Below are positions 1-64,000 of a stretch of DNA of 64,000 bases, piece by piece; position 1 is the stretch's first letter; each line of letters starts with the position of its first letter. Position numbers and translations under genes: made by a program. The stretch lies in assembly GCA_000171835.1 (NCBI GenBank), contig ABHC01000020.1:62001-126000 (forward strand), given 5' to 3'. The notes under the pieces are model-generated. The model was not told the origin of the DNA and did not search any database. It worked only from the letters and a program-made list of their open reading frames with translations. Source of the DNA: an alpha proteobacterium BAL199 (lineage in GTDB: Bacteria; Pseudomonadota; Alphaproteobacteria; Thalassobaculales; Thalassobaculaceae).

Positions 1-372
1 GGGCATCTCGCGGTGGTGGCCGGCGAGACAGCTGCTTTCTCCCTGGCGTTCCGCTGCGCGCTGCCGGTGCTCGATCCGCAATCCGGCGGCACCTACATCT
101 ATCTGGTTCCGGACGAAGGGTTCTCTACCCTGGTTCGGTTGCACGACCGGCTGTACTCCGGGCCGTTCGCCGACGCCCTGAACCTGGACATCCCCTACAT
201 CCCGCACATCACCCTCGGGCGGATCGCCGAGGCCAAGCTGGCGCGGGCGCTGGCCGACGATCTGAACAGCCAGGAGCCGGAAATCCAGGCTCGCCTGGAG
301 ACCGTGGAGCTGTTCCATCTGGACCGGAAAGGCCCGGCCCGGCGGCTTGCGGAGATCGCCCTGCGGGGCTGA
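1..372 (+). CDS. 2'-5' RNA ligase-like (2H phosphoesterase) protein, C-terminal part
   Basis: The frame is open from the first base, so this is the 3' part of a gene that begins outside the window. The motif HITLGR (about base 205) is the second H-x-T signature of the 2H phosphoesterase / LigT-like fold; the first HxT motif is expected upstream or just outside. Family members hydrolyse or ligate 2',5' or cyclic phosphodiester bonds in RNA, but many are uncharacterised. The gene ends 63 bases before mtaB on the same strand and could be cotranscribed with it. The family call rests on one motif plus the sequence around it. Confidence 0.6.
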   Translation, partial: GHLAVVAGETAAFSLAFRCALPVLDPQSGGTYIYLVPDEGFSTLVRLHDRLYSGPFADALNLDIPYIPHITLGRIAEAKLARALADDLNSQEPEIQARLETVELFHLDRKGPARRLAEIALRG

Positions 373-435
373 CCCGACGGTGCTGCGGCCGGCGAAGGGC
401 TTGCATTCGCCCGTCGGCGCGGGCATCTACCGGCC

Positions 436-1728
436 ATGACCCACGAATCGCCTCAGCAGGCACCCGGCGCCAACCGGGTCGAGACCTTCGGCTGTCGGCT
501 GAACGCCTACGAGTCCGAGGTGATCCGCGGGCATCTGGACGCCGCTGGCAAGTCCGGCACCATCGTGGTCAACACCTGCGCCGTCACTTCCGAAGCCGAA
601 CGCCAGGCCCGCCAGTCGATCCGCCGGCTGGCGCGCGAGAATCCAGGTGCCGAGATCGTGGTCACCGGCTGCGCCGCGCAGATCGATCCGGCGCGCTACG
701 CCGCGATCGACGGCGTGACCCGGGTTGTCGGCAACGAAGAGAAGATGCAGGCCGGCACCTGGAGCGACACCGCGCCGCCGGCTATCCACGTCACCGATAT
801 CATGGAAGTGCGCGAGACCGCCGCGCACCTGGTCTCAGAGTTCGACGGCCGCGCCCGCGCGTTCGTCCAGGTCCAGCAGGGCTGCGACCACCGCTGCACC
901 TTCTGCATCATCCCTTACGGGCGCGGCAACAGCCGCTCGGTGCCGATCGGCGCCATCGTCGAGCAGGTCCGCGCCCTGGCGGCCGGCGGCTATCGCGAGA
1001 TCGTACTGACCGGGGTCGACGTCACCTCCTTCGGCGGCGACCTGCCGGGCCGGCCCTCGCTGGGCCAGATGATGCGCCGGCTGCTGGCCCTGGTGCCGGA
1101 GCTGGAGCGGCTGCGGCTGTCCTCGGTCGATCCGGTGGAGATCGACGAGGATCTGTTCCGGCTGATCGCCGACGAGCCCCGGCTGATGCCGCATCTGCAT
1201 CTGTCGCTGCAGGCCGGCGACGACATGGTGTTGAAGCGCATGAAGCGCCGGCACCTGCGCGACGACGTGTTCCGGCTGGTGGAGCGGGTGCGGGCGCTGC
1301 GCCCCGGCACCGCGTTCGGCGCCGACGTGATCGCCGGCTTCCCGACCGAAAGCGACGCGATGTTCGAGAACACCGCGGCATTGCTGACCGACCTCGGCAT
1401 CCAGCATCTGCACGTGTTTCCGTATTCGCCGCGGCCCGGCACGCCGGCCGCCCGGATGCCGCAGGTGCCCGGTGACATCCGCAAGGCGCGGGCCGCCCGG
1501 CTGCGGGATATCGGTGCCGCCAACCTCGAGTCCTGGACGGCCGGGCTGGTCGGACGAGACGACCGGGTGCTGATCGAGGTCGACGGGGCCGGTCGGGGCG
1601 AGAGCTTCGCGCCGATCGTGCTGGAGGCCGGGCCAGCTGTGGCGGCTGGTACGGTGGTGCCGGTAACGCTGCTCGGCGTCGAGGGCGGGCGGCTGATCGG
1701 CCGGCCGTGGATCCGCGCCGCCGCATGA
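436..1728 (+). CDS. mtaB: tRNA (N6-threonylcarbamoyladenosine-37-C2) methylthiotransferase MtaB
   Basis: Radical-SAM methylthiotransferase that converts t6A37 to ms2t6A in ANN-decoding tRNAs. The N-terminal domain carries the three conserved cysteines (C20 in TFGC, C48 in NTCAVT, C79 in TGCAAQ) that bind the auxiliary cluster. The radical-SAM cluster motif CxxxCxxC is at C150, C154 and C157 (GCDHRCTFC). A short TRAM-like tail closes the protein. At 430 aa it has normal family length. CRLNAYES and CAVTSEAE distinguish MtaB from the MiaB and RimO families. It sits 10 bases upstream of ftsY, the common alphaproteobacterial arrangement, and probably forms an operon with it. Confidence 0.93.
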   Translation: MTHESPQQAPGANRVETFGCRLNAYESEVIRGHLDAAGKSGTIVVNTCAVTSEAERQARQSIRRLARENPGAEIVVTGCAAQIDPARYAAIDGVTRVVGNEEKMQAGTWSDTAPPAIHVTDIMEVRETAAHLVSEFDGRARAFVQVQQGCDHRCTFCIIPYGRGNSRSVPIGAIVEQVRALAAGGYREIVLTGVDVTSFGGDLPGRPSLGQMMRRLLALVPELERLRLSSVDPVEIDEDLFRLIADEPRLMPHLHLSLQAGDDMVLKRMKRRHLRDDVFRLVERVRALRPGTAFGADVIAGFPTESDAMFENTAALLTDLGIQHLHVFPYSPRPGTPAARMPQVPGDIRKARAARLRDIGAANLESWTAGLVGRDDRVLIEVDGAGRGESFAPIVLEAGPAVAAGTVVPVTLLGVEGGRLIGRPWIRAAA

Positions 1729-1738
1729 GGATGTCCGA

Positions 1739-2689
1739 ATGAGTGCCGAGCCCGCGTCGCCGGAACGCAAGGGCTGGTTCGCCCGGCTGCGCGATGGATT
1801 GGCGAAGTCGTCGCGCCGGCTGGCCGACGGCATCACCAGTCTGTTCGTCAAGCGCCGGCTGGATGCGGCCACGCTGGAGGAACTCGAAGACCTGCTGATC
1901 ACCGCCGATCTCGGGGTCGAGACCGCGGCGAAGCTCACGGCCAACCTAGCCCGCGAGAAATTCGACAAGGAGGTCACCGGCGATGAGGTGCGTGCGGCGT
2001 TCGCCGCCGACATCGCCGCTATCCTGGCCCCGGTCGCGGTACCGCTTGAACCCCGCGAGATCGCCAACAAGCCGTTCGTGGTGCTGATGGTCGGGGTCAA
2101 CGGCTCCGGCAAGACCACCACCATCGGCAAGCTGGCCCGGCAATGGACCGACGCCGGCAAGTCGGTGGTGCTGGCGGCCGGCGACACTTTCCGGGCCGCC
2201 GCCGTCGAGCAGCTCCGGGTGTGGGGCGAGCGCAGCGGATGCCCGGTGATCGAGAAGCCGCATGGCGCCGACGCCGCCGCCCTGGCATTCGACGCCCTGG
2301 TCGAGGCACGGGAGCGCAAGGCCGATGTCTTGATCATCGACACCGCCGGCCGGCTGCAGAACAAGGCGGGGCTGATGGAAGAACTGGCCAAGGTGATCCG
2401 GGTGCTGAAGAAGCAGGACCCTGAGGCGCCGCACGCCACCGTCCTGGTGCTGGACGGCACGGTCGGCCAGAACGCCCACGCCCAGGTCAAGACGTTCCGC
2501 GAGATGGTCAACGTCACCGGCCTGATCGTCACCAAGCTGGACGGCTCGGCTCGCGGCGGTATCGTGGTTGCGTTGGCCCAGAGCCAGGGCCTGCCGGTCC
2601 ACGCGGTCGGTGTCGGAGAGGGTATCGACGATCTGCACCCGTTCGAGCCTGACGCCTTCGCCCGCTCCCTGATGGGGATCGAGGGCTAG
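1739..2689 (+). CDS. ftsY: Signal recognition particle receptor FtsY
   Basis: SRP-GTPase that docks ribosome-nascent chain-SRP complexes at the membrane. The N domain covers about residues 20-90. G1 is GVNGSGKTTT near residue 118, the G3-type motif DTAGR is near 200, and the G4 motif TKLDGSARGG is near 265. At 316 aa it lacks the long acidic A domain of E. coli FtsY, which is usual in Alphaproteobacteria. The ATG at 1739 follows mtaB by 10 bases. Its stop overlaps the stop of the convergent PAS-like gene by 4 bases. Confidence 0.95.
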   Translation: MSAEPASPERKGWFARLRDGLAKSSRRLADGITSLFVKRRLDAATLEELEDLLITADLGVETAAKLTANLAREKFDKEVTGDEVRAAFAADIAAILAPVAVPLEPREIANKPFVVLMVGVNGSGKTTTIGKLARQWTDAGKSVVLAAGDTFRAAAVEQLRVWGERSGCPVIEKPHGADAAALAFDALVEARERKADVLIIDTAGRLQNKAGLMEELAKVIRVLKKQDPEAPHATVLVLDGTVGQNAHAQVKTFREMVNVTGLIVTKLDGSARGGIVVALAQSQGLPVHAVGVGEGIDDLHPFEPDAFARSLMGIEG

Positions 2690-3234
2690 TCGACCGCTCG
2701 CAGCCGGACCCAGCGGACGTCCGACAGTCCGGCGTCGTTGATCGCCGAGGGCACCTCGCTGGGCGAGTCGAAGATCGTCATGCCGAGCACATGATCGGCG
2801 GGTCCTTCGCCGATGCCGAGCGGCAGAACGACGCGGCGACCGCGGATCCGCCAACCGGCGTTGGTCGGATGCTCGCTGTCGGTGTAGCAGGCGGCGGGCT
2901 CGCTGATGATGCGTCGCCAGCGGTCGAAGATCTGCCGGGTGACCTCCAGCGGGAACAGGTCGCTGCTGCGTTTGCCGGCGAGGGTCAGGCCGTGACGCTC
3001 GTTGATCGCCTCGCCGGCCAGGCGGTAGACGAAGTCCGCTCCGCCGTCGATGACCCGGACCACGTACAGCCGGGATAGCGCCCAGGGCACGTCGACCGGA
3101 TCGAACTCCCCGAAGCTCGGCATCGGCCGACCGTCGGCCTTGGCGATCCAGTAGGCAACCAGTCGCCGAAGGTCGTTCGGTGCGCCATCCGGCAGCAGTT
3201 GGTCGGGAGACCGGAACGTGGCGGGAGGAGTCAA
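2686..3234 (-). CDS. PAS-domain-like protein
   Basis: A 182-aa protein that begins with a short helix (LRRLVAYWIAKADGRPMPSF) typical of a widespread alphaproteobacterial family with one PAS fold. The motif DFVYRLAGEAINERHG follows, then a segment with FPLEVTRQIFDRW. There is no output domain, so it may be a stand-alone sensor or may bind a partner. It is soluble, with no signal peptide or membrane segment. It converges with ftsY and lies 26 bases downstream of the dehydrogenase gene on the same strand. Ligand and role are unknown. Confidence 0.7.
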   Translation of the reverse strand: MTPPATFRSPDQLLPDGAPNDLRRLVAYWIAKADGRPMPSFGEFDPVDVPWALSRLYVVRVIDGGADFVYRLAGEAINERHGLTLAGKRSSDLFPLEVTRQIFDRWRRIISEPAACYTDSEHPTNAGWRIRGRRVVLPLGIGEGPADHVLGMTIFDSPSEVPSAINDAGLSDVRWVRLRAVD

Positions 3235-3260
3235 CGGGTCAACACTCTGCGTCTTGCCGC

Positions 3261-4247
3261 TCAGAACATCGTCTCGACGACCCGGTCGGGCGGGGTGTGG
3301 GCGTCGGCGAACGTGCGGATGTTGACGATCACCCGTTCGCCCATGTCGCGGCGGCCCTCGATGGTGGCCGAGCCCATGTGCGGCAGCAGCACCACGTTGT
3401 CGAGCGACAGCATGTCGGAATTGACCTTCGGCTCGTGCTCGTAGACGTCAAGCCCGGCGCCGGCGATCCGCTTTTCGTCCAGGGCCTCGGTCAGCGCGGC
3501 CTCGTCGATCACCTCGCCGCGTGCCGTGTTGACGATGTAGGCGTGTGGCTGCATCAGGCCGATCCGGCGGCGGTTGATCAGGTGGAAGGTCGCCGGGGTG
3601 TGTGGGCAGTTGACCGACACGATGTCCATCCGCCCCATCATCTGGTCCAGATTGTCCCAGTAGGTCGCCTCAAGCTCGGCCTCAAGGTCCGGATGGACCC
3701 GGTGGCGGTTGTGGTAGTGCACCGACAGGCCGAATCCGCGGGCACGCCGCGCCACCGCCGATCCGATCCGGCCCATGCCGACGATGCCGAGCCGTTTGCC
3801 GTGGATGCGGTGGCCGAGCATGCCGGTTGGCGACCACCCGTTCCAGGTTCCGGTTTGAATCAGCGCGTTGCCTTCGACGATCCGGCGCGGCACCGCCAGG
3901 ATCAGCGCCATGGTCATGTCGGCGGTGTCCTCGGTCAGGACACCGGGGGTGTTGGTGATGGTGATGTGCCGGGCCTTGGCGGCGCGCAGGTCGATGTGGT
4001 CGACGCCGGTGCCGAACGACGCGATCAGCTTCAGGCGTTCTCCGGCCTGCTCGATCAGGCCGGCATCGATCCGGTCGGTGACCGTCGGCACCAGCACGTC
4101 GGCCTCGCGCATCGCCGCCGCCAACTCGTCGCGGGTCATCGGCTGGTCGCTCAGGTTCAACCGGGTCCGGAACAACTCCATCATCCGGGTTTCGACCGCG
4201 TCCGGCAGCTTGCGCGTGACGATGACCAGCGGCTTTGTCTGCGGCAT
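3261..4247 (-). CDS. D-2-hydroxyacid dehydrogenase (glyoxylate / hydroxypyruvate reductase-like)
   Basis: NAD(P)-dependent D-isomer-specific 2-hydroxyacid dehydrogenase, 328 aa. The Rossmann motif GIVGMGRIGSAVARR lies near residue 150. The catalytic Arg is in NTARGEVID, and the catalytic His is in LLPHMGSAT near the C-terminus. The segment ASFGTGVDHIDLRAAKA is the substrate-domain hinge typical of glycerate/glyoxylate reductases. Likely substrates are glyoxylate, hydroxypyruvate or another 2-ketoacid, but sequence alone does not decide. The start is the ATG at 4247; the upstream region holds only a short leader. Confidence 0.88.
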   Translation of the reverse strand: MPQTKPLVIVTRKLPDAVETRMMELFRTRLNLSDQPMTRDELAAAMREADVLVPTVTDRIDAGLIEQAGERLKLIASFGTGVDHIDLRAAKARHITITNTPGVLTEDTADMTMALILAVPRRIVEGNALIQTGTWNGWSPTGMLGHRIHGKRLGIVGMGRIGSAVARRARGFGLSVHYHNRHRVHPDLEAELEATYWDNLDQMMGRMDIVSVNCPHTPATFHLINRRRIGLMQPHAYIVNTARGEVIDEAALTEALDEKRIAGAGLDVYEHEPKVNSDMLSLDNVVLLPHMGSATIEGRRDMGERVIVNIRTFADAHTPPDRVVETMF

Positions 4248-4420
4248 GAGTTCCTCCCGGCCCAGTGGTGCTCGTCGTCCACGAAGGCCTCGATGACCGG
4301 CGTCGGCCCCGGCCTTCGGTTAGCAGGGCCGTGGCCGGCTGTCACGCACCCCGTGCAATTCGGCGCATATTGTAGGCATGCTGCTTAACGAACGCTATCG
4401 ATAGCGGTATAACGGACCTG

Positions 4421-4942
4421 ATGATGAGGATAGTGATCGGACCTATGCAGCGTGCAGCCCTTCTTGCCCTTCTCGTCCTCTGGGCGTTGGCCGGGCCGGC
4501 AATTGCGGCCACGGTTGGGACCGAGACTGGCCTGCCGATCCCGCGTTACGTGACGCTGCGGGCGAAGGAGGTCAACGTCCGCGCCGGGCCGGGGGTGCGC
4601 TATCCGATCGAATGGGTCTATCAGCGGCCGAACTTGCCGGTCGAAGTGATCGCCGAGTTCGACACGTGGCGCAAGATCCGCGATCCCGACGGCACCGAGG
4701 GTTGGGTGCACCAGCAGATGCTGTCTGGCCGACGCGCCGTCCTGGTGATTGGCGCCGAGCGCCTGCTGCGCCGGACCCCGGAACCGAACGCACCGACCGT
4801 GGCTCGTCTTGAGATCGGCGTTATCGGCTGGCTCGACGGCTGCCGGCAGGACTGGTGCGAGGTCGACGTCGCCGGGATGGACGGTTGGATCCCGCGCAGC
4901 CACATCTGGGGCGTACGGGCCGACGAGGCCTTGAAGAAGTAA
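4421..4942 (+). CDS. SH3-domain exported protein
   Basis: A 173-aa protein with an N-terminal signal peptide (about residues 9-28, AALLALLVLWALAGPAIAA) and two bacterial SH3-like repeats. The motif KEVNVRAGPGVRYPIEWVY near residue 50 is the classic start of a bacterial SH3 (SH3_3/SH3_4) domain, and WVHQQMLSG ends it. The family is periplasmic and probably binds cell wall or protein; no enzymatic residues are seen. Three close ATGs (4421, 4424, 4445) are possible starts, and 4445 gives the most typical signal peptide. Confidence 0.8.
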   Translation: MMRIVIGPMQRAALLALLVLWALAGPAIAATVGTETGLPIPRYVTLRAKEVNVRAGPGVRYPIEWVYQRPNLPVEVIAEFDTWRKIRDPDGTEGWVHQQMLSGRRAVLVIGAERLLRRTPEPNAPTVARLEIGVIGWLDGCRQDWCEVDVAGMDGWIPRSHIWGVRADEALKK

Positions 4943-5035
4943 GAGCCCTCTGCTCGGCTTGGCGCGCCTGCCGATTGACGCCGGCACGACTCCCGATATC
5001 ATTCAGCGTCCTCCGATCGACATCGATGGCGGCCA

Positions 5036-5614
5036 ATGGTTCGTCCGATAGCCCTGGCTGCGTTGGTCTTGTTGGTGGCGTCCCCAGCCTATGCACAACC
5101 GGACTCCGGATTCGCCAGCCTGGTCGCAGGCTTCGCGCACCCGGTCCTGGGATTCGACCATCTGCTGGCGATGGTCGCGGTCGGCCTGTTGTCGGTGCAG
5201 ATCGGCGGTCGCGCGGTTTGGATCGTACCCACGGCATTCGTCGTGTTTCTCGGGACCGGTGGCGGGCTCGGCTTGTCGGGTGTCCCGTTGCCCCAGGTCG
5301 AGGGGGTGATCGCGCTGTCGGTCCTGGCACTCGGCCTCGCCATCGCGTTGTCGGTCACTTTGCCGATCCAGATCGCGATTGCCGTGGTCGGGCTGTTCGC
5401 GGTCTTTCACGGCCATGCCCACGGTGAGGAAATTCCGAACTTGGCTGACCCCGCAGGCTTTGTCGCCGGGTTCATGCTCGCGTCGGCCCTGCTTCACCTC
5501 ACCGGTGTCGGCCTCGGCATCCTGGCGGCCCGCCCGCACCTGCGGGCGCTGCTCGGGGCCGGCTGCGCCGGTATCGGGCTCCACATGCTGCTGCTGTCCT
5601 ATGAGATCATCTGA
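5036..5614 (+). CDS. HupE/UreJ family membrane protein
   Basis: A 192-aa protein with a signal peptide (cleavage after AYA) and about six membrane segments. The motif HPVLGFDHLLAMVAVG near residue 36 is the HPxxGxDH signature of HupE/UreJ, a family proposed to be nickel or cobalt permeases. A second histidine cluster (FHGHAHGEE, about residue 123) fits metal binding. It ends just before a convergent gene for a small secreted protein. No hydrogenase or urease genes lie nearby, so the metal and client enzyme are unknown. Confidence 0.85.
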   Translation: MVRPIALAALVLLVASPAYAQPDSGFASLVAGFAHPVLGFDHLLAMVAVGLLSVQIGGRAVWIVPTAFVVFLGTGGGLGLSGVPLPQVEGVIALSVLALGLAIALSVTLPIQIAIAVVGLFAVFHGHAHGEEIPNLADPAGFVAGFMLASALLHLTGVGLGILAARPHLRALLGAGCAGIGLHMLLLSYEII

Positions 5615-5625
5615 CGGCGCTCCGG

Positions 5626-6042
5626 TCAGCGCACGGGAACCGGTACCGCCACGGGTACGGTCCCATCGGGGCCGAAGTCGAGCGTCAGCTTGACCTGGGC
5701 GGCGTCGGCATCCAGGCCGGCGAGCGCCAGCCGGTAGCGACCATCGCCGAGGCGGGCCAGTTCGTTCGGGTCCAGCCGCAGGAATTCAACCGGTTGCTCG
5801 GTGACGATGCCGAGCACGCTGCGCTGCCGGGTGAAGGTGACGGTCCGCGCACCGTCGCCGGCAATGTGGCGCAAGGTCAGGGTGGCGCCTCCCTCGTTCA
5901 GGATTTCAACCACCAACGCCAGTTTATCGCCATCCCAGCGCGCTGATTTCAACCACGCCGACGCGCCGTGCCCGGAGTGCGCGTCGGTATAGGTCGGCAG
6001 CATGATCAGCAGGAACAGCGCCCCTTGCAGCAGACCGGTCAT
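5626..6042 (-). CDS. Small exported protein of unknown function
   Basis: A 138-aa protein with an N-terminal signal peptide (residues 1-21) followed by the His-rich stretch DAHSGHGAS. The rest is beta-rich (VVEILNEGGATLTLRHIAG, VEFLRLDPNELARLGDG), resembling small periplasmic copper-chaperone-like beta sandwiches, but the Met/His copper motifs of PCu(A)C proteins are not evident. It converges with the hupE-like gene and lies 73 bases downstream of the exported cupin on the same strand. A metal-related role is only suggested by this context. Confidence 0.6.
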   Translation of the reverse strand: MTGLLQGALFLLIMLPTYTDAHSGHGASAWLKSARWDGDKLALVVEILNEGGATLTLRHIAGDGARTVTFTRQRSVLGIVTEQPVEFLRLDPNELARLGDGRYRLALAGLDADAAQVKLTLDFGPDGTVPVAVPVPVR

Positions 6043-6115
6043 CCCCGCCCTCCTGTCGGATTGCAGCGCATTGCCGGCGCCGCCCCGGAGTGTCCGAGGC
6101 GACGCCGACGGACCC

Positions 6116-6586
6116 TCACATCATCGATTCTTTCTGCTTTTCGAACGGCACCACGTCGGTCGAGAAGATGACCACCGGCTTGTCGGAAGTGTTCTCCCAC
6201 CAGTGGATGTGGCCGGCACCGGATTCCGGGGTGGTGTCGCCGGGCTTGTGGATGATCGGTACCGCGCAGAAGGCGTTGTGCTCGACGATCTCGCCTTCGA
6301 CGATGTGCACGATCGACGGCCGGTCGTTGTGCGCGTGGGTCGGCACCACGCCGTGCGGCGCGATGGTCAGCTTGCGCAGCCGCAGCATGAAATTGCCCAT
6401 GCCGCGCCAGCCGGTCAGGTCGACGGTGCTGAGGATCGGCCGGTCGACGCCGATGTCCGGCGCGTCCGCCAGATCGCGGGCCTTGGTCAGGGTCTGGCCG
6501 GCGGGGCACTCACCGGCAATGGCGGTCCCACCGCCGGCAACGAGGATTGCGGTCGCGGCCAGCGCGGCCAGGATGCGGTTCGACAT
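6116..6586 (-). CDS. Exported cupin-domain protein
   Basis: A 156-aa protein with a signal peptide (residues 1-24, cleavage near AIAGEC). Its single cupin domain contains the metal-binding histidine pair in VPTHAHNDRPSIVHIVEGE and a second motif with GHIHWWENTS. The histidines are conserved, so it should hold a metal ion. Periplasmic cupins of this type often lie near oxidative-stress or metal genes, but no substrate can be assigned. The codon use is like that of its neighbours. Confidence 0.8.
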   Translation of the reverse strand: MSNRILAALAATAILVAGGGTAIAGECPAGQTLTKARDLADAPDIGVDRPILSTVDLTGWRGMGNFMLRLRKLTIAPHGVVPTHAHNDRPSIVHIVEGEIVEHNAFCAVPIIHKPGDTTPESGAGHIHWWENTSDKPVVIFSTDVVPFEKQKESMM

Positions 6587-6729
6587 GGTTCATCTCCGTT
6601 TTCAGGGCCGGGCCCTCCCAGCGTGGCCGTCAATGTCGGGCGACCACGCCGCGATCGGAAATGCCGTTCACCTATGGTGTCGATAGCGCGCAGGAATTGG
6701 CGGAAGCGGGATGCCGGCCGCCGGAACGT

Positions 6730-7323
6730 TCAGTCGAAGTCCTTCGCCAGGGCCGCCTGCACGTCGTCGCTGAGCACCGTCATGTGGCTGTAGTTCGGGT
6801 GTTTGATGCCGAGCACAGCTTCGGTCTTCGGGTCGGCGAACTTGGCGGCCTGGGCGTCGGTGAAGTGGAAGTGCACGAACTGCACCGACGACGCCTTGCC
6901 GTCGGCGGTGGTCCGGTCGACATCCTCCTCCGACGTCGCGACGATCTCCTCGCCGCCGAAGCGCAGGAACACGGTCTCCTCGACCCCGCCCAGGGTCGAC
7001 AGGACGTTCTTGCGCACGACCGGGTTGTCGATCTCGAACATCAGGGTGGCGACCAACTCGCGGCCCTGGGGGATCAGCGGGTTGTACGCCGACAACTCGT
7101 CGAGGATCTGCTCCTCGCCGCCGCGCTCGATGAACAGCATCTCGTGGACCTGCTGCCACATCGTCTCGTAGTTCTCGAAGTAGAACGTGGCGTGCGGGCC
7201 GAGCGGCACCCGGCGGTTGCGCTTCAGCTGGACCAGGGCGCGTCGCTTCTCGGCACGAACCTTGCCGTACTCAGCCATATCCAGGATGTCGGCGCGGGTG
7301 ATCTCCTTCGCCATGACGGTCAT
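6730..7323 (-). CDS. DUF3501 family protein
   Basis: A 197-aa soluble protein matching the DUF3501 family: early motif RRVPLGPHATFYFENYETMWQQVHEML, then ERGGEEQILDELSAYNPLIPQG. The family is nearly always found next to a heterodisulfide-reductase-like Fe-S protein and a rubrerythrin, as here (62 bases downstream of the Fe-S gene). It probably works with them in peroxide or iron-sulfur redox chemistry, though no reaction is established. The start may be MTVMAK or MAKEIT, 9 bases later. Confidence 0.85.
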   Translation of the reverse strand: MTVMAKEITRADILDMAEYGKVRAEKRRALVQLKRNRRVPLGPHATFYFENYETMWQQVHEMLFIERGGEEQILDELSAYNPLIPQGRELVATLMFEIDNPVVRKNVLSTLGGVEETVFLRFGGEEIVATSEEDVDRTTADGKASSVQFVHFHFTDAQAAKFADPKTEAVLGIKHPNYSHMTVLSDDVQAALAKDFD

Positions 7324-7385
7324 TCCTCTGCTCTGCTTCGCCCTGCCGTTGCGGCCGGGCGCCTGGTGATTGCAATCGGATCCGC

Positions 7386-8723
7386 TCAGAGGCCGTAGGC
7401 CTGCGCGAACAATTCGATCGGATGATGGCTGGCCTCAGGCAGAGGCGCTTCGCCGTCGACCCGCTCCATGCCCTGCCGGATGTGGTCGGCGGCCAACGGG
7501 CAGCCCGACGCCAGATAGGTCTTCCCGGCCTCGCGGGCCTGTCGCGCCACCGGCTTGCCGATCTTCAGCGCGACCTCGAAGTTATCCTTCATCACCCCCC
7601 AGGAGCCGCCGTGGCCGGAACAGCGCTCGATCACCTTCAAATCGGCGTCTGGGATCAGTTTCAGCAGCTCGGTGGATTTCTGGCCGATGTTCTGGGCCCG
7701 GGCGTGGCAGGCGATGTGCAGCACGACTCCGCCGTCCAGCGGCTTCAGCCCCTCGGCCAAGCCCTCGGTGCGGGCGATGTCGATGACGTACTGGTCGATG
7801 TCGCGGGTAGCGGCCGACAGCGCCTTGACGTTGTCGTCGTCCGGCACCAGCAGCGGCCATTCGAACTTCAGCATGAGCACGCAGGACGGCACCAGTCCGA
7901 TCACGGTCCAGCCGGCGTCAATCTTCGGCCGAAGCTCGGCCGCGACCTTGCGCGCGGTCTCCGCGACCCGGGCGACGTCGCCGTGCTCCAACTGCGGCAT
8001 GCCGCAGCACGACGGGTAGACTACCTCGGTCTCGACCCCGTTGTGCGCCAGCACCTTGCGGGCGGCGATGCCGATCGACGGGCTGTTGAAGTTGGAAAAG
8101 CAGGTGGCGTACAGCAGCGCCTTGCGGCCGAAGGCGGGCGCCCCGCGGTTGGTCTGTGGCACGTCGCTGGCGGCCAAGTCGGTCAGGGTGCGCGACTGAT
8201 AGACCGGCAGCTTGGCGTCGCGGTGCACGCCCAACGCCTTTTCCATCAGCGGGCGGGTCAGCCGGTTCTGGTTGTCGGAGGCCCAGTTGCACAGCCCGGC
8301 GACCGGGCGGGCGAGCGCACCGTTTCGGTCGGTCTCGGTCAGCTGGCGGGCGGTCCACGGAACCTCGCCCTTCTTCAACTCAACCGCCCGGTAGCGCAGC
8401 ATCAGGTGCGGGAAGTCCAGGTTGAACTCGTGCGGCGGCACGTACGGGCACTTGGTCATGAAGCACAGGTCGCACAGCGTGCAGGCGTCGACGACCGGTT
8501 TGAAGTCGGCGCTGGCGACGGTGTCGAGCTCTTCGCTCTCCGAGGCGTCGATCAGGTCGAACAGGCGGGGGAAGCTGTCGCACAGATTGAAGCAGCGCCG
8601 GCAACCGTGGCAGATGTCGAAGATCCGCCGCATCTCCTCGTCAAGCTTGGCCTCGTCGTAGAAATCCGGATCCTGCCAGGGGATCGGGTGACGGGTCGGG
8701 GCTTCGAGGCTGCCTTCGGCCAT
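7386..8723 (-). CDS. Heterodisulfide reductase-related Fe-S protein (GlpC/CCG-domain type)
   Basis: Predicted electron-transfer subunit of about 445 aa. The N-terminal half has two 4Fe-4S motifs ([15 protein letters not shown] and [13 protein letters not shown]). The C-terminal half has two cysteine-rich CCG domains ([14 protein letters not shown] and a second with CSGHGGSWG near the end). These domains are typical of HdrD/GlpC proteins, which pass electrons to a membrane or thiol partner. The ATG at 8723 (MAEGSLEAP) is preferred over longer versions because the upstream sequence is intergenic-like. It sits between rubrerythrin and DUF3501 and most likely supplies electrons for peroxide reduction. 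Confidence 0.85.
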
Positions 8724-8843
8724 CGGGCGGCTCCTTGAGGTGCGGCGCAACGAGGATCGCCGCCGGGCGACGGCGGCCATGCACGGACCGGTACAGGAAA
8801 CGGCCCCGGCGCGATGCACCGGGGCCGGTCCGTCAGTCGTCGA

Positions 8844-9266
8844 TCAGGCGTCCAGCGAGGTCAGGGCCTTCTGGAACCGGCCGGCGTGGCTCTTCTCGGC
8901 CTTCGCCAAGGTCTCGAACCAGTCGGCGATCTCGTCGAAGCCCTCGTCGCGGGCGGTGCGGGCCATGCCCGGGTACATGTCGGTGTACTCGTGGGTCTCG
9001 CCGGCGATCGCCGCAGCCAGATTGGCCGAGGTCTCGCCGATCGGCAGGCCGGTGGCCGGGTCGCCGACGGCTTCCAGGAACTCCAGATGACCGTGCGCAT
9101 GGCCGGTCTCGCCTTCGGCGGTCGAGCGGAACACGGCGGCCACGTCGTTGTAGCCTTCGACGTCGGCCTTTTGGGCGAAGTACAGGTAACGACGGTTGGC
9201 CTGCGACTCCCCGGAGAACGCGTCCTTCAGGTTATTCTCGGTCTTCGAGCCCTTGAGCTGAGCCAT
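8844..9266 (-). CDS. Rubrerythrin
   Basis: Diiron peroxidase of about 140 aa. The ferritin-like four-helix bundle has E-rich metal motifs: [19 protein letters not shown] and [18 protein letters not shown] in the first half, then [23 protein letters not shown] and a terminal EKSHAGRF. It lacks the C-terminal rubredoxin domain, so electrons must come from a partner, plausibly the Fe-S protein encoded downstream. The start is MAQLKGSK at 9266. The gene is first of a three-gene cluster and has a good promoter (9350-9379). Confidence 0.9.
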
Positions 9267-9349
9267 GGTTCTCTCCACTCGGCGATTGCGAAATCGGACG
9301 GGCCGCGGATCGTTCAGCCGTTCGGCCAGCGACGTCGGGCCACCTGCGG

Positions 9350-9379
9350 GTTATAGGAACCGCGGACCGGGCCGGTCAA
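9350..9379 (-). promoter_or_regulatory. Sigma70-type promoter of the rubrerythrin cluster
   Basis: Read on the minus strand, TTGACC (9379-9374) is followed after 18 bases by TATAAC (9355-9350), ending about 84 bases before the rubrerythrin start. Five of six bases match the consensus in each hexamer, unusually good for this genome. An AT-rich element, TTTAGAATTGTTCAAA, lies directly upstream at 9400-9385; its first half equals the half-site reported for Irr control elements. The promoter call is from sequence; iron control is inference. Confidence 0.55.
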
Positions 9380-9475
9380 CCAGCTTTGAACAATTCTAAA
9401 ATGTACAGGGGGTGAACGGGAGCGAACATCGGTCCACGGGCCGGGACCCCGGGATCGGCAGCATCACCGGCCGGT

Positions 9476-10099
9476 TCATCGGCCTTGCACCTTCGGCGAT
9501 GCCGCCAGCTGGTGAATCGCGTCCATTGCCGCCTTGAAGTTCGAGACGCCGAAGAACCCGTCGCCCAGCTTGGTCGCACCGGTCTGCATCGAGTTTCCGC
9601 TGAGTCGCGGAGTGGTCCGCACCGTGACCGTCCCACGGTCGGACCCGTAGTCGGATCGCTCGAGACGGGTGATATCGGAGGGCATGATCACCTCGGCCGA
9701 CCGTCGAAATCCCGTTCGTAGGATGATCATCCGCTGGTCGGTGATGGCGTAGTAGGTTCGCCACGCGCGGACCGTGTAGCGTAGCGGAGCAATCAAGGTC
9801 CAAAAGCCGACTAGAAGAAACGGGATTCCGAACAGTGCGAACAGCCAGCTGCCGCTGCTCGCTCCGAGGGTCCAGAACGAGGCAAAACCAAAGAAGACGG
9901 CTCCGAAAAAGAACTCTCCGATCCCGCGTCGGGCGAACGCCAGGACACTTGGCCGACCAGTCCACACCAACCGCTCGCCCGTTTGCAGGATCGAGCTCAG
10001 GTAGTCTAAGGCGGCGTCGCCTGACGACACGTCGTCGACCGTCGATCGATAGCTGGAGGACGTCGCCGTCCGATATTGCTCGCCGTCCCATCTGCCCAT
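9476..10099 (-). CDS. Bacterial PH-domain membrane protein
   Basis: About 207 aa. Two adjacent hydrophobic helices (EFFFGAVFFGFASFW and LFALFGIPFLLVGFWTLI) precede a bacterial pleckstrin-homology-like region (YYAITDQRMIILRTGF and a beta-rich tail). The motif ILQTGERLVWTGRP before the helices is typical of the bPH/DUF304 group. The role is unknown; such proteins are thought to sit at the inner face of the membrane. The start MGRWDGEQY (10099) is preferred; an ATG at 10141 would add 14 residues without support. Confidence 0.65.
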   Translation of the reverse strand: MGRWDGEQYRTATSSSYRSTVDDVSSGDAALDYLSSILQTGERLVWTGRPSVLAFARRGIGEFFFGAVFFGFASFWTLGASSGSWLFALFGIPFLLVGFWTLIAPLRYTVRAWRTYYAITDQRMIILRTGFRRSAEVIMPSDITRLERSDYGSDRGTVTVRTTPRLSGNSMQTGATKLGDGFFGVSNFKAAMDAIHQLAASPKVQGR

Positions 10100-10400
10100 G
10101 CGCGTCCCCCTGCAGACATGGACCGCTTGGCCCGAGCGCAACCTCCGATGGCTGTAACTGTCAGGTATGCATGCAATCTTAGCAACAGCGATCGACTGAG
10201 GATTCGGCCTGACTCCTGCCTCGGAACCGGCGTCACATAGGCGTCGTGCATCTCGGATAGTCTGTTGGACGAGATTGCCCTGCGCGGCTCAATGGACACT
10301 CTGCCTGATTGAACGTGGACGGGTGGACGCGCTAGCCTTCGATCGTCTCCATTCTGGCCGCGACTCGCCACGCCAATTCCCCTTGCCACGAGGTACTGTC

Positions 10401-11228
10401 ATGACCGAGGCCGCTCTCCTGCCGGTGCTGGGCGCCGCCATGCCGATCAGGGTGTTGCGCGGCATGCGCGACTGGATCGTGGCCGACCACCGGGACCTGG
10501 AGTTGCAAGACTTCATCAAGGTCGACGTCCTGAACGGCGATTGGAAGCCGCTGGTGCGCGAGGCGAAGGAACTGTTGTCCGGCTATCAGGGCCGACTCGG
10601 CATCCACGGGCCGTTCTGGGGCTTCACGATCGCAACCGAAGATGTCGAGGTGCGGGCCGTGGTCAAAAAGCGGATGACCCAGGGACTGGAGGTCTGCGAG
10701 TCGCTCGGTGCCACCCAGATGGTGGTGCACTCCCCGTTCACCACCTGGGGTCACAACAACTACGACAACTCGCCGACCGGCCGGCAGGACGTGATCGACC
10801 GCACTCACGCTGCCTTGGACGACGCGGTGCGCCGGGCCGAAACCATCGGCGTTGAGCTGGTGATCGAGAACATCGAGGACAAAGACCCGCACGACCGGGT
10901 CTTTCTGGCCGAGTCGTTCGGCACTCCGGCGGTACGGGTCTCGCTGGATACCGGGCATGCCCACTACGCCCACGGCTCTACCGGGGCGCCGCCGGTCGAT
11001 CGTTACGTTACCGCGGCCGGTAATCGGCTGGCGCACATCCACCTGCAGGACGCCGACGGCTACGCAGACCGGCACTGGGCGCCAGGCGACGGCACCGTGC
11101 GCTGGCCGTCAATCTTCGATGCGGTGGCCAAGCTGACCTCAGTCCCGCGGTTGATTCTGGAGTTGCGCGACCACGGCCAGATCCGGCGTGGCGCCCAGCA
11201 TCTGATCGACCTGGGCCTCGGGCGGTAG
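10401..11228 (+). CDS. Sugar phosphate isomerase/epimerase (xylose isomerase-like TIM barrel)
   Basis: A 275-aa TIM-barrel protein of the AP-endonuclease-2 / xylose-isomerase-like superfamily. Motifs are LGIHGPFWGF, MVVHSPFTTWG, VELVIENIEDKDP (metal-binding Glu), SLDTGHAHY (His) and HIHLQDADG. These give the metal-binding Glu/Asp/His set typical of sugar-phosphate epimerases and endonuclease IV relatives. The substrate is unknown. The ATG at 10401 is chosen because it starts the conserved region; the same frame is open upstream without similarity. The gene stands alone, convergent with irr. Confidence 0.8.
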   Translation: MTEAALLPVLGAAMPIRVLRGMRDWIVADHRDLELQDFIKVDVLNGDWKPLVREAKELLSGYQGRLGIHGPFWGFTIATEDVEVRAVVKKRMTQGLEVCESLGATQMVVHSPFTTWGHNNYDNSPTGRQDVIDRTHAALDDAVRRAETIGVELVIENIEDKDPHDRVFLAESFGTPAVRVSLDTGHAHYAHGSTGAPPVDRYVTAAGNRLAHIHLQDADGYADRHWAPGDGTVRWPSIFDAVAKLTSVPRLILELRDHGQIRRGAQHLIDLGLGR

Positions 11229-11245
11229 TCGGCAATCGGCGACAG

Positions 11246-11659
11246 CTACCGGCTGCGGATGCGAATCACCAGGTCGACGCGCTCGATCTCCGCGCCGGGC
11301 GGCGGTGGCGGCAGGTCACCGATAGCAATTTGATCGTCGGGGATGTCGGTCAACTGGCCGGTCCCGGCATCGAAGAAATGGTGATGGCCACCGATATTGG
11401 TGTCGAAGTACGAACGTCCGGCCTCGACCACCACCTCGCGCAGCAGCCCGCCGTCAGTGAACTGGTGCAGGGTGTTGTAGATCGTGGCCAGAGACACCGA
11501 GACGCCGGCGGCTTCTGCCTCGGAATGCAGTTGCTCGGCGGTGACGTGGCGATCGTCGCCGTCGAACAGCAACCGGGCCAACGCCAGACGCTGGCGGGTC
11601 GGACGCAGCCCCGATTTGCGCAGACGATCGAGAGCGGCGGCGTAGGGGCGTGCGGTCAT
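11246..11659 (-). CDS. irr: Iron response regulator Irr (Fur family)
   Basis: A 137-aa Fur-superfamily regulator. The N-terminal winged helix has GLRPTRQRLALARLLF and VSLATIYNTLHQFTDGGLL (recognition helix). The dimerisation half carries YFDTNIGGHHHFFD, the His cluster characteristic of Irr rather than Fur. The N-terminal heme motif GCPW seen in Bradyrhizobium Irr is absent, as in many other family members. Irr controls iron use in Alphaproteobacteria. Divergent irr next to fabA-fabB-fabI is a conserved order that supports the assignment. The start MTARPYAAAL (11659) gives normal length. Confidence 0.87.
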   Translation of the reverse strand: MTARPYAAALDRLRKSGLRPTRQRLALARLLFDGDDRHVTAEQLHSEAEAAGVSVSLATIYNTLHQFTDGGLLREVVVEAGRSYFDTNIGGHHHFFDAGTGQLTDIPDDQIAIGDLPPPPPGAEIERVDLVIRIRSR

Positions 11660-11913
11660 GTCAGTCCCGTCGGTCGCAGGCCGCAGAACGGCAACCACAG
11701 GATCGCTAACATGAAGCGAACGCCCTGGCAACGCAGGGATCTTTCCAAGGGGCCCCCGCTTATGGTTTGCTGCACCCTTGAAGTCGACTGCCGGGTCGGC
11801 TACCTCGGAGGCGTGACCCCGTCGGGTTTGGGAAACGCTTGGCGGATGATAAGCAGATGAACGACAGGCGGCGCGCCGGAGAGTTGTGCGGGGCGCCGAG
11901 GCTAAATAGGGGG

Positions 11914-12450
11914 ATGGCCGACTTGACCGATCGGAAGAGCAACAGCTTCTCGTACAAGGACCTGCTTGAGTGCGCGCATGGTCGGCTGTTCGGGCCGGGC
12001 AATGCGCGGCTTCCGCTGCCGCCGATGCTGATGTTCGACCGCATCACCCGGATCTCCGACGAGGGCGGTGCCAACGGCAAAGGCGAGGTCGAAGCGGAAT
12101 TCGACATCAAGCCGGACCTTTGGTTCTTCCAGTGCCATTTCGAGGATGATCCGGTCATGCCGGGCTGTCTCGGGATGGACGCGCTCTGGCAGTTGCTTGG
12201 CTTTACGCTCGGCTGGCTCGGCGGCCCCGGTTCCGGGCGCGCGCTGTCGGTCGGCGAAGTCAAGTTCATGGGCCAGGTGCTGCCGACCGCCAAGCTGCTG
12301 AAGTTTCATCTCGACCTGAAGCGCATCATCAGCCGCAAGCTATATCTCGGCATCGCCGACGGCTGGGTCGAATGCGACGGCGAGAAGGTCTTCGAAGCCA
12401 AGGACATTCGCGTCGGCCTGTTCGCCAATCCGGCAACGGCCGCGGCATGA
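11914..12450 (+). CDS. fabA: 3-hydroxydecanoyl-ACP dehydratase/isomerase FabA
   Basis: Dehydratase and trans-2/cis-3 isomerase that commits acyl chains to unsaturated fatty acids. The hot-dog fold has the catalytic His in [18 protein letters not shown] and the Asp of the second half-site in the same motif (GMDALWQ). At 178 aa it has normal length. The frame is open further upstream to 11839, but the conserved region starts with [10 protein letters not shown], so the ATG at 11914 is used. fabB follows with a 4-base ATGA overlap. Confidence 0.95.
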
Positions 12451-13685
12451 CGGAGGTCAGTTTGCGTCGCGTCGTCGTCACCGGGATCGGCATCGTTTCC
12501 AGCATCGGCACGGACAAGGAGCAGGTTGCGGCTTCGCTCAAGACCGGCCGGTCCGGGATCGTGTTTGCCGAGGAGTACAAGGAGATGGGCTTCCGCAGCC
12601 ATGTGCATGGTGCGGTGGACATCGATCTGGCTGAGCGCATCGATCGCAAGCTGCTGCGCTTCATGGGTGACGGAGCGGCCTACAACTACCTCGCCATGCA
12701 GGAGGCGATCGCCGACGCAGGGTTGGAGGCCAACGAGGTCAGCAACCCGCGCACCGGCCTGATCATGGGCTCGGGCGGACCGTCGACCTCGAACATGATG
12801 ACGGCGTTCGATACGGCCCGAGAAAAGGGGCCGAAGCGGGTCGGTCCGTACATGGTGCCGCGCACCATGTCGTCGACCAACTCGGCCTGCCTGTCGACGT
12901 TCTTCGGCATCAAGGGCCACAACTACTCGATCAGTTCGGCGTGCTCGACCAGCGCACACTGCATCGGCAACGCCATGGAAGCGATCCAGCTCGGCAAGCA
13001 GGATACGGTGTTCGCCGGCGGCGGTGAGGAACTGCACTGGACCATGTCGGTGTTGTTCGACGCGATGGGGGCGCTGTCCTCCAAGTACAACGACACGCCG
13101 GAGCGCGCCTCGCGTGCCTACGACCGCGACCGCGACGGCTTCGTGATCGCCGGCGGCGGCGGCGTGGTGGTGCTGGAGGCGCTCGAACACGCTCAGGCCC
13201 GTGGCGCCAAGATCTATGGCGAGATTGTCGGGTACGGAGCTACCTCCGACGGCGTCGACATGGTGCAGCCGTCCGGCGAAGGTGCCGTGCGCTGCATGCA
13301 GATGGCGCTGGAAGGCCTGAACGAGCCGGTCGATTATATCAACACCCACGGCACCAGCACGCCGGTCGGCGACCTCAAGGAGCTTGAGGCGATCCGCCAG
13401 GTGTTCGGCAACCGCAATCAGCTTCCGGCGATCAGTTCCACCAAGTCGCTGACCGGGCATTCGCTGGGAGCGACCGGCGTCCAGGAAGCGATCTACACGT
13501 TGCTGATGATGCGTGATGGGTTCATTGCCGCATCGGCCAACATCGACAACCTCGAGCCGGAGGCGGGCGATCTGCCGATCGTTCGCGGTGCGGCCCTCGA
13601 GCAGCAGATCAATTTGGCGCTGTCGAACAGCTTCGGTTTCGGCGGCACCAATGCGGTCCTGGCCATGCGCCGCTTCGACGCCTGA
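12447..13685 (+). CDS. fabB: 3-oxoacyl-ACP synthase I FabB
   Basis: Condensing enzyme that elongates unsaturated acyl-ACP, 412 aa. The active-site Cys is in [16 protein letters not shown]; the two catalytic His are in [11 protein letters not shown] and [12 protein letters not shown], and the C-terminal motif is [12 protein letters not shown]. The start at 12447 overlaps the fabA stop (ATGA), so the two are translationally coupled. Together with fabA it supplies cis-unsaturated fatty acids to the membrane. Confidence 0.95.
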
Positions 13686-13764
13686 CCCGATTGCCGCCCT
13701 GGCGCGGGCCAATCCCCTTCGGGCCCGCGGTATGGCGGGCCCGGCCGACCGACGAAGGACGACA

Positions 13765-14592
13765 ATGAGCGAGACCGCCCAACCCCGCCCGATCATGGCC
13801 GGCAAGCGTGGCCTGATCCTGGGAGTCGCCAACGAGAAGTCGATCGCCTGGGGGATTGCCTCTGCGGTGGCCGGTCAGGGCGCCGAACTGGCGTTCACCT
13901 ACCAGAACGACGCAATTAAGCGACGAGTCGAACCGCTGGCCGCGTCGGTCGGCTCCGATCTGGTGATGCAGTGCGACGTGTCGGACACTGCCAGTCTGGA
14001 CGCGGTGGTCTCGGCGCTGGCCGAGCGCTGGGGTCGGATCGACTTCGCGGTACACGCCGTCGCTTATTCCGACAAGAACGAGTTGAAGGGCCGCTACTGC
14101 GATACCAGTCGCAGCAACTTCCGCAGCACCCTCGACGTCTCATGCTACTCGTTCACCGCCCTGGCCCAGCGCGTGGCGCCGCTGATGACCGAAGGCGGCA
14201 GCCTGATCACTTTGACCTATCTGGGCGCTGAGCGTTCGACCCCGAACTACAACGTGATGGGCGTCGCGAAGGCGGCGCTTGAGGCCAGTGTTCGCTATCT
14301 GGCCGTGGACCTCGGCCCCGATCGGATACGGGTCAACGCGATTTCCGCGGGGCCGATGCGTACCCTCGCCGGATCCGCGATTGCCGACGCCCGCTACACG
14401 TTCCGCTATGCCGAAAACGCCGCTCCGCTGAAGCGCAACGCGAGCCTGGAGGAGGTCGGCCGCGCCGGGCTCTACCTGCTGTCCGACCTGTCGTCCGGCG
14501 TTACAGGTGAGATCATGCATGTGGACGGCGGGTTCCATTCGGTGGCCATCCCGCGCCCACAGGCCGGTGTGACCCCGCCGCCGGAGCAGTAA
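13765..14592 (+). CDS. fabI: Enoyl-ACP reductase FabI
   Basis: NADH-dependent enoyl-ACP reductase, last step of each elongation cycle. The SDR fold has the FabI-type nucleotide motif GLILGVANEKSIAWGIA instead of TGxxxGIG. The catalytic Tyr/Lys pair is in TPNYNVMGVAKAALEASVRYLA, and the tail contains GEIMHVDGGFH. At 275 aa it has normal length. The ATG at 13765 follows fabB by 79 bases and is the third gene of the fabA-fabB-fabI set; the frame is open upstream but not conserved. It may be a triclosan target, by family. Confidence 0.93.
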   Translation: MSETAQPRPIMAGKRGLILGVANEKSIAWGIASAVAGQGAELAFTYQNDAIKRRVEPLAASVGSDLVMQCDVSDTASLDAVVSALAERWGRIDFAVHAVAYSDKNELKGRYCDTSRSNFRSTLDVSCYSFTALAQRVAPLMTEGGSLITLTYLGAERSTPNYNVMGVAKAALEASVRYLAVDLGPDRIRVNAISAGPMRTLAGSAIADARYTFRYAENAAPLKRNASLEEVGRAGLYLLSDLSSGVTGEIMHVDGGFHSVAIPRPQAGVTPPPEQ

Positions 14593-14630
14593 GGCCGGGG
14601 GTCAAGTTCGAATCGGACGCCTTACGGCCC

Positions 14631-15368
14631 TCAACCCGGCTGTTCAGCCGTTGTCGCCGTGGAATTCTCGATCTCGCGCAAACGCGCGTAGATCACGGCG
14701 AATCCGCACAACGCCATGCATGAGCAGAGTACGGACAAGACTTCCAGCACGGTAGCGAAGATCGGCACGCCGACCGCCTGGATCAGCCTTTGCGGGGAAA
14801 GCATCGTGACGATCAATGGCGGAAGCGCTGCGGCCACGCCAATCACGAAGAGGCCGCCGGCGATCGGCAACCGATAGCCTCTCGTAAGCTGCGCGCTTCG
14901 AGCGAAGGCATGGAAGCCCGCTCCCTCGATCACGATGACCGGCACGACGGCGCTCCAGACCGCGGCGATCCAGATTCCGGGCAGCACGATCAGCACGATC
15001 CCGATCGCGACGGCGACCCCGAGCACCACCGAGCAGATCAGCAAGGGCACGAACCGCCCGACAACGTCGGCCAGGAGTTCCGTCGTTCGGATCGACCGCC
15101 CGCAAACTGCCTCATAGGTTGCCGCGCTCAGGAATCCCGTTGCGAGGACGTAAACGAGAGCGTGCAGCGATACCAGGAGCAGCGACGGTGCAGGTGGATA
15201 GTGATGGTCTATGGCTGCCTGTATACGGGCAATCGTCGACGGAAGGCCGAGAAGCGTTAACGGAACCACGACGATCAAGGCGGGCCTGAAGACCCGCTGA
15301 ACGAAAATCCCGAGCGTGTCTCCGGCGACGGTACCGACACTGAGCGCCGGTGATGCAACTTCGCTCAT
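14631..15368 (-). CDS. Multi-pass membrane protein of unknown function
   Basis: About 245 aa with some six hydrophobic segments (for example ALIVVVPLTLLGL, LVYVLATGFLSAATYEAV, LLICSVVLGVAVAIGIVLIVLPGIW, FVIGVAAALPPLIVTML). The stretch VLIVLPGIWIAAVWS with a glycine-proline kink is common in YciC/DUF975-like membrane proteins, but a family cannot be fixed. The start MSEVASPALS (15368) precedes the first hydrophobic part; 15386 is an alternative. It stands alone between fabI and a divergent flavoprotein gene. Confidence 0.6.
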   Translation of the reverse strand: MSEVASPALSVGTVAGDTLGIFVQRVFRPALIVVVPLTLLGLPSTIARIQAAIDHHYPPAPSLLLVSLHALVYVLATGFLSAATYEAVCGRSIRTTELLADVVGRFVPLLICSVVLGVAVAIGIVLIVLPGIWIAAVWSAVVPVIVIEGAGFHAFARSAQLTRGYRLPIAGGLFVIGVAAALPPLIVTMLSPQRLIQAVGVPIFATVLEVLSVLCSCMALCGFAVIYARLREIENSTATTAEQPG

Positions 15369-15535
15369 CGCGCGATGTCCTTTCATGCGGTGTCGCTGAA
15401 CCGGTTGGCGTGAAGGATAACCGTCATGATTGTAGATCGCCAGAATCGCAAGCTTCATCGTGCAGGAATCGGAGTTGTGCGAAACTGCGTCGGTTGGATC
15501 GATCACCCGTCTCATTCACTCTCCGGACCACGACC

Positions 15536-16147
15536 ATGTCAGCCATCACCACTATCGAACAGCTAGAGGCGCTTTACGGCGTCCCTGGTGAAACCTCGAC
15601 CGTCAAGGAGGTCGACCGGGTCACTCCGGAGTACCGTGCGTTCATCGAGGCGTCGCCGTTCGTCGCTCTCGCGACTGGCGGACCGGAAGGGCTCGATTGC
15701 TCGCCGCGTGGCGATCTGGCCGGGTTCGTGCGGATCCATGACGAGCGGACGCTGATGATGCCGGACCGGCGCGGCAACAACCGGGTCGATTCACTGCGCA
15801 ACATCGTGCGCGACCCGCGGGTCGGGCTGCTGTTCCTGATCCCTGGGTCGGGCAGCACCCTGCGGGTCAACGGCCGGGCGCATCTCGACACCGATCCGGA
15901 TCTGCTGGCATCGTTCGCGGTCGACGACAAGGCGCCCCGCAGTGTGGTCGTGATCGCGGTCGAGTCCGTGTATTTCCAGTGCGCCCGCGCGATCGTTCGA
16001 TCCGAGCTGTGGAATCCGGAGCGCCATGTCGATCCGAAGAGTTTGCCCACGCCGGGCCAGATCCTGGCGGCGTTGAGCAATGCCCGGGTCGGCGGCGACG
16101 CCTACGACCGGGAATGGCCGGAACGGGCGAAAAAATCGATGTGGTGA
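15536..16147 (+). CDS. Pyridoxamine 5'-phosphate oxidase family FMN-binding protein
   Basis: A 203-aa split-barrel flavoprotein of the MSMEG_1061-like group. Motifs are FVALATGGPEGLDCSPRGD, LMMPDRRGNNRVDSLRNI and VGLLFLIPGSGSTLRVNGRA; the tail is VGGDAYDREWPERAKKSMW. Members bind FMN or F420 and reduce or oxidise unknown small molecules; no PNPOx activity is implied. The start at 15536 begins the conserved domain. The frame is open for 62 codons upstream without similarity. Confidence 0.82.
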   Translation: MSAITTIEQLEALYGVPGETSTVKEVDRVTPEYRAFIEASPFVALATGGPEGLDCSPRGDLAGFVRIHDERTLMMPDRRGNNRVDSLRNIVRDPRVGLLFLIPGSGSTLRVNGRAHLDTDPDLLASFAVDDKAPRSVVVIAVESVYFQCARAIVRSELWNPERHVDPKSLPTPGQILAALSNARVGGDAYDREWPERAKKSMW

Positions 16148-16175
16148 CCGTTGCCCGCGGGCAAGCCGACCGTTG

Positions 16176-16931
16176 TCACAACCCGAGCAGGGCCGGCGGG
16201 TTGTCGGTGACGATGCCTTCGATGCCCCAGCCGTACAATTCGGCAGCGCGATCCCGATCGTTCACGGTGTAGGTCATCGCGATCCAGCCGCCGTCGATGA
16301 TGCGGGCGACATCGGCCCGGGTTTTCAGTGATTTATGGTCAGAGATTACCGAGACCGCGCCGAGGTGGCGAGCGGCGTCCTGCCAGCCGGAAGGAAACTT
16401 CGAGATCAGCAGCCCGCGGTGAAATGCCGGCGCGTAGTCACGAATTACCCGTAGTGACGGGATGGCAAAACTGGTGATCAGAATCGGGTCGTCCGCCGTC
16501 CATCCGGCGTTGCCCAGCACGGTCAGGACGCCGGCCGCGGTGGCCGCTTCGGTGCCCTTATCCGGCTTGATTTCAAGATCGAGGCCGAGGCCGAGCCGCC
16601 GGCATTCATCCAGACACTGCTGCAGCGTCGGGATCGGTTCGCCGGCAAAGCGCGGATCGAATTTGGACCCGGCGTCGAGCCGGCCGAGCTCGGCGGAGGT
16701 CTTGGCGACCACCGGCCCGAGGCTGGTCGTGGTCCGGTCGAGCGTACTGTCGTGGATCAGCACCGGCACGTCATCGCGCGCCAGCTTGGCGTCGATCTCG
16801 ATCCAGGACACGCCGCTTTCCGCGGCGGCCCGGATCGAGACCAGCGTATTCTCAGGCGCCAGCGCGGCAGCACCGCGATGGCCGATCAGTCGAGGGGCGA
16901 CGAAACCGGACGGGCCGAGTTGCGATGACAT
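16176..16931 (-). CDS. Glycerophosphodiester phosphodiesterase
   Basis: A 251-aa cytoplasmic GDPD (no signal peptide). It hydrolyses glycerophosphodiesters to glycerol-3-phosphate and an alcohol. The TIM barrel has the catalytic His and metal ligands in LIGHRGAAALAPENT and EIDAKLARDDVPVLIHD, a Glu in LGLDLEIKPD, and the C-terminal motif YGWGIEGIVTDNP. It is close to UgpQ in length but has no ugp transport genes around it. It lies 37 bases downstream of pnp on the same strand. Confidence 0.9.
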   Translation of the reverse strand: MSSQLGPSGFVAPRLIGHRGAAALAPENTLVSIRAAAESGVSWIEIDAKLARDDVPVLIHDSTLDRTTTSLGPVVAKTSAELGRLDAGSKFDPRFAGEPIPTLQQCLDECRRLGLGLDLEIKPDKGTEAATAAGVLTVLGNAGWTADDPILITSFAIPSLRVIRDYAPAFHRGLLISKFPSGWQDAARHLGAVSVISDHKSLKTRADVARIIDGGWIAMTYTVNDRDRAAELYGWGIEGIVTDNPPALLGL

Positions 16932-16968
16932 CGAACTTCTCCGTCCCGCCGTTTCCGTCGCTGCGCCG

Positions 16969-19089
16969 TTACTCGGCGGCCTTCTTGGGGTCCAGGTCTT
17001 CGCCGGTCTTCTGGTCGACGACCTTCATGGACAGCTTGACCTTGCCGCGATCGTCGAAGCCGATGACCTTGACCTTGACGCTGTCGCCTTCCTTGACCAC
17101 CTCGTCGACCTTTTCAGGCCGGCGATCGGCGACCAACTGGCTGATGTGCACTAGGCCGTCCTTCGGGCCGAGGAAGTTCACGAAACAACCGAACTCCAGA
17201 ACCTTGACGACCTTGCCGGTGTAGATCTCGCCGATCTCCGGCTCCGCCACGATCGACTTGACCCAGTTGTAGGCCGCGTCGAGCGCGCTCTGCTCGACCG
17301 CTGAGATCTTGACCGAGCCATCGTCCTCGATGTCGATCTTCGCGCCGGTGGTCTCGCAGATCTCGCGGATGACCTTGCCGCCCGACCCGATGACTTCCCG
17401 GATCTTGTCGACCGGGATCTTCATCATGGTCATCTTCGGAGCGGTATCGGACACACCCTCGCGGGCGTTGGTCAGCGCCTTGGCCATCTCGCCCAGGATG
17501 TGCAGTCGGCCGTCGCGGGCCTGGCCGAGAGCCACATCCATGATCTCCTTCGTGATCGAAGTGATCTTGATGTCCATCTGCAGGGCGGTGATGCCCTTGT
17601 CGGTGCCGGCCACCTTGAAGTCCATGTCGCCGAGGTGGTCCTCGTCGCCAAGGATGTCCGACAGCACGGCGAACTGCTCGCCTTCCTTGATCAGGCCCAT
17701 GGCGATACCGGCGATCGGCCGGGGCAGCGGAACGCCCGCGTCCATCATTGCCAGGGACGTGCCGCAGACCGTCGCCATCGACGACGAGCCGTTGGACTCG
17801 GTGATCTCGGAAACCACGCGAACCGTGTACGGGAACGCGTCCTTGGTCGGCATCAGCGGCCGGGTGGCACGCCACGCCAGCTTGCCGTGGCCGATCTCGC
17901 GGCGGCCCGGGGATCCCATGCGGCCCGCTTCACCGACCGAGTAGGGCGGGAAGTTGTAGTGCAGCATGAAGTTCTCGCGGTACTCGCCGTCGAGCGCGTC
18001 CACGATCTGCTCGTCCTGGCCAGTGCCGAGCGTGGTAACGACCAGCGCCTGGGTTTCGCCGCGGGTGAACAGGGCTGAGCCGTGGGTGCGCGGCAGGATG
18101 CCGACTTCGGCCACGATCGGGCGGACGGTCTTGGTGTCGCGGCCGTCGATGCGCTGCCCGGTCTTCAGGATGCGGCCACGGACGATGTCGCTCTCGATGC
18201 CCTTGAGCAGGCCCTTGGCGGCATCAGCCTCGGCCGGATCTTCCAGGCTGGCGATCGCCTTCGCTTTTGCGGCGGCCAGCTTGTTCTGACGCTCGGACTT
18301 GTTCGGCTCGTCATAAGCGGCTTCGAAGTCGGCCTTGCAGGCGGCTTCGACGCGTCCGCGCAGCCCGTTGCCGTCGAGGTCCGGCGCCGGCAGATCCATC
18401 GGATCCTTGGCGCAGGCTTCGGCCAACTCGATAATCGCCTGGATCACCGGCTGGAACGACTCGTGGCCGAACGTCACGGCGCCGAGCATGACTTCCTCAG
18501 TCAGTTCGGAAGCCATCGACTCGACCATCAGCACGCCTTCCTGGGTGCCGGCGACCATCAGGTCCAGGTCCGAGGTCTTGGCGTCTTCCATCAGCGGGTT
18601 GAGAACGTACTCGCCGTTGGTGTAACCGACGCGGCAGCCGGCGATCGGGCCGAGGAACGGCACGCCGGAAATGCACAGCGCGGCCGAGGTGCCGACCATC
18701 GCGACCACGTCCGGATCATTCTCCAGATCATGGGCCAGGACGGTGCAGATCACCTGGGTCTCGTTCTTGAAGCCCTTCACGAACAACGGCCGGATCGGCC
18801 GGTCGATCAGGCGCGAGGTCAGAACCTCTTTCTCGGTCGGACGACCCTCACGCTTGAAGAAGCCGCCGGGGATCTTGCCGGCGGAGTAGGTCTTTTCCTG
18901 GTAGTGAACCGACAGCGGGAAAAAATCGATTCCCTGCCGCGGGGTCTTGGCTGCAACTACGGTGCACAGCACGACTGTGTCGCCATATCGGGCGACTACG
19001 GCGCCATCGGCCTGGCGCGCCATCTTGCCAGTCTCAAGGGTGAGCGTACGCCCCCCCCACTGGACTTCTTTACGGTAGACATCGAACAT
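16969..19089 (-). CDS. pnp: Polynucleotide phosphorylase
   Basis: 3'-5' exoribonuclease of the RNA degradosome, 706 aa, normal length. Two RNase PH domains are seen (residues about 1-220 and 310-540). The second contains the phosphate-binding [19 protein letters not shown] and the metal-binding D in [21 protein letters not shown] domain ([17 protein letters not shown], near 560) and an S1 domain ([15 protein letters not shown], near 625) follow. It is last in the rimP-to-pnp operon order, but a terminator-like hairpin separates it from rpsO, so it may also have its own promoter. Confidence 0.96.
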
Positions 19090-19452
19090 TCGATCGTTCC
19101 TTCGCTTGGAACCGCGTGGTCCAAACGCAACCCCGTCCTATCGGTCCGCACAGTTCATTTGGCGGTACAAGCACATCAACCCGTCGACAGCGCTATGCCG
19201 ACGGGCGGTCCTGCGTCTCCTCGATGGGCGGGGAATGGACACCATGCTTCGTCACGGCGTCGCTGCGGTAGTCCCTCGGTTCATCTCTCTCTTGCGCGGC
19301 GGTTCCATGCCACGGAACGCCCGGGCGGTCAATGGCCGCAGCTACAGGTCCGGCACGGAACAAGCCCGTTGCCACAATAAGAACCGGGCCACCGCGGGGC
19401 GGCAGCCCGGAAACTCTCGAAAATGTGTTCCGCAGAAGCCGCGGAAAGCGCG
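19090..19452. other. Leader region between rpsO and pnp
   Basis: 363 bases without a supported gene; the short frames here have no family features. On the minus strand it holds, just past rpsO, a 6-bp stem (plus 19428-19446), then a strong hairpin with a T-rich tail (19373-19410). The remaining 280 bases before pnp form the pnp leader. In E. coli the corresponding leader is an RNase III / PNPase autoregulation site; nothing specific for that is seen here. Confidence 0.5.
19373..19410 (-). terminator. Terminator-like hairpin after rpsO
   Basis: On the minus strand CCGGGCTGCCGC and GCGGTGGCCCGG pair over 12 positions (two G-T wobbles) around a CCC loop, followed by TTCTTATTG. This fits a factor-independent terminator or partial attenuator about 40 bases after the rpsO stop, upstream of pnp. 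Confidence 0.6.
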
Positions 19453-19722
19453 TCAGCGGCGAATGCCGAGGCGCCCGATCAGGGTGGTGTAGCGCTCTTC
19501 GTTCTTGCGCTTCACATAGTCCAGCAGACGGCGGCGCTGGCCGACCATCATCAGCAGGCCGCGGCGCGAGTGGAAGTCCTGCTTGTGGATCTTCATGTGC
19601 TCGGTCAGGTTCGAAATCCGTTCGGACAGGATCGCAACCTGGACTTCCGGCGACCCGGTGTCGCCTTCCTTGGTGCTGTATTCCTTGACCAATTCGGCCT
19701 TGCGCTCGATCGTAATCGACAT
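19453..19722 (-). CDS. rpsO: 30S ribosomal protein S15
   Basis: An 89-aa primary 16S rRNA-binding protein. Conserved blocks are [31 protein letters not shown] and [16 protein letters not shown], and length is exactly that of the family. A purine-rich AGGAGAG lies just before the ATG at 19722. It lies 17 bases downstream of truB within the translation operon. Confidence 0.97.
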
Positions 19723-19739
19723 CGTCCTCTCTCCTTTGA

Positions 19740-20666
19740 TCAGAGGTTCAGCACCCGCACTGGACGAATGGCGCCGCCGTCTATCCGCGCGATCGCGACC
19801 GGGGTTTCGCCGTCCAAGGCGTAGACCGTGTCGCCGTCGCGCAGGTGGCCAAACCGTTCCCGATCCATCGCTCGGAACACGGGAATGCCTTGGCCGTTGC
19901 GGAGCGTATTCGCCTCAGGGCCGCTCAAGGCGAGCGCCGGGATGCCGTCCAGCGCCGTCTCGACCGGTCTAAGATGCTCTAAAGCCGCGGGGTTATGCAT
20001 CAGCACCGCGAGTGAATCCAGAGAAATCGCAGCACTCTCCAGGAATGGCCCGACGCGCAGGCGCCGAAGCGCCACGATGTGACCGACCGTACCGAGGCTG
20101 ATGGCGAGGTCGCGGGCCAGTGCCCGCATGTATGCGCCCTTTCCGGACGAGACCCGGAAGCGGGCATGATCGGCGTCGATCACCTCGGCCAGGTCGAAGT
20201 CCAGAATGTTGATGCGCCGAGCGTCAAGTTCGACCGCTTCGCCGGACCGGGCCAAGTCGTAGGCTCGTTCGCCGTCGACCTTCACGGCGGAGTAGATCGG
20301 CGGAACCTGCTCGATCTCGCCCACGAAGTTCCGGGTGGCGGTTCGTATCGCGTCGACGTCCGGCCGCACGTCCGACGTTGCGGTCACGGCGCCTTCGCGG
20401 TCGTCGGTCGAGCGGGCCTCGCCCCATTGGATGGTGAAGTCGTAGTCCTTGGTGGCATCCATGACGAACGGCACCGTCTTGGTCGCCTCGCCGAGCGCGA
20501 CCGGCAGGATCCCGGTGGCCAGCGGGTCCAGGGTGCCGGCATGGCCGGCCTTGGCGGCGTCGAACACCCGGCGCACCGTCGCAACCGCCTGTGCCGAACT
20601 GATACCCGACGGCTTGTCGACGATGACCCAGCCGTGGACAGGCTGGCCGCGCTTACGCCGGCCCAT
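19740..20666 (-). CDS. truB: tRNA pseudouridine-55 synthase TruB
   Basis: Makes the universally conserved pseudouridine 55 in the tRNA T loop. The catalytic Asp is in [17 protein letters not shown]; other family motifs are [30 protein letters not shown] and [15 protein letters not shown]. Length about 308 aa is normal. The start MGRRKRGQ at 20666 gives a 14-base overlap with rbfA; an ATG at 20687 is possible. It is co-oriented with rbfA and rpsO. Confidence 0.95.
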
Positions 20667-21090
20667 CCGGCTCCTCCGGGTCGGCATCTTCGGCGGGCTC
20701 GGCCTCGATGTCGTTCCGTACCACCGGGTTGCGCAGCAGGGCGTCGATCCTGCTCGACGTGTCGAAGGCGGAATCGCGGGCGAATTGCAGGCGCGGGGCG
20801 TATTTTAGTTTGATGTCACGGGCCAGCAGCCCGCCCAGTCGGCCGGCGTTGCGCTTGAGCGCGGCCAGCAGGTCCGTAGCGTCGCCGCCACCGAGCCGGG
20901 TGATCCACACGGTGGCGTTGCGCAGGTCGGGGCTGACCGTCACTTCGGAGATGGTGACCGGCGCATGATACAGCGCCGGATCATGCAGGGTTCCCCGCTC
21001 CAGAATCCGCGCCAGAGTGCGGCGAATCTCCTCGCCGACGCGCAACCGTCGCTGGCTCGGCTCCGTTGGAGCCGCGTCTCGTCCCGTCAT
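20653..21090 (-). CDS. rbfA: Ribosome-binding factor A
   Basis: A 145-aa 30S maturation factor. KH-type fold with RRLRVGEEIRRTLARIL at the start, then VTISEVTVSPDLRNATVWI and the closing helix LKYAPRLQFARDSAFD. The C-terminal extension is acidic (NDIEAEPAEDADPEE), as in other Alphaproteobacteria. Its stop overlaps the truB start. It lies 31 bases downstream of infB. Confidence 0.95.
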   Translation of the reverse strand: MTGRDAAPTEPSQRRLRVGEEIRRTLARILERGTLHDPALYHAPVTISEVTVSPDLRNATVWITRLGGGDATDLLAALKRNAGRLGGLLARDIKLKYAPRLQFARDSAFDTSSRIDALLRNPVVRNDIEAEPAEDADPEEPDGPA

Positions 21091-21121
21091 GACACCAAAT
21101 CCCCTGCGGTAGGCGGCGGCC

Positions 21122-23758
21122 TTACTCGGCCGTCGTCTCCTGCCGCACCGAGTCGAGGGTCCGGGCGATTTCCTTCAACTCGAAACACTCGATACGATCG
21201 CCCTGGCGGATGTCGTCGTAGTTCTCGAACGCCATGCCGCACTCGTAGCCTTCGCGAACCTCTCGGACCTCGTCCTTGAAGCGCTTGAGGGTCTTCAGCG
21301 AGCCTTCGTGCACCACCACATCGTCGCGCAGCAGGCGGACCTTGCAGCCGCGCTTGATGATCCCGTCGGTGACCATGCAGCCGGCGACCTTGCCGACCTT
21401 GGTGATGTTGAACACCTCGCGGATCGACGCGTAGCCGATGAACTCTTCCCGGATCTCCGGCGCCAGCATGCCGGTCAGCAGGGCTTTGATGTCATCGATC
21501 AGGTCGTAGATGATCGAGTAGTAGCGGATCTCCAGCGACTCGCGCCGGGCCATCTCGCGAGCCTGCGGGTTGGCGCGGACGTTGAAGCCGATGATCAGGC
21601 CGTTGGACGCCTTGGCGAGGCTGATGTCGGACTCGTTGATCGGGCCGACCGCTCCGTGCAGGATCCGCGGCTTGACCACCGAGGTTTCCAGCTTCTCCAT
21701 GGTCGCCTTGATGGCTTCGTAGGAGCCGTGCACGTCGGTCTTGATGACCAGGGACAATTCCTGCGCCTGGCCGGCCTGAATCGCCGACAGCATTTGCTCG
21801 ACCGTACCGCGGGCGCCGGCTGTCGCCTGCTTCTCGCGGATTACTCGCTGGCGATAGTCCGCAATCTCGCGGGCCCGGCCCTCGTTCTCGACGACCACGA
21901 ACTCGTCGCCGGCGGTCGGGGTGCCTTGCAGGCCGAGAACCTCGACCGGAACCGTCGGTCCGGCACTGTCGGTCTGCTGGCCGCGATCGTCGACCAGCGC
22001 ACGGACCCGGCCCCATTCGGCACCGGCGACGAAAACGTCGCCCAGCTTCACGGTGCCGCGCTGAACCAGCACGGTGGCAACGCTGCCGCGGCCACGCTCG
22101 ACCTTGGCTTCGACCACCACGCCTTCGGCGGGACGGGTCGGGTTGGCCTTGAGTTCCAGAACCTCGGCTTGAAGCATGATCGCTTCGAGCAGGGTATCGA
22201 GGCCCTGCTTGGTCTTTGCCGACACGTCGACGATCTGGACGTCGCCGCCCAGCTCCTCGACCACGAGGTCGTGCTGGAGCAGCTCCTGACGGACCCGCGC
22301 CGGGTTGGAGTCCGGCTTGTCGATCTTGTTGCACGCCACGATGATCGGGACCTTGGCTGCCTTGGCGTGACGGATCGCCTCGATCGTCTGCGCCATGATG
22401 CCGTCGTCGGCCGCAACCACCAGGATGACGATGTCCGTGACGTTGGCGCCGCGCGCCCGCATCTCGGTGAACGCCTCGTGACCCGGGGTGTCGATGAAGG
22501 TGATCTTGTCGCCTGACGGGATCTTGATCTGGTAGGCGCCGATGTGCTGCGTGATGCCGCCGGCCTCGCCGCTTACGACGTCGGCGTTGCGGATCGCGTC
22601 GAGCAGCGATGTCTTGCCGTGGTCGACGTGGCCCATGACCGTGACGACCGGCGAACGCGGCAGCAGGTTGGCGGGATCGTCGTCGATGCCGCGCATGCCG
22701 AGTTCCACATCGGACTCTGCCACACGCCGGACCCGATGGCCGAACTCCTGGACGATCAGTTCCGCCGTGTCGGCGTCGATCGTCTGGTTGATGGTGGCCA
22801 TGACCCCCATCTTCATCAGCGACTTGACGACGTCGCCGGCCTTTTCGGCCATGCGGTTGGCCAGTTCCTGAACAGTGATCGACTCAGGCACGACCACGTC
22901 GCGAGAGAATTTGACCTGTTCTTCGTCTTCGCTGAGCCGCTGACGTTCCCGTTCGCGGGCACGCCGGACGGAAGCCAGCGACCGGGTCCGCTCGCGATCG
23001 TCGAGCGCGGCCGAGATGGTCAGCTTGCCACCGCGACGCCTCGGCTCCGCGGCCGCTGCACCGCGGGTGCGGGCCGGTCGCTTGACGGCGTCGGTGCGGC
23101 CGCGACGACGACGGTCGTTGTCGTCCTCGGTCTCGTTGGCCGGCACGGCCCGGCCGGCGGGAGCCGACGGGGCGGTTGCCGACGGGGTTGTGCCGGCCGG
23201 TTGGCGCTCCAGACGTGCCTGTGCGCGCTCGGCGGCGGCCTTTGCCTGACGCCCAGCCTCTTCCTCGGCCAGCCGTGCCGCCTCGGCGGCCCGACGCGAT
23301 TCCTCGTCGTCGGCAATTTTCCGCATCTCGTCGAATTCGGCCTGACGGCGATCCTTCTCGACGACCGGCTCTGACGCTTCGGTGACTGGCGCAGCGTCGG
23401 GCTCGGCCACCGCTGCCTCGGCGGCTGCGATCTCGGCAGCCGCGGCGTTGGCGACTTCGCTCTGCTTCAAGCCTTCCTGCAGGGCACGCGTACGGGCCGC
23501 GCGCTCCTCCACAGTCAGCTCACGGCCAGCGCCGGAACCGCCCTTGCCGGCGCCCGCAGGGCCGCCCGGTGGCGGGGTACGGCGTCGGCGCACCTCGACC
23601 TGCACGGTCTTCGAACGACCGTGTGAGAAGCTTTGCTTGACCTGCGCCGTCTCGGACGACTTGCCGAGGGACAGCTTGCTGCGACCTCCGGTGAGGCTCA
23701 GCTTCTTGCGGTCCTGGTCACTGGTGCTCGACATCTGGTCTTCGCCCAAATCATCCAT
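21122..23758 (-). CDS. infB: Translation initiation factor IF-2
   Basis: GTPase that brings fMet-tRNA to the 30S subunit, 878 aa. The N-terminal third is low complexity and charged (residues about 60-240). The IF2_N-type segment [22 protein letters not shown] follows near 300. The GTPase has G1 [11 protein letters not shown]3 DTPGHEAF and G4 NKID, then the beta-barrel and C1/C2 domains. The ATG at 23758 overlaps the ylxR stop (TGA) by reading [16 protein letters not shown] (23734) is an alternative start. Family length is normal. Confidence 0.96.
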
Positions 23759-24411
23759 CCATCAACGGGCCGGCGCCCTTAATACACGTACCGGCCGGGT
23801 TTTCCAAGCGCGGCTCCGAGGTCGAACCCCGAAATCCGGCGAGTCGGTCGGCATTCCGGTGCAGACGGTCTACCAGACCGCCCCCCGGGCCGCCGCTGTC
23901 CACAAAGGCGTGGACCGTATGTTCGCGCCCGAAGGCGCCGGCAAGTTCCGCCGCAGACAACAATGCGACCACCGGCCGCTCCCCGGCCAGTGCCCGCAGA
24001 CGGCGGCGGCCGTCCTCGGCGCCATCCGACGCCTCAAGCAGCAGGCCCGGGCGGCCTGACTGCAGTGCCTGGCGAACCTTGGCCTGGCCCGCCACCGCGG
24101 TGCCGGCCCGGCGCGCCATGGCCAGAAGATCGAGGCAACGCCGAACCAGGAGACCCTCGACACGGTCGACGAGGCCTGGATCGGCTCGCGCGGCCCGTTT
24201 GGCGGACCGGCCGAACAACTTCTTGTCGACCGCGCGGCTCAGTGTCGCACGGTCTGCCGTTACCCAGAGACCGCGGCCCGGCAGTTTCTCGTCGACGTCC
24301 GGCACGATCGTGTCGTCGGGGGCGACGACAAACCGCACCAAGCCGCCGCGCGGACCGCTTTCGCGCGTAACAAGACAGCGTCTCTCGGACTCTGCCTGAT
24401 CCTCGCTCGGG

Positions 24412-25965
<1,554 letters not shown>

Positions 25966-25981
25966 CGTCTTCGTCGTCCTC

Positions 25982-26521
25982 CTAAGGAGCCGCTTTTTCA
26001 GCGCCTTCTCGTCCAGCCGGTGCGCTGGCCGCGACCAGTTCATCGGTCAGGACCAGTTTGGCACGCGCGATGCCCTCGAAAGGCAGGGCTTCGCGCACTC
26101 CCGGCGCGGTCTCCAACAAAACCCGGTCCGCATCGTCGACGCCGATCAGCCGGCCGCCGAACCGTTTGCGGCCTTCGATCAGCTCCGCCATGTCGATGCG
26201 GGCCTCGAACCCGGCGAACCGCCGGAAGTCGTCCAGTCGGGTCAGCGGCCGGTCGATACCGGGTGAACTGACCTCAAGCGTGTATTCACCGGTGATCGGG
26301 TCTTCGACGTCGAGTATGGCGGAGATCGATCGGCTGATCTCGGCGCAGTCGTCGACGTTCATTCCCGAACCATCGGCCCGTTCGGCCATGATCTGGAGTG
26401 TCGGTCGGCGACCGCCGGTGATCATAACACGCACCAGCGCGTAGCCCATCGCCTCAATGGACGGGCCTATGATCGACTCGATCCGCCGGGCCGGTACACC
26501 ATCGGTCTGCGCGTCTGTCAC
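25982..26521 (-). CDS. rimP: Ribosome maturation factor RimP
   Basis: About 179 aa. Needed for 30S assembly; the first gene of the operon. Motifs are IIGPSIEAMGYALVRVMITGGRRPTLQIMAERA split over the N-terminal domain, and YTLEVSSPGIDRPLTRLDDFRRFAGFEARI leading into the Sm-like C-terminal domain, each recognised in pieces. The start is the GTG at 26521 (VTDAQTDG). The upstream ATG at 26593 would run through the hairpin at 26558-26583, so it is rejected. Confidence 0.92.
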   Translation of the reverse strand: MTDAQTDGVPARRIESIIGPSIEAMGYALVRVMITGGRRPTLQIMAERADGSGMNVDDCAEISRSISAILDVEDPITGEYTLEVSSPGIDRPLTRLDDFRRFAGFEARIDMAELIEGRKRFGGRLIGVDDADRVLLETAPGVREALPFEGIARAKLVLTDELVAASAPAGREGAEKAAP

Positions 26522-26557
26522 GCCGCCCTCTGCTCCCCTTCGGGGGCGGTTACCGCC

Positions 26558-26583
26558 AACAAAAAAGTGGGCCGCTGGCCCAC
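26558..26583 (-). terminator. Strong hairpin with T-run before rimP (attenuator or terminator)
   Basis: On the minus strand GTGGGCC-AGC-GGCCCAC is a perfect 7-bp stem directly followed by six T residues, a textbook factor-independent terminator. It lies 80 bases after the MaoC stop and 37 bases before the rimP GTG. Because a promoter candidate lies upstream, it may act as a leader attenuator of the rimP-nusA operon. Confidence 0.75.
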
Positions 26584-26615
26584 CCCCGATCACAACTCAG
26601 ATTAAGGAGACCGGG

Positions 26616-26643
26616 ATATAACTCAGGCGGCCCCGACTCGCAA
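26616..26643 (-). promoter_or_regulatory. Candidate promoter of the rimP-nusA-infB operon
   Basis: On the minus strand TTGCGA (26643-26638), a 16-base spacer, then TTATAT (26621-26616). Transcription would start near 26609 and meet the perfect hairpin after about 26 bases. The matches are moderate (four of six in each hexamer), so this is a candidate only. Confidence 0.4.
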
Positions 26644-26662
26644 GGGCCGGAGTCGGCCTGCG

Positions 26663-27523
26663 TCATCCCGCCAGCATCGCCAGCCCGTTGTTCAGCACCA
26701 CGACGTCGCGCTCCACGACCCGGCAGCGAAACGAGACCATGGCACCGTCCCGCCAGAGTTCGGTGCGGATGGTCTCGCCGGGAAACACCGGTGCCGAGAA
26801 CCGTACATTCAAGGTTTTCAGACGGCTTGGGTCGTCGTCGCAACAGGCCCGCAGGACCGCCCGGCCGGCGACTCCGTAAGTGCCGAGGCCGTGCAGGATC
26901 GGTCGCGGGAACCCGGCCTGTGCAGCGATTTCAGGGTCGGCGTGCAGCGGGTTGGTGTCGCCGGACAGCCGGTAGATCAAAGCCGCCTGCGGCAGGGTCG
27001 GCAGGTCGACGGTTTGATCCGGCGCCCGCTCGGGAACCGGGTGCGGCGCGGGCGAGGGGCCGGTCGGACCGCCGAAGCCGCCTTCGCCGCGCAGGAACGT
27101 GGTCGACGTTACGGTGCACAGCAGATCGCCGCTCGCCTGCTCGACCACGTCGCGTTCCGAATACATCAGCGCGCCCTTGCCTTCTCCCTTGTCGACGATC
27201 CCAGTGACCCGGGATTTCCCGATCACCGTCGCCGCCGTCGGCAACGGGCGGTGCAGGATCAGGCCTTGCTCGCCGTGCAGCACCTTGCGCCAGTCGATAC
27301 CGGTTGCGGGATCTTTCAGCCAGAATCCGGGGTAGCCGAGCACGACCGCCATGGTCGGCAGAACCCGCAGGCCATCTTCGTAGACGAAGCGCAGGTCCGT
27401 CCGGTCCATCGGGTTGTGGCCGCAGCCGACGCCGAGGGCGTACAGGATGGTGTCGCGTTCGGTGTAGCGGTGCTCGAGGTCCGGGAACGGCCAGTTCATC
27501 AGCTTGTCGTGGTCGATCGGCAC
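26663..27523 (-). CDS. MaoC family dehydratase (two hot-dog domains)
   Basis: A 286-aa (R)-specific enoyl-CoA hydratase-like protein with two hot-dog halves. The C-terminal half has the catalytic hydratase-2 motif with DTNPLHADPEIAAQAGFPRPILHG (Asp and His), and the N-terminal half starts with the signature HRYTERDTILYALGVGCG. This arrangement is like peroxisomal hydratase-2 and bacterial 3-hydroxyacyl-CoA dehydratases in fatty-acid or PHA metabolism. The substrate is unknown. It is divergent from preT. Confidence 0.85.
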   Translation of the reverse strand: MPIDHDKLMNWPFPDLEHRYTERDTILYALGVGCGHNPMDRTDLRFVYEDGLRVLPTMAVVLGYPGFWLKDPATGIDWRKVLHGEQGLILHRPLPTAATVIGKSRVTGIVDKGEGKGALMYSERDVVEQASGDLLCTVTSTTFLRGEGGFGGPTGPSPAPHPVPERAPDQTVDLPTLPQAALIYRLSGDTNPLHADPEIAAQAGFPRPILHGLGTYGVAGRAVLRACCDDDPSRLKTLNVRFSAPVFPGETIRTELWRDGAMVSFRCRVVERDVVVLNNGLAMLAG

Positions 27524-27641
27524 GCGGCTCTCCTGTGCGCTCGAGACGGCCTGAACGTGGGATCTCGCACGTTGAAACGATACTTCGCAAGCATCGAAGG
27601 CCTACCGTTAGTGGGCTCCAACTCCATCGCGCATAATAAAA

Positions 27642-27657
27642 TTGACCAAATGATCAG
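27642..27657 (+). promoter_or_regulatory. RutR-like operator upstream of preT
   Basis: TTGACCA-AA-TGATCAG matches the E. coli RutR operator TTGACCA-NN-TGGTCAA at 12 of 14 fixed positions. It lies 48 bases before the preT start and directly after a CATAAT -10-like hexamer (27632-27637), where a repressor would block initiation. RutR senses uracil/thymine in E. coli and controls pyrimidine catabolism. Function here is inferred. Confidence 0.55.
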
Positions 27658-27704
27658 ATTCGATGCTGAAATAGCACAGCCAAGGCCAACGGCAGGAGGG
27701 TGCC

Positions 27705-29066
27705 ATGACCGACGGACGTCTCGATACCGGAGTGGCGGCCGGCCGATTGTCGGCGGAAGACTACGCGGAGAACTTCGCGGACCTGCACCCGCCGCTCGAC
27801 CGCCACGAGGCCGTAGTCGCCGCCGACCGCTGCTATTTCTGCTACGACGCGCCGTGCGTGACGGCCTGCCCGACCGGGATCGACATCCCGCTGTTCATCC
27901 GGCAGATCGCGACCGGCAACACCACCGGCTCGGCCAAGACGATCTTCGACCAGAACATCCTGGGCGGCATGTGCGCCCGGGTCTGCCCGACCGAGACTCT
28001 GTGCGAACAGGCCTGCGTGCGCGAAAAGGCGGAAGGCAAACCGGTCGTGATCGGCCGCCTGCAGCGTTATGCGACCGACGCGGCGATGACCGCCGGCAAG
28101 CAGTTCTACGAGCGGGCGGCGCCGAGCGGCAAGCTGGTGGCGGTGGTCGGCGCCGGGCCGGCGGGTCTGGCCTGCGCGCACCGGTTGGCCATGCACGGCC
28201 ATGACGTGACCGTGTTCGACGCCCGCCCGAAGGCCGGTGGGCTCAATGAATACGGCATCGCCGCCTACAAGACCGTCGACGGCTACGCCCAGGCCGAGGT
28301 CGATTACGTAACCGCGATCGGCGGGATCGCCGTCGAGCCCGGCAAGGCGCTCGGCCGGGACCTGTCGCTGGCCGGGCTCTGTACCAGCTACGACGCGGTG
28401 TTCCTCGGCATGGGGCTGGGCGGGGTGAACGCGCTTGGGGTCGAAGGCGACGACAGCGAGGGGGTGATCGACGCGGTGGAATACATCGCCGCACTGCGCC
28501 AGGCATCGGACCTCGCGACCTTGCCGGTCGGCCGGCGGGTCGTTGTGCTCGGCGGCGGGATGACCGCGATCGACGTGGCGGTCCAAGCCAAGCTGCTGGG
28601 GGCCGAGGAGGTGACGATCTGCTACCGACGCGGCAAGGACAACATGAACGCGTCGGAGTACGAGCAGGATCTGGCGACCTCGAAGGGCGTGGCGATCCGG
28701 CACTGGCTGCAGCCGAAGCGGATCCTGGCGCAAAGCGGCAAGGTGACGGGCATCCAGCTTGAGTACACCACGATGTCCGACGGTCGCCTGACCGGCACCG
28801 GCGAGTCGCTGACGCTCGGCGCCGATCAGGTGTTCCGGGCGATCGGCCAGAGCTACGTCACAGAGCCGTTGGAAGGTGGCCCGTCTGTCGCCCTGGAAGG
28901 CGGCCGCATCAAGGTCGATGGCGAGGGCCGCACCTCGATCGCCAAGGTGTGGGCCGGTGGAGATTGCGTCGCGGGCGGCGATGATCTTACCGTCTCGGCA
29001 GTGGCGATGGGCCGCGACGCGGCCGAGAGCATACACAAATCGTTCAACACGCGTTCCGGCGCCTGA
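27705..29066 (+). CDS. preT: NAD-dependent dihydropyrimidine dehydrogenase subunit PreT
   Basis: A 453-aa flavoprotein that oxidises NADH and feeds electrons to PreA, reducing uracil and thymine. The N-terminal Fe-S domain has CYFCYDAPCVTACPTGIDIP and ARVCPTETLCEQACV. An FAD motif (VVGAGPAGLACAHRLA, near 148) and a second dinucleotide motif (VVLGGGMTAIDVAVQAK, near 280) follow, and the end is VWAGGDCVAGGDDLT. AGGAGGG lies a few bases before the ATG. preA follows by 20 bases. Confidence 0.93.
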   Translation: MTDGRLDTGVAAGRLSAEDYAENFADLHPPLDRHEAVVAADRCYFCYDAPCVTACPTGIDIPLFIRQIATGNTTGSAKTIFDQNILGGMCARVCPTETLCEQACVREKAEGKPVVIGRLQRYATDAAMTAGKQFYERAAPSGKLVAVVGAGPAGLACAHRLAMHGHDVTVFDARPKAGGLNEYGIAAYKTVDGYAQAEVDYVTAIGGIAVEPGKALGRDLSLAGLCTSYDAVFLGMGLGGVNALGVEGDDSEGVIDAVEYIAALRQASDLATLPVGRRVVVLGGGMTAIDVAVQAKLLGAEEVTICYRRGKDNMNASEYEQDLATSKGVAIRHWLQPKRILAQSGKVTGIQLEYTTMSDGRLTGTGESLTLGADQVFRAIGQSYVTEPLEGGPSVALEGGRIKVDGEGRTSIAKVWAGGDCVAGGDDLTVSAVAMGRDAAESIHKSFNTRSGA

Positions 29067-29086
29067 GCACGCGAAGGGAGACGGTC

Positions 29087-30394
29087 ATGGCCGACATTCG
29101 CAGCAACTTCATCGGGATCAAGTCGCCGAACCCGTTCTGGCTGGCCTCGGCGCCGCCGACCGACAAGGAATACAACGTCGTCCGCGCCTTCAAGGCTGGA
29201 TGGGGTGGGGTGGTCTGGAAGACCCTCGGACTTGACCCGCACATCGTGAACGTCAACGGCCCCCGCTACGGCGCGGTCTGGGGTGCGGATCGACGGTTGC
29301 TGGGCTTGAACAACATCGAGCTGATCACCGACCGTCCGCTGCAGGTCAACCTCGATGAGATCAAGCGAGTCAAGCGCGACTGGCCGGATCGGGCGGTCGT
29401 GGTCTCGCTGATGGTGCCGTGCGAAGAGGCCTGCTGGACCGACATCATGAAGCAGGTCGACGACACCGGCGCCGACGGGGTCGAGCTGAATTTCGGTTGT
29501 CCGCACGGGATGTCGGAGCGGGGCATGGGCTCGGCGGTCGGGCAGGTGCCGGAATACATCGAGATGGTGACCCGCTGGGTGAAGGCCAGCACCCGCATGC
29601 CGGTGATCGTCAAGCTGACCCCGAACATCACCGACATCCGCTACCCGGCACGGGCCGCCCACAAGGGCGGGGCTGACGCGGTGTCGCTGATCAACACGGT
29701 CAGCTCGATCACCTCGGTCAACCTGGACACCTTTTCGCCGGAGCCGTCGATCGACGGCAAGGGCAGCCACGGCGGCTACTGCGGTCCGGCGGTCAAACCG
29801 ATCGCGCTGAACATGGTGGCCGACATCGCCCGCGACGCCGAGACCCGCGGCCTGCCGATCTCCGGGATCGGCGGCATCACCACTTGGCGGGACGCGGCGG
29901 AGTTCATGGCGCTGGGCGCCGGCAACGTGCAGGTCTGCACCGCCGCCATGACCTACGGCTTCAAGATCGTCCAGGAGATGATCGAAGGGCTGAAGAACTG
30001 GATGGACGAGGCCGGGCACCCCGACCTTGACGCCTTCGTCGGCCGCGCGGTGCCGAACGTGACCGACTGGCAGTATCTGAACCTCAACTACGTCGCCAAG
30101 GCGCGCATCGATCAGGATTCCTGCATCCAGTGCGGCCGCTGCCACATCGCCTGCGAGGACACCTCGCACCAGGCGATCACCAACATGGTCGACGGCCAGC
30201 GCCGGTTCGAGGTGATCGACGAGGAATGCGTCGGCTGCAACCTGTGCGTCAACGTCTGCCCGGTAGAGAACTGCATCACCATGGTGCCGATGGCGGCCGG
30301 CGCCGTCGATCCGCGCACCGGCCGGGTGGTCACCGACGACTACGCCAACTGGACCACCCATCCGAACAACCCGGCGCGGGTGGCGGCCGAGTAA
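29087..30394 (+). CDS. preA: NAD-dependent dihydropyrimidine dehydrogenase subunit PreA
   Basis: A 435-aa catalytic subunit. The N-terminal flavin TIM barrel (residues about 5-320) includes NPFWLASAPPTDKEYNVVRAF, GVELNFGCPHGMSERGMG and GPAVKPIALNM. Two 4Fe-4S clusters are at the C-terminus (CIQCGRCHIACED and CVGCNLCVNVCPVENC). First step of reductive pyrimidine degradation, producing dihydrouracil or dihydrothymine. Preceded by GGAG and directly coupled to preT. Confidence 0.94.
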   Translation: MADIRSNFIGIKSPNPFWLASAPPTDKEYNVVRAFKAGWGGVVWKTLGLDPHIVNVNGPRYGAVWGADRRLLGLNNIELITDRPLQVNLDEIKRVKRDWPDRAVVVSLMVPCEEACWTDIMKQVDDTGADGVELNFGCPHGMSERGMGSAVGQVPEYIEMVTRWVKASTRMPVIVKLTPNITDIRYPARAAHKGGADAVSLINTVSSITSVNLDTFSPEPSIDGKGSHGGYCGPAVKPIALNMVADIARDAETRGLPISGIGGITTWRDAAEFMALGAGNVQVCTAAMTYGFKIVQEMIEGLKNWMDEAGHPDLDAFVGRAVPNVTDWQYLNLNYVAKARIDQDSCIQCGRCHIACEDTSHQAITNMVDGQRRFEVIDEECVGCNLCVNVCPVENCITMVPMAAGAVDPRTGRVVTDDYANWTTHPNNPARVAAE

Positions 30395-30395
30395 C

Positions 30396-31301
30396 TTGGT
30401 AACCGCACCACCCGACCGCCGCGAGGCCCTGCGCGGCCACGCGGCGATGCTGCTGTTCGCCGTGCTGATCAGCGGCTCGTTCAGTCTGGGCGGTATGGCC
30501 GCGCGCTCGATCGACCCCGGGGCCCTGACCGCGGTGCGGTTCGTACTGGCAGCGGCGGTGATCGGCGCCGTGGCGGTGGCGACCGGGGCGTTGCGTCGGG
30601 CCGATCTGGCGTCACCCTGGCGCTACCCGGTGGTCGGCGGGTTGCTGGCGATCTACTTCGTGCTGATGTTCGAAGGGTTGCGGCTGACCGACCCCGTGGC
30701 GATGGCGGCGGTGTTCACCATGACCCCGCTGATGGCTGCCGGCTTCGGACGGCTGTTCGTCGGCCAACGGGTGACGATGCCGGTGCTGGCGGCCCTGCTG
30801 CTGGCCGGCGTCGGGGCGCTGTGGGTGATCTTCCGCGCCGACCTCGACCGGCTCCTGGCGTTCGACATCGGCCCTGGCGAGGCATTGTTTCTGATCGGTT
30901 GCGCCTGCCACGCCGCCTACACCCCGCTGGTGCGACGGTTTGCCCGCGGCGAGAGTGGGGTCGGCTTCACCTTCTGGACCCTGAGTGCGGCGGCGGTGCT
31001 GACCTCGGTCTACGCCGCACCGGCGTTGGTAGCTACCGACTGGATGGCCCTGCCGCCGGTGGTCTGGACCGCCCTGCTGTACCTGGCGATCGGCACCTCG
31101 GCGGTTACGCTGTTCCTGCTGCGCTACGCCACTTTGCGGCTGCCGTCGGCCAAGGTGATGGCCTACGGATACCTCATTCCCAGCCTGGTGGCGGTCGAGG
31201 AAGGGGTGATCGGTCACGGCTGGTTGGCCGCGCCGGTGCTGCCCGGCATCGCCGCAACCGTGGCGGCGTTGGTCTGGCTGGTGGCGCTGCGCGATCGCTA
31301 G
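30396..31301 (+). CDS. DMT-family transporter (EamA)
   Basis: A 301-aa inner-membrane protein with ten predicted helices in two EamA repeats (SLGGMAARSIDPGALTAVRFVLAA and GEALFLIGCACHAAYTPLVRRFARG mark the repeats). The start is a TTG at 30396, one base after the preA stop; no nearby ATG keeps the first helix. It probably exports or imports a metabolite tied to pyrimidine catabolism, judging only from its place in the operon. Confidence 0.8.
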   Translation: MVTAPPDRREALRGHAAMLLFAVLISGSFSLGGMAARSIDPGALTAVRFVLAAAVIGAVAVATGALRRADLASPWRYPVVGGLLAIYFVLMFEGLRLTDPVAMAAVFTMTPLMAAGFGRLFVGQRVTMPVLAALLLAGVGALWVIFRADLDRLLAFDIGPGEALFLIGCACHAAYTPLVRRFARGESGVGFTFWTLSAAAVLTSVYAAPALVATDWMALPPVVWTALLYLAIGTSAVTLFLLRYATLRLPSAKVMAYGYLIPSLVAVEEGVIGHGWLAAPVLPGIAATVAALVWLVALRDR

Positions 31302-31324
31302 CGGCTGGCGTTTGGAGGCGGGCC

Positions 31325-32296
31325 ATGAGTGACGGCCAGGGGAACATCGAGATACCGGCGGAACGCGACGGCCCGGCCCTGGATCGGCTGGCCGGTCGTG
31401 CGAAGGTGGTTCTCGCCGCGGCCTATCCCGGTTGGAGGGGTGAACTCGCAGCAATCGGGCAGGGCTTCGAGGCGGCGGTGTTTCGCATCGACTTGCCGCC
31501 CTTCGGCACTGTGGCGATCAAGGCGCCGTGGCGGCGGTTTCCCGGTGGCGGCTACGGCACTCACATCGACTGTCGCGCCCTGCTGCGCCAGGAACAGGCG
31601 ATGGCGGGATGGGCGGCCGATTGCGGCCTGCCGGCCGCCACGCCGCACGCGCTGCACGAGAGCGACGCCCAGGACCTGCTGATCTCGGCTTATGTCGACG
31701 GCGATGACCTTCCGCCCGATCCGATCGGGTTCGGCGCCCTGCTGCGTACACTGCACGAAGCACCGCCGCCGGACATCGTGCCGGTGGTCCACGGCCGGTC
31801 CGGCGATCTGCGCACGGCGATCGCGGCGCGGATCCTGGAGCGCCTGGACCGGGTTGAGGCGCTGACGGGCGAGCGGCTGCTGGAGGATCGGTCCTGGCTC
31901 GACGCCGACGCCTTGCGCACGGCGTTGCCGGAGGGACCGCGCGCCCTGCTGCACATGGACTTCCGGCCGGCCAACCTGCGCTGCCGGGACGGCCGAATCA
32001 CGGCCGTGCTTGACTGGTCGAACGCTGCGATCGGCGATCCCGCCTTCGAGCTGGCGCGCATGCACGAAGCCGGAACCCTGACGGAAGCGGTGCTGGACGG
32101 ATACGGCGACCGCGACTGGGCCGCCCAGGTGCCACCGGCCGCGCTTGCCGCCTATCATCTCGACGCCGCCCTGATGTTCGCCATCGTGTTCCGGATCGGC
32201 GAGCCGGACCCGGCTCGTGCCGACCGGATGACAGCTCGCGCCCGGACGCTGCTTGCCGGGCTTCGGGCGGCGCTTGGCGCTCAAGGTTCGTCTTGA
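31325..32296 (+). CDS. Aminoglycoside phosphotransferase-like kinase (APH family)
   Basis: A 323-aa kinase-like protein. The catalytic loop LLHMDFRPANLRCRDG (HxD...N) is at about 215 and DWSNAAIGDPAFELAR follows it; the N-lobe has a lysine in VAIKAPWRR. The substrate is unknown; the APH fold also covers choline, homoserine and sugar kinases. GGAGG lies before the ATG at 31325. Its presence inside a pyrimidine locus suggests a small-molecule kinase, not antibiotic resistance. Confidence 0.75.
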   Translation: MSDGQGNIEIPAERDGPALDRLAGRAKVVLAAAYPGWRGELAAIGQGFEAAVFRIDLPPFGTVAIKAPWRRFPGGGYGTHIDCRALLRQEQAMAGWAADCGLPAATPHALHESDAQDLLISAYVDGDDLPPDPIGFGALLRTLHEAPPPDIVPVVHGRSGDLRTAIAARILERLDRVEALTGERLLEDRSWLDADALRTALPEGPRALLHMDFRPANLRCRDGRITAVLDWSNAAIGDPAFELARMHEAGTLTEAVLDGYGDRDWAAQVPPAALAAYHLDAALMFAIVFRIGEPDPARADRMTARARTLLAGLRAALGAQGSS

Positions 32297-32319
32297 CCGT
32301 CCAGGGTGCCGCGATAAGG

Positions 32320-32335
32320 TTGTCCAACTGGTCAA
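32320..32335 (+). promoter_or_regulatory. RutR-like operator upstream of the ureidopropionase gene
   Basis: TTGTCCA-AC-TGGTCAA matches the RutR operator TTGACCA-NN-TGGTCAA at 13 of 14 fixed positions. It lies in the 157-base gap before the carbamoylase gene, 119 bases upstream of the ATG. With the site upstream of preT it marks two transcription units under the same regulator. Confidence 0.6.
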
Positions 32336-32453
32336 GTTAAGCAAACGCGGCAATGACGGTCGCGGCTCGGCATCGGTCGGGCTCGGGGATATCATGCGCA
32401 GTGCGGGCACCGACACGACCCGTGCAGCATCGGTTGAAGCAGGGAGTACGGGA

Positions 32454-33704
32454 ATGGCAGCACCCGCCGAGAACATGCGGATCAACGGCGAGCGCCTGTG
32501 GGATTCGCTGATGGAGATGGCGAAGATTGGCCCGGGAATCGCCGGTGGCAACAACCGCCAGACCCTGACCGACGAGGATGCGGAGGGCCGCGCGCTGTTC
32601 CAGCGCTGGTGCACCGAGGCCGGCATGACCATGGGCGTCGACAAGATGGGCACCATGTTCTTCCGGCGCGAAGGAACGGACCCCGCCGCCCTGCCGGTCT
32701 ATGTCGGCAGCCATCTGGACACCCAGCCAACCGGCGGCAAATACGACGGCGTGCTGGGCGTGCTGGCCGGACTCGAAATCATCCGTACTCTCAATGACCT
32801 GGGCATCAAAACCAGGCATCCGATCGTGGTGGTCAACTGGACCAACGAGGAGGGCACCCGCTTCGCTCCGCCGATGGTGGCCTCGGGGGTGTTCGCCGGG
32901 GTCCACGCCCTGGACTGGGCCTACGGGCTGAAGGATGCCGCCGGCAAGACCATGGGCGGCGAGTTGAAGCGCATCGGCTGGGTCGGCGACGAAGAGGTCG
33001 GCGCCCGCAAGATGCGCGCGTTCTTCGAGTTGCACATCGAGCAGGGGCCGATCCTGGAGGCCGAGGGCAAGGACATCGGCGTGGTCGACCATGGCCAGGG
33101 GCTGAAGTGGATCCAGATCACCCTGACCGGACGGGAAAGCCACACCGGCTCGACCCCGATGCCGATGCGGATCAATGCCGGGCTCGGCATGGCGCGGATC
33201 ACCCAACTGGTCGATGAAATCGCCTGGAGCCACGCGCCGAGGGCCGTCGGCGCCATCGGCCACGTCGAGGTCTATCCGAATTCCCGCAACATCATTCCGG
33301 GCCGCACGGTGTTCACGGTCGACTTCCGCTCGCCCGACAAGGTGGTGCTGGACGCCATGGACGCGAGCCTGCGCGAGGGTGCCAAGAAGATCGCCGAGGA
33401 CATCGGCCTCGGCATCGAGATTGAGCAGGTCGGGCATTTCGACCCGGTCACCTTCGATAAGGATTGTGTGACCACCATCCGCAACGCCGCCGAGCGGCTT
33501 GGTTATTCGCACCGGAACATCGTGTCCGGGGCCGGGCATGACGCGTGCTGGATCAACCGAGTGGCGCCGACCGCCATGATCATGTGTCCCTGCGTTGGCG
33601 GTCTGTCGCACAACGAGGCCGAGGAAATTCACCCGCACTGGGCCAAGGCCGGCGCCGACGTGCTGTTCCAGGCCGTGGTCGAAACCGCCGAAATCGTCGC
33701 CTGA
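32454..33704 (+). CDS. Beta-ureidopropionase / N-carbamoyl-amino acid hydrolase (Zn-dependent, M20-like)
   Basis: A 416-aa dinuclear-zinc amidohydrolase that removes the carbamoyl group from N-carbamoyl-beta-alanine. Zinc ligands are in YVGSHLDTQPTGGKYDGVLG and NWTNEEGTRF, with a further ligand in ELHIEQGPILE. The dimerisation (lid) insert includes GRESHTGSTPMP, and the C-terminal metal-site motif is SGAGHDACW. Length and order match HyuC/AmaB-type enzymes. The ATG at 32454 is preceded by CAGGGAG. It is the third step of reductive pyrimidine catabolism. Confidence 0.9.
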   Translation: MAAPAENMRINGERLWDSLMEMAKIGPGIAGGNNRQTLTDEDAEGRALFQRWCTEAGMTMGVDKMGTMFFRREGTDPAALPVYVGSHLDTQPTGGKYDGVLGVLAGLEIIRTLNDLGIKTRHPIVVVNWTNEEGTRFAPPMVASGVFAGVHALDWAYGLKDAAGKTMGGELKRIGWVGDEEVGARKMRAFFELHIEQGPILEAEGKDIGVVDHGQGLKWIQITLTGRESHTGSTPMPMRINAGLGMARITQLVDEIAWSHAPRAVGAIGHVEVYPNSRNIIPGRTVFTVDFRSPDKVVLDAMDASLREGAKKIAEDIGLGIEIEQVGHFDPVTFDKDCVTTIRNAAERLGYSHRNIVSGAGHDACWINRVAPTAMIMCPCVGGLSHNEAEEIHPHWAKAGADVLFQAVVETAEIVA

Positions 33705-33733
33705 CGCGGCACGGATTTGAGGAGGCTGCAGAG

Positions 33734-35188
33734 ATGAGCAAGGTCATCAAGGGCGGGACCATCGTCACCGCCGATCGCACCTGGAAGGCCGACGTGCTGA
33801 TCGAGGGCGGCCGGATCGCCGCGATCGGCGCCGACCTGAAGGGCGACGAAACCCTGGACGCCGCCGGCTGCTACGTGATGCCGGGTGGCATCGACCCGCA
33901 CACCCACATGGAAATGCCCTTTATGGGCACCTACTCGGCCGATGATTTCGAGTCAGGCACCCGCGCCGGGTTGTCGGGCGGCACCACCATGGTGGTGGAT
34001 TTCTGCCTGCCGTCGCCGGGCCAGTCGCTGCTGGAGGCGATGCAGGCCTGGGACAACAAGTCCTCCAAGGCCTGCATGGACTATTCGTTCCACATGGCAA
34101 TCACCTGGTGGGGTAGGCAGGTATTCGACGAGATGGCGACGGTGGTCGATCGCGGCATCAACACCTTCAAGCACTTCATGGCCTACAAGGGCGCGCTGAT
34201 GGTCGACGACGACGAGATGTACTCGTCGTTCCAGCGCTGCGCCGACCTGGGCGCCATGCCGCTGGTCCACGCCGAGAACGGCGACGTGGTCGCCCAGCTG
34301 CAGGCCAAGCTGATGGCCGAGGGCAACACCGGGCCGGAGGCGCATGCCTATTCCCGGCCGCCGGAAGTCGAGGGTGAGGCGGTCAACCGGGCGATCATGA
34401 TCGCCGACATGGCCGGCGTGCCGCTTTACGTCGTCCACGTCTCCTGCGAGCAGGCCCACGAGGCGATCCGCCGGGCCTGGCAGAAGGGCATGCGGGTCTA
34501 TGGTGAGCCGCTGGTCCAGCACCTGGTGCTGGACGAGAGCGAGTACGCCCACCCGAACTGGGACCATGCCGCCCGCCGGGTGATGTCGCCGCCGTTCCGC
34601 AACAAGCAGCACCAGGACGGGCTGTGGGCCGGCCTCGCCGCCGGTAGCCTGCAGGTGGTGGCGACCGACCACTGTGCCTTCACCACCGAGCAGAAGCGCA
34701 TGGGTCTCGGCGACTTCACCAAGATCCCGAACGGCACCGGCGGGTTGGAGGACCGGTTGCCGGTGCTCTGGACCAAGGGCGTGACCACCGGTCGGCTGAC
34801 CATGAACGAGTTCGTGGCCCTGACGTCGACCAACATCGCCAAGATCCTGAACGTTTATCCGCGCAAGGGGGCGATCGTCGAAGGCGCCGATGCCGATATC
34901 GTGGTTTGGGACCCGAAGCGCTCCAAGACCATTACCGCCGCCACCCAGCAGTCGGCAATCGACTACAACGTGTTCGAGGGTATCGAGGTGACCGGCCTGC
35001 CGCGCTTCACCCTGACTCGCGGCGTGGTGGCGGTCGAGGAGTCGACCATCAAGGCCCGGCCGGGCCACGGTGAGTTCGTGCCGCGCGAGGCGAACGCCGC
35101 CCCCAACCGGGCGCTGTCGACCTGGAAGGAAATCACCTCGCCCCGCAAGGTGATCCGTGATCCGAAGAACATGCCGGCCGGGGTGTGA
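33734..35188 (+). CDS. hydA: Dihydropyrimidinase / hydantoinase
   Basis: A 484-aa amidohydrolase opening the dihydrouracil ring. The metal motif PGGIDPHTHMEMPFMG (HxH) is followed by the carbamylated lysine in NTFKHFMAYKGAL, His in PLVHAENGD and LYVVHVSCEQ, and Asp in VATDHCAF. It is 29 bases downstream of the ureidopropionase gene with GGAGG before the ATG. Together with PreTA and the hydrolase it completes the pathway uracil to beta-alanine. Confidence 0.94.
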   Translation: MSKVIKGGTIVTADRTWKADVLIEGGRIAAIGADLKGDETLDAAGCYVMPGGIDPHTHMEMPFMGTYSADDFESGTRAGLSGGTTMVVDFCLPSPGQSLLEAMQAWDNKSSKACMDYSFHMAITWWGRQVFDEMATVVDRGINTFKHFMAYKGALMVDDDEMYSSFQRCADLGAMPLVHAENGDVVAQLQAKLMAEGNTGPEAHAYSRPPEVEGEAVNRAIMIADMAGVPLYVVHVSCEQAHEAIRRAWQKGMRVYGEPLVQHLVLDESEYAHPNWDHAARRVMSPPFRNKQHQDGLWAGLAAGSLQVVATDHCAFTTEQKRMGLGDFTKIPNGTGGLEDRLPVLWTKGVTTGRLTMNEFVALTSTNIAKILNVYPRKGAIVEGADADIVVWDPKRSKTITAATQQSAIDYNVFEGIEVTGLPRFTLTRGVVAVEESTIKARPGHGEFVPREANAAPNRALSTWKEITSPRKVIRDPKNMPAGV

Positions 35189-35297
35189 GTGAACGAGGGT
35201 CTCACCCAGCCTGGTCCGTCGTGGCCGTTCGGTGCACAGAAACTCAGGACGACAGGGTAAGTAGGGTGTGCGGCGACATCACATTCAATTGGCCTGT

Positions 35298-35345
35298 CAC
35301 CCTGAGGCGCCCGGAGCGGTGCGCAGGGCCACGAAGCGCGTGGAG
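35298..35345. repeat. Possible intergenic palindromic repeat
   Basis: The sequence CACCCTGAGGCGCCCGGAGC and the following GGGCCACGAAGC are similar in form to dispersed repeats seen in intergenic regions of many proteobacteria. Only one copy is in this window, so the repeat nature cannot be shown here. Confidence 0.25.
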
Positions 35346-35348
35346 AGC

Positions 35349-36131
35349 ATGAGCGAACCGATCGTCGAAGCTAAAGGCCTGGGGCTGACCTTCGAGACCG
35401 GCGACGGTCCGGTGCACGCGCTGTCCGATGTCGACCTGAAGGTTGGCAAGGGCGATTTCGTGTCGTTCATCGGCCCGTCAGGCTGCGGCAAGACCACGTT
35501 CCTGCGGGTCATCGCCGATCTGGAGCAGCCGACCGCCGGCAGCATCCGGGTCAACGGTGTCAGCCCGCAGGAGGCGCGGCTGGCCCGCGCCTACGGCTAC
35601 GTCTTCCAGGCTGCTGCCCTGTATCCCTGGCGCACGGTGGAGAAGAACGTCGCCCTGCCGCTGGAGATTTCGGGCTACTCGCGCGAGGAACAGCGCGAGC
35701 GGATTGCCCGGACCCTGGAACTGGTCAACCTGACCGGGTTCGAGAAGAAGTACCCCTGGCAGCTGTCTGGCGGTATGCAGCAGCGTGCCTCGATCGCCCG
35801 GGCGCTGGCGTTCGACGCCGACCTGCTGCTGATGGACGAACCGTTCGGCGCACTCGACGAGATCGTGCGCGACCACCTGAACGAGCAGCTTCTGGAACTG
35901 TGGGCGCGCACCGACAAGACCATCTGCTTCGTCACCCACTCGATTCCGGAGGCGGTCTACCTGTCCACCCGCATCGTGGTGATGTCGCCGCGCCCGGGCC
36001 GCGTGACCGACGTGATCGAGAGCACCCTGCCGCGAGAACGCCCGCTCGACATCCGCGAGACCCCGGAGTTCCTGGAGATCGCCCACCGGGTCCGAGAGGG
36101 CCTGCGGGCGGGGCATTCCTACGACGATTGA
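35349..36131 (+). CDS. ABC transporter ATP-binding protein (nitrate/taurine/pyrimidine type)
   Basis: A 260-aa ATPase of the SsuB/TauB/ThiZ group. Walker A GPSGCGKTTFLRV, signature LSGGMQQRASIARALA, Walker B LLLMDEPFGALDE and switch His in CFVTHSIPEA. In related genomes such genes follow dihydropyrimidinase and precede a permease and a binding protein. Here neither is present; a truncated TetR gene and an IS6 element follow instead. The ATG at 35349 begins the conserved domain. Confidence 0.88.
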   Translation: MSEPIVEAKGLGLTFETGDGPVHALSDVDLKVGKGDFVSFIGPSGCGKTTFLRVIADLEQPTAGSIRVNGVSPQEARLARAYGYVFQAAALYPWRTVEKNVALPLEISGYSREEQRERIARTLELVNLTGFEKKYPWQLSGGMQQRASIARALAFDADLLLMDEPFGALDEIVRDHLNEQLLELWARTDKTICFVTHSIPEAVYLSTRIVVMSPRPGRVTDVIESTLPRERPLDIRETPEFLEIAHRVREGLRAGHSYDD

Positions 36132-36152
36132 CGGATTCGGCTACCGGCTCCG

Positions 36153-36635
36153 TCATCCGCCTTTCGGCCGGTGGGCTGTCAGGAACTGTGCGGTGGCCGT
36201 GCGGGCGATGCGGTCGATGTCGTCGACGGTCCAGACCGGGTCACCGGTGAAGATCATCGGCATGAACTGCGGGCCGGCGACCATGCCCTGAAACATGCCG
36301 GCTGACAGCGCGGGGTCCGGTACGACCAGCACGCCGGCAGCGTGCTGCTCCCGCAGATACTCGGTGACCTGGACGCGCATGTTGCCGGGGCCGATGGCCC
36401 AGAACCGGCCTCCCATCTCGGGAAAGGCGGCCAACTCGCCGATGATGGTGCGCATCACCGATTGCAGACGCGGGTCCATGACTTTCGACAGCATGAGCTT
36501 GCCGACCGAGCACAGGAATTTCTCGGGCGGGGCCGTCGGGTCGATGGTCTCGTGCGGTGCCACGCCGAAGCGCTCGCACATCGTCTCCATGGTTTCGACG
36601 AACAGCATCTCCTTGTTGCGGAAATGGCTGTAGAC
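36153..36635 (-). pseudogene. TetR/AcrR family regulator, 5' truncated by IS6
   Basis: The frame is open from 36635 (VYSHFRNKEMLFVETME), the end of a TetR helix-turn-helix, through a C-terminal ligand-binding domain (DPRLQSVMRTIIGELAAFPE, QVTEYLREQHAAGVL). The first about 45 residues, including most of the DNA-binding domain, are cut off exactly at the IS6 inverted repeat. It cannot bind DNA as it stands. The C-terminal domain looks like the AefR-like group and does not resemble RutR. Confidence 0.85.
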
Positions 36636-36652
36636 GGTGTTGTCACGTTAAC
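36636..36652 (+). repeat. IS6 left terminal inverted repeat
   Basis: GGTGTTGTCACGTTAAC, identical to the complement of 37435-37451. It directly abuts the truncated TetR gene. Confidence 0.9.
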
Positions 36653-36687
36653 TCGTCGAGTTAGCAAGTTGGCATGCCGGTCGTTGA

Positions 36688-37395
36688 TCAAGCGGCATGT
36701 GCCGCGGATTTCCAAGCTTCGAACGCTTCGAGCCGATGGTAGCGAATGGTGAGGGCGGAACGACGGCGGGCTGGGACAGAGTAACGATTGCGGGTTGCGG
36801 ATTGCATAGACACGAAGCGTTGTAATCCACCCGGTGATCGGAAGCCTTGCATCACCCGCTCTCGTTTTCGGAAGGGCAAGTGGCTGTTCTCGGCGCGGTT
36901 ATTGAGCCCCTTGTGTGACCAATGATCAAGGCCAGGCGCGACCTCGCGCTTGGCGGCCCCATATGAGCGCAGTTTGTCCGTAATGATCCTTTTGGGCACG
37001 AAGCCCCAACGTTTCATCAGCTTGATCAAAAGCCGCTTTGCAGCGCGCTTGTCTCGCTTCGATTGTAAGATTTCCTCAAGAACGACACCGTGTTGGTCGA
37101 CGGCGCGCCACAGCCAGTATGACCGGCCCGCGATCTTCACGACGACTTCGTCCAGATGCCAAACATCACCAGGGCGAGGCTGCCGTCGCCGCAGAACGTG
37201 GGCGATCCGGGGACCGAACTTGACGGTCCAGCGCCGGATCGTCTCATACGAAACGTCCACACCACGTTCCAGCATAAGCTCCTCGACCTCGCGCAGGCTC
37301 AAGTTGAACCGGGCGTAGAGCCAGACAACATGAGAAATGATCTGAGGCGGAAAGCGGTGGCGCTTGTAGCTGATTTTCTCTGTTTGCATCGACAC
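36688..37395 (-). CDS. tnp: IS6-family transposase
   Basis: A 235-aa DDE transposase, intact. The N-terminal HTH (LREVEELMLERGVDVSYETIRRW in pieces) precedes the catalytic D82 in WHLDEVVV, D140 in RIITDKLRSYG, and E169 in NNRAENSH. It lies between the inverted repeats with 41 bases on one side and 40 on the other. Length is normal for the IS6 family, so it should be active. Confidence 0.93.
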   Translation of the reverse strand: MSMQTEKISYKRHRFPPQIISHVVWLYARFNLSLREVEELMLERGVDVSYETIRRWTVKFGPRIAHVLRRRQPRPGDVWHLDEVVVKIAGRSYWLWRAVDQHGVVLEEILQSKRDKRAAKRLLIKLMKRWGFVPKRIITDKLRSYGAAKREVAPGLDHWSHKGLNNRAENSHLPFRKRERVMQGFRSPGGLQRFVSMQSATRNRYSVPARRRSALTIRYHRLEAFEAWKSAAHAA

Positions 37396-37434
37396 CGCCT
37401 ACGCCCGGATCATTGAACCCGCAACCTCAGGCAC

Positions 37435-37451
37435 GTTAACGTGACAACACC
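37435..37451 (-). repeat. IS6 right terminal inverted repeat
   Basis: Complement of GGTGTTGTCACGTTAAC. The phage capsid fragment begins at the next base. Confidence 0.9.
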
Positions 37452-37676
37452 CTCGGGCGAGCCGACGGTGGCGGGCGCCCCAAGAGCCACGGCCGGCAGC
37501 AAGCGGAGTTCGCCCTCGATCTGCTCGACGGTGACCTGGCGCTGGCTGATGGGCTCGGGCGTGAACAGGCCCAGGCCCCCAAGCCTTCCATAGCGGTTGG
37601 GCAGCAGCTGAATGGCCGCCGTCATCTCGGCCAGCGTGTAGCCGCCGCCGTCGAAGGGATTGACGATCACGGTCAC
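37452..37676 (-). pseudogene. Phage major capsid protein (lambda gpE-like), 3' truncated
   Basis: The gene starts with GTG at 37676, preceded by GGAGG. The N-terminus VTVIVNPFDGGGYTLAEM and the segment LPNRYGRLGGLGLFTPEPIS are typical of the lambda-E family of major capsid proteins. After about 75 of an expected 340 residues the frame ends at the IS6 boundary. The rest of the head module and the tail genes are missing from the window. Confidence 0.8.
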
Positions 37677-37710
37677 GGGTCGGACCTCCGGGGTTCGGGA
37701 TGCAGAAGGA

Positions 37711-38103
37711 TCAGACGGCGAGGCGGGCGACGAGGCCGTGGGCGGCGAGCTCGGCCAGCTTGGCGGCGCGCTTGGTGGCATCGTCGACCGAGGCGTCCAT
37801 CACGAGCGCGGCATCGGCGAGGACGACGGGCCCGCGCGCGAGCACCACGGCCTCGGTGTTGCCGGCGGTCGCATCGGTGGTGTTCAGCAGCACGGCGGAC
37901 GCGAGTTCCGCACCCTCGATGCCGACGGTCACCACGGCGGGCGACAGCGCGTAGGTGCCGTCTGCCGTTACACGGCCGAGCACCGCGCCCATCGGATAGG
38001 CGGTGCCGGCACGCAGCGTCACAGTCTCTCGGGTGTAGTCGCGATCGAACTCGCGCTTCACGAGGTCGCCCAGGACACTGGGCGCGGTCAGGACGGTCGG
38101 CAT
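37711..38103 (-). CDS. Phage head decoration protein (lambda gpD-like)
   Basis: A 130-aa protein with VLGDLVKREFDRDYTRETVTLRAG in pieces, YPMGAVLGRVTADGTY, and the beta-rich trimer core of head-stabilising proteins. In lambda-type phages it lies between the protease and the capsid, as here. It is intact, 34 bases upstream of the capsid start. Confidence 0.85.
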   Translation of the reverse strand: MPTVLTAPSVLGDLVKREFDRDYTRETVTLRAGTAYPMGAVLGRVTADGTYALSPAVVTVGIEGAELASAVLLNTTDATAGNTEAVVLARGPVVLADAALVMDASVDDATKRAAKLAELAAHGLVARLAV

Positions 38104-38106
38104 GGA

Positions 38107-39384
38107 TCAGCCCTCCCGGCCGGCGGCGGCAGCGGCCCGGGCTGCCCGGATCAAAGCGCTGTCGGCAGACGGGGCCGGACGCTCGCCGGCCGACGCCGGC
38201 CCGACTACGGGTGCCGCCGCGACGATGTCGAGGCCGACGTCTCGGGATGCCAGCGTGTCGAGCACGCTGCGGCGGAGCACTGCCGGATCGATGCCGCGGC
38301 GCATGGCCTCGGCGGCATCGACGGTGATGCCGAGGCGGGCCGCTTGGGCGGCGACGGACATCAGCTCGGCCATCTCGGCGCGGAGCTGTACTGCGAGGCC
38401 CGCGTCGGCGGCAGCCGACACGACCGGTGCTGAGGTCTCAACGATCATGGCCGGCTCGAGCGCATCAGCACCCGCAGGCGGTTGTTCGGGCAAGCCCGTC
38501 TTCATGGGAGTCTCCTTCACGTGAGGGAACGCTCTGGCGGCAATGGACCGAGGCCGGCCAAGCCGCTCGGCAAATGCGGTCAGCACGGCATCGAAGTTGC
38601 CGATCCGGTCGGCGAGCCCGGCGGCAACTGCGCGCTCGCCCCGGAACGTGGCGGCCTCGGTCTGCCGAATGACGATGGCTGTGATCCCGCGATTGCGGGC
38701 GACCAGATCGACGAAGGCGTCGTTCAGCGCGTCGACGTCGGCCTGGATCCGGGCGCGCGCCGAGTCCGACAGCGGCAGATGCGGGGAGCCGTCGATCTTG
38801 TGCGCCCCGGCGTGAACGAAGCTGTAGGCAAGACCGGCCTGTCGGTCGGCTGCACTCTGGTCGACATGGACCGCGACCACGCCGATTGATCCGACCTCCG
38901 CGGTGCGGGTCAGCCAGATCTGCTCGGCGACCGACGCGATCGCGTAGCCTGCCGAGAGTGCCGCCTCGTCGGCGATTGCCCAGATCGGCTTCCCGCTGGC
39001 GCGCTGGAGTTCGCTGAGCCGGTCGGCCAGATCGAACACCCCGCCAGCCTCGCCCCCGGGCGTGTCGAGCTCGAGCAGCACTCCCCGGACGTCAGCGGAC
39101 GACAAGACAGCTTCGACCTTGTCGCCGATGTCGGCATAAGCCGTCAGGCCCGAGGCGGCGGCCAGGTATGAGGATCGCCGCACCAGGGTGCCGAGCACCG
39201 GTACCACAGCGATGCCTGGCTCGATGACCTGCGGCGCCGGACGGTCAGTAGCGCCCGACGGCATCGGCAACGAGCCGCCCGCCAGTCGAGGGCCGAGCGC
39301 CTCCAGGATCACGGCCAGCTTCGGGCGCGCGATCATGAGCGGCGTGCCGTAGAGGCGCGCTGCCAGGTGTGGCAGGTCGGTCAT
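38107..39384 (-). CDS. Phage S49-family head maturation protease with scaffold-like C-terminus
   Basis: A 425-aa SppA/ClpP-like serine protease. The catalytic Ser is in DEAALSAGYAIASVAEQIWL and Lys in GAHKIDGSPHLPLS. The C-terminal third (residues about 290-425) is Ala-rich and helical, as in lambda gpC/Nu3 where the scaffold is nested. It lies before the decoration gene by 3 bases. No frameshift is seen, but its partners portal and capsid are broken. Confidence 0.85.
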   Translation of the reverse strand: MTDLPHLAARLYGTPLMIARPKLAVILEALGPRLAGGSLPMPSGATDRPAPQVIEPGIAVVPVLGTLVRRSSYLAAASGLTAYADIGDKVEAVLSSADVRGVLLELDTPGGEAGGVFDLADRLSELQRASGKPIWAIADEAALSAGYAIASVAEQIWLTRTAEVGSIGVVAVHVDQSAADRQAGLAYSFVHAGAHKIDGSPHLPLSDSARARIQADVDALNDAFVDLVARNRGITAIVIRQTEAATFRGERAVAAGLADRIGNFDAVLTAFAERLGRPRSIAARAFPHVKETPMKTGLPEQPPAGADALEPAMIVETSAPVVSAAADAGLAVQLRAEMAELMSVAAQAARLGITVDAAEAMRRGIDPAVLRRSVLDTLASRDVGLDIVAAAPVVGPASAGERPAPSADSALIRAARAAAAAGREG

Positions 39385-39412
39385 TGAAAGCTCGGAGCCG
39401 AGTTGATCGAGC

Positions 39413-39461
39413 TTGACACCGCTCGCATGTCCATTAAATTCTGGCTAGAAATTATGGCTAG
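39413..39461 (+). promoter_or_regulatory. Promoter and repeat operator of the toxin-antitoxin pair
   Basis: TTGACA (39413-39418), a 16-base spacer and TAAATT (39435-39440) form a plausible promoter. Immediately downstream two direct TGGCTAG repeats (39442-39448 and 39455-39461) lie 13 bases apart in AT-rich DNA, likely the autoregulatory site of the antitoxin. Confidence 0.5.
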
Positions 39462-39477
39462 TTTTATGGGGTCCGTC

Positions 39478-39738
39478 ATGGGGCAGCCCACCTGGTCGGT
39501 ACAGGATGCTAAGAACCACTTCAGCGAGGTCGTCGAAGCGGCTCGACGCGGTGGTCCGCAGACCGTCACCAAGCACGGCAAACCTGCTGTCGTCGTGCTG
39601 TCGGCAAACGAATACGAGCGCCTGCGGACCCTGGAGCGGCTCGAAGCGCCGAGCTTTGCCGACCACCTTCTGGCCATGCCGAGTGACGACGGCAGCTTCG
39701 ACCGCTTGGAAGCATCGCTCAGGGATACCGGCTTCTGA
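39478..39738 (+). CDS. Phd/YefM-family antitoxin
   Basis: An 86-aa antitoxin. The N-terminal fold WSVQDAKNHFSEVVEAARR, then PQTVTKHGKPAVVVLSANEYERLR, is the Phd/YefM DNA-binding domain; the C-terminal tail would wrap the toxin. Starts at 39454 or 39403 are possible, but the promoter and operator overlap them. The stop overlaps the toxin ATG by 1 base. Confidence 0.9.
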   Translation: MGQPTWSVQDAKNHFSEVVEAARRGGPQTVTKHGKPAVVVLSANEYERLRTLERLEAPSFADHLLAMPSDDGSFDRLEASLRDTGF

Positions 39739-40163
39739 TGTATCTCCTGGACACGATGATCCTGTCCGAAGTGCGAAAGCGTCCGGCCCAGCGCGACCGC
39801 AATCTTGTCGCCTGGATCAAGACCGCACCTTCGGAGCAGCTCTTTGTCAGCGTGGTGACGATCGGCGAGATCGAACGCGGCATCGAGCGTCAGCGGAGCG
39901 TTGACCCGGGGTTTGCCGAGCGGTTGGCGAACTGGCTCGAGGTCACTCTCAGGCTGTATGAGGGCCGAATATTGCCGGTCGGTTTGGACGTCGCACGCCG
40001 TTGGGGACGTCTGTCCCACCAGGTCGGCAACAAGGGCATGGATCTCGCGATCGCAGCCACAGCACTCCAGCACGGGCTTGCAGTCGTGACCCGCAACGTC
40101 TCGGACTTCACACCAACTGGCGTCACGGTGATCAATCCGTTTGATCCGCAGGATCGGTCATGA
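39738..40163 (+). CDS. vapC: PIN-domain toxin (VapC/FitB type)
   Basis: A 141-aa ribonuclease toxin. PIN-domain acidic residues are D5 (YLLDTMILSE), E in VVTIGEIERGIERQ and D in GMDLAIAATALQHG; the tail FTPTGVTVINPFD matches the FitB subgroup. It is coupled to the antitoxin. The pair is inserted on the opposite strand between portal and protease genes of a phage, and its 3' end overlaps the portal gene by 32 bases, which suggests a cargo gene (moron). Confidence 0.9.
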   Translation: MYLLDTMILSEVRKRPAQRDRNLVAWIKTAPSEQLFVSVVTIGEIERGIERQRSVDPGFAERLANWLEVTLRLYEGRILPVGLDVARRWGRLSHQVGNKGMDLAIAATALQHGLAVVTRNVSDFTPTGVTVINPFDPQDRS

Positions 40164-40615
40164 CTGCGGACCCCGGCTCTGTTCGGACAGCGCCGAACCC
40201 GATGCCGAGCCGCTGCTCGCGGGCGTGGTCGGCGGCGATCTCGGCGTCGACCTGCTCGGCGTCGTAGCCGCGCTCGGCGATGGCCTGCGAGCGCGACTTC
40301 AGCCCGGCGTCGATCGCCTCGACCTCGGCGCGGATGTCCTTGATCGGGTCGACCCAGTCCCAGCGCGGTGGCAGCCAGTCGGCGCCGACGGGTGGATCTC
40401 CCGCAGCGGCGGGTGCTGTGCCGGATAATCCGGCAAGGTCGATCCAGCGCCGCCACACCGGCCGGCAGAACTGGAACACCATGACGGCGTGCTGGAACGC
40501 CTCGACGCGACGGCGGAACTCCAGCAATGCCGCCCGCGTGTTCGAGTAGTTCGCCTTCAGCATGTCGGCGGTGACGTTGGCGTAAGGCATTCCCAACGCG
40601 GCGGATACGGTTGGA
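40132..40615 (-). pseudogene. Phage portal protein (lambda family), C-terminal fragment
   Basis: The open frame from about 40615 reads TVSAALGMPYANVTADMLKAN in pieces, followed by LLEFRRRVEAFQHAVMVFQFC, IDLAGL and LKSRSQAIAERGYDAEQVDAEI, which is the end of a lambda-type portal protein. The first about 330 residues are missing. In the DNA before it, a ribosome site and an ATG (40624) of another gene are fused out of frame, a clear deletion scar. Confidence 0.85.
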
Positions 40616-40635
40616 GGTCGTCATTGCCGCTCCCC

Positions 40636-40845
40636 TCAAGCCGCCGGCTTCTTGGCGTGATCGGCGGTGCTCGCGCGGATCTGCTCGCGCTCGAACGCCT
40701 CGACGTCTTCAAGCCGGTACACGACACGACCGCCGAGCTTGACGTAGAGCGGGCCCTCGCCGGTCCAGCGCCAGCGCTCAAGCGTGCGGTGGCTGATGTT
40801 CCAGCGGGCTGCCAGATCGATCTGGTTGAGATGTTTGGTGGCCAT
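40636..40845 (-). CDS. Helix-turn-helix excisionase/AlpA-like protein
   Basis: A 69-aa DNA-binding protein: HLNQIDLAARWNISHRTLERW is a MerR-like HTH and YVKLGGRVVYRLEDVEAFE is its wing. Such proteins are excisionases or activators of phage genes. It lies just upstream of the head module remnant and downstream of the six-copy heptamer array, which may be its binding region. Confidence 0.8.
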   Translation of the reverse strand: MATKHLNQIDLAARWNISHRTLERWRWTGEGPLYVKLGGRVVYRLEDVEAFEREQIRASTADHAKKPAA

Positions 40846-40911
40846 CGGCTTCTCCTTGGGTTCCTCTCGAAAGCCTGCGGAGAAGATGCAGATCCAATCG
40901 TGATCCGTCGT

Positions 40912-40984
40912 GGGGATCGTCGGGGGATCAGTTTGGACGAATCAGGGGGATAGAGGGGGATCTGCAGGGGGATGGCGGGGGATC
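40912..40984. repeat. Array of six GGGGGAT-type heptamers
   Basis: Copies start at 40912 (GGGGATC, one G short), 40922, 40945, 40955, 40967 and 40977. Start-to-start distances are 10, 23, 10, 12 and 10, close to whole turns of the DNA helix. The array is in noncoding DNA between the 229-aa gene and the excisionase-like gene. Iteron-like or operator function is inferred. Confidence 0.65.
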
Positions 40985-41037
40985 GGCGCAGTTACAAGCG
41001 CTGCAAGACCGCAGAAAGCCTGGTGTTCGCTGGAGGA

Positions 41038-41727
41038 TCAGGAAAATTTGATGTTGAGGCGGTATCGTCCGCGCCGGTCGGACTGAATAAGCTTCCGCCA
41101 GTCGGGCTGGGCCTTGAAGAGGTCGGCCATGCGGGTGCAAGACGAGCCCGCTTCCGCCAGGACCGATTTGCCGTGCCGCCACGGGAATCCGGCAGTCGCG
41201 GACTCAAAGAGGATCTGAACCACCCGGCCCTGGATGGGGCCGAGCGTATACAGGCGATGCCCCAGCGTGACCTCGCTGAAGTCGCTGCGATGCGAGAATC
41301 CGCGCGTGGATGATCGAGGGGTTCCACCGAGGCCGTGCTTGGCCTCGGCGCGATCGCGCTCCTCGCGACGCACCACGAGTTCGTCACGCTTCACCACGAC
41401 TCCCTCGTCCGGCTGGACGACGTGGCAATACGCGGCGTTGGGCGCCTCGAAATGCTGGACTCGGACCTCGCCTTGGTGGAGCAACTGGTAGACGTCGTGC
41501 GGACGGAGATCCTGCAGCCCCTGGAACCAGGCCTGCTCCTCCGGTATCCGGAACCATTGGCCGTCTTGGGTCTCTTCGTAGGAGCCCCGCTCAATGCGGA
41601 CGCCGTAGAGCCGCACCGACACCCTGAGAAGGCCGTTTTCCGCCAGATAGGCCAGGTCGCGCCGAGGCAGTTGCCAGCGCTCTTCCAGCTCCTCGAGTGC
41701 GAAATACTCCTTCTCGATGGCCGTCAT
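41038..41727 (-). CDS. Hypothetical phage-region protein, 229 aa
   Basis: No family recognised. The N-terminus (FALEELEERWQLPRRDLAYLAENGLLRVSV) looks like a winged or MerR-like HTH followed by strands; the middle is charged (VVVKRDELVVRREERDRAEAKHG). The C-terminus (TLGPIQGRVVQILFESATAG, GSSCTRMADLFK, RYRLNIKFS) looks like another winged-helix domain. It may be a transcription regulator or replication protein. It is divergent from the S24 repressor, with a LexA-type box in its predicted promoter. Confidence 0.6.
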   Translation of the reverse strand: MTAIEKEYFALEELEERWQLPRRDLAYLAENGLLRVSVRLYGVRIERGSYEETQDGQWFRIPEEQAWFQGLQDLRPHDVYQLLHQGEVRVQHFEAPNAAYCHVVQPDEGVVVKRDELVVRREERDRAEAKHGLGGTPRSSTRGFSHRSDFSEVTLGHRLYTLGPIQGRVVQILFESATAGFPWRHGKSVLAEAGSSCTRMADLFKAQPDWRKLIQSDRRGRYRLNIKFS

Positions 41728-41751
41728 CGCGCACGCTCGCCCGCCGATTTT

Positions 41752-41766
41752 GTTCGTGATATGTTC
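41752..41766 (-). promoter_or_regulatory. LexA-type box GTTC-N7-GTTC
   Basis: GTTC GTGATAT GTTC matches the direct-repeat LexA box GTTC-N7-GTTC of Alphaproteobacteria exactly. On the minus strand it overlaps a TAGAAC -10-like element that lies 17 bases after TTGATT, a plausible promoter of the 229-aa gene. It could also bind the S24 repressor encoded next to it. This is a single site, read directly from sequence. Confidence 0.6.
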
Positions 41767-41773
41767 TATTCAG

Positions 41774-41802
41774 TTGACGCGGACGAATCAATCCGCTTTT
41801 AT
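41774..41802 (+). promoter_or_regulatory. Promoter of the S24 repressor with internal palindrome
   Basis: TTGACG (41774-41779), a 17-base spacer and TTTTAT (41797-41802), 30 bases before the ATG. The spacer contains the imperfect palindrome GCGGA-N8-TCCGC (41779-41796), a likely autoregulatory operator. Confidence 0.55.
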
Positions 41803-41831
41803 CCACATGATCCACAGCTCGGACGAGACAG

Positions 41832-42500
41832 ATGCAGACCACGCTCGCCGACAGGCTAAGGGCTCGCGCCCGGCAGATCGGGATGAACGCCAGGGAGGTG
41901 GCGGAGGACGCGCGCGTCAACAGGTCCTTCGTCTACGACATCATGCGCGGTCGATCCGAGCACCCGAACTTGGAAAAGCTCGACAAGATCGCCGCGACCT
42001 TGAAGGTCGACCGGAACTGGCTGCTCCACGGGAAGGGCGAGATCCAGGGCGACGAACCGCTGACACATAAAGAACCAGACGAATTTATCTCGATTCCATC
42101 CGTCGAGGTCACAGCGTCGATGGGGGGCGGCACAATCGTCGCCAACGAGGTCGCGATCGGCGAGCCTTATCATTTCAAGAGTTCCTGGATAGCGCACCGT
42201 CTGCGCGCCAATCCGGCCAACCTCAGAATCATGCATGTCGAGGGCGACAGCATGATGCCCACGCTCCAGGACGGCGACGTGGTTCTGGTCGATCTCGGTC
42301 GCGCCCTGCCGACACCGCCCGGGATTTTCGTGCTTTTCGATGGCATGGGGCTCGTCGCCAAGCGGCTGGAGTACATCCCGAACTCCGATCCGCCATGCGT
42401 GCGGATCATCTCGGACAATCCGTTCTACACGCCCTACGATCGCACCGCCGACGAGATCAAGATCATCGGCAGGATCCGCTGGTTCGGCCGGGAGACCTGA
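41832..42500 (+). CDS. Phage repressor, XRE helix-turn-helix with S24 (LexA-like) peptidase domain
   Basis: A 222-aa CI-type repressor. HTH: ARARQIGMNAREVAEDARVN and SFVYDIMRGRSEHPN. The S24 domain has the catalytic Ser in VEGDSMMPTLQDGDVVL and Lys in GLVAKRLEYIP. The expected Ala-Gly cleavage site is replaced by SMGGG (around residue 96). It would respond to RecA and control the divergent gene and its own promoter. Confidence 0.9.
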   Translation: MQTTLADRLRARARQIGMNAREVAEDARVNRSFVYDIMRGRSEHPNLEKLDKIAATLKVDRNWLLHGKGEIQGDEPLTHKEPDEFISIPSVEVTASMGGGTIVANEVAIGEPYHFKSSWIAHRLRANPANLRIMHVEGDSMMPTLQDGDVVLVDLGRALPTPPGIFVLFDGMGLVAKRLEYIPNSDPPCVRIISDNPFYTPYDRTADEIKIIGRIRWFGRET

Positions 42501-42502
42501 CA

Positions 42503-42739
42503 ATGAGCCATGTCATCATTCGTGGTGCCAACATGCGCCGACACGAGGTCGATTTCGGGGAAGCCGAAATCTCGGTAACCCTTCATGCAAGTGCCGAGAC
42601 CGTCGAACTATATATCGAAGCAGACCAGGACGGCAGGCCAGACGAACAGCGCCGGTTTGCAATTGTGAATATACCGCGCCATCTGTTCAGCAAATCAATC
42701 GCAGATCTTGCGAAAAAACACAGTGATCGCGATCCTTGA
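42503..42739 (+). CDS. Small hypothetical protein, 78 aa
   Basis: Begins 2 bases after the repressor stop and overlaps the helicase start by 4 bases. A mainly beta-type sequence (VTLHASAETVELYIEADQDG, FAIVNIPRHLFSKS) of unknown family. The tight packing suggests it is cotranscribed with repressor and helicase. Confidence 0.6.
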   Translation: MSHVIIRGANMRRHEVDFGEAEISVTLHASAETVELYIEADQDGRPDEQRRFAIVNIPRHLFSKSIADLAKKHSDRDP

Positions 42740-44943
42740 AAGCCACGGGTTCAGCGCTTCAATGCAACCAGGGAGAAGTGATCTCGGGTCTGGTTGAACG
42801 CGTCACCTACCACAATGGCGACAACGGCTTCTGCGTTCTCCGCATCAAGGCGCGCGGCCATCGCGATCTGGTCACGGTGGTGGGGCACGCCGCCACCATC
42901 GCCGCCGGCGAATGGGTCACCGCGTCGGGCGAATGGATCAACGACCGGACCCACGGTCAGCAGTTCAAGGCGCGCTTCATGCGCACCTCGGCGCCGACGT
43001 CGATCGACGGCATCGAGAAATACCTCGGCTCCGGCATGATCCGCGGCATCGGCCCCGTCTACGCCAGGAAGATGGTCAAGGCGTTCGGCGAGAAGGTGTT
43101 CGACATCATCGAGGCCGAACCAGACCGGCTGCGCGAAGTGACCGGGATTGGCCGGGTGCGCGCCAAGCGCATCACCGACGCATGGGCCGAGCAGAAGATC
43201 GTTCGCGAGATCATGGTCTTCCTGCACAGCCATACGGTCGGCACCGCTCGCGCCGTGCGGATCTACAAGACTTACGGCGCCGACGCCGTCCAGGTCATGA
43301 CCGAGAATCCCTATCGGCTCGCGAGAGACATCCGGGGCATCGGATTCAAGACCGCCGACACGATCGCCATGAAGCTCGGCATCGAAAAGACGGCGATGAT
43401 CCGTGTTCGTGCCGGCATCTCCTACGCGCTGTCCGAAGCGATGGACGACGGTCATTGCGGCCTGCCGGCCGATGAACTGACGCCTCTGGCCGTCGAGCTT
43501 CTGGAAGTCCCTGGCGAGTTGATACAGACCGCACTCGAGTTGGAACTGAGCGACGGAACCGTCGTCGCGGACACGGTCGGCGAAACCCGATGCATCTTCC
43601 TTGCAGGCCTCTACCACGCCGAGAAGGCCATTGCCGACCGCGTCCGGCGCTTGGCGAACGGCGCCCTGCCTTGGCCCTTCATCGACCCGGTGAAGGCCCT
43701 GCCGTGGATCGAGCAGAAGACCGGCCTGTCGCTCGCAGAAAGCCAGGTTACAGCCATTCGGCTGGCGTTGCTGTCCAAGGTTCTCGTGATCACAGGCGGG
43801 CCTGGGGTCGGGAAGACCACGATCATCAACGCCATCCTGCGTATCCTGTCGGCGAAGGGCGTTGAATTGCTCCTGTGCGCACCGACCGGGCGTGCCGCCA
43901 AGCGCATGACCGAGGCGACCGGGTTCGAGGCGAAGACCATTCACCGGCTGCTGGAGATCGATCCGAAGACCGGAGGATTCAAGCGCAACGCGGATAATGC
44001 GCTCGACTGCGACCTGCTCGTTGTGGACGAGACCTCGATGGTCGACGTCATGCTGATGCAGGCGCTGATGAAGGCGGTTCCCGACCGCGCGGCGCTGCTG
44101 ATCGTGGGCGACATCGACCAACTCCCCTCGGTCGGTCCCGGCCAGGTCCTGGCCGACCTGATCGCCTCCGAGGCTGTACCGGTCGTGCGGTTGACGGAGG
44201 TGTTTCGTCAGGCGGCCGAGAGCCGGATCATCACCAGCGCCCACCGGATCAACCAGGGCAACCTGCCGGACCTCTCCAGACCCGAAGGGCAAAGCGACTT
44301 CTACTTCGTACAGGCCGACGATCCGGAAACCGCCGTGTCAAGGATCATCGAACTGGTGAAGACCCGGATTCCGCAGCGTTTCAGCCTGGATCCTATCCGG
44401 GACATCCAGGTTCTCTGCCCCATGAACCGCGGCGGGGTCGGCGCTCGTTCGCTGAACATCGAACTGCAGGCTGCATTGAATCCGGCCGGCGATCGCAAAG
44501 TGGAGCGCTTCGGCTGGACCTTCGCTCCCGGCGACAAGGTGATGCAGATCGAGAACGACTACGAGAAGGAGGTGTACAATGGTGACATCGGTTACATCGA
44601 CGACGTCGACCCGGACGCCGGTGAGTTGACCGTCAGCTTCGACGGTCGGGCCGTGACCTATGGCTTCGGCGAACTCGACACCGTGGTGCCGGCCTACGCG
44701 GCGACCATCCACAAGAGCCAGGGATCGGAGTATCCGGCCGTCGTGATCCCCCTACTCACCCAGCACTACGCGATGCTGCAGCGGAACCTGGTCTATACCG
44801 GCGTGACGCGCGGTAAGCGGTTGGTGGTACTCGTCGGCCAGAAGAAAGCTGTCGCGATCGCGGTGAAGAACATATCCGGGCGCCGCCGCTGGTCGAAATT
44901 GAAGGAGTGGCTCGGCGTGCAAGGCGACCGGAGCGGGCTCTGA
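42736..44943 (+). CDS. RecD2-like ATP-dependent DNA helicase
   Basis: A 735-aa SF1B 5'-3' helicase. N-terminal OB/HhH region (IEKYLGSGMIRGIGPVYARK and REVTGIGRVRAKRI), Walker A GGPGVGKTTIINAILR (about 354), Walker B LLVVDETSMVD (about 431), and the C-terminal UvrD-like motif YAATIHKSQGSEYPAVVIPL with VYTGVTRGKRLVVLVG. Length is normal. The start is TTG 42736 within the previous gene, or GTG 42778. RecD2 helicases act in repair and in phage or plasmid replication; the location after a phage repressor suggests the latter. Confidence 0.9.
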   Translation: MKATGSALQCNQGEVISGLVERVTYHNGDNGFCVLRIKARGHRDLVTVVGHAATIAAGEWVTASGEWINDRTHGQQFKARFMRTSAPTSIDGIEKYLGSGMIRGIGPVYARKMVKAFGEKVFDIIEAEPDRLREVTGIGRVRAKRITDAWAEQKIVREIMVFLHSHTVGTARAVRIYKTYGADAVQVMTENPYRLARDIRGIGFKTADTIAMKLGIEKTAMIRVRAGISYALSEAMDDGHCGLPADELTPLAVELLEVPGELIQTALELELSDGTVVADTVGETRCIFLAGLYHAEKAIADRVRRLANGALPWPFIDPVKALPWIEQKTGLSLAESQVTAIRLALLSKVLVITGGPGVGKTTIINAILRILSAKGVELLLCAPTGRAAKRMTEATGFEAKTIHRLLEIDPKTGGFKRNADNALDCDLLVVDETSMVDVMLMQALMKAVPDRAALLIVGDIDQLPSVGPGQVLADLIASEAVPVVRLTEVFRQAAESRIITSAHRINQGNLPDLSRPEGQSDFYFVQADDPETAVSRIIELVKTRIPQRFSLDPIRDIQVLCPMNRGGVGARSLNIELQAALNPAGDRKVERFGWTFAPGDKVMQIENDYEKEVYNGDIGYIDDVDPDAGELTVSFDGRAVTYGFGELDTVVPAYAATIHKSQGSEYPAVVIPLLTQHYAMLQRNLVYTGVTRGKRLVVLVGQKKAVAIAVKNISGRRRWSKLKEWLGVQGDRSGL

Positions 44944-45074
44944 TCTCCATCCTGTCCTGCCTGCGCACGGCTTCTAATGATTTGGAAGAGCGACGATAAA
45001 CAACTGATTTAAATTGACGATTCCGCCTGTGCATTGGAGCGTTCGCCCGGCAATCCTGAGAGCGAACAGTCTCA

Positions 45075-45299
45075 ATGCGCGACGCATTCACCGGCCCGAA
45101 CCCCATTGCCGCCGACCACATATCGGCCGACGAACGTCTTCATGAAATCGCTCGCATTCTTGCCACTGGCCTGAGGCGACTACACGCAGAGCAGTCCAGT
45201 TCTTTATCTGCGCCAGACGAAGACAGTTCATTCGACATTCTCGCCCTCAAACGCCGTGTTGGTCGTCGCAAACCGAGCAACCGGAGTGGAGGGCGCTGA
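45075..45299 (+). CDS. Small hypothetical protein of the DUF2924-recombinase cassette
   Basis: 74 aa. The motif ERLHEIARILATGLRRLHAEQSS recurs in small proteins found before DUF2924-recombinase genes. No function is known. Its stop (TGA, 45297-45299) overlaps the next ATG by 1 base. Confidence 0.65.
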   Translation: MRDAFTGPNPIAADHISADERLHEIARILATGLRRLHAEQSSSLSAPDEDSSFDILALKRRVGRRKPSNRSGGR

Positions 45300-45805
45300 T
45301 GCCCAGGACGATGAAAAGGCTTGTTACCGAGCCAGAGCGACAACCCGCCGCGGCGCCAGACGCGAGCGTGGTCGCGGAACTGGCGGCGCTGAAGCGGATG
45401 TCCGTGGCCGAACTGAAAGCCAAGTGGGCGGACCTCTTCGGCGCGCCGGCTCCGAACAACAGCCGCAGTTTCCTTGAGCTGAGGCTCGGCTACCGGATTC
45501 AGGAACTGACCATCGGCGGTCTGTCCCGCGAGACGCGCCGGACGCTGGATCTACTGGCCGACGAGGTCGAAGGCCAGATCGGGAGAAAGGCGATCATCGC
45601 AGATTCCCGTAACCCGGTCGTCGGCACCCGGCTGGTGCGCGAATGGGGCGGGGTGGAGCACACCGTCACGGTGATGAAGGACGGCTTCGACTTGCAGGGG
45701 CGCAAATTCAAGTCGCTGTCGGCGGTGGCGAAGGCGATCACCGGGACGCAGTGGAACGGCTACCGCTTCTTTGGCCTGCGCGAAGCCCGGAGGGACGACC
45801 GATGA
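45299..45805 (+). CDS. DUF2924 domain protein
   Basis: 168 aa: FLELRLGYRIQELTIGGLSRETRR, then RLVREWGGVEHTVTVMKDGFDLQGRKFKSLSAVAKAITGTQWNG in pieces; the latter resembles a RAMA-like domain. The family regularly accompanies a short serine recombinase. A DNA-binding partner or directionality factor is possible; not established. Start MPRTMKRLV; overlaps the recombinase by 4 bases (ATGA). Confidence 0.85.
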   Translation: MPRTMKRLVTEPERQPAAAPDASVVAELAALKRMSVAELKAKWADLFGAPAPNNSRSFLELRLGYRIQELTIGGLSRETRRTLDLLADEVEGQIGRKAIIADSRNPVVGTRLVREWGGVEHTVTVMKDGFDLQGRKFKSLSAVAKAITGTQWNGYRFFGLREARRDDR

Positions 45806-47139
45806 GCCGCTCTCGGGAAACCATCGCGGTTCTGCCGCGCCGTCAGCGCTGCGCCCTCTACACCCGCAAGTCGAGCGAGGAAGGGCTCGACATGGAGTTC
45901 AACAGCCTCGACGCCCAGCGCGAGGCCTGCGAGGCCTATGTGACCAGCCAGAAGGCCGAGGGCTGGTCCGCCATTCGCGAGCCCTACGATGATGGCGGTT
46001 TCTCCGGTGGCACGCTAGAGCGCCCCGGCCTGAAGCGCCTCATTCAGGATGTCGAAGCCGGTCTGATCGACGTGATTGTGGTCTACAAGATCGACCGGCT
46101 GTCGCGCTCGCTGATGGACTTCGCCAAGCTGGTCGAGATCTTCGACCGCAATCAGGTAACCTTCGTGTCGGTCACGCAGTCGTTCAACACCACGACGTCG
46201 ATGGGACGACTGACGCTGAACATCCTCCTGAGCTTCGCGCAGTTCGAGAGGGAGGTGATCGGCGAGCGCATCCGCGACAAGGTCGCCGCCTCGCGCAAGC
46301 GCGGCATGTGGATGGGCGGCTACGTTCCGCTGGGCTACGACGTGCGCGACCGCAAGCTGGTGATCAATGAGGGCGAGGCCGCGACGGTCAGGATGATCTT
46401 CGAGCGGTTCGTGCGGCTGGGCTCCGCGACGACGCTGGCGAAAGCGCTGGCAGCCGAAGGCGTGCTGAACAAGCGGGGCAAGCTGATCGACAAGGGCTTC
46501 CTCTACAAGCTCATCAACAACCGGGTCTATCTGGGTGAAGCCGTCCACAAGGGCGCGGCCTATCCCGGCGAGCACGAGGCCATCATCGATCGTGACCTGT
46601 GGGGCAAGGTGCACAGCATCCTTCAGGAGAGCCCACGTCTGCGAGCGAAGAACACGCGCCGCCAAACGCCGGCGTTGCTGAAGGGAATCATCTTCACCGA
46701 GACCGGCGCCGCGATGACGCCGACGGCGACGAAGAAGGGCACGCGCCTCTACCGCTACTACGCGTCGATGGATCTGATCCGCAACCGTCCGACCGGCGAT
46801 GCCTCCGGTCCGCTGCGCTTGCCGGCGGGCATGGTCGAGGACGCCGTTGTCGGTGAAATCCGCCGCATGATCCGCGCGCCCGAGATCGCGGCACGGACGA
46901 TCAAGCTGATGCGGGAAGACAGCCCACCCGTCGACGAGAAGGCGGTCGTCAGGGCCCTCGGCGAGTTCGATCAGCTCTGGGCAGCGCTCTATCCGGCGGA
47001 GCAGGCCCGCATCGTCCAGCTTCTGGTCGAGCGGGTGATCGTCGGCGAGGACGGCATCGCCGTCGATCTGCGCCATGAGGGGTTGGGATCGGTTGTCCGG
47101 GAAATGATGGCGCCCCGCCAGACGGAGACCGCCGCATGA
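45802..47139 (+). CDS. Serine recombinase
   Basis: A 445-aa site-specific recombinase. Resolvase N-terminal domain with the catalytic Ser in ALYTRKSSEEGLDMEFNSLDAQREA, then VVYKIDRLSRSLMDF and FAQFEREVIGERIRDKVAASR. The Recombinase domain (YDVRDRKLVINEGEA, RGKLIDKGFLYKLINNRVYLGE) and a zinc-ribbon-like segment without cysteines follow. Length is short compared with phage large serine integrases. Coupled at both ends (ATGA) to neighbours. Confidence 0.9.
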   Translation: MSRSRETIAVLPRRQRCALYTRKSSEEGLDMEFNSLDAQREACEAYVTSQKAEGWSAIREPYDDGGFSGGTLERPGLKRLIQDVEAGLIDVIVVYKIDRLSRSLMDFAKLVEIFDRNQVTFVSVTQSFNTTTSMGRLTLNILLSFAQFEREVIGERIRDKVAASRKRGMWMGGYVPLGYDVRDRKLVINEGEAATVRMIFERFVRLGSATTLAKALAAEGVLNKRGKLIDKGFLYKLINNRVYLGEAVHKGAAYPGEHEAIIDRDLWGKVHSILQESPRLRAKNTRRQTPALLKGIIFTETGAAMTPTATKKGTRLYRYYASMDLIRNRPTGDASGPLRLPAGMVEDAVVGEIRRMIRAPEIAARTIKLMREDSPPVDEKAVVRALGEFDQLWAALYPAEQARIVQLLVERVIVGEDGIAVDLRHEGLGSVVREMMAPRQTETAA

Positions 47140-47555
47140 GCGGCTCGAGGGGAACAATCCGCGTCGTCATCCCGCTGACGATCCGCAAGCGCAACGGGCG
47201 GCCGAAGATCCTGCCGCCCGACGATATCGGCCTGCGGGATGGCCGGGCACAGGATCCGCATGTACTGCGCGCCATTGCCCGCGCCTGGAGTTGGCGGCGG
47301 CAGCTGGAAACCGGTGCCGCTTCCACCATCCTGGATATCGCCGCCGCCGAGAAAGTCTCCGACCGGTTCGTGAGCCGGATGATGCGGCTCGCCTATCTCT
47401 CGCCGGAGGTTCTCGAATACCTCGTGATCAGGCGCGTACCGTCGGCGCTCTCGCTCTACGACTTGGCCGACGTCGCCGCCCGGCCGTGGGCGGAGCAGAT
47501 GGGGATCGTGTTCGATCGGTCTGGACGACAGACGTGGAGCCGATCTATCCCCTGA
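47136..47555 (+). CDS. Hypothetical protein linked to serine recombinase, 139 aa
   Basis: The motif IRVVIPLTIRKRNGRPKILPP starts the protein, then HVLRAIARAWSWRRQLETGAASTILDIAAAEKVSDRFVSRMMRLAYLSPEVLE in pieces, an HTH-like helix pattern. This small protein type is often found behind this recombinase and may be a DNA-binding partner. The ATGA overlap and convergent 11-base overlap with the SNF2 gene are notable. Confidence 0.7.
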   Translation: MSGSRGTIRVVIPLTIRKRNGRPKILPPDDIGLRDGRAQDPHVLRAIARAWSWRRQLETGAASTILDIAAAEKVSDRFVSRMMRLAYLSPEVLEYLVIRRVPSALSLYDLADVAARPWAEQMGIVFDRSGRQTWSRSIP

Positions 47556-50500
47556 TCAATGCCAGCAGGTCGTCCTCGCTCAGCCTGGCGGAGACCTCGC
47601 CGCCTTCCAGGATGTCGGCGGCCAGATCGCGCTTGTCGCGGTGCAGGCGCAGGATCTGTTCCTCGATGCTGTCCTGCATGATCAGGCGATAGATGGTGAC
47701 CGGCCGCTCCTGCCCGATGCGGTGGACGCGGTCCGAGGCTTGGTCTTCCACCGCCGGGTTCCACCAGGGGTCGAGATGCACGACATAGTCCGCGGCGGTC
47801 AGGTTCAGCCCGGTGCCGCCGGCGCGTAGGCTGATAAGGAAGACATCGGCCGTTCCGGCCTGGAAGGCGGCGACGCGGCGTTCGCGGTCGGCGGCTGGTG
47901 TACTACCGTCGAGGTATTCATAGCGGATGCCGCGCGCGTCCAGCGCGGCGCGGACCAGCGCCAGGTGCGCGACGAACTGGCTGAACACCAGCGCGCGATG
48001 GCGGTTGCGCACCAGATCGTCCACCAGGTCCAGGAACGCCGCCAGCTTGCCGCTGGGCACGCCCGCGTCCTGGTCGATCAGTGCGGGATTGCAGCAGGCT
48101 CGGCGCAGCCGGGTGATCTCCGCCAGGATCTGGATCTTGCGCTGCCCAGCGGGGGCATCCACTGCGGCGAGGCGATCCAGCGACTGGCGGCGCAATGCCT
48201 CGTAGAAGGCGCGCTCGCCGTCCTCCATCTCGATCCGCATCGTCTGCTCGGTGCGCGGCGGCAGTTCATGCAGCACCATGGCCTTGGTCCGGCGCAGCAT
48301 GAACGGGCGGATCAGCGCGCGCAGCGCCTGTCGTGCCGCCGGGTCGCGGTCGCGCTCGATCGGGCGGGCGAAGCGCTTCTGAAACCCCTCCCGCGAGCCC
48401 AGAAAACCAGGATTGACGAAGGCGAACAGGCTCCACAACTCGTCCAGGTAGTTCTCCACCGGCGTGCCGGTCAGCGCCAGCCGGAAGTCCGCTTGCAACG
48501 ATGACGTCGCCTGGGCGCGTCTTGTTTCGGCGTTCTTGATCGCCTGCGCTTCGTCCAGCACCACCATCCGCCAGGGCCGAGTGCCGAGCTCCTCGGCGGC
48601 GAGGTGGAGGAGGGTGTAGCTGCAAATCAGCACGTCGCGCGAGCTGAGCCCGTTGACCAGCGCCGCCCGGTCGCCGGCCAACGCATGGGTGCGCAGGGTC
48701 GGGGCGAAGCGGGCGATCTCGGCATGCCAGTTCGGGCACACCGAGGTCGGCGCGACGACCAGGCACGGGCCCTCCTCGGCCTGGTCCAGCAGCACGGCGA
48801 TCGCCTGCACCGTCTTGCCCAAGCCCATGTCATCGGCGAGGCAGGCGCCGGCGCCCCAGCGCGCCAGGCGCGACATCCAGACGAAGCCCTCGATCTGATA
48901 GTCGCGCAATTCGGCCTGCAACGTCTCCGGCAGACGTGGTGTCCAACCCTCGGCGGCGCGGATGCGCGCGACGTGCTTCTTCCAGGCGGCGTCGGCGCTG
49001 ACCTTGCCCGCATCGTCCAGCACCGCGTCCAGCGCCGGCGCGCCCAGTGCATGCACGCGACGGCCGTTGCGATGCGGCTCCGACACCGCGGCGAGTCGCT
49101 CGAGCTGCATCTGCAAGTGCCGTGACAGCGCCACGAACTGTCCGTCGCCCAGTGGCACGAACCGGCCGCGCGCCTGTCCCAGGCGGTCGAGCAGGAAGCG
49201 CATTTCCAGCACCTGGTCCTCGTCCAGCGGGACCGAGCCGTCGACGCTGAACCAGTCGCGCTCCTGGGTCACGTTGACCCGCAGCTTGCGGGGCTCGACC
49301 GGACTGACACGCAGCGTGCGGCCCTCTGGCCACTCCACCGTCAGCGGCACGGCACAGTCGCGTAGCTCCAGCAACAACTCCAGGCTGCCGTCCAGGTCGT
49401 CGACTGTCAGCTCATGCGAGTCACTGCCCAGGCGGTCGCGCAGGGTCGGGCACGCAGCGATCACGGCGGCGCGGTCCGCGACTTCCCGCGGCAGGTCGCG
49501 GACCGCGCGCAACTGGCGGCCGTCGATGGTCGCCAACACCGACCGCCCGCCCAGGCCGGCGACATAGGCGGGGCCGCTGGAGCCAAAGGGTCGCACCAGC
49601 AGGCAGACGCGCAGGCCCTCGCCCTCGGGTGAAAGTTGCAGCACCGGTGCGGTCAGTCCGTCGATCCCGGGTTGCGCCTCGGCGATCTCGGCGCGGACCG
49701 GCAGTGCAGGGTTGTCGCGCTGCGCCAGGGCGATGACGCGGTCACGCGCCGCGGCCGGCACGGTCAGGCCATTCGGCCCCAGCAGTTCCTGAACCGGCAA
49801 CAGTGATTTCGGGAACTCGACCACCCGGTACCGCGACGGGGTCTCCGGTTCCAGGAACACGCTCGCGTCGGTGGCCGAGTGCGACAATGCGATGCGATAG
49901 CCGCCACGGTGCTCGGTCACCAGCAGTTCCAGCGGATAGGACACCAGATCGAGGCGCTGCGAGCGCTTGCGGGCGTCGAACACCAGCGGATGGCCGACCA
50001 GCGCGGCGATGGTGCGATCGACGTCGAATGCGTACTGGTCCTCGCCGTGCCAGCCGCCGCTGTCCTTGCGGATATGGCGCAGCGCCGAGCGGTCTTGTTC
50101 CGTGAGGTAGTCCAGCCGGGGATCGAGGTCGCGAAGCCGCTTCATGCTGACGGGGCGGCCGTCGGTCCAACCATCCTTGCCCTTGGGGGATTGTTCCACC
50201 GCGTGGACATCCCAGGCGTCCGGATCGACGAACCAGGCCAGACGCTTGGAGCGGCGCGGCGCCTTGGCGGCGGTGGCCTTGGTAGCCCTGGTGTCCAGCA
50301 GCGCGTCCAGGCTCTCCAGCGCACGCTCCCAAGGTTGGCGGACGGCGATCAGGCGGGTGAAGGTGACGCCACAAGCCGCCGCGGGCGTGTCGAGCCAGGT
50401 CAGATAGGGCTTCGGGTCCGATTCGATCGCGGCCAGGATTTCCGCCAGAACGCGGGCTGCCAGTGGCGCCGCTTTGGCCAGGGCCTTGAAGGCCGCGTCC

Positions 50501-51702
50501 AGCGCGCCGGCGCGCCGCCGGCTGAGCGCCGGGTCGACGGTGTATTCCGCCAGGGCGACGCAGGCATCGCCGAACGGGCCTGGCGATCCGTAATGGAGCA
50601 GTTGCATCACCTCGGCCTGCGCCTTGACCTCCAACCCCTGCGCCATCCAGAGCATGGCCTGGATCGCCCGCCAGCCCGCGCTGTTGGCCACCTCCGGCAG
50701 TTCAAACAGCGCCGCCTCGATCCCTGTCTGGAGTTCGGCGTGCAGGGCGGCGTCGTTGGCGCGCAGCAGCGCCAGCAGGAAGAACATGCCGTGCTCGTCT
50801 GGCAGGAACAGCTTGCGCTTGCCCAGCCGCTTGCGCCGCGCCTTCAGGGCGTCGCGATACAACGCCAATGCGGCGTCGTTGCGGCCCTCGAGGAAAGCCA
50901 TCGTGCCGTCCAGCGCCAGGCGGTCATCATCGCTGCCGACGAAATCGGCGCACATGGCGTCGAGGCGGTTGGCGAGCAGGTCGCAGCGCAGCAGGACCGG
51001 TCGCAAGGACTCGTAGGCGCTGTTGCCAAGCCCGGCGCGTGCCTGGGCGATGATGGCGGGCAAGTCGTCATCCGCGGTCCCCGCCTGCGTGAATGCGAGC
51101 AGACGCGCCAGCAGAAGCGTGGGCAGCATCCGCGGCGCGCGGCTGGCGAACCAGGCTGCCGGGGGTGGTGAGACGACGAACAGATTGCCGAAGAAAGACA
51201 CGTTGCTGGCGGGTCCAAGCCGCTTGTCGCCCAAGGTGGCGAGAGCGTCGAATGCAGTCGCGTCGTCGGCATAGGCGTCGTTTGCATAGGCTGCGAGCCG
51301 CAACAGACGACACAGCGCGACCTGATCGGGCGCGAGATAATAGCTGGACCAGGGTGGCTGCACCGGCAGCACCTTGCAAATTGCGGCAACCATGCGCTCT
51401 GCCCCCGGCGCGGCCATGGCCTGCCCAGTGATGTCATGCGACAGCGCGGGGAGGCAGCCGTGGTCGACGGCCAGCAGGCGCTTTTTTGACAGTCGATCGA
51501 GCACCGGCTGGGCGGCGACGTAGGACCATTGTCGTCCCTCTGGCGTCTTGGCGCCCATCGCCTTGAGGCATTCGACGAATTGTCCGTTCGGCGTGGGGAA
51601 GAGGAGGAGGTATTTAAGGTGCAGCAGCAGACGTTCGGCCTCAGCGAGGTCGTCTGGCGTGGCGCTGGGGCGGTCAAGGCGCTGGTTCAAGTCAGTGTCC
51701 AT
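47545..51702 (-). CDS. Large SNF2-family ATPase/helicase (DEAD/DEAH)
   Basis: 1385 aa. The last about 460 residues form the SNF2 motor: Walker A ADDMGLGKTVQAIAVL (about 955), VVLDEAQAIKNAETRRAQAT (about 1050), GTPVENYLDELWSLFAFVNPGFLG, and the helicase C-half SQFVAHLALVRAAL and DQASDRVHRIGQERPVTIYRL. The first about 900 residues have no recognised domain; no SWIM zinc finger was seen. Protein of this type is widespread but its job (chromatin-like remodelling, repair, defence) is not established. The start at 51702 begins the conserved-looking part; the frame reaches 51762. Confidence 0.85.
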   Translation of the reverse strand: MDTDLNQRLDRPSATPDDLAEAERLLLHLKYLLLFPTPNGQFVECLKAMGAKTPEGRQWSYVAAQPVLDRLSKKRLLAVDHGCLPALSHDITGQAMAAPGAERMVAAICKVLPVQPPWSSYYLAPDQVALCRLLRLAAYANDAYADDATAFDALATLGDKRLGPASNVSFFGNLFVVSPPPAAWFASRAPRMLPTLLLARLLAFTQAGTADDDLPAIIAQARAGLGNSAYESLRPVLLRCDLLANRLDAMCADFVGSDDDRLALDGTMAFLEGRNDAALALYRDALKARRKRLGKRKLFLPDEHGMFFLLALLRANDAALHAELQTGIEAALFELPEVANSAGWRAIQAMLWMAQGLEVKAQAEVMQLLHYGSPGPFGDACVALAEYTVDPALSRRRAGALDAAFKALAKAAPLAARVLAEILAAIESDPKPYLTWLDTPAAACGVTFTRLIAVRQPWERALESLDALLDTRATKATAAKAPRRSKRLAWFVDPDAWDVHAVEQSPKGKDGWTDGRPVSMKRLRDLDPRLDYLTEQDRSALRHIRKDSGGWHGEDQYAFDVDRTIAALVGHPLVFDARKRSQRLDLVSYPLELLVTEHRGGYRIALSHSATDASVFLEPETPSRYRVVEFPKSLLPVQELLGPNGLTVPAAARDRVIALAQRDNPALPVRAEIAEAQPGIDGLTAPVLQLSPEGEGLRVCLLVRPFGSSGPAYVAGLGGRSVLATIDGRQLRAVRDLPREVADRAAVIAACPTLRDRLGSDSHELTVDDLDGSLELLLELRDCAVPLTVEWPEGRTLRVSPVEPRKLRVNVTQERDWFSVDGSVPLDEDQVLEMRFLLDRLGQARGRFVPLGDGQFVALSRHLQMQLERLAAVSEPHRNGRRVHALGAPALDAVLDDAGKVSADAAWKKHVARIRAAEGWTPRLPETLQAELRDYQIEGFVWMSRLARWGAGACLADDMGLGKTVQAIAVLLDQAEEGPCLVVAPTSVCPNWHAEIARFAPTLRTHALAGDRAALVNGLSSRDVLICSYTLLHLAAEELGTRPWRMVVLDEAQAIKNAETRRAQATSSLQADFRLALTGTPVENYLDELWSLFAFVNPGFLGSREGFQKRFARPIERDRDPAARQALRALIRPFMLRRTKAMVLHELPPRTEQTMRIEMEDGERAFYEALRRQSLDRLAAVDAPAGQRKIQILAEITRLRRACCNPALIDQDAGVPSGKLAAFLDLVDDLVRNRHRALVFSQFVAHLALVRAALDARGIRYEYLDGSTPAADRERRVAAFQAGTADVFLISLRAGGTGLNLTAADYVVHLDPWWNPAVEDQASDRVHRIGQERPVTIYRLIMQDSIEEQILRLHRDKRDLAADILEGGEVSARLSEDDLLALIRG

Positions 51703-52140
51703 CGCGACAGTAAAGCGTCGGTCGGCGAGTCGGTGACAGCCGCAGCGTCCCTTCCCCGGCAACTGGAGGCCGTGACAATACGGTTCGCCACGTACCTTGT
51801 CGTTAGGCTACGCCTACCGCGCGTTCTCTGGTCCCGGATGGCAGCCGAGGGATCGGCGGCGGAAGGTTCAGCTTGGCATGGTCGATAACTGATTGAGAAT
51901 AAGTAATTTTGTCCAACCGAACCAAAATGGGAGAGGTTCGGTCGGAACGAGACAGGTGGCGGTTCAGAGACCGAAAATCAGGGGTATGCGAGTCTTCGAG
52001 GTTCGGCCCAACCTCGCAAACCCCTTTGAAACTTGGGAAAAATTCGGCGTCGCGGGAGGGGTTGCGGCAGTTCGCAACAGGAGATTGGCGGAGGGAAAGG
52101 GACTGATATCCAACGTTCTCTGCGTAAATCCATACCCGTC
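51703..52140. other. Intergenic region with IS and tRNA-like debris
   Basis: No gene supported. From 51880 the DNA is AT-richer than its surroundings. The stretch TGGCGGAGGGAAAGGGA (52086-52102) equals what the complement of a tRNA 3' end looks like (CCA and acceptor stem), but the rest of a tRNA does not follow. The IS256 remnant begins directly behind it. The SNF2 promoter should also lie here. Confidence 0.4.
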
Positions 52141-52415
52141 TCGGCCTGCCGGTCGAGCTACGGCGCTCGCTCGCCTGCACCAACATCATCGAGAACACAA
52201 ACGGCACCGTCCGACGAGTCTGCCGCAACGTCAAACGCTGGCAGGACGCTGCAATGGCGCTGCGCTGGACCGCCACCGCCATGCTCGAGGCCGCCAAGGG
52301 CTTCCGACGCCTCAAGGCACACAAGCAACTCCCCAGCCTGCGCCGCGCCCTGGCAGCCCATCAGGACAGGAACGCGATCAGCCACGACCTTGAAAGGCAG
52401 ACCGCCGCCGCATAG
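52141..52415 (+). pseudogene. IS256-family transposase, C-terminal fragment
   Basis: The third frame reads LPVELRRSLACTNIIENTNG, TVRRVCRNVKRWQDAAM and ALRWTATAMLEAAKGFRRLK to a TAG at 52415. This is the conserved C-terminus (catalytic Glu in IIEN) of mutator/IS256 transposases. The first about 300 residues are missing, and no methionine start is present. It is the end of an old element. Confidence 0.88.
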
Positions 52416-52486
52416 CCTCCTCAACCACCAGCGCCTGCCGAGCAAATTTCAACACGGCGCGGGACATCCCCTCGATTGATGTCGAG

Positions 52487-52762
52487 ATGGACATAGATGG
52501 CCGTGTCGGCCGGGCCACTGTGGACGGCGTGTTCGATATCGATCTCAAACCCGTTCCAAACATCGTCAGCGGAGAGCCGCATCGGGTTCTGATCAAGCTT
52601 CCCAACGGCTTCGAGTTCGCCGAGGCGGAAATGGCAAGCGGCAAGACCACGATCAAGGGCGGAGCCGTCCAGTTCGACCCGCTTGAGGATACACACGGTC
52701 ACTTTGCCCATCTTCATCTGACTGGAAACGGGGTTGTCCGAGAGGCCGCTACGGCATCGTAA
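52487..52762 (+). pseudogene. DUF1326 protein, C-terminal fragment
   Basis: The 91-aa open frame matches the end of DUF1326 proteins (VSGEPHRVLIKLPNGFEFAE, then GHFAHLHLTGNGVV). The usual N-terminal cysteine-rich half (about 110 residues) is missing; the frame is open a little further upstream without a start, up to the IS256 remnant. DUF1326 usually pairs with DUF2182, which follows 12 bases downstream. Confidence 0.75.
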
Positions 52763-52774
52763 AGGCAATTCGTT

Positions 52775-53572
52775 ATGCTGGAACGGTTGAGAACCCGCGA
52801 CCGGGCGATTGCACTTGGTGTGATCGCCACGGTTGTGCTTTTCGCCACGCTTTACACCGTGCTTGGTGTCGGAATGCAGATGTCTGCAATCCGCATGACC
52901 GGCATGGCAAGAGAGCTTGGCAATCCGATGCAAATGCCGTCGCAGCCCGATTGGTCGGGCCTGCAATTCTTTCAGTTTTTCCTGATGTGGTGGATCATGA
53001 TGATTGCAATGATGACACCAAGCGCCGCCCCGACGTTGCTTCTGTTCGCCGCGCTGAAGCGCGCGTCGGGCACTGTATCGAAGTATGCAGCCAGTGTTTG
53101 GCTGTTCCTTCTGGGATATCTTGTCGCCTGGGCCGGATTCAGTGTCTTCGCTGTGCTTTTACAATGGAGCTTGCGCCAATCCGAAATCTTCGCTCCATCG
53201 ATGATGACGTTGAAGGGCGGCGTTGTCGTCGGAGTGTTGCTTGTTGTTGCTGGAATCTATCAGCTGACGCCCCTGAAACGGGCATGCCTGAAACAATGCC
53301 AGTCACCTGCGCAATTTCTCACCGTAAACCATCGCCCCGGCTTTGCAGGAGCCTTTTTGATGGGCGGGCATCACGGAAGCTACTGTGTCGGCTGTTGTTG
53401 GGCGTTAATGCTGCTGCTGTTCGCCGGAGGCATCATGAACCTTTGGTGGATCATCGGACTCTCCGCATTCGTGGCGCTGGAAAAAACGGTCAGCCCGCGG
53501 CTTGCCCTGCCCGAAACATGTGGTGCCGCGCTGATCGCGGTGGGTGCGTTCGTCGCTTTTTCAAGCCTGTAA
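52775..53572 (+). CDS. DUF2182 metal-binding membrane protein
   Basis: A 265-aa membrane protein with about seven helices. Motifs: FFLMWWIMMIAMMTPSAAPTLLLF (MMxAMMxP signature), YQLTPLKRACLKQCQSP and MGGHHGSYCVGCCWALMLLL. The Cys and His are conserved in the family. The role is uncertain; it normally works with DUF1326, whose gene is broken here, so the pair is probably nonfunctional or this protein acts alone. Confidence 0.88.
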   Translation: MLERLRTRDRAIALGVIATVVLFATLYTVLGVGMQMSAIRMTGMARELGNPMQMPSQPDWSGLQFFQFFLMWWIMMIAMMTPSAAPTLLLFAALKRASGTVSKYAASVWLFLLGYLVAWAGFSVFAVLLQWSLRQSEIFAPSMMTLKGGVVVGVLLVVAGIYQLTPLKRACLKQCQSPAQFLTVNHRPGFAGAFLMGGHHGSYCVGCCWALMLLLFAGGIMNLWWIIGLSAFVALEKTVSPRLALPETCGAALIAVGAFVAFSSL

Positions 53573-53837
53573 CACCAAACGGTGGCAAGAATAGAGAGCC
53601 AGCATTGGCGTTTGGCTCTTGCAGTCTGGGCTTACAGACAGACTTGCTGGGTATCTCGCTCATCCAGCGTCTGATTTTGGCACATGCCACCAATTATGAT
53701 GCGGCGCGGTATCAAGTATTTTGGGCTTTCAGCGGCCCGCGGCGGTGCAGAGAACAACCCGGTTTCAAGGTCACTTGAATGTCAGCTCCTACTGAAGCCG
53801 CACGATCGTATCGCGCTTGCAGCGAATGCACATTTAA
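53573..53837. other. Intergenic debris before the IS630 remnant
   Basis: 265 bases. No gene supported. The last part (53833-53841) reads TTTAAAAAA, which in another frame gives FKK, typical of the region before the catalytic Asp in IS630 transposases. A single-base frameshift there would join the upstream frame to the fragment. Confidence 0.35.
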
Positions 53838-54410
53838 AAAAGCCTCCCCGAGGCGATCGCGGCGATCCGCAACGGGCTCCCGGCCGGCACGCCCGTAGAG
53901 CTGTGGTTCCAGGACGAGGCCCGGATCGGCCAGAAGAACAAGATTACCCGGCACTGGGCGCGCCGGGGAACGCGACCGCGGGCGCCGCATGACCAGCGTA
54001 CCAAGTCGGCCTACATCTTCGGCGCGATCTGTCCGGCACGCGGGACCGGCGCCGCCCTGGTCCTGCCGCGATGCGACACCCGCGCCATGCAATGGCACCT
54101 CGAGGAGATCGCCTCGCAGGTCACCCCCGGCGCCCACGCCGTGATCATCCTCGATCAGGCCGGATGGCATACCACCGCGAAGCTCGACATCCCGGCCAAC
54201 CTGACACTCCTGCCCTTGCCGTCGCGCTCCCCGGAACTCAACCCCGTCGAGAACATCTGGCAATACCTCCGCGACAACTGGCTCTCCAACCGCGTCTTCA
54301 GATCCTTCGAGGAGATCGTCGACCTCAGCGCCGACGCCTGGAACAACCTCATCGAGCAACCGTGGACGATCATGTCCATCGGCACCAGAACATGGGCCAA
54401 TCAGTTCTGA
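53838..54410 (+). pseudogene. IS630-family transposase, C-terminal catalytic fragment
   Basis: The frame reads SLPEAIAAIRNGLPAG, then ELWFQDEARIGQKNK (first Asp), VIILDQAGWHTT (second Asp) and SPELNPVENIWQYLRDNWL (Glu), so all three catalytic acids of the DDE domain are present. The N-terminal HTH is missing: a stop codon (TAA, 53835) precedes the fragment. The first methionine in frame is at 54087. Confidence 0.88.
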
Positions 54411-54567
54411 TCAACGCAGGTTGGTATAACGGGCTCGGTGGCGCCCCTCGCTGCGGATAGCGCCGACGGCATCGACTACGCGGATGGCTCGACCCCCACG
54501 TTTGGAACAGTCCCCGGGCAGAGTTTCGTTTTATCGAATACTTACGGGCATCTCCGACAACGCGAAC

Positions 54568-54591
54568 GGCGGCGGTCCCAGGACCGCCGCC
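54568..54591 (-). terminator. Strong stem-loop after the binding-protein gene
   Basis: GGCGGCGGTCC and GGACCGCCGCC form a perfect 11-bp stem around two bases, 53 bases after the stop of the substrate-binding gene. The minus-strand tail (GTTCGCGTTG) is only moderately T-rich, so it may be a terminator or an mRNA 3'-end stabiliser. Confidence 0.45.
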
Positions 54592-54643
54592 GCCGCAGTT
54601 CCGTCCCGGGATCGGGTCCCGGGCGCCTCGATGGACGGAGCGA

Positions 54644-56239
54644 CTACTCCGTCTTCTCGATGTTCCAGGCCACGAACAGCAGCGCGTTCGGGACGCCCTT
54701 CAGGGTGTTCCGCCACGCCACCGGGGTCACGAACTGGCCGGTGTTGATGTACGGGATGAATTCGTAGAAGCGCTTCTGCAGCGCGTCGACGATCTTCATC
54801 TGCTCCCCGTGCGTGCCGGCGTCCATGAACGCGGCCCGCTGGCGCTCGATCTCGTCATCCTTCGGCCAGCCGAACCAGGCGGTCTTCGGATCGCCGGTCG
54901 AGACCAGCGGCGCGTTGGTCAGCGGGCTCGACATCGGCACGCCGGTCCACCAGGTCGGGAAGATGTGCCAACCGACCTTCGGGTTGGCGTTCGGGTCGTC
55001 GGTCTTGGTCCGCCGGGAGGTCAGGGTCGACCAGTCCATCGCCTGGGCATCGACGTTGACGCCGATCTCCTTCAGCTTGCCGACCATCACCAGGATGTTG
55101 TTGTAGATGATCTGCTGGTCGGTCGGCAGCATGACCACGATCGGGTCCTTGAAGTTGTAGCCGGCCGCCTTCAGCAGCTCCTTGGCCTTCTCCGGATTCG
55201 GCTTCATCCACGGCTCGGCGTAGGCCTCGCTCTCGAGGGCCGAGTTGCACATGAACACCGCGTAACAGACCGTCTCGAAGTCCGGGTTGCCAACCTGGGC
55301 GGCCAGGAACTCACGCTGGTCGACCAGCAGCTGCAGGGCCTGGCGAGCCCGCACGTCGTTGAACGGCGGATACAGGTGGTTCGGGCGGATGTGACCCATC
55401 TTGCCGAGCGAATCGAGCACCTTGACGGTGATGTTCGGGTCCGCCTTCAGCATCGGCAACAGATCCAGAGGCGGGATCTCGTAGGCGTCGACCTCGCCCG
55501 CTATCAGCGCCTGGGTCGCGGTATTGGTGTCGGGGATGTAGATCCACTCCACCGTGTCGACCTTGGCCACCTTGCCGCCGGCAAAGCCGTCCGCCGGCTC
55601 CGAGCGCGGCTTGTAGTCCTTGAACTTGCGGTAGACCACGCGGTCGCCCGGCACCCACGCCTTGTCGTCGAACATGAACGGGCCGGAGCCGATGATCGTG
55701 GTGACCTGGGTGTTCGGGTCGGTCTTGGCCTCCTCCTCACGCATGATCGGCAGCGGCAGCGCCGCGTTGGCCAGCACGCTGATCATCGGGCCGAACGGCT
55801 TCTCGAGACGGATCTCGAAAGTCTTCGGGTCGATCGCGACGATCTCCTTGACTCGCGTCATGAGCGCCTGGCCATCGGCCCGCTTCACCGACCAGCGCTT
55901 GATCGAGGCGATCACGTCATTGGTCTCGACCGGCGAGCCGTCGTGGAACAGCAGGCCGTCCCGCAACGTGAAGCTCCAGGTCAGGCCGTCGTCGCTGGTC
56001 TTCCAGGTGTCGACCATCTGCGGCTGCGGCTGCAGCTTGCTGTCCATCGAGAACAGCATGTCGTAGACCAAGTAGCCATGGTTCTGGGTGATCGCCGCGG
56101 TCGTCCAGACCGGGTCGACGTTCTTCAGGTCGGCCTGCGGCACCACCTTCAACGTGGTCTCGGCCGAGGCCAACGACATACTCGCAAACATTGCTACGGC
56201 CCCTAACAGAGCCGTAACTCCCATCCTCGCGCGCCTCAT
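54644..56239 (-). CDS. ABC transporter substrate-binding protein, family 5 (peptide/opine type)
   Basis: A 531-aa periplasmic protein with a Sec signal peptide (cleavage near residue 26, LASAETT). Family-5 motifs: VYDMLFSMDSKLQPQPQMVDTWKTSDDGLTWSFTLRDGLLFHDGSPV in pieces, AGYNFKDPIVVML and WHIFPTWWTGVP. Delivers peptides, opines or amides to the permeases encoded upstream in the operon. AGGAG precedes the ATG at 56239. Confidence 0.93.
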   Translation of the reverse strand: MRRARMGVTALLGAVAMFASMSLASAETTLKVVPQADLKNVDPVWTTAAITQNHGYLVYDMLFSMDSKLQPQPQMVDTWKTSDDGLTWSFTLRDGLLFHDGSPVETNDVIASIKRWSVKRADGQALMTRVKEIVAIDPKTFEIRLEKPFGPMISVLANAALPLPIMREEEAKTDPNTQVTTIIGSGPFMFDDKAWVPGDRVVYRKFKDYKPRSEPADGFAGGKVAKVDTVEWIYIPDTNTATQALIAGEVDAYEIPPLDLLPMLKADPNITVKVLDSLGKMGHIRPNHLYPPFNDVRARQALQLLVDQREFLAAQVGNPDFETVCYAVFMCNSALESEAYAEPWMKPNPEKAKELLKAAGYNFKDPIVVMLPTDQQIIYNNILVMVGKLKEIGVNVDAQAMDWSTLTSRRTKTDDPNANPKVGWHIFPTWWTGVPMSSPLTNAPLVSTGDPKTAWFGWPKDDEIERQRAAFMDAGTHGEQMKIVDALQKRFYEFIPYINTGQFVTPVAWRNTLKGVPNALLFVAWNIEKTE

Positions 56240-56316
56240 AGCGGTCTCCTTTTGTTGAAATCCTCCGAGCAGGCTTTCACTCAGGTACTCACGGCGGGAA
56301 CCACACCGAACGTCGA

Positions 56317-56334
56317 CCGGCCGCCTGCGGCCGG
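56317..56334 (-). promoter_or_regulatory. Intergenic hairpin between ATPase and binding-protein genes
   Basis: CCGGCCGC-CT-GCGGCCGG is a perfect 8-bp stem lying just after the ATPase stop. In ABC operons such hairpins often protect the 3' end and allow different amounts of binding protein. Function is inferred. Confidence 0.4.
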
Positions 56335-56342
56335 CCGGCTTA

Positions 56343-58184
<1,842 letters not shown>

Positions 58185-58195
58185 GGCCGCCCCGC

Positions 58196-59092
58196 TCACT
58201 CGTTGCTGGTCGAGCGGCGGAGCCGCGGATCGAGGGTCTCGCGCAGGCCGTCGCCGAGCAGGTTCACCGCCAGCACCACCAGGCTGAGGAACAGCCCGGG
58301 GAACAGCAGCAGCCACCAGCCGACGAGCACGTAGGTCCGGCCCTCGGCCATCATGTTGCCCCAGCTCGGGATCGCCGGCGGCGTGCCGGCACCGAGGAAG
58401 GACAGGATCGCCTCGATGATGATCGCCGAGGCGCAGACATAGGTCGCCTGCACGATCAGCGGCGCCATGGTGTTGGGCATGATATGCACGAACAAGATCC
58501 GCGGCAGCTTGGCGCCGAGCGAGACGGCGGCGTCGACGAACAGTTGCTCGCGAAGTGTCAGGACGATGCTGCGCACCAGACGCACGACCCTCGGCACCTC
58601 GGGAATCGTGACCGCGACCACCACCGCCCAGATACTCGACCGGGTGATGCCAACGATGGCGATCGCCAGCAGGATCGCGGGAATCGCCATCAAGCCGTCC
58701 ATGATCCGCATGACCACCGGGTCCAAGACCCGGACGAAGCCCGACACCAAGCCGATCGCCAGCCCGACGATGCAGGCGAAGGCGGCGACCGTGAACCCGA
58801 CGGTCAGCGAAACCCGTGAGCCGTACACCGTCCGCGCGAACACGTCCCGGCCGAGCTGATCGGTACCGAACCAGTGCATAGCCGAGGGCGGCTTGAGCCG
58901 GTTCAGCGGATCGAGATGCTGCGGGTCGTAGATGGTGAACAAGGGCGCGAACAGCGCCATCAACGTCACCAGCAGAAGGATGGTCAGGCCGGCCAGGACG
59001 GTCGGATGCCGCCGGAGCCAGCGCATGGCTCGCCCGATCCGGGCCACCCACCCGGGTCCGTCGGCTGACGGAACGGAGGTTTCGACCGCCAT
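58196..59092 (-). CDS. ABC transporter permease (DppC-like)
   Basis: A 298-aa inner membrane protein. The N-terminal DppC-type motif [24 protein letters not shown] is followed by five helices; the EAA loop region is [40 protein letters not shown] in pieces. The start at 59092 overlaps the upstream permease stop by 1 base. Confidence 0.93.
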
Positions 59093-60033
59093 CAGTAACG
59101 GATCCGCGGATCGACGAGGATGTAGATGATGTCGATCGCCAGGTTGATTAGCACGTAGATCGCCGAGAAAATCAGGATAACCCCCTGCACTATCGGATAG
59201 TCGCGCCGCAGGATCGCATCGGCCGTCAGCCGGCCGAGGCCCGGGATCGCGAACACGCTCTCGGTCACGACCACGCCGCCGATCAGGAGCGCGATGCCGA
59301 TGCCGACCGTGGTGACGATCGGCACAGAGGCGTTCCGGAGCGCATGGCGGAACAGGATCGGCACGATGCCGAGCCCCTTTGCGTGGGCCGTCCGGATGTA
59401 GTCCTGGTTGATCGCCTCGATCATCGACGCCCGCGTGATTCGGGCTATCAGAGCCACGTAGGTGACCCCGAGCGCCACCGTCGGCAGCGCGATGGCCCGC
59501 AGGAAGCCCCCCAGATCCTTGAACGGCGAGACGTAGCCCATCACCGGGACGAGCTTGAGCTGCACCGCGAACACCATGATCAGCAGATAGGCGAACACGA
59601 ACACCGGCACCGAGAAGCCGAGAACGGCGAAGCCCATCATCGTGCGGTCGATCCACGAGCCCGCGCGCCAGGCGGCGACGATGCCGAGCGGGATCGCGAC
59701 CACGACGCTGAGCAGGATCGTCGTGGTGCTGAGCGCCAGGGTCGGCTCGATGCGCTGCATGATCAGCTGGGAGACCGGCCGGCCCGAGAAGATCGAGGTG
59801 CCGAGATTGCCCTGCATGATCGCGCCGAGCCAGTTCAGGAACTGGGTATGGAACGGCAGGTCGAGGCCGAGCGCCGCGCGGATCCGGTCGATGTCCTCCT
59901 TGGTCGCGATGTCGCCGGCGATCACCGCGGCCGGGTCGCCCGGCGCCAGATGTAGTAGCCCGAACACGAAGAACGCGACGAACGCCATCACGAAGGCCGT
60001 CGCGACCAGGCGCTTGAAGATCAGGGCGATCAC
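59092..60033 (-). CDS. ABC transporter permease (DppB-like)
   Basis: A 313-aa membrane protein. N-terminal helix and the DppB motif [17 protein letters not shown], then six membrane segments and the EAA loop [22 protein letters not shown]. It overlaps the downstream permease (TGATG) and lies 10 bases downstream of the amidase. Confidence 0.93.
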
Positions 60034-60043
60034 TGGCGGAACC

Positions 60044-61450
60044 TTATAGCGCGGGCCGTCGATCGGCCCAGGGGCGGGCGCGCTCGAAGGCGCGGCTGGT
60101 CTGGAGGACGCGGAGGTCCTGGGACCGGCCCGCGACGATCTGGATGCCGACCGGTCGGCCGTCGGGCGTGAAGCCGCAGGGGCAGGTCGCGGCAGGAACC
60201 CAGGTCAGGTTGAAGGGGTAGGAGAACCCGGCCCAGCGGATCCAGTCCCAGGCATGCTGCTCCCAATGCTCGGGCATCAGCCGACCGGCCGGGAACGCGG
60301 CAACCGACATGGTCGGCGTCACCAGCAGGTCGTAGCGGGTGAACAGGTCCTGGACCTTGGCGTAGAAGTTCAGGCGCTGCTGTTTCGCCCGAACGTACTC
60401 CGCCGCCGAGACGGACAGGCCGTCGCGCACGCAGGCAACCAGCCCCGGATCCATGCGGTCCTGCCACTCGTCCAGCAGCAGGCCGAGATTGCCGGCGAAG
60501 TTGGAAACCCAGAAGCAGCGGTGCATCTCGGTCGGGTCGTCCCAGAGCTGGTCGACCTCCTCGACGTGGCAGCCGAGCTCGGTGAACGCGTCGACCGCCT
60601 TGCGGACCGGTTCGGCGACCTCGGGATCGACCTTCAGGTAGCCGAGGTCCGGGCTCCAGGCGACCCGCAGGCCGTTGATATCGGCCTCGAGGTTGTCCAG
60701 ATAACTCGGCGGCTCGTCGGTCAGGCTTGCCATGTCACGGTCGTCCGGCCCGGCCAGCACATCCAGCATCAGCGCAGCGTCGCCGACGGTGCGGGTCATC
60801 GGGCCGATATGCGAGACACTGTCGTTGTTCGGCGCCGGCGCATACGGGATCCGTCCGAAGGTCGGCTTGATGCCGTAGATCCCGCAGAACGACGCCGGCA
60901 TGCGGATCGAGCCGGCACCGTCCGAGCCCTGGTGCAGGGGGCCGATGCCGGCGGCGGCGCAGATCGCGGCGCCGGTGCTCGAGCCGCCGGCGTTGTAGCC
61001 GTGCTTCCACGGGTTGTGCGAGATGCCGGTCAGCGGGCTGTCGCCGCAGCCCTTCCAGCCGAGCTCCGGCGTCGTGGTTTTGCCGATCACGACGGCACCG
61101 GCCTCCCGCACGCGCTCGACGATCGGCGCGTCGGACTCGGGAACCCGGTGCTCGAAGATGTACGAGCCGGCCATCGACCGGATGCCCTTGGTCATCACCA
61201 GGTCCTTGATGGTGACCGGTATTCCCTCGAGCGGCCGGAGGTGCTCACCGCCGGCGATCCGGCCTTCCGAACGCTTCGCCGCATCGCGCGCGGCGTCGAA
61301 CGTCGGAGTGCAGATCGCGTTCAATCGCGGATTGAGAGCCTCGGCGCGGGCGATCACGGAGTCCACTAGCTCGGTCGGCGAAAGCTGCTTCGCCCTGATG
61401 AGTTCCCGCAAGGTCGTCGCCGGCGTGAAACAGAGATCCTCGTCAAGCAT
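60044..61450 (-). CDS. Amidase (amidase signature family)
   Basis: A 468-aa amidohydrolase. The Ser-Ser-Lys triad is given by K in [13 protein letters not shown] and Ser in [15 protein letters not shown] and [13 protein letters not shown]. No signal peptide, so it acts in the cytoplasm. It is first in the importer operon and probably hydrolyses an amide or small peptide that the transporter brings in. The ATG at 61450 (MLDEDLCF) starts the conserved part; 61468 is possible. Confidence 0.92.
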
Positions 61451-61771
61451 GCCGTCCCCCACCCCCATGAAGCATCGCGATATTGCGATCCTAGCAGCCT
61501 GTCGGACTGATGTCCGCTCGGCGTTGTATGAGCCGACATTTCCCATTTGAGCGGCCCATCCGCCCATGGTTGACGGCATAGTAGGCAAATTCCGGCTAAC
61601 CGGAAGGCGGAGTCGCGCGATGACAGCCGCCCTCGCAGCATGAACGCCGCCCCGATCGGTTTTGTGGTTTCGCGCTTCAGATGTGGAAGGAAGTTTGCGG
61701 AACGACGTTTAAAAAATAGTTGTAAATTTAATCGCGATTTTTAAGCTGATTTATGCAGCCATGGATAAAGC
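61451..61771. other. Intergenic region upstream of the amidase operon
   Basis: 321 bases without a gene. Holds the palindrome at 61474-61489, the presumed promoter of the amidase operon, and from about 61690 an AT-rich stretch (poly A/T) at the end of the IS1595 remnant. Confidence 0.5.
61474..61489. promoter_or_regulatory. Imperfect palindrome before the amidase operon
   Basis: ATCGCGATATTGCGAT has inverted repeats ATCGC/GCGAT and is symmetric at 14 of 16 positions. It lies 24 bases upstream of the amidase ATG and could be a repressor operator; no regulator gene lies next to it. Confidence 0.35.
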
Positions 61772-62227
61772 TTATCCCTGAGCCTCCGGTGCTATCAACA
61801 TCTTGTATGTGGCAGGCGTGATGCCGACGGCGATGGCGAGGATTGATCGGAAGGTGGCGTGCCGGGTACGGCGGCGGTTGAACCGGAACACGAATTCTTC
61901 GAGGTAGGCTTGCAGATGCTGGGGCCGCAGGCCGTGGTAGACGCCGAGCGCCCAGGTCTTGAGGTTGGAGAACACGCGATGGACCCAAGGCAGCACGATA
62001 TGAGCGGCCATGGCGCCGACGACGCGCGGATCGTGGCTGAGGTCGGGGGCGCCCGGGTAGCTGGCCCAGCCGTCGGTCCTGGCGGTGGCTCCGGGCGCGA
62101 GGTTTGCGGCGAGGAAGGCGTGCAGGCTGCGGGCGGAAAAGTCGGCGATCTGCGCCAGGCGGATGCGGCCGGGGCCGCCATCGCCGACCTCGACGGCACC
62201 GGCGAGAACACCTATCCAGCGCGACAC
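61772..62227 (-). pseudogene. IS1595-family transposase, C-terminal fragment
   Basis: The frame contains ATARTDGWASYPGAPDLSHD, HIVLPWVHRVFSNLKTWALGVYHGLR and LEEFVFRFNRRRTRHATFRS, the C-terminal part of the ISXO2-like (IS1595) transposase domain with a catalytic Asp in RTDGW. The N-terminal zinc-ribbon and first catalytic acid are gone; the first possible start is a GTG at 62227, at the junction with the phage gene. Confidence 0.85.
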
Positions 62228-62448
62228 GCCTGCGCCTGCTCCCGCATGACGCTGTAGTCGGCGAGCATCTCGGCGATCGCCGAACTCTCCGGCAGCAGAT
62301 CAATCTCGTCGGCCGCACGCGCCTGGAACTCGCGGGTGTACTCGACCACGGGCGGGCAGACGGTCGCGACGCGGTCGTCAGAAGCGACCGTCGCGCATGC
62401 GGTCAGCAAGCTCGTCGCGATCGCGAGGACGGCGATGGTCGCCGGCAC
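62212..62448 (-). CDS. Rz1-like phage lipoprotein (o-spanin)
   Basis: About 78 aa from GTG 62448 (92 aa from ATG 62490). A signal peptide ends in the lipobox LTAC, giving a small outer-membrane lipoprotein, then CPPVVEYTREFQARAADEIDLLPES and YSVMREQAQACR, a pattern found in small lysis-associated proteins of alphaproteobacterial prophages. The last residues are fused to the IS1595 fragment (stop in its sequence). Its endolysin is not in the window. Confidence 0.55.
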   Translation of the reverse strand: MPATIAVLAIATSLLTACATVASDDRVATVCPPVVEYTREFQARAADEIDLLPESSAIAEMLADYSVMREQAQACRAG

Positions 62449-63451
62449 CAGTTTCTCTGAACGGACCGACGGCTCGCTGCTGACGGACATCGGACAGACG
62501 GCGGCCGAACTCGCCGGTACGCTCCAGTTGATGGCGCACTACATCGCCCGCCGTCACGGCCTCGCGGACTACTTCGAGGCATTGCGCTACTGCCCCTATG
62601 TGCTCTCGAACGACCGGGTTCGGATTCCGGACGCGATCCCCCAGGCAGCCAACATGGACCACCTCGCAGACGGGCTGTGGATCCATGGCGGAGAGGATGA
62701 GTCTGAGTTGGCCTTCCTCCCCAAGGTGCCGCTGTTCCATCAGCACGCATGGATCCCCTGCATGGCAACCGCCGGCACTGTGTCCGCCGACCATGTGGCG
62801 CAAGACAACGAGGACATGCGCCAGCAATTCAAGGCCATTGCTGACTACGAGGGGGTGACGCAAGCGCGCTTTGCCCTGACCCGCAGGATCTCGATCGCCA
62901 TCGCGCCGCTCGGCCAGGACCGGTCGCCCTCGGCGTGCTTCGTGATCGAGCCCAGGCTGGCGGCCTGGATCGACGGACATTCGATCGACGTCTTCGGAGC
63001 GACCCCCGGCGAATGGTTCCCGGTCCCGCATGAAGACCGCTGCTACGGCTTCAGCGCCGACGCTTGGAATGTTGATCTGGTGCCTGACGCCGATCACCTC
63101 GACTGTTACCGCCTGGAAGTGGTCGGCCGCGAGAACACCCTGAATCTCATGCGGAGCCACATGTACGGTGAAGGCCTGGATCCGCTGATTTGGGGCTTCG
63201 ACGCCGAGGCCACCGACCGAAACGAGCCACTCGCGCCAACCGCCGCCCCCGGCCTGACCATGATGGGTGTGCTCCAGCGCAATCTCACAGCCGTGGCCGA
63301 GGAACACCGCATCCAGAATCTGCTGGACGCCGATGCCGCCCGGCTGACGCGGCTGCTGGCCGACGCCCAGGCGGAAGACCGGGAGCGCTACCGCAGAGCC
63401 CTCCAGCCGCTGATCGACAGATGGAAAGAACAAACGGAGATCAACCGATGA
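62435..63451 (+). CDS. Hypothetical protein, about 338 aa, coupled to a UDG-like gene
   Basis: No family recognised. Start uncertain: ATG 62435, ATG 62531, or an original start lost at the phage junction near 62450-62470. The N-terminus is helical (AELAGTLQLMAHYIARRHGLADYF), then a probable alpha/beta core with many Trp/His (PLFHQHAWIPCMATA, TPGEWFPVPHEDRCYGFSADAW, LRSHMYGEGLDPLIWGF-like segments), and a charged terminal helix. Soluble, no signal peptide. It overlaps the next ATG by 4 bases (ATGA) and so probably works with that protein. Confidence 0.6.
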   Translation: MVAGTSFSERTDGSLLTDIGQTAAELAGTLQLMAHYIARRHGLADYFEALRYCPYVLSNDRVRIPDAIPQAANMDHLADGLWIHGGEDESELAFLPKVPLFHQHAWIPCMATAGTVSADHVAQDNEDMRQQFKAIADYEGVTQARFALTRRISIAIAPLGQDRSPSACFVIEPRLAAWIDGHSIDVFGATPGEWFPVPHEDRCYGFSADAWNVDLVPDADHLDCYRLEVVGRENTLNLMRSHMYGEGLDPLIWGFDAEATDRNEPLAPTAAPGLTMMGVLQRNLTAVAEEHRIQNLLDADAARLTRLLADAQAEDRERYRRALQPLIDRWKEQTEINR

Positions 63452-64000
63452 CCGACGCCTTCCGCCTCAACCTCGCCGACCGTCTGCACCGCAACGCCAA
63501 GGTCGACCGACCGGCGATCTTCGGCGCAGACGACCCCCGGCCGGTCAACCTCCCGCAGGACGCCGAGACCATGTTCGCTGGCGCCGTCGGACCCCGCTAT
63601 CGGCCGGGCGGACTGGTGTTCCTCGCCATCAACCCAGGCGGCGGCGGCGATACGTATACCCGGCGCACACCGGAGGACGAGCGGTTCTACCCGCTGCTGC
63701 AGGCCTTCAAGTCGCGGGAGAACGCCGCCGACGGAATGAGCGAGTTCGAAGCAATCAACCGGGCCTTCGCGGAATCACTGCGCCGCTGGAATCTCTGGCG
63801 GATCCTCTCGCCCTGCCTGGACGCCGCCGGCATGGATCTCGACGAGATCGCATATCTGAACGCCGTTCCCTACCGCACCCGCGGTGACGCCGAACCACGC
63901 ATGGCCGCTAAGCGGGCGGCTTGGCAGACGCTGACCGGGCCGACGATCGATCAGTTGGCACCGCGTTTCGTTGTCGCGCTCGGCAAGAAAGCAGGAGGCG
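63448..64000 (+). CDS. Uracil-DNA-glycosylase-like protein, 5' part
   Basis: 184 residues are seen before the window ends. The motif LVFLAINPGGGGDTYTRR resembles motif 1 (GINPG / GxxPG) of the uracil-DNA glycosylase superfamily. The segment AYLNAVPYRTRGDAEPRMAAK, then LAPRFVVALGKKAGG, resembles the N..PxR and PxxVxALGxxA motifs of UDG families 4 and 5. It lacks the Fe-S cysteines of family 4 in the visible part. The exact substrate is unknown. The ATG overlaps the stop of the previous gene. Confidence 0.6.
   Translation, partial: MTDAFRLNLADRLHRNAKVDRPAIFGADDPRPVNLPQDAETMFAGAVGPRYRPGGLVFLAINPGGGGDTYTRRTPEDERFYPLLQAFKSRENAADGMSEFEAINRAFAESLRRWNLWRILSPCLDAAGMDLDEIAYLNAVPYRTRGDAEPRMAAKRAAWQTLTGPTIDQLAPRFVVALGKKAGG

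Follow-up and report, generated by a model that had tools for sequence, protein, structure and literature searches.

A probable divergent uracil-DNA glycosylase-superfamily gene, overlapping a gene of no recognised family, between fragments of mobile elements

Two overlapping genes at the right-hand end of the window (the whole stretch of DNA analysed, 64,000 nucleotides, from contig C50 of a genome of 6.1 Mb) raise the question of whether they form a two-gene module for base excision or phage defence, as a preliminary description had considered possible, or whether only one of them belongs to a recognisable family. The second gene has the appearance of a member of the uracil-DNA glycosylase (UDG) superfamily. 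The features concerned are the following:

61775..62227, minus strand: IS1595-type transposase remnant without its N-terminal part (Pfam DDE_Tnp_IS1595)
62222..62435, minus strand: truncated prophage lysis-type gene, an o-spanin-like ORF (homology to prophage copies)
62435..63451, plus strand: gene A, 338 aa, without recognised family (ORF list, coding-frame test)
63448..64000, running on beyond the window, plus strand: gene B, UDG-superfamily-like, 227 aa (Pfam, structure of a homologue)

Genes A and B share the bases ATGA, in agreement with the preliminary description, and are presumably co-translated. Gene B is complete on the same contig (L008:5448-6131), its end corresponding to window position 64131. 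In codon statistics derived from five genes nearby, the frame of gene A scores +0.242, with the other five frames negative, and ranks best in 10 of 10 sub-windows; the frame of gene B scores +0.235, again with the others negative. The coding signal thus favours the gene A frame, and an antisense ORF of 351 aa over gene A is unlikely to be a gene. Shine-Dalgarno-like GAGG and GGAG are found a few bases before the ATGs of genes A and B, respectively. Third-position GC is 0.81 in gene A and 0.82 in gene B versus 0.89-0.94 in the three neighbouring genes measured (by name, presumably an amidase, a permease and a binding protein), which is consistent with a foreign origin.

The mobile character claimed for the neighbourhood is supported on both sides, with a truncated IS1595-type transposase and a prophage gene to the left and a host-gene fragment and two transposases to the right. 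The transposase remnant is confirmed by Pfam (DDE_Tnp_IS1595, E=6.1e-22), the match covering only profile positions 40-153 of 153, with the first 39 gone. The adjoining stretch 62222-62435 aligns with prophage lysis-type genes on other contigs, at 82% identity over 214 bp for the C51 and C39 copies and at 85% over 181 columns for a copy on C24. This prophage homology ends at 62435, within the lysis-type gene; a 16-base longer match in the copy of genome G002 needs a gap and was taken as chance. As to the o-spanin-like gene suggested here, the ORF is present and matches phrog_26778, a family annotated as of unknown function, over residues 28-90 only; its 5´ end is the antisense of gene A. The ATG of gene A lies at the seam, its A agreeing with the phage copies and the next base differing. 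Since this ATG is placed on the junction with the truncated prophage gene, the true 5´ end of gene A is uncertain, and the gene may be 5´-truncated, with its real N-terminus lost. As a separate observation, 31-36 bp of the lysis-type gene (window 62400-62435) recur elsewhere in the genome, at six sites with 90-100% identity, two of them (C40:8198 and C42:48526) in a different context; the repeated stretch is perhaps a shared lipoprotein signal segment.

To the right of gene B, a 56-bp piece shares 91% identity (blastn) with the terminal part of a gene that is intact in G002 and that we take to encode a dihydrolipoamide dehydrogenase. After this fragment comes a DDE_Tnp_1_4 transposase, and a Mutator-family transposase lies farther along. 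Judged by the broken pieces on both sides, the A-B stretch amounts to about 1.75 kb between fragments, and comparison with two other genomes of the genus gives matches of 37-57 bases only. A palindromic CCCGATCGGCGCCGATCGGG-type element is present in two copies 296 bases apart ahead of the DDE_Tnp_1_4 transposase gene (L008:6320-6646, equivalent to 64320-64646 and thus outside the window). On the opposite side of the locus, at least 1540 bp (window 60000-61539), holding what we take from their names to be an amidase-like gene and the end of a permease gene, recur with 100% identity at G000:C59:93792-95330. At its permease end the copy stops shortly past window 60000, by an apparent transposase recognised by eye, and at its opposite end it stops at 61539, close to the IS debris of the window.

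The motifs that had first drawn attention to gene B, INPGGG (residues 61-66) and VALGKKA (residues 176-182), are both in place. Its best Pfam match is to the UDG family PF03167 (E=2.2e-4, residues 113-184), with 21.8 bits versus a curated cut-off of 24.3, a score that falls short of Pfam membership. A HopA1 match in Pfam (E=0.14) and two NCBIfam matches far under the cut-off (E 0.045 and 0.31) were rejected as chance. Gene B has no match in PHROGs, in PADLOC (of 2023) or among the sequences of solved structures, the one match of the B family among the latter (E=0.11) being chance. The genome has three further UDG-superfamily genes over the Pfam cut-off (G000:C52, C68 and C60), with which a profile-profile comparison of the gene B family gave no match (probability 0.2 and 0.4, from very shallow alignments). 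A weak match from the class, L019 (E=0.0098 over residues 118-187, with an alignment spanning residues 118-192 on inspection), carries family-4-type GEAPG and HPAYLL; being a family-4-like UDG, it supports the kinship of gene B. Gene B is thus a probable divergent UDG-superfamily protein.

Only two independent homologues of gene B were found, one in a genome and one on a prophage contig. P0003, from a Rhodospirillales metagenome-assembled genome (G080), is 33% identical (E=3.1e-22). P0004, the candidate from an IMG/VR contig, is 40% identical (E=7e-44 among candidates), and its first 44 residues are seen again where a second contig, of almost the same gene content, ends. Neither adds a Pfam match (P0003 at E<=1, P0004 at E<=0.01). 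In the genome samples searched, which overlap, gene B matched only its own genome among 61 relatives and among 36 genomes of the order. The 398 phylum genomes gave its own genome and one weak match (G636), 385 class genomes its own genome, G080 and nine weak matches (11 genomes with a match), and 308 class genomes its own genome, G080 and one weak match (G150). A scan of species genomes returned a single relative, the same as that of G080, and plasmids and phages held none with gene B, P0003 or P0004 as query. Eight loci with weak matches were inspected (L011, L012, L014, L015, L017, L019, L028 and L055), and L013, L016 and L018, which have internal stops, were left out; all but L019 (seven of the eight) were unrelated or without a clear match. 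Scanning viral contigs for the motif pattern yielded five stretches, one of them true (L026, the locus of P0004) and four in unrelated ORFs.

The gene for the prophage homologue P0004 has a ParB-like/methyltransferase gene and two terminase-small genes ahead of it and a serine recombinase gene behind it. Its third-position GC is 0.52 versus 0.80-0.89 in all four neighbouring genes measured, which suggests a moron-like insertion. The two terminase genes ahead of this UDG-like moron are successive Terminase_4 small-subunit genes (L026:2416-3415). The gene for P0003 (L020:6946-7653) shares four bases with the 3´ end of a GlgE-type gene, and an alpha-amylase/maltokinase-type gene comes after it; this location inside a trehalose/glycogen-type gene cluster is an odd site for a DNA glycosylase. 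That gene B is a mobile accessory gene is well supported. Among the papers listed in searches for Brig-type and moron-borne UDGs we noticed no description of the gene B family.

Structure prediction bears on the assignment through the 40%-identical homologue. P0004, modelled with the in-window part of gene B as its sole companion, gave a low-confidence model (pLDDT 51.5, pTM 0.52) in which the alpha/beta fold of the UDGs was found. The first 15 Foldseek rows for this model are UDGs (best E=2.6e-4), and the MUG structures 1mtl and 1mug are among the matches. Among the best 50 VIA-align rows, which were drawn from Foldseek's own ranking, 49 belong to the UDG superfamily and the sole exception is a SAVED protein (Z 6.0). 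The family 4 UDGs 4zbx and 4zby align with Z 9.6 and 9.5 at 3.5 and 3.3 A over 150 and 147 residues, respectively. Lower Z scores among the rows listed are those of UdgX (about 7), SMUG1 (about 6.5) and MUG (2c2p and 2c2q, 5.8 and 5.7). Viral structure models gave no match at E<=0.001, and the weaker rows include several phage UDGs and DNA polymerases. Gene B thus most likely belongs to the UDG superfamily, and its own fold, seen through the homologue, would be that of a UDG. The claim of UDG likeness is borne out to this extent, with a sub-threshold Pfam match, a weak match to a family-4-like UDG and a low-confidence model of a homologue as its grounds.

Among the residues invariant in the three homologues are N62, P63, G65, G66, D68, T69, W114, W117, R118, I119, E133-Y136, P141, R143-R145, R201 and T202, and N-P-[GA]-G-G-x-D-T-[YF], W-x-(x)-x-WRI, EIAY and P-[YF]-RTR are common to all three. 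LGKKA and RTIGDSY are common to gene B and P0004 and missing in P0003, which also lacks the Asn of AYLN; some members of the family may therefore be inactive. In gene B, motif 1 has an Asn (INPGGG), and RTIGDSY is found where the His of motif 2 is expected. The accessible part of one source (PMC5387724) names the third place of motif 1 as the proposed water-positioning residue in families 1 and 2, occupied by Asn in family 2, and describes families 2 and 6 as being without the motif-2 His. Both gene B (AINPG) and P0004 (GINPG) have Asn at this third place. By the logic of family 2, gene B could be catalytically competent, with RTIGDSY replacing motif 2.

Gene A presents a different picture. 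It had been described as having no recognised family, and we found none: Pfam and NCBIfam gave nothing over the cut-off, and PHROGs and PADLOC did not match it. A TetR_C match of its C-terminus (E=0.0065, 16.9 bits versus a cut-off of 33.7) and a single match among the sequences of solved structures (E=1.9) were set aside as chance. The model of gene A is unusable (pLDDT 35.8, pTM 0.19), its best part being a C-terminal pair of long helices. No relatives were found in plasmids, phages, viral contigs, species genomes, 385 class genomes or 398 phylum genomes. Three weak matches from the class (E 0.0015-0.0054) were taken as chance: L022 comprises 42 residues inside a long ORF (presumably that of a hydantoinase-like protein), L024 contains a stop, and L023 has no tblastn match. 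Scans of collections with a single protein as query detect only close relatives, so more distant ones of gene A may exist.

The refuting condition named in the preliminary description for the two-gene module, that homologues of gene A are never found beside gene B, was applied to the loci of the gene B homologues. By tblastn, L020 has no gene A match better than E=3, and L026, which is 5.3 kb long, has none at E<=10; gene A is thus found beside the gene B homologue at neither of the two independent loci on which this comparison is based. A conserved two-gene module is therefore not supported, and with no relative of gene A found we reject a conserved A-B pair on present data. The partnership looks local, and an A-B module and a defence role are no more than possible. 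The defence part of the proposal gained no ground from PADLOC, which matched neither gene A, gene B and the two homologues nor any of the six window-side neighbours given. Of two prophage genes from beside P0004 that were scanned, the methyltransferase matches type II methyltransferase models, whereas the recombinase has no match.

We consider it somewhat better than an even chance that gene B encodes a rare, divergent enzyme of the UDG superfamily, likely a glycosylase, that was acquired horizontally and has an accessory role, with gene A as a local partner. As we infer its catalysis, substrate and biological role, gene B would flip a non-canonical base out of DNA and hydrolyse the glycosidic bond of the flipped base, leaving an abasic site; the water would be positioned by Asn62 in motif 1 (INPGGG), perhaps together with Asn138 (AYLN). 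Gene A precedes gene B here, in the same short operon. The phage-borne, compositionally foreign relative and the scattered occurrence argue for an accessory role, either as a phage moron or against phages, and a housekeeping role in uracil repair is less likely because the genome already has three UDG-superfamily genes. The UDG-superfamily glycosylases Brig1 and Brig3 were recently shown to be phage defences and were found via cloning of soil DNA, not by annotation. The gene B subfamily, with a phage-borne member, a motif signature of its own, a score below the Pfam cut-off and no PADLOC match, is a candidate of the kind that annotation misses, and the substrate of gene B could be a base so far not recognised as a target. 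If it were only a stray repair enzyme, it would still be a divergent branch in the catalytic variety of the superfamily. The finding is a modestly interesting lead, not a discovery.

Within the superfamily, the closest structural likeness is to the family 4 UDGs. Sulfolobus tokodaii 4zbx/4zby and Thermus 1ui0/1ui1 are the top matches of the P0004 model (Z 9.6 to 8.8, among the rows listed), and the motif-1 loop, a middle strand with Asn and an ALG.KA-type strand occur in a similar order. However, family 4 has GE[AG]PG and the motif-2 His (motifs taken from the accessible part of PMC5387724 and from the genome's own family-4-like protein), whereas gene B has AINPG and RTIGDSY and does not have the family 4 signature. 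UdgX structures are among the fold matches of the P0004 model, but the class motifs given in the accessible part of PMC10359453, GEQPG and HPS(S/A)(L/V)(L/V)R, are absent from gene B by inspection.

Other explanations of the locus have to be weighed against the preferred one. One is that the A-B stretch is debris, gene B being a degenerate, non-catalytic UDG fold and gene A having been cut short, with a start codon supplied by the junction. The junction at 62435 does create the ATG of gene A, broken genes lie all around, and P0003 is without several motif residues. We nevertheless regard this as quite unlikely, since both genes hold long open frames with host-like codon periodicity, Shine-Dalgarno-like GAGG and GGAG precede their ATGs, and gene B retains the motifs common to the prophage homologue P0004. 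Gene B could also be an ordinary broad, slow repair glycosylase of the MUG/TDG type (family 2) that was moved by mobile elements, with gene A unrelated. An Asn-Pro-Gly motif 1 with Asn at the catalytic place, in P0004 even as GINPG (which we take to be motif 1 of MUG itself), the lack of a motif-2 His, and the presence of 1mtl, 1mug, 2c2p and 2c2q among the listed matches all point in this direction. NCBIfam and PDB sequences gave no family-2 match. Against a MUG/TDG-type enzyme, family 4 and UdgX structures outscore MUG (Z 5.7-5.8), gene B has W-x-x-WRI and RTIGDSY, the genome is already supplied with three UDG-superfamily genes, and one relative of gene B is phage-borne. On balance we find a MUG/TDG-type enzyme unlikely.

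The pairing itself invites comparison with the Brig proteins, the nearest functioning precedent. According to the accessible part of PMC11078745, the UDG-superfamily protein Brig1 removes alpha-glucosyl-hmC from the DNA of T4 and has Sulfolobus tokodaii UDG as its best structural match (Dali Z 9.2); the P0004 model shares this best match. Brig3 removes hmC; the brig3 gene overlaps the gene for BapA, which was of unknown structure and function at its discovery and is an ASCH-like glucosyl hydrolase; N50 and W100 of Brig3 are both essential, the former directly preceding P51 and the latter standing three residues after Y97 (accessible part of PMC13160076). A and B likewise form an overlapping pair of a UDG-like protein and one of no recognised family, and N50-P51, E55, Y97 and W100 of Brig3 have counterparts of similar order and spacing in N62-P63, D68, W114 and W117 of gene B, including the aromatic pair three apart. 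The distance from the Asn to the second aromatic residue is 50 residues in Brig3 versus 55 in gene B, as counted from the text and not from an alignment. However, Asn-Pro in motif 1 also occurs in MUG and SMUG1, so this likeness is not specific to Brig3. The gene order is also reversed, brig3 being first in its operon and the UDG-like gene B second here. Pfam at E<=1 gives no ASCH match for gene A, which is not recognisably BapA, and neither PADLOC nor NCBIfam matches it; it is missing from both homologue loci, and PADLOC shows no defence gene or island among the six window-side neighbours scanned. An anti-phage module of the Brig3-BapA type, in which gene A would strip, expose or mark a modified base and gene B excise it, therefore appears improbable. 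We hold it to be just as improbable that the pair is a new, very rare two-gene anti-phage base-excision system carried between genomes by prophages, in which a glycosylase subfamily with the signature NP[GA]GGxDT[YF] ... WxxWRI ... RTIGDSY would be specific for a novel phage-type modified base and a partner of new fold, gene A, would unmask or present this base. Gene B is not filed as a Brig; compared by description only, it has in common with Brig1, Brig2 and Brig3 that all are divergent UDG-superfamily proteins.
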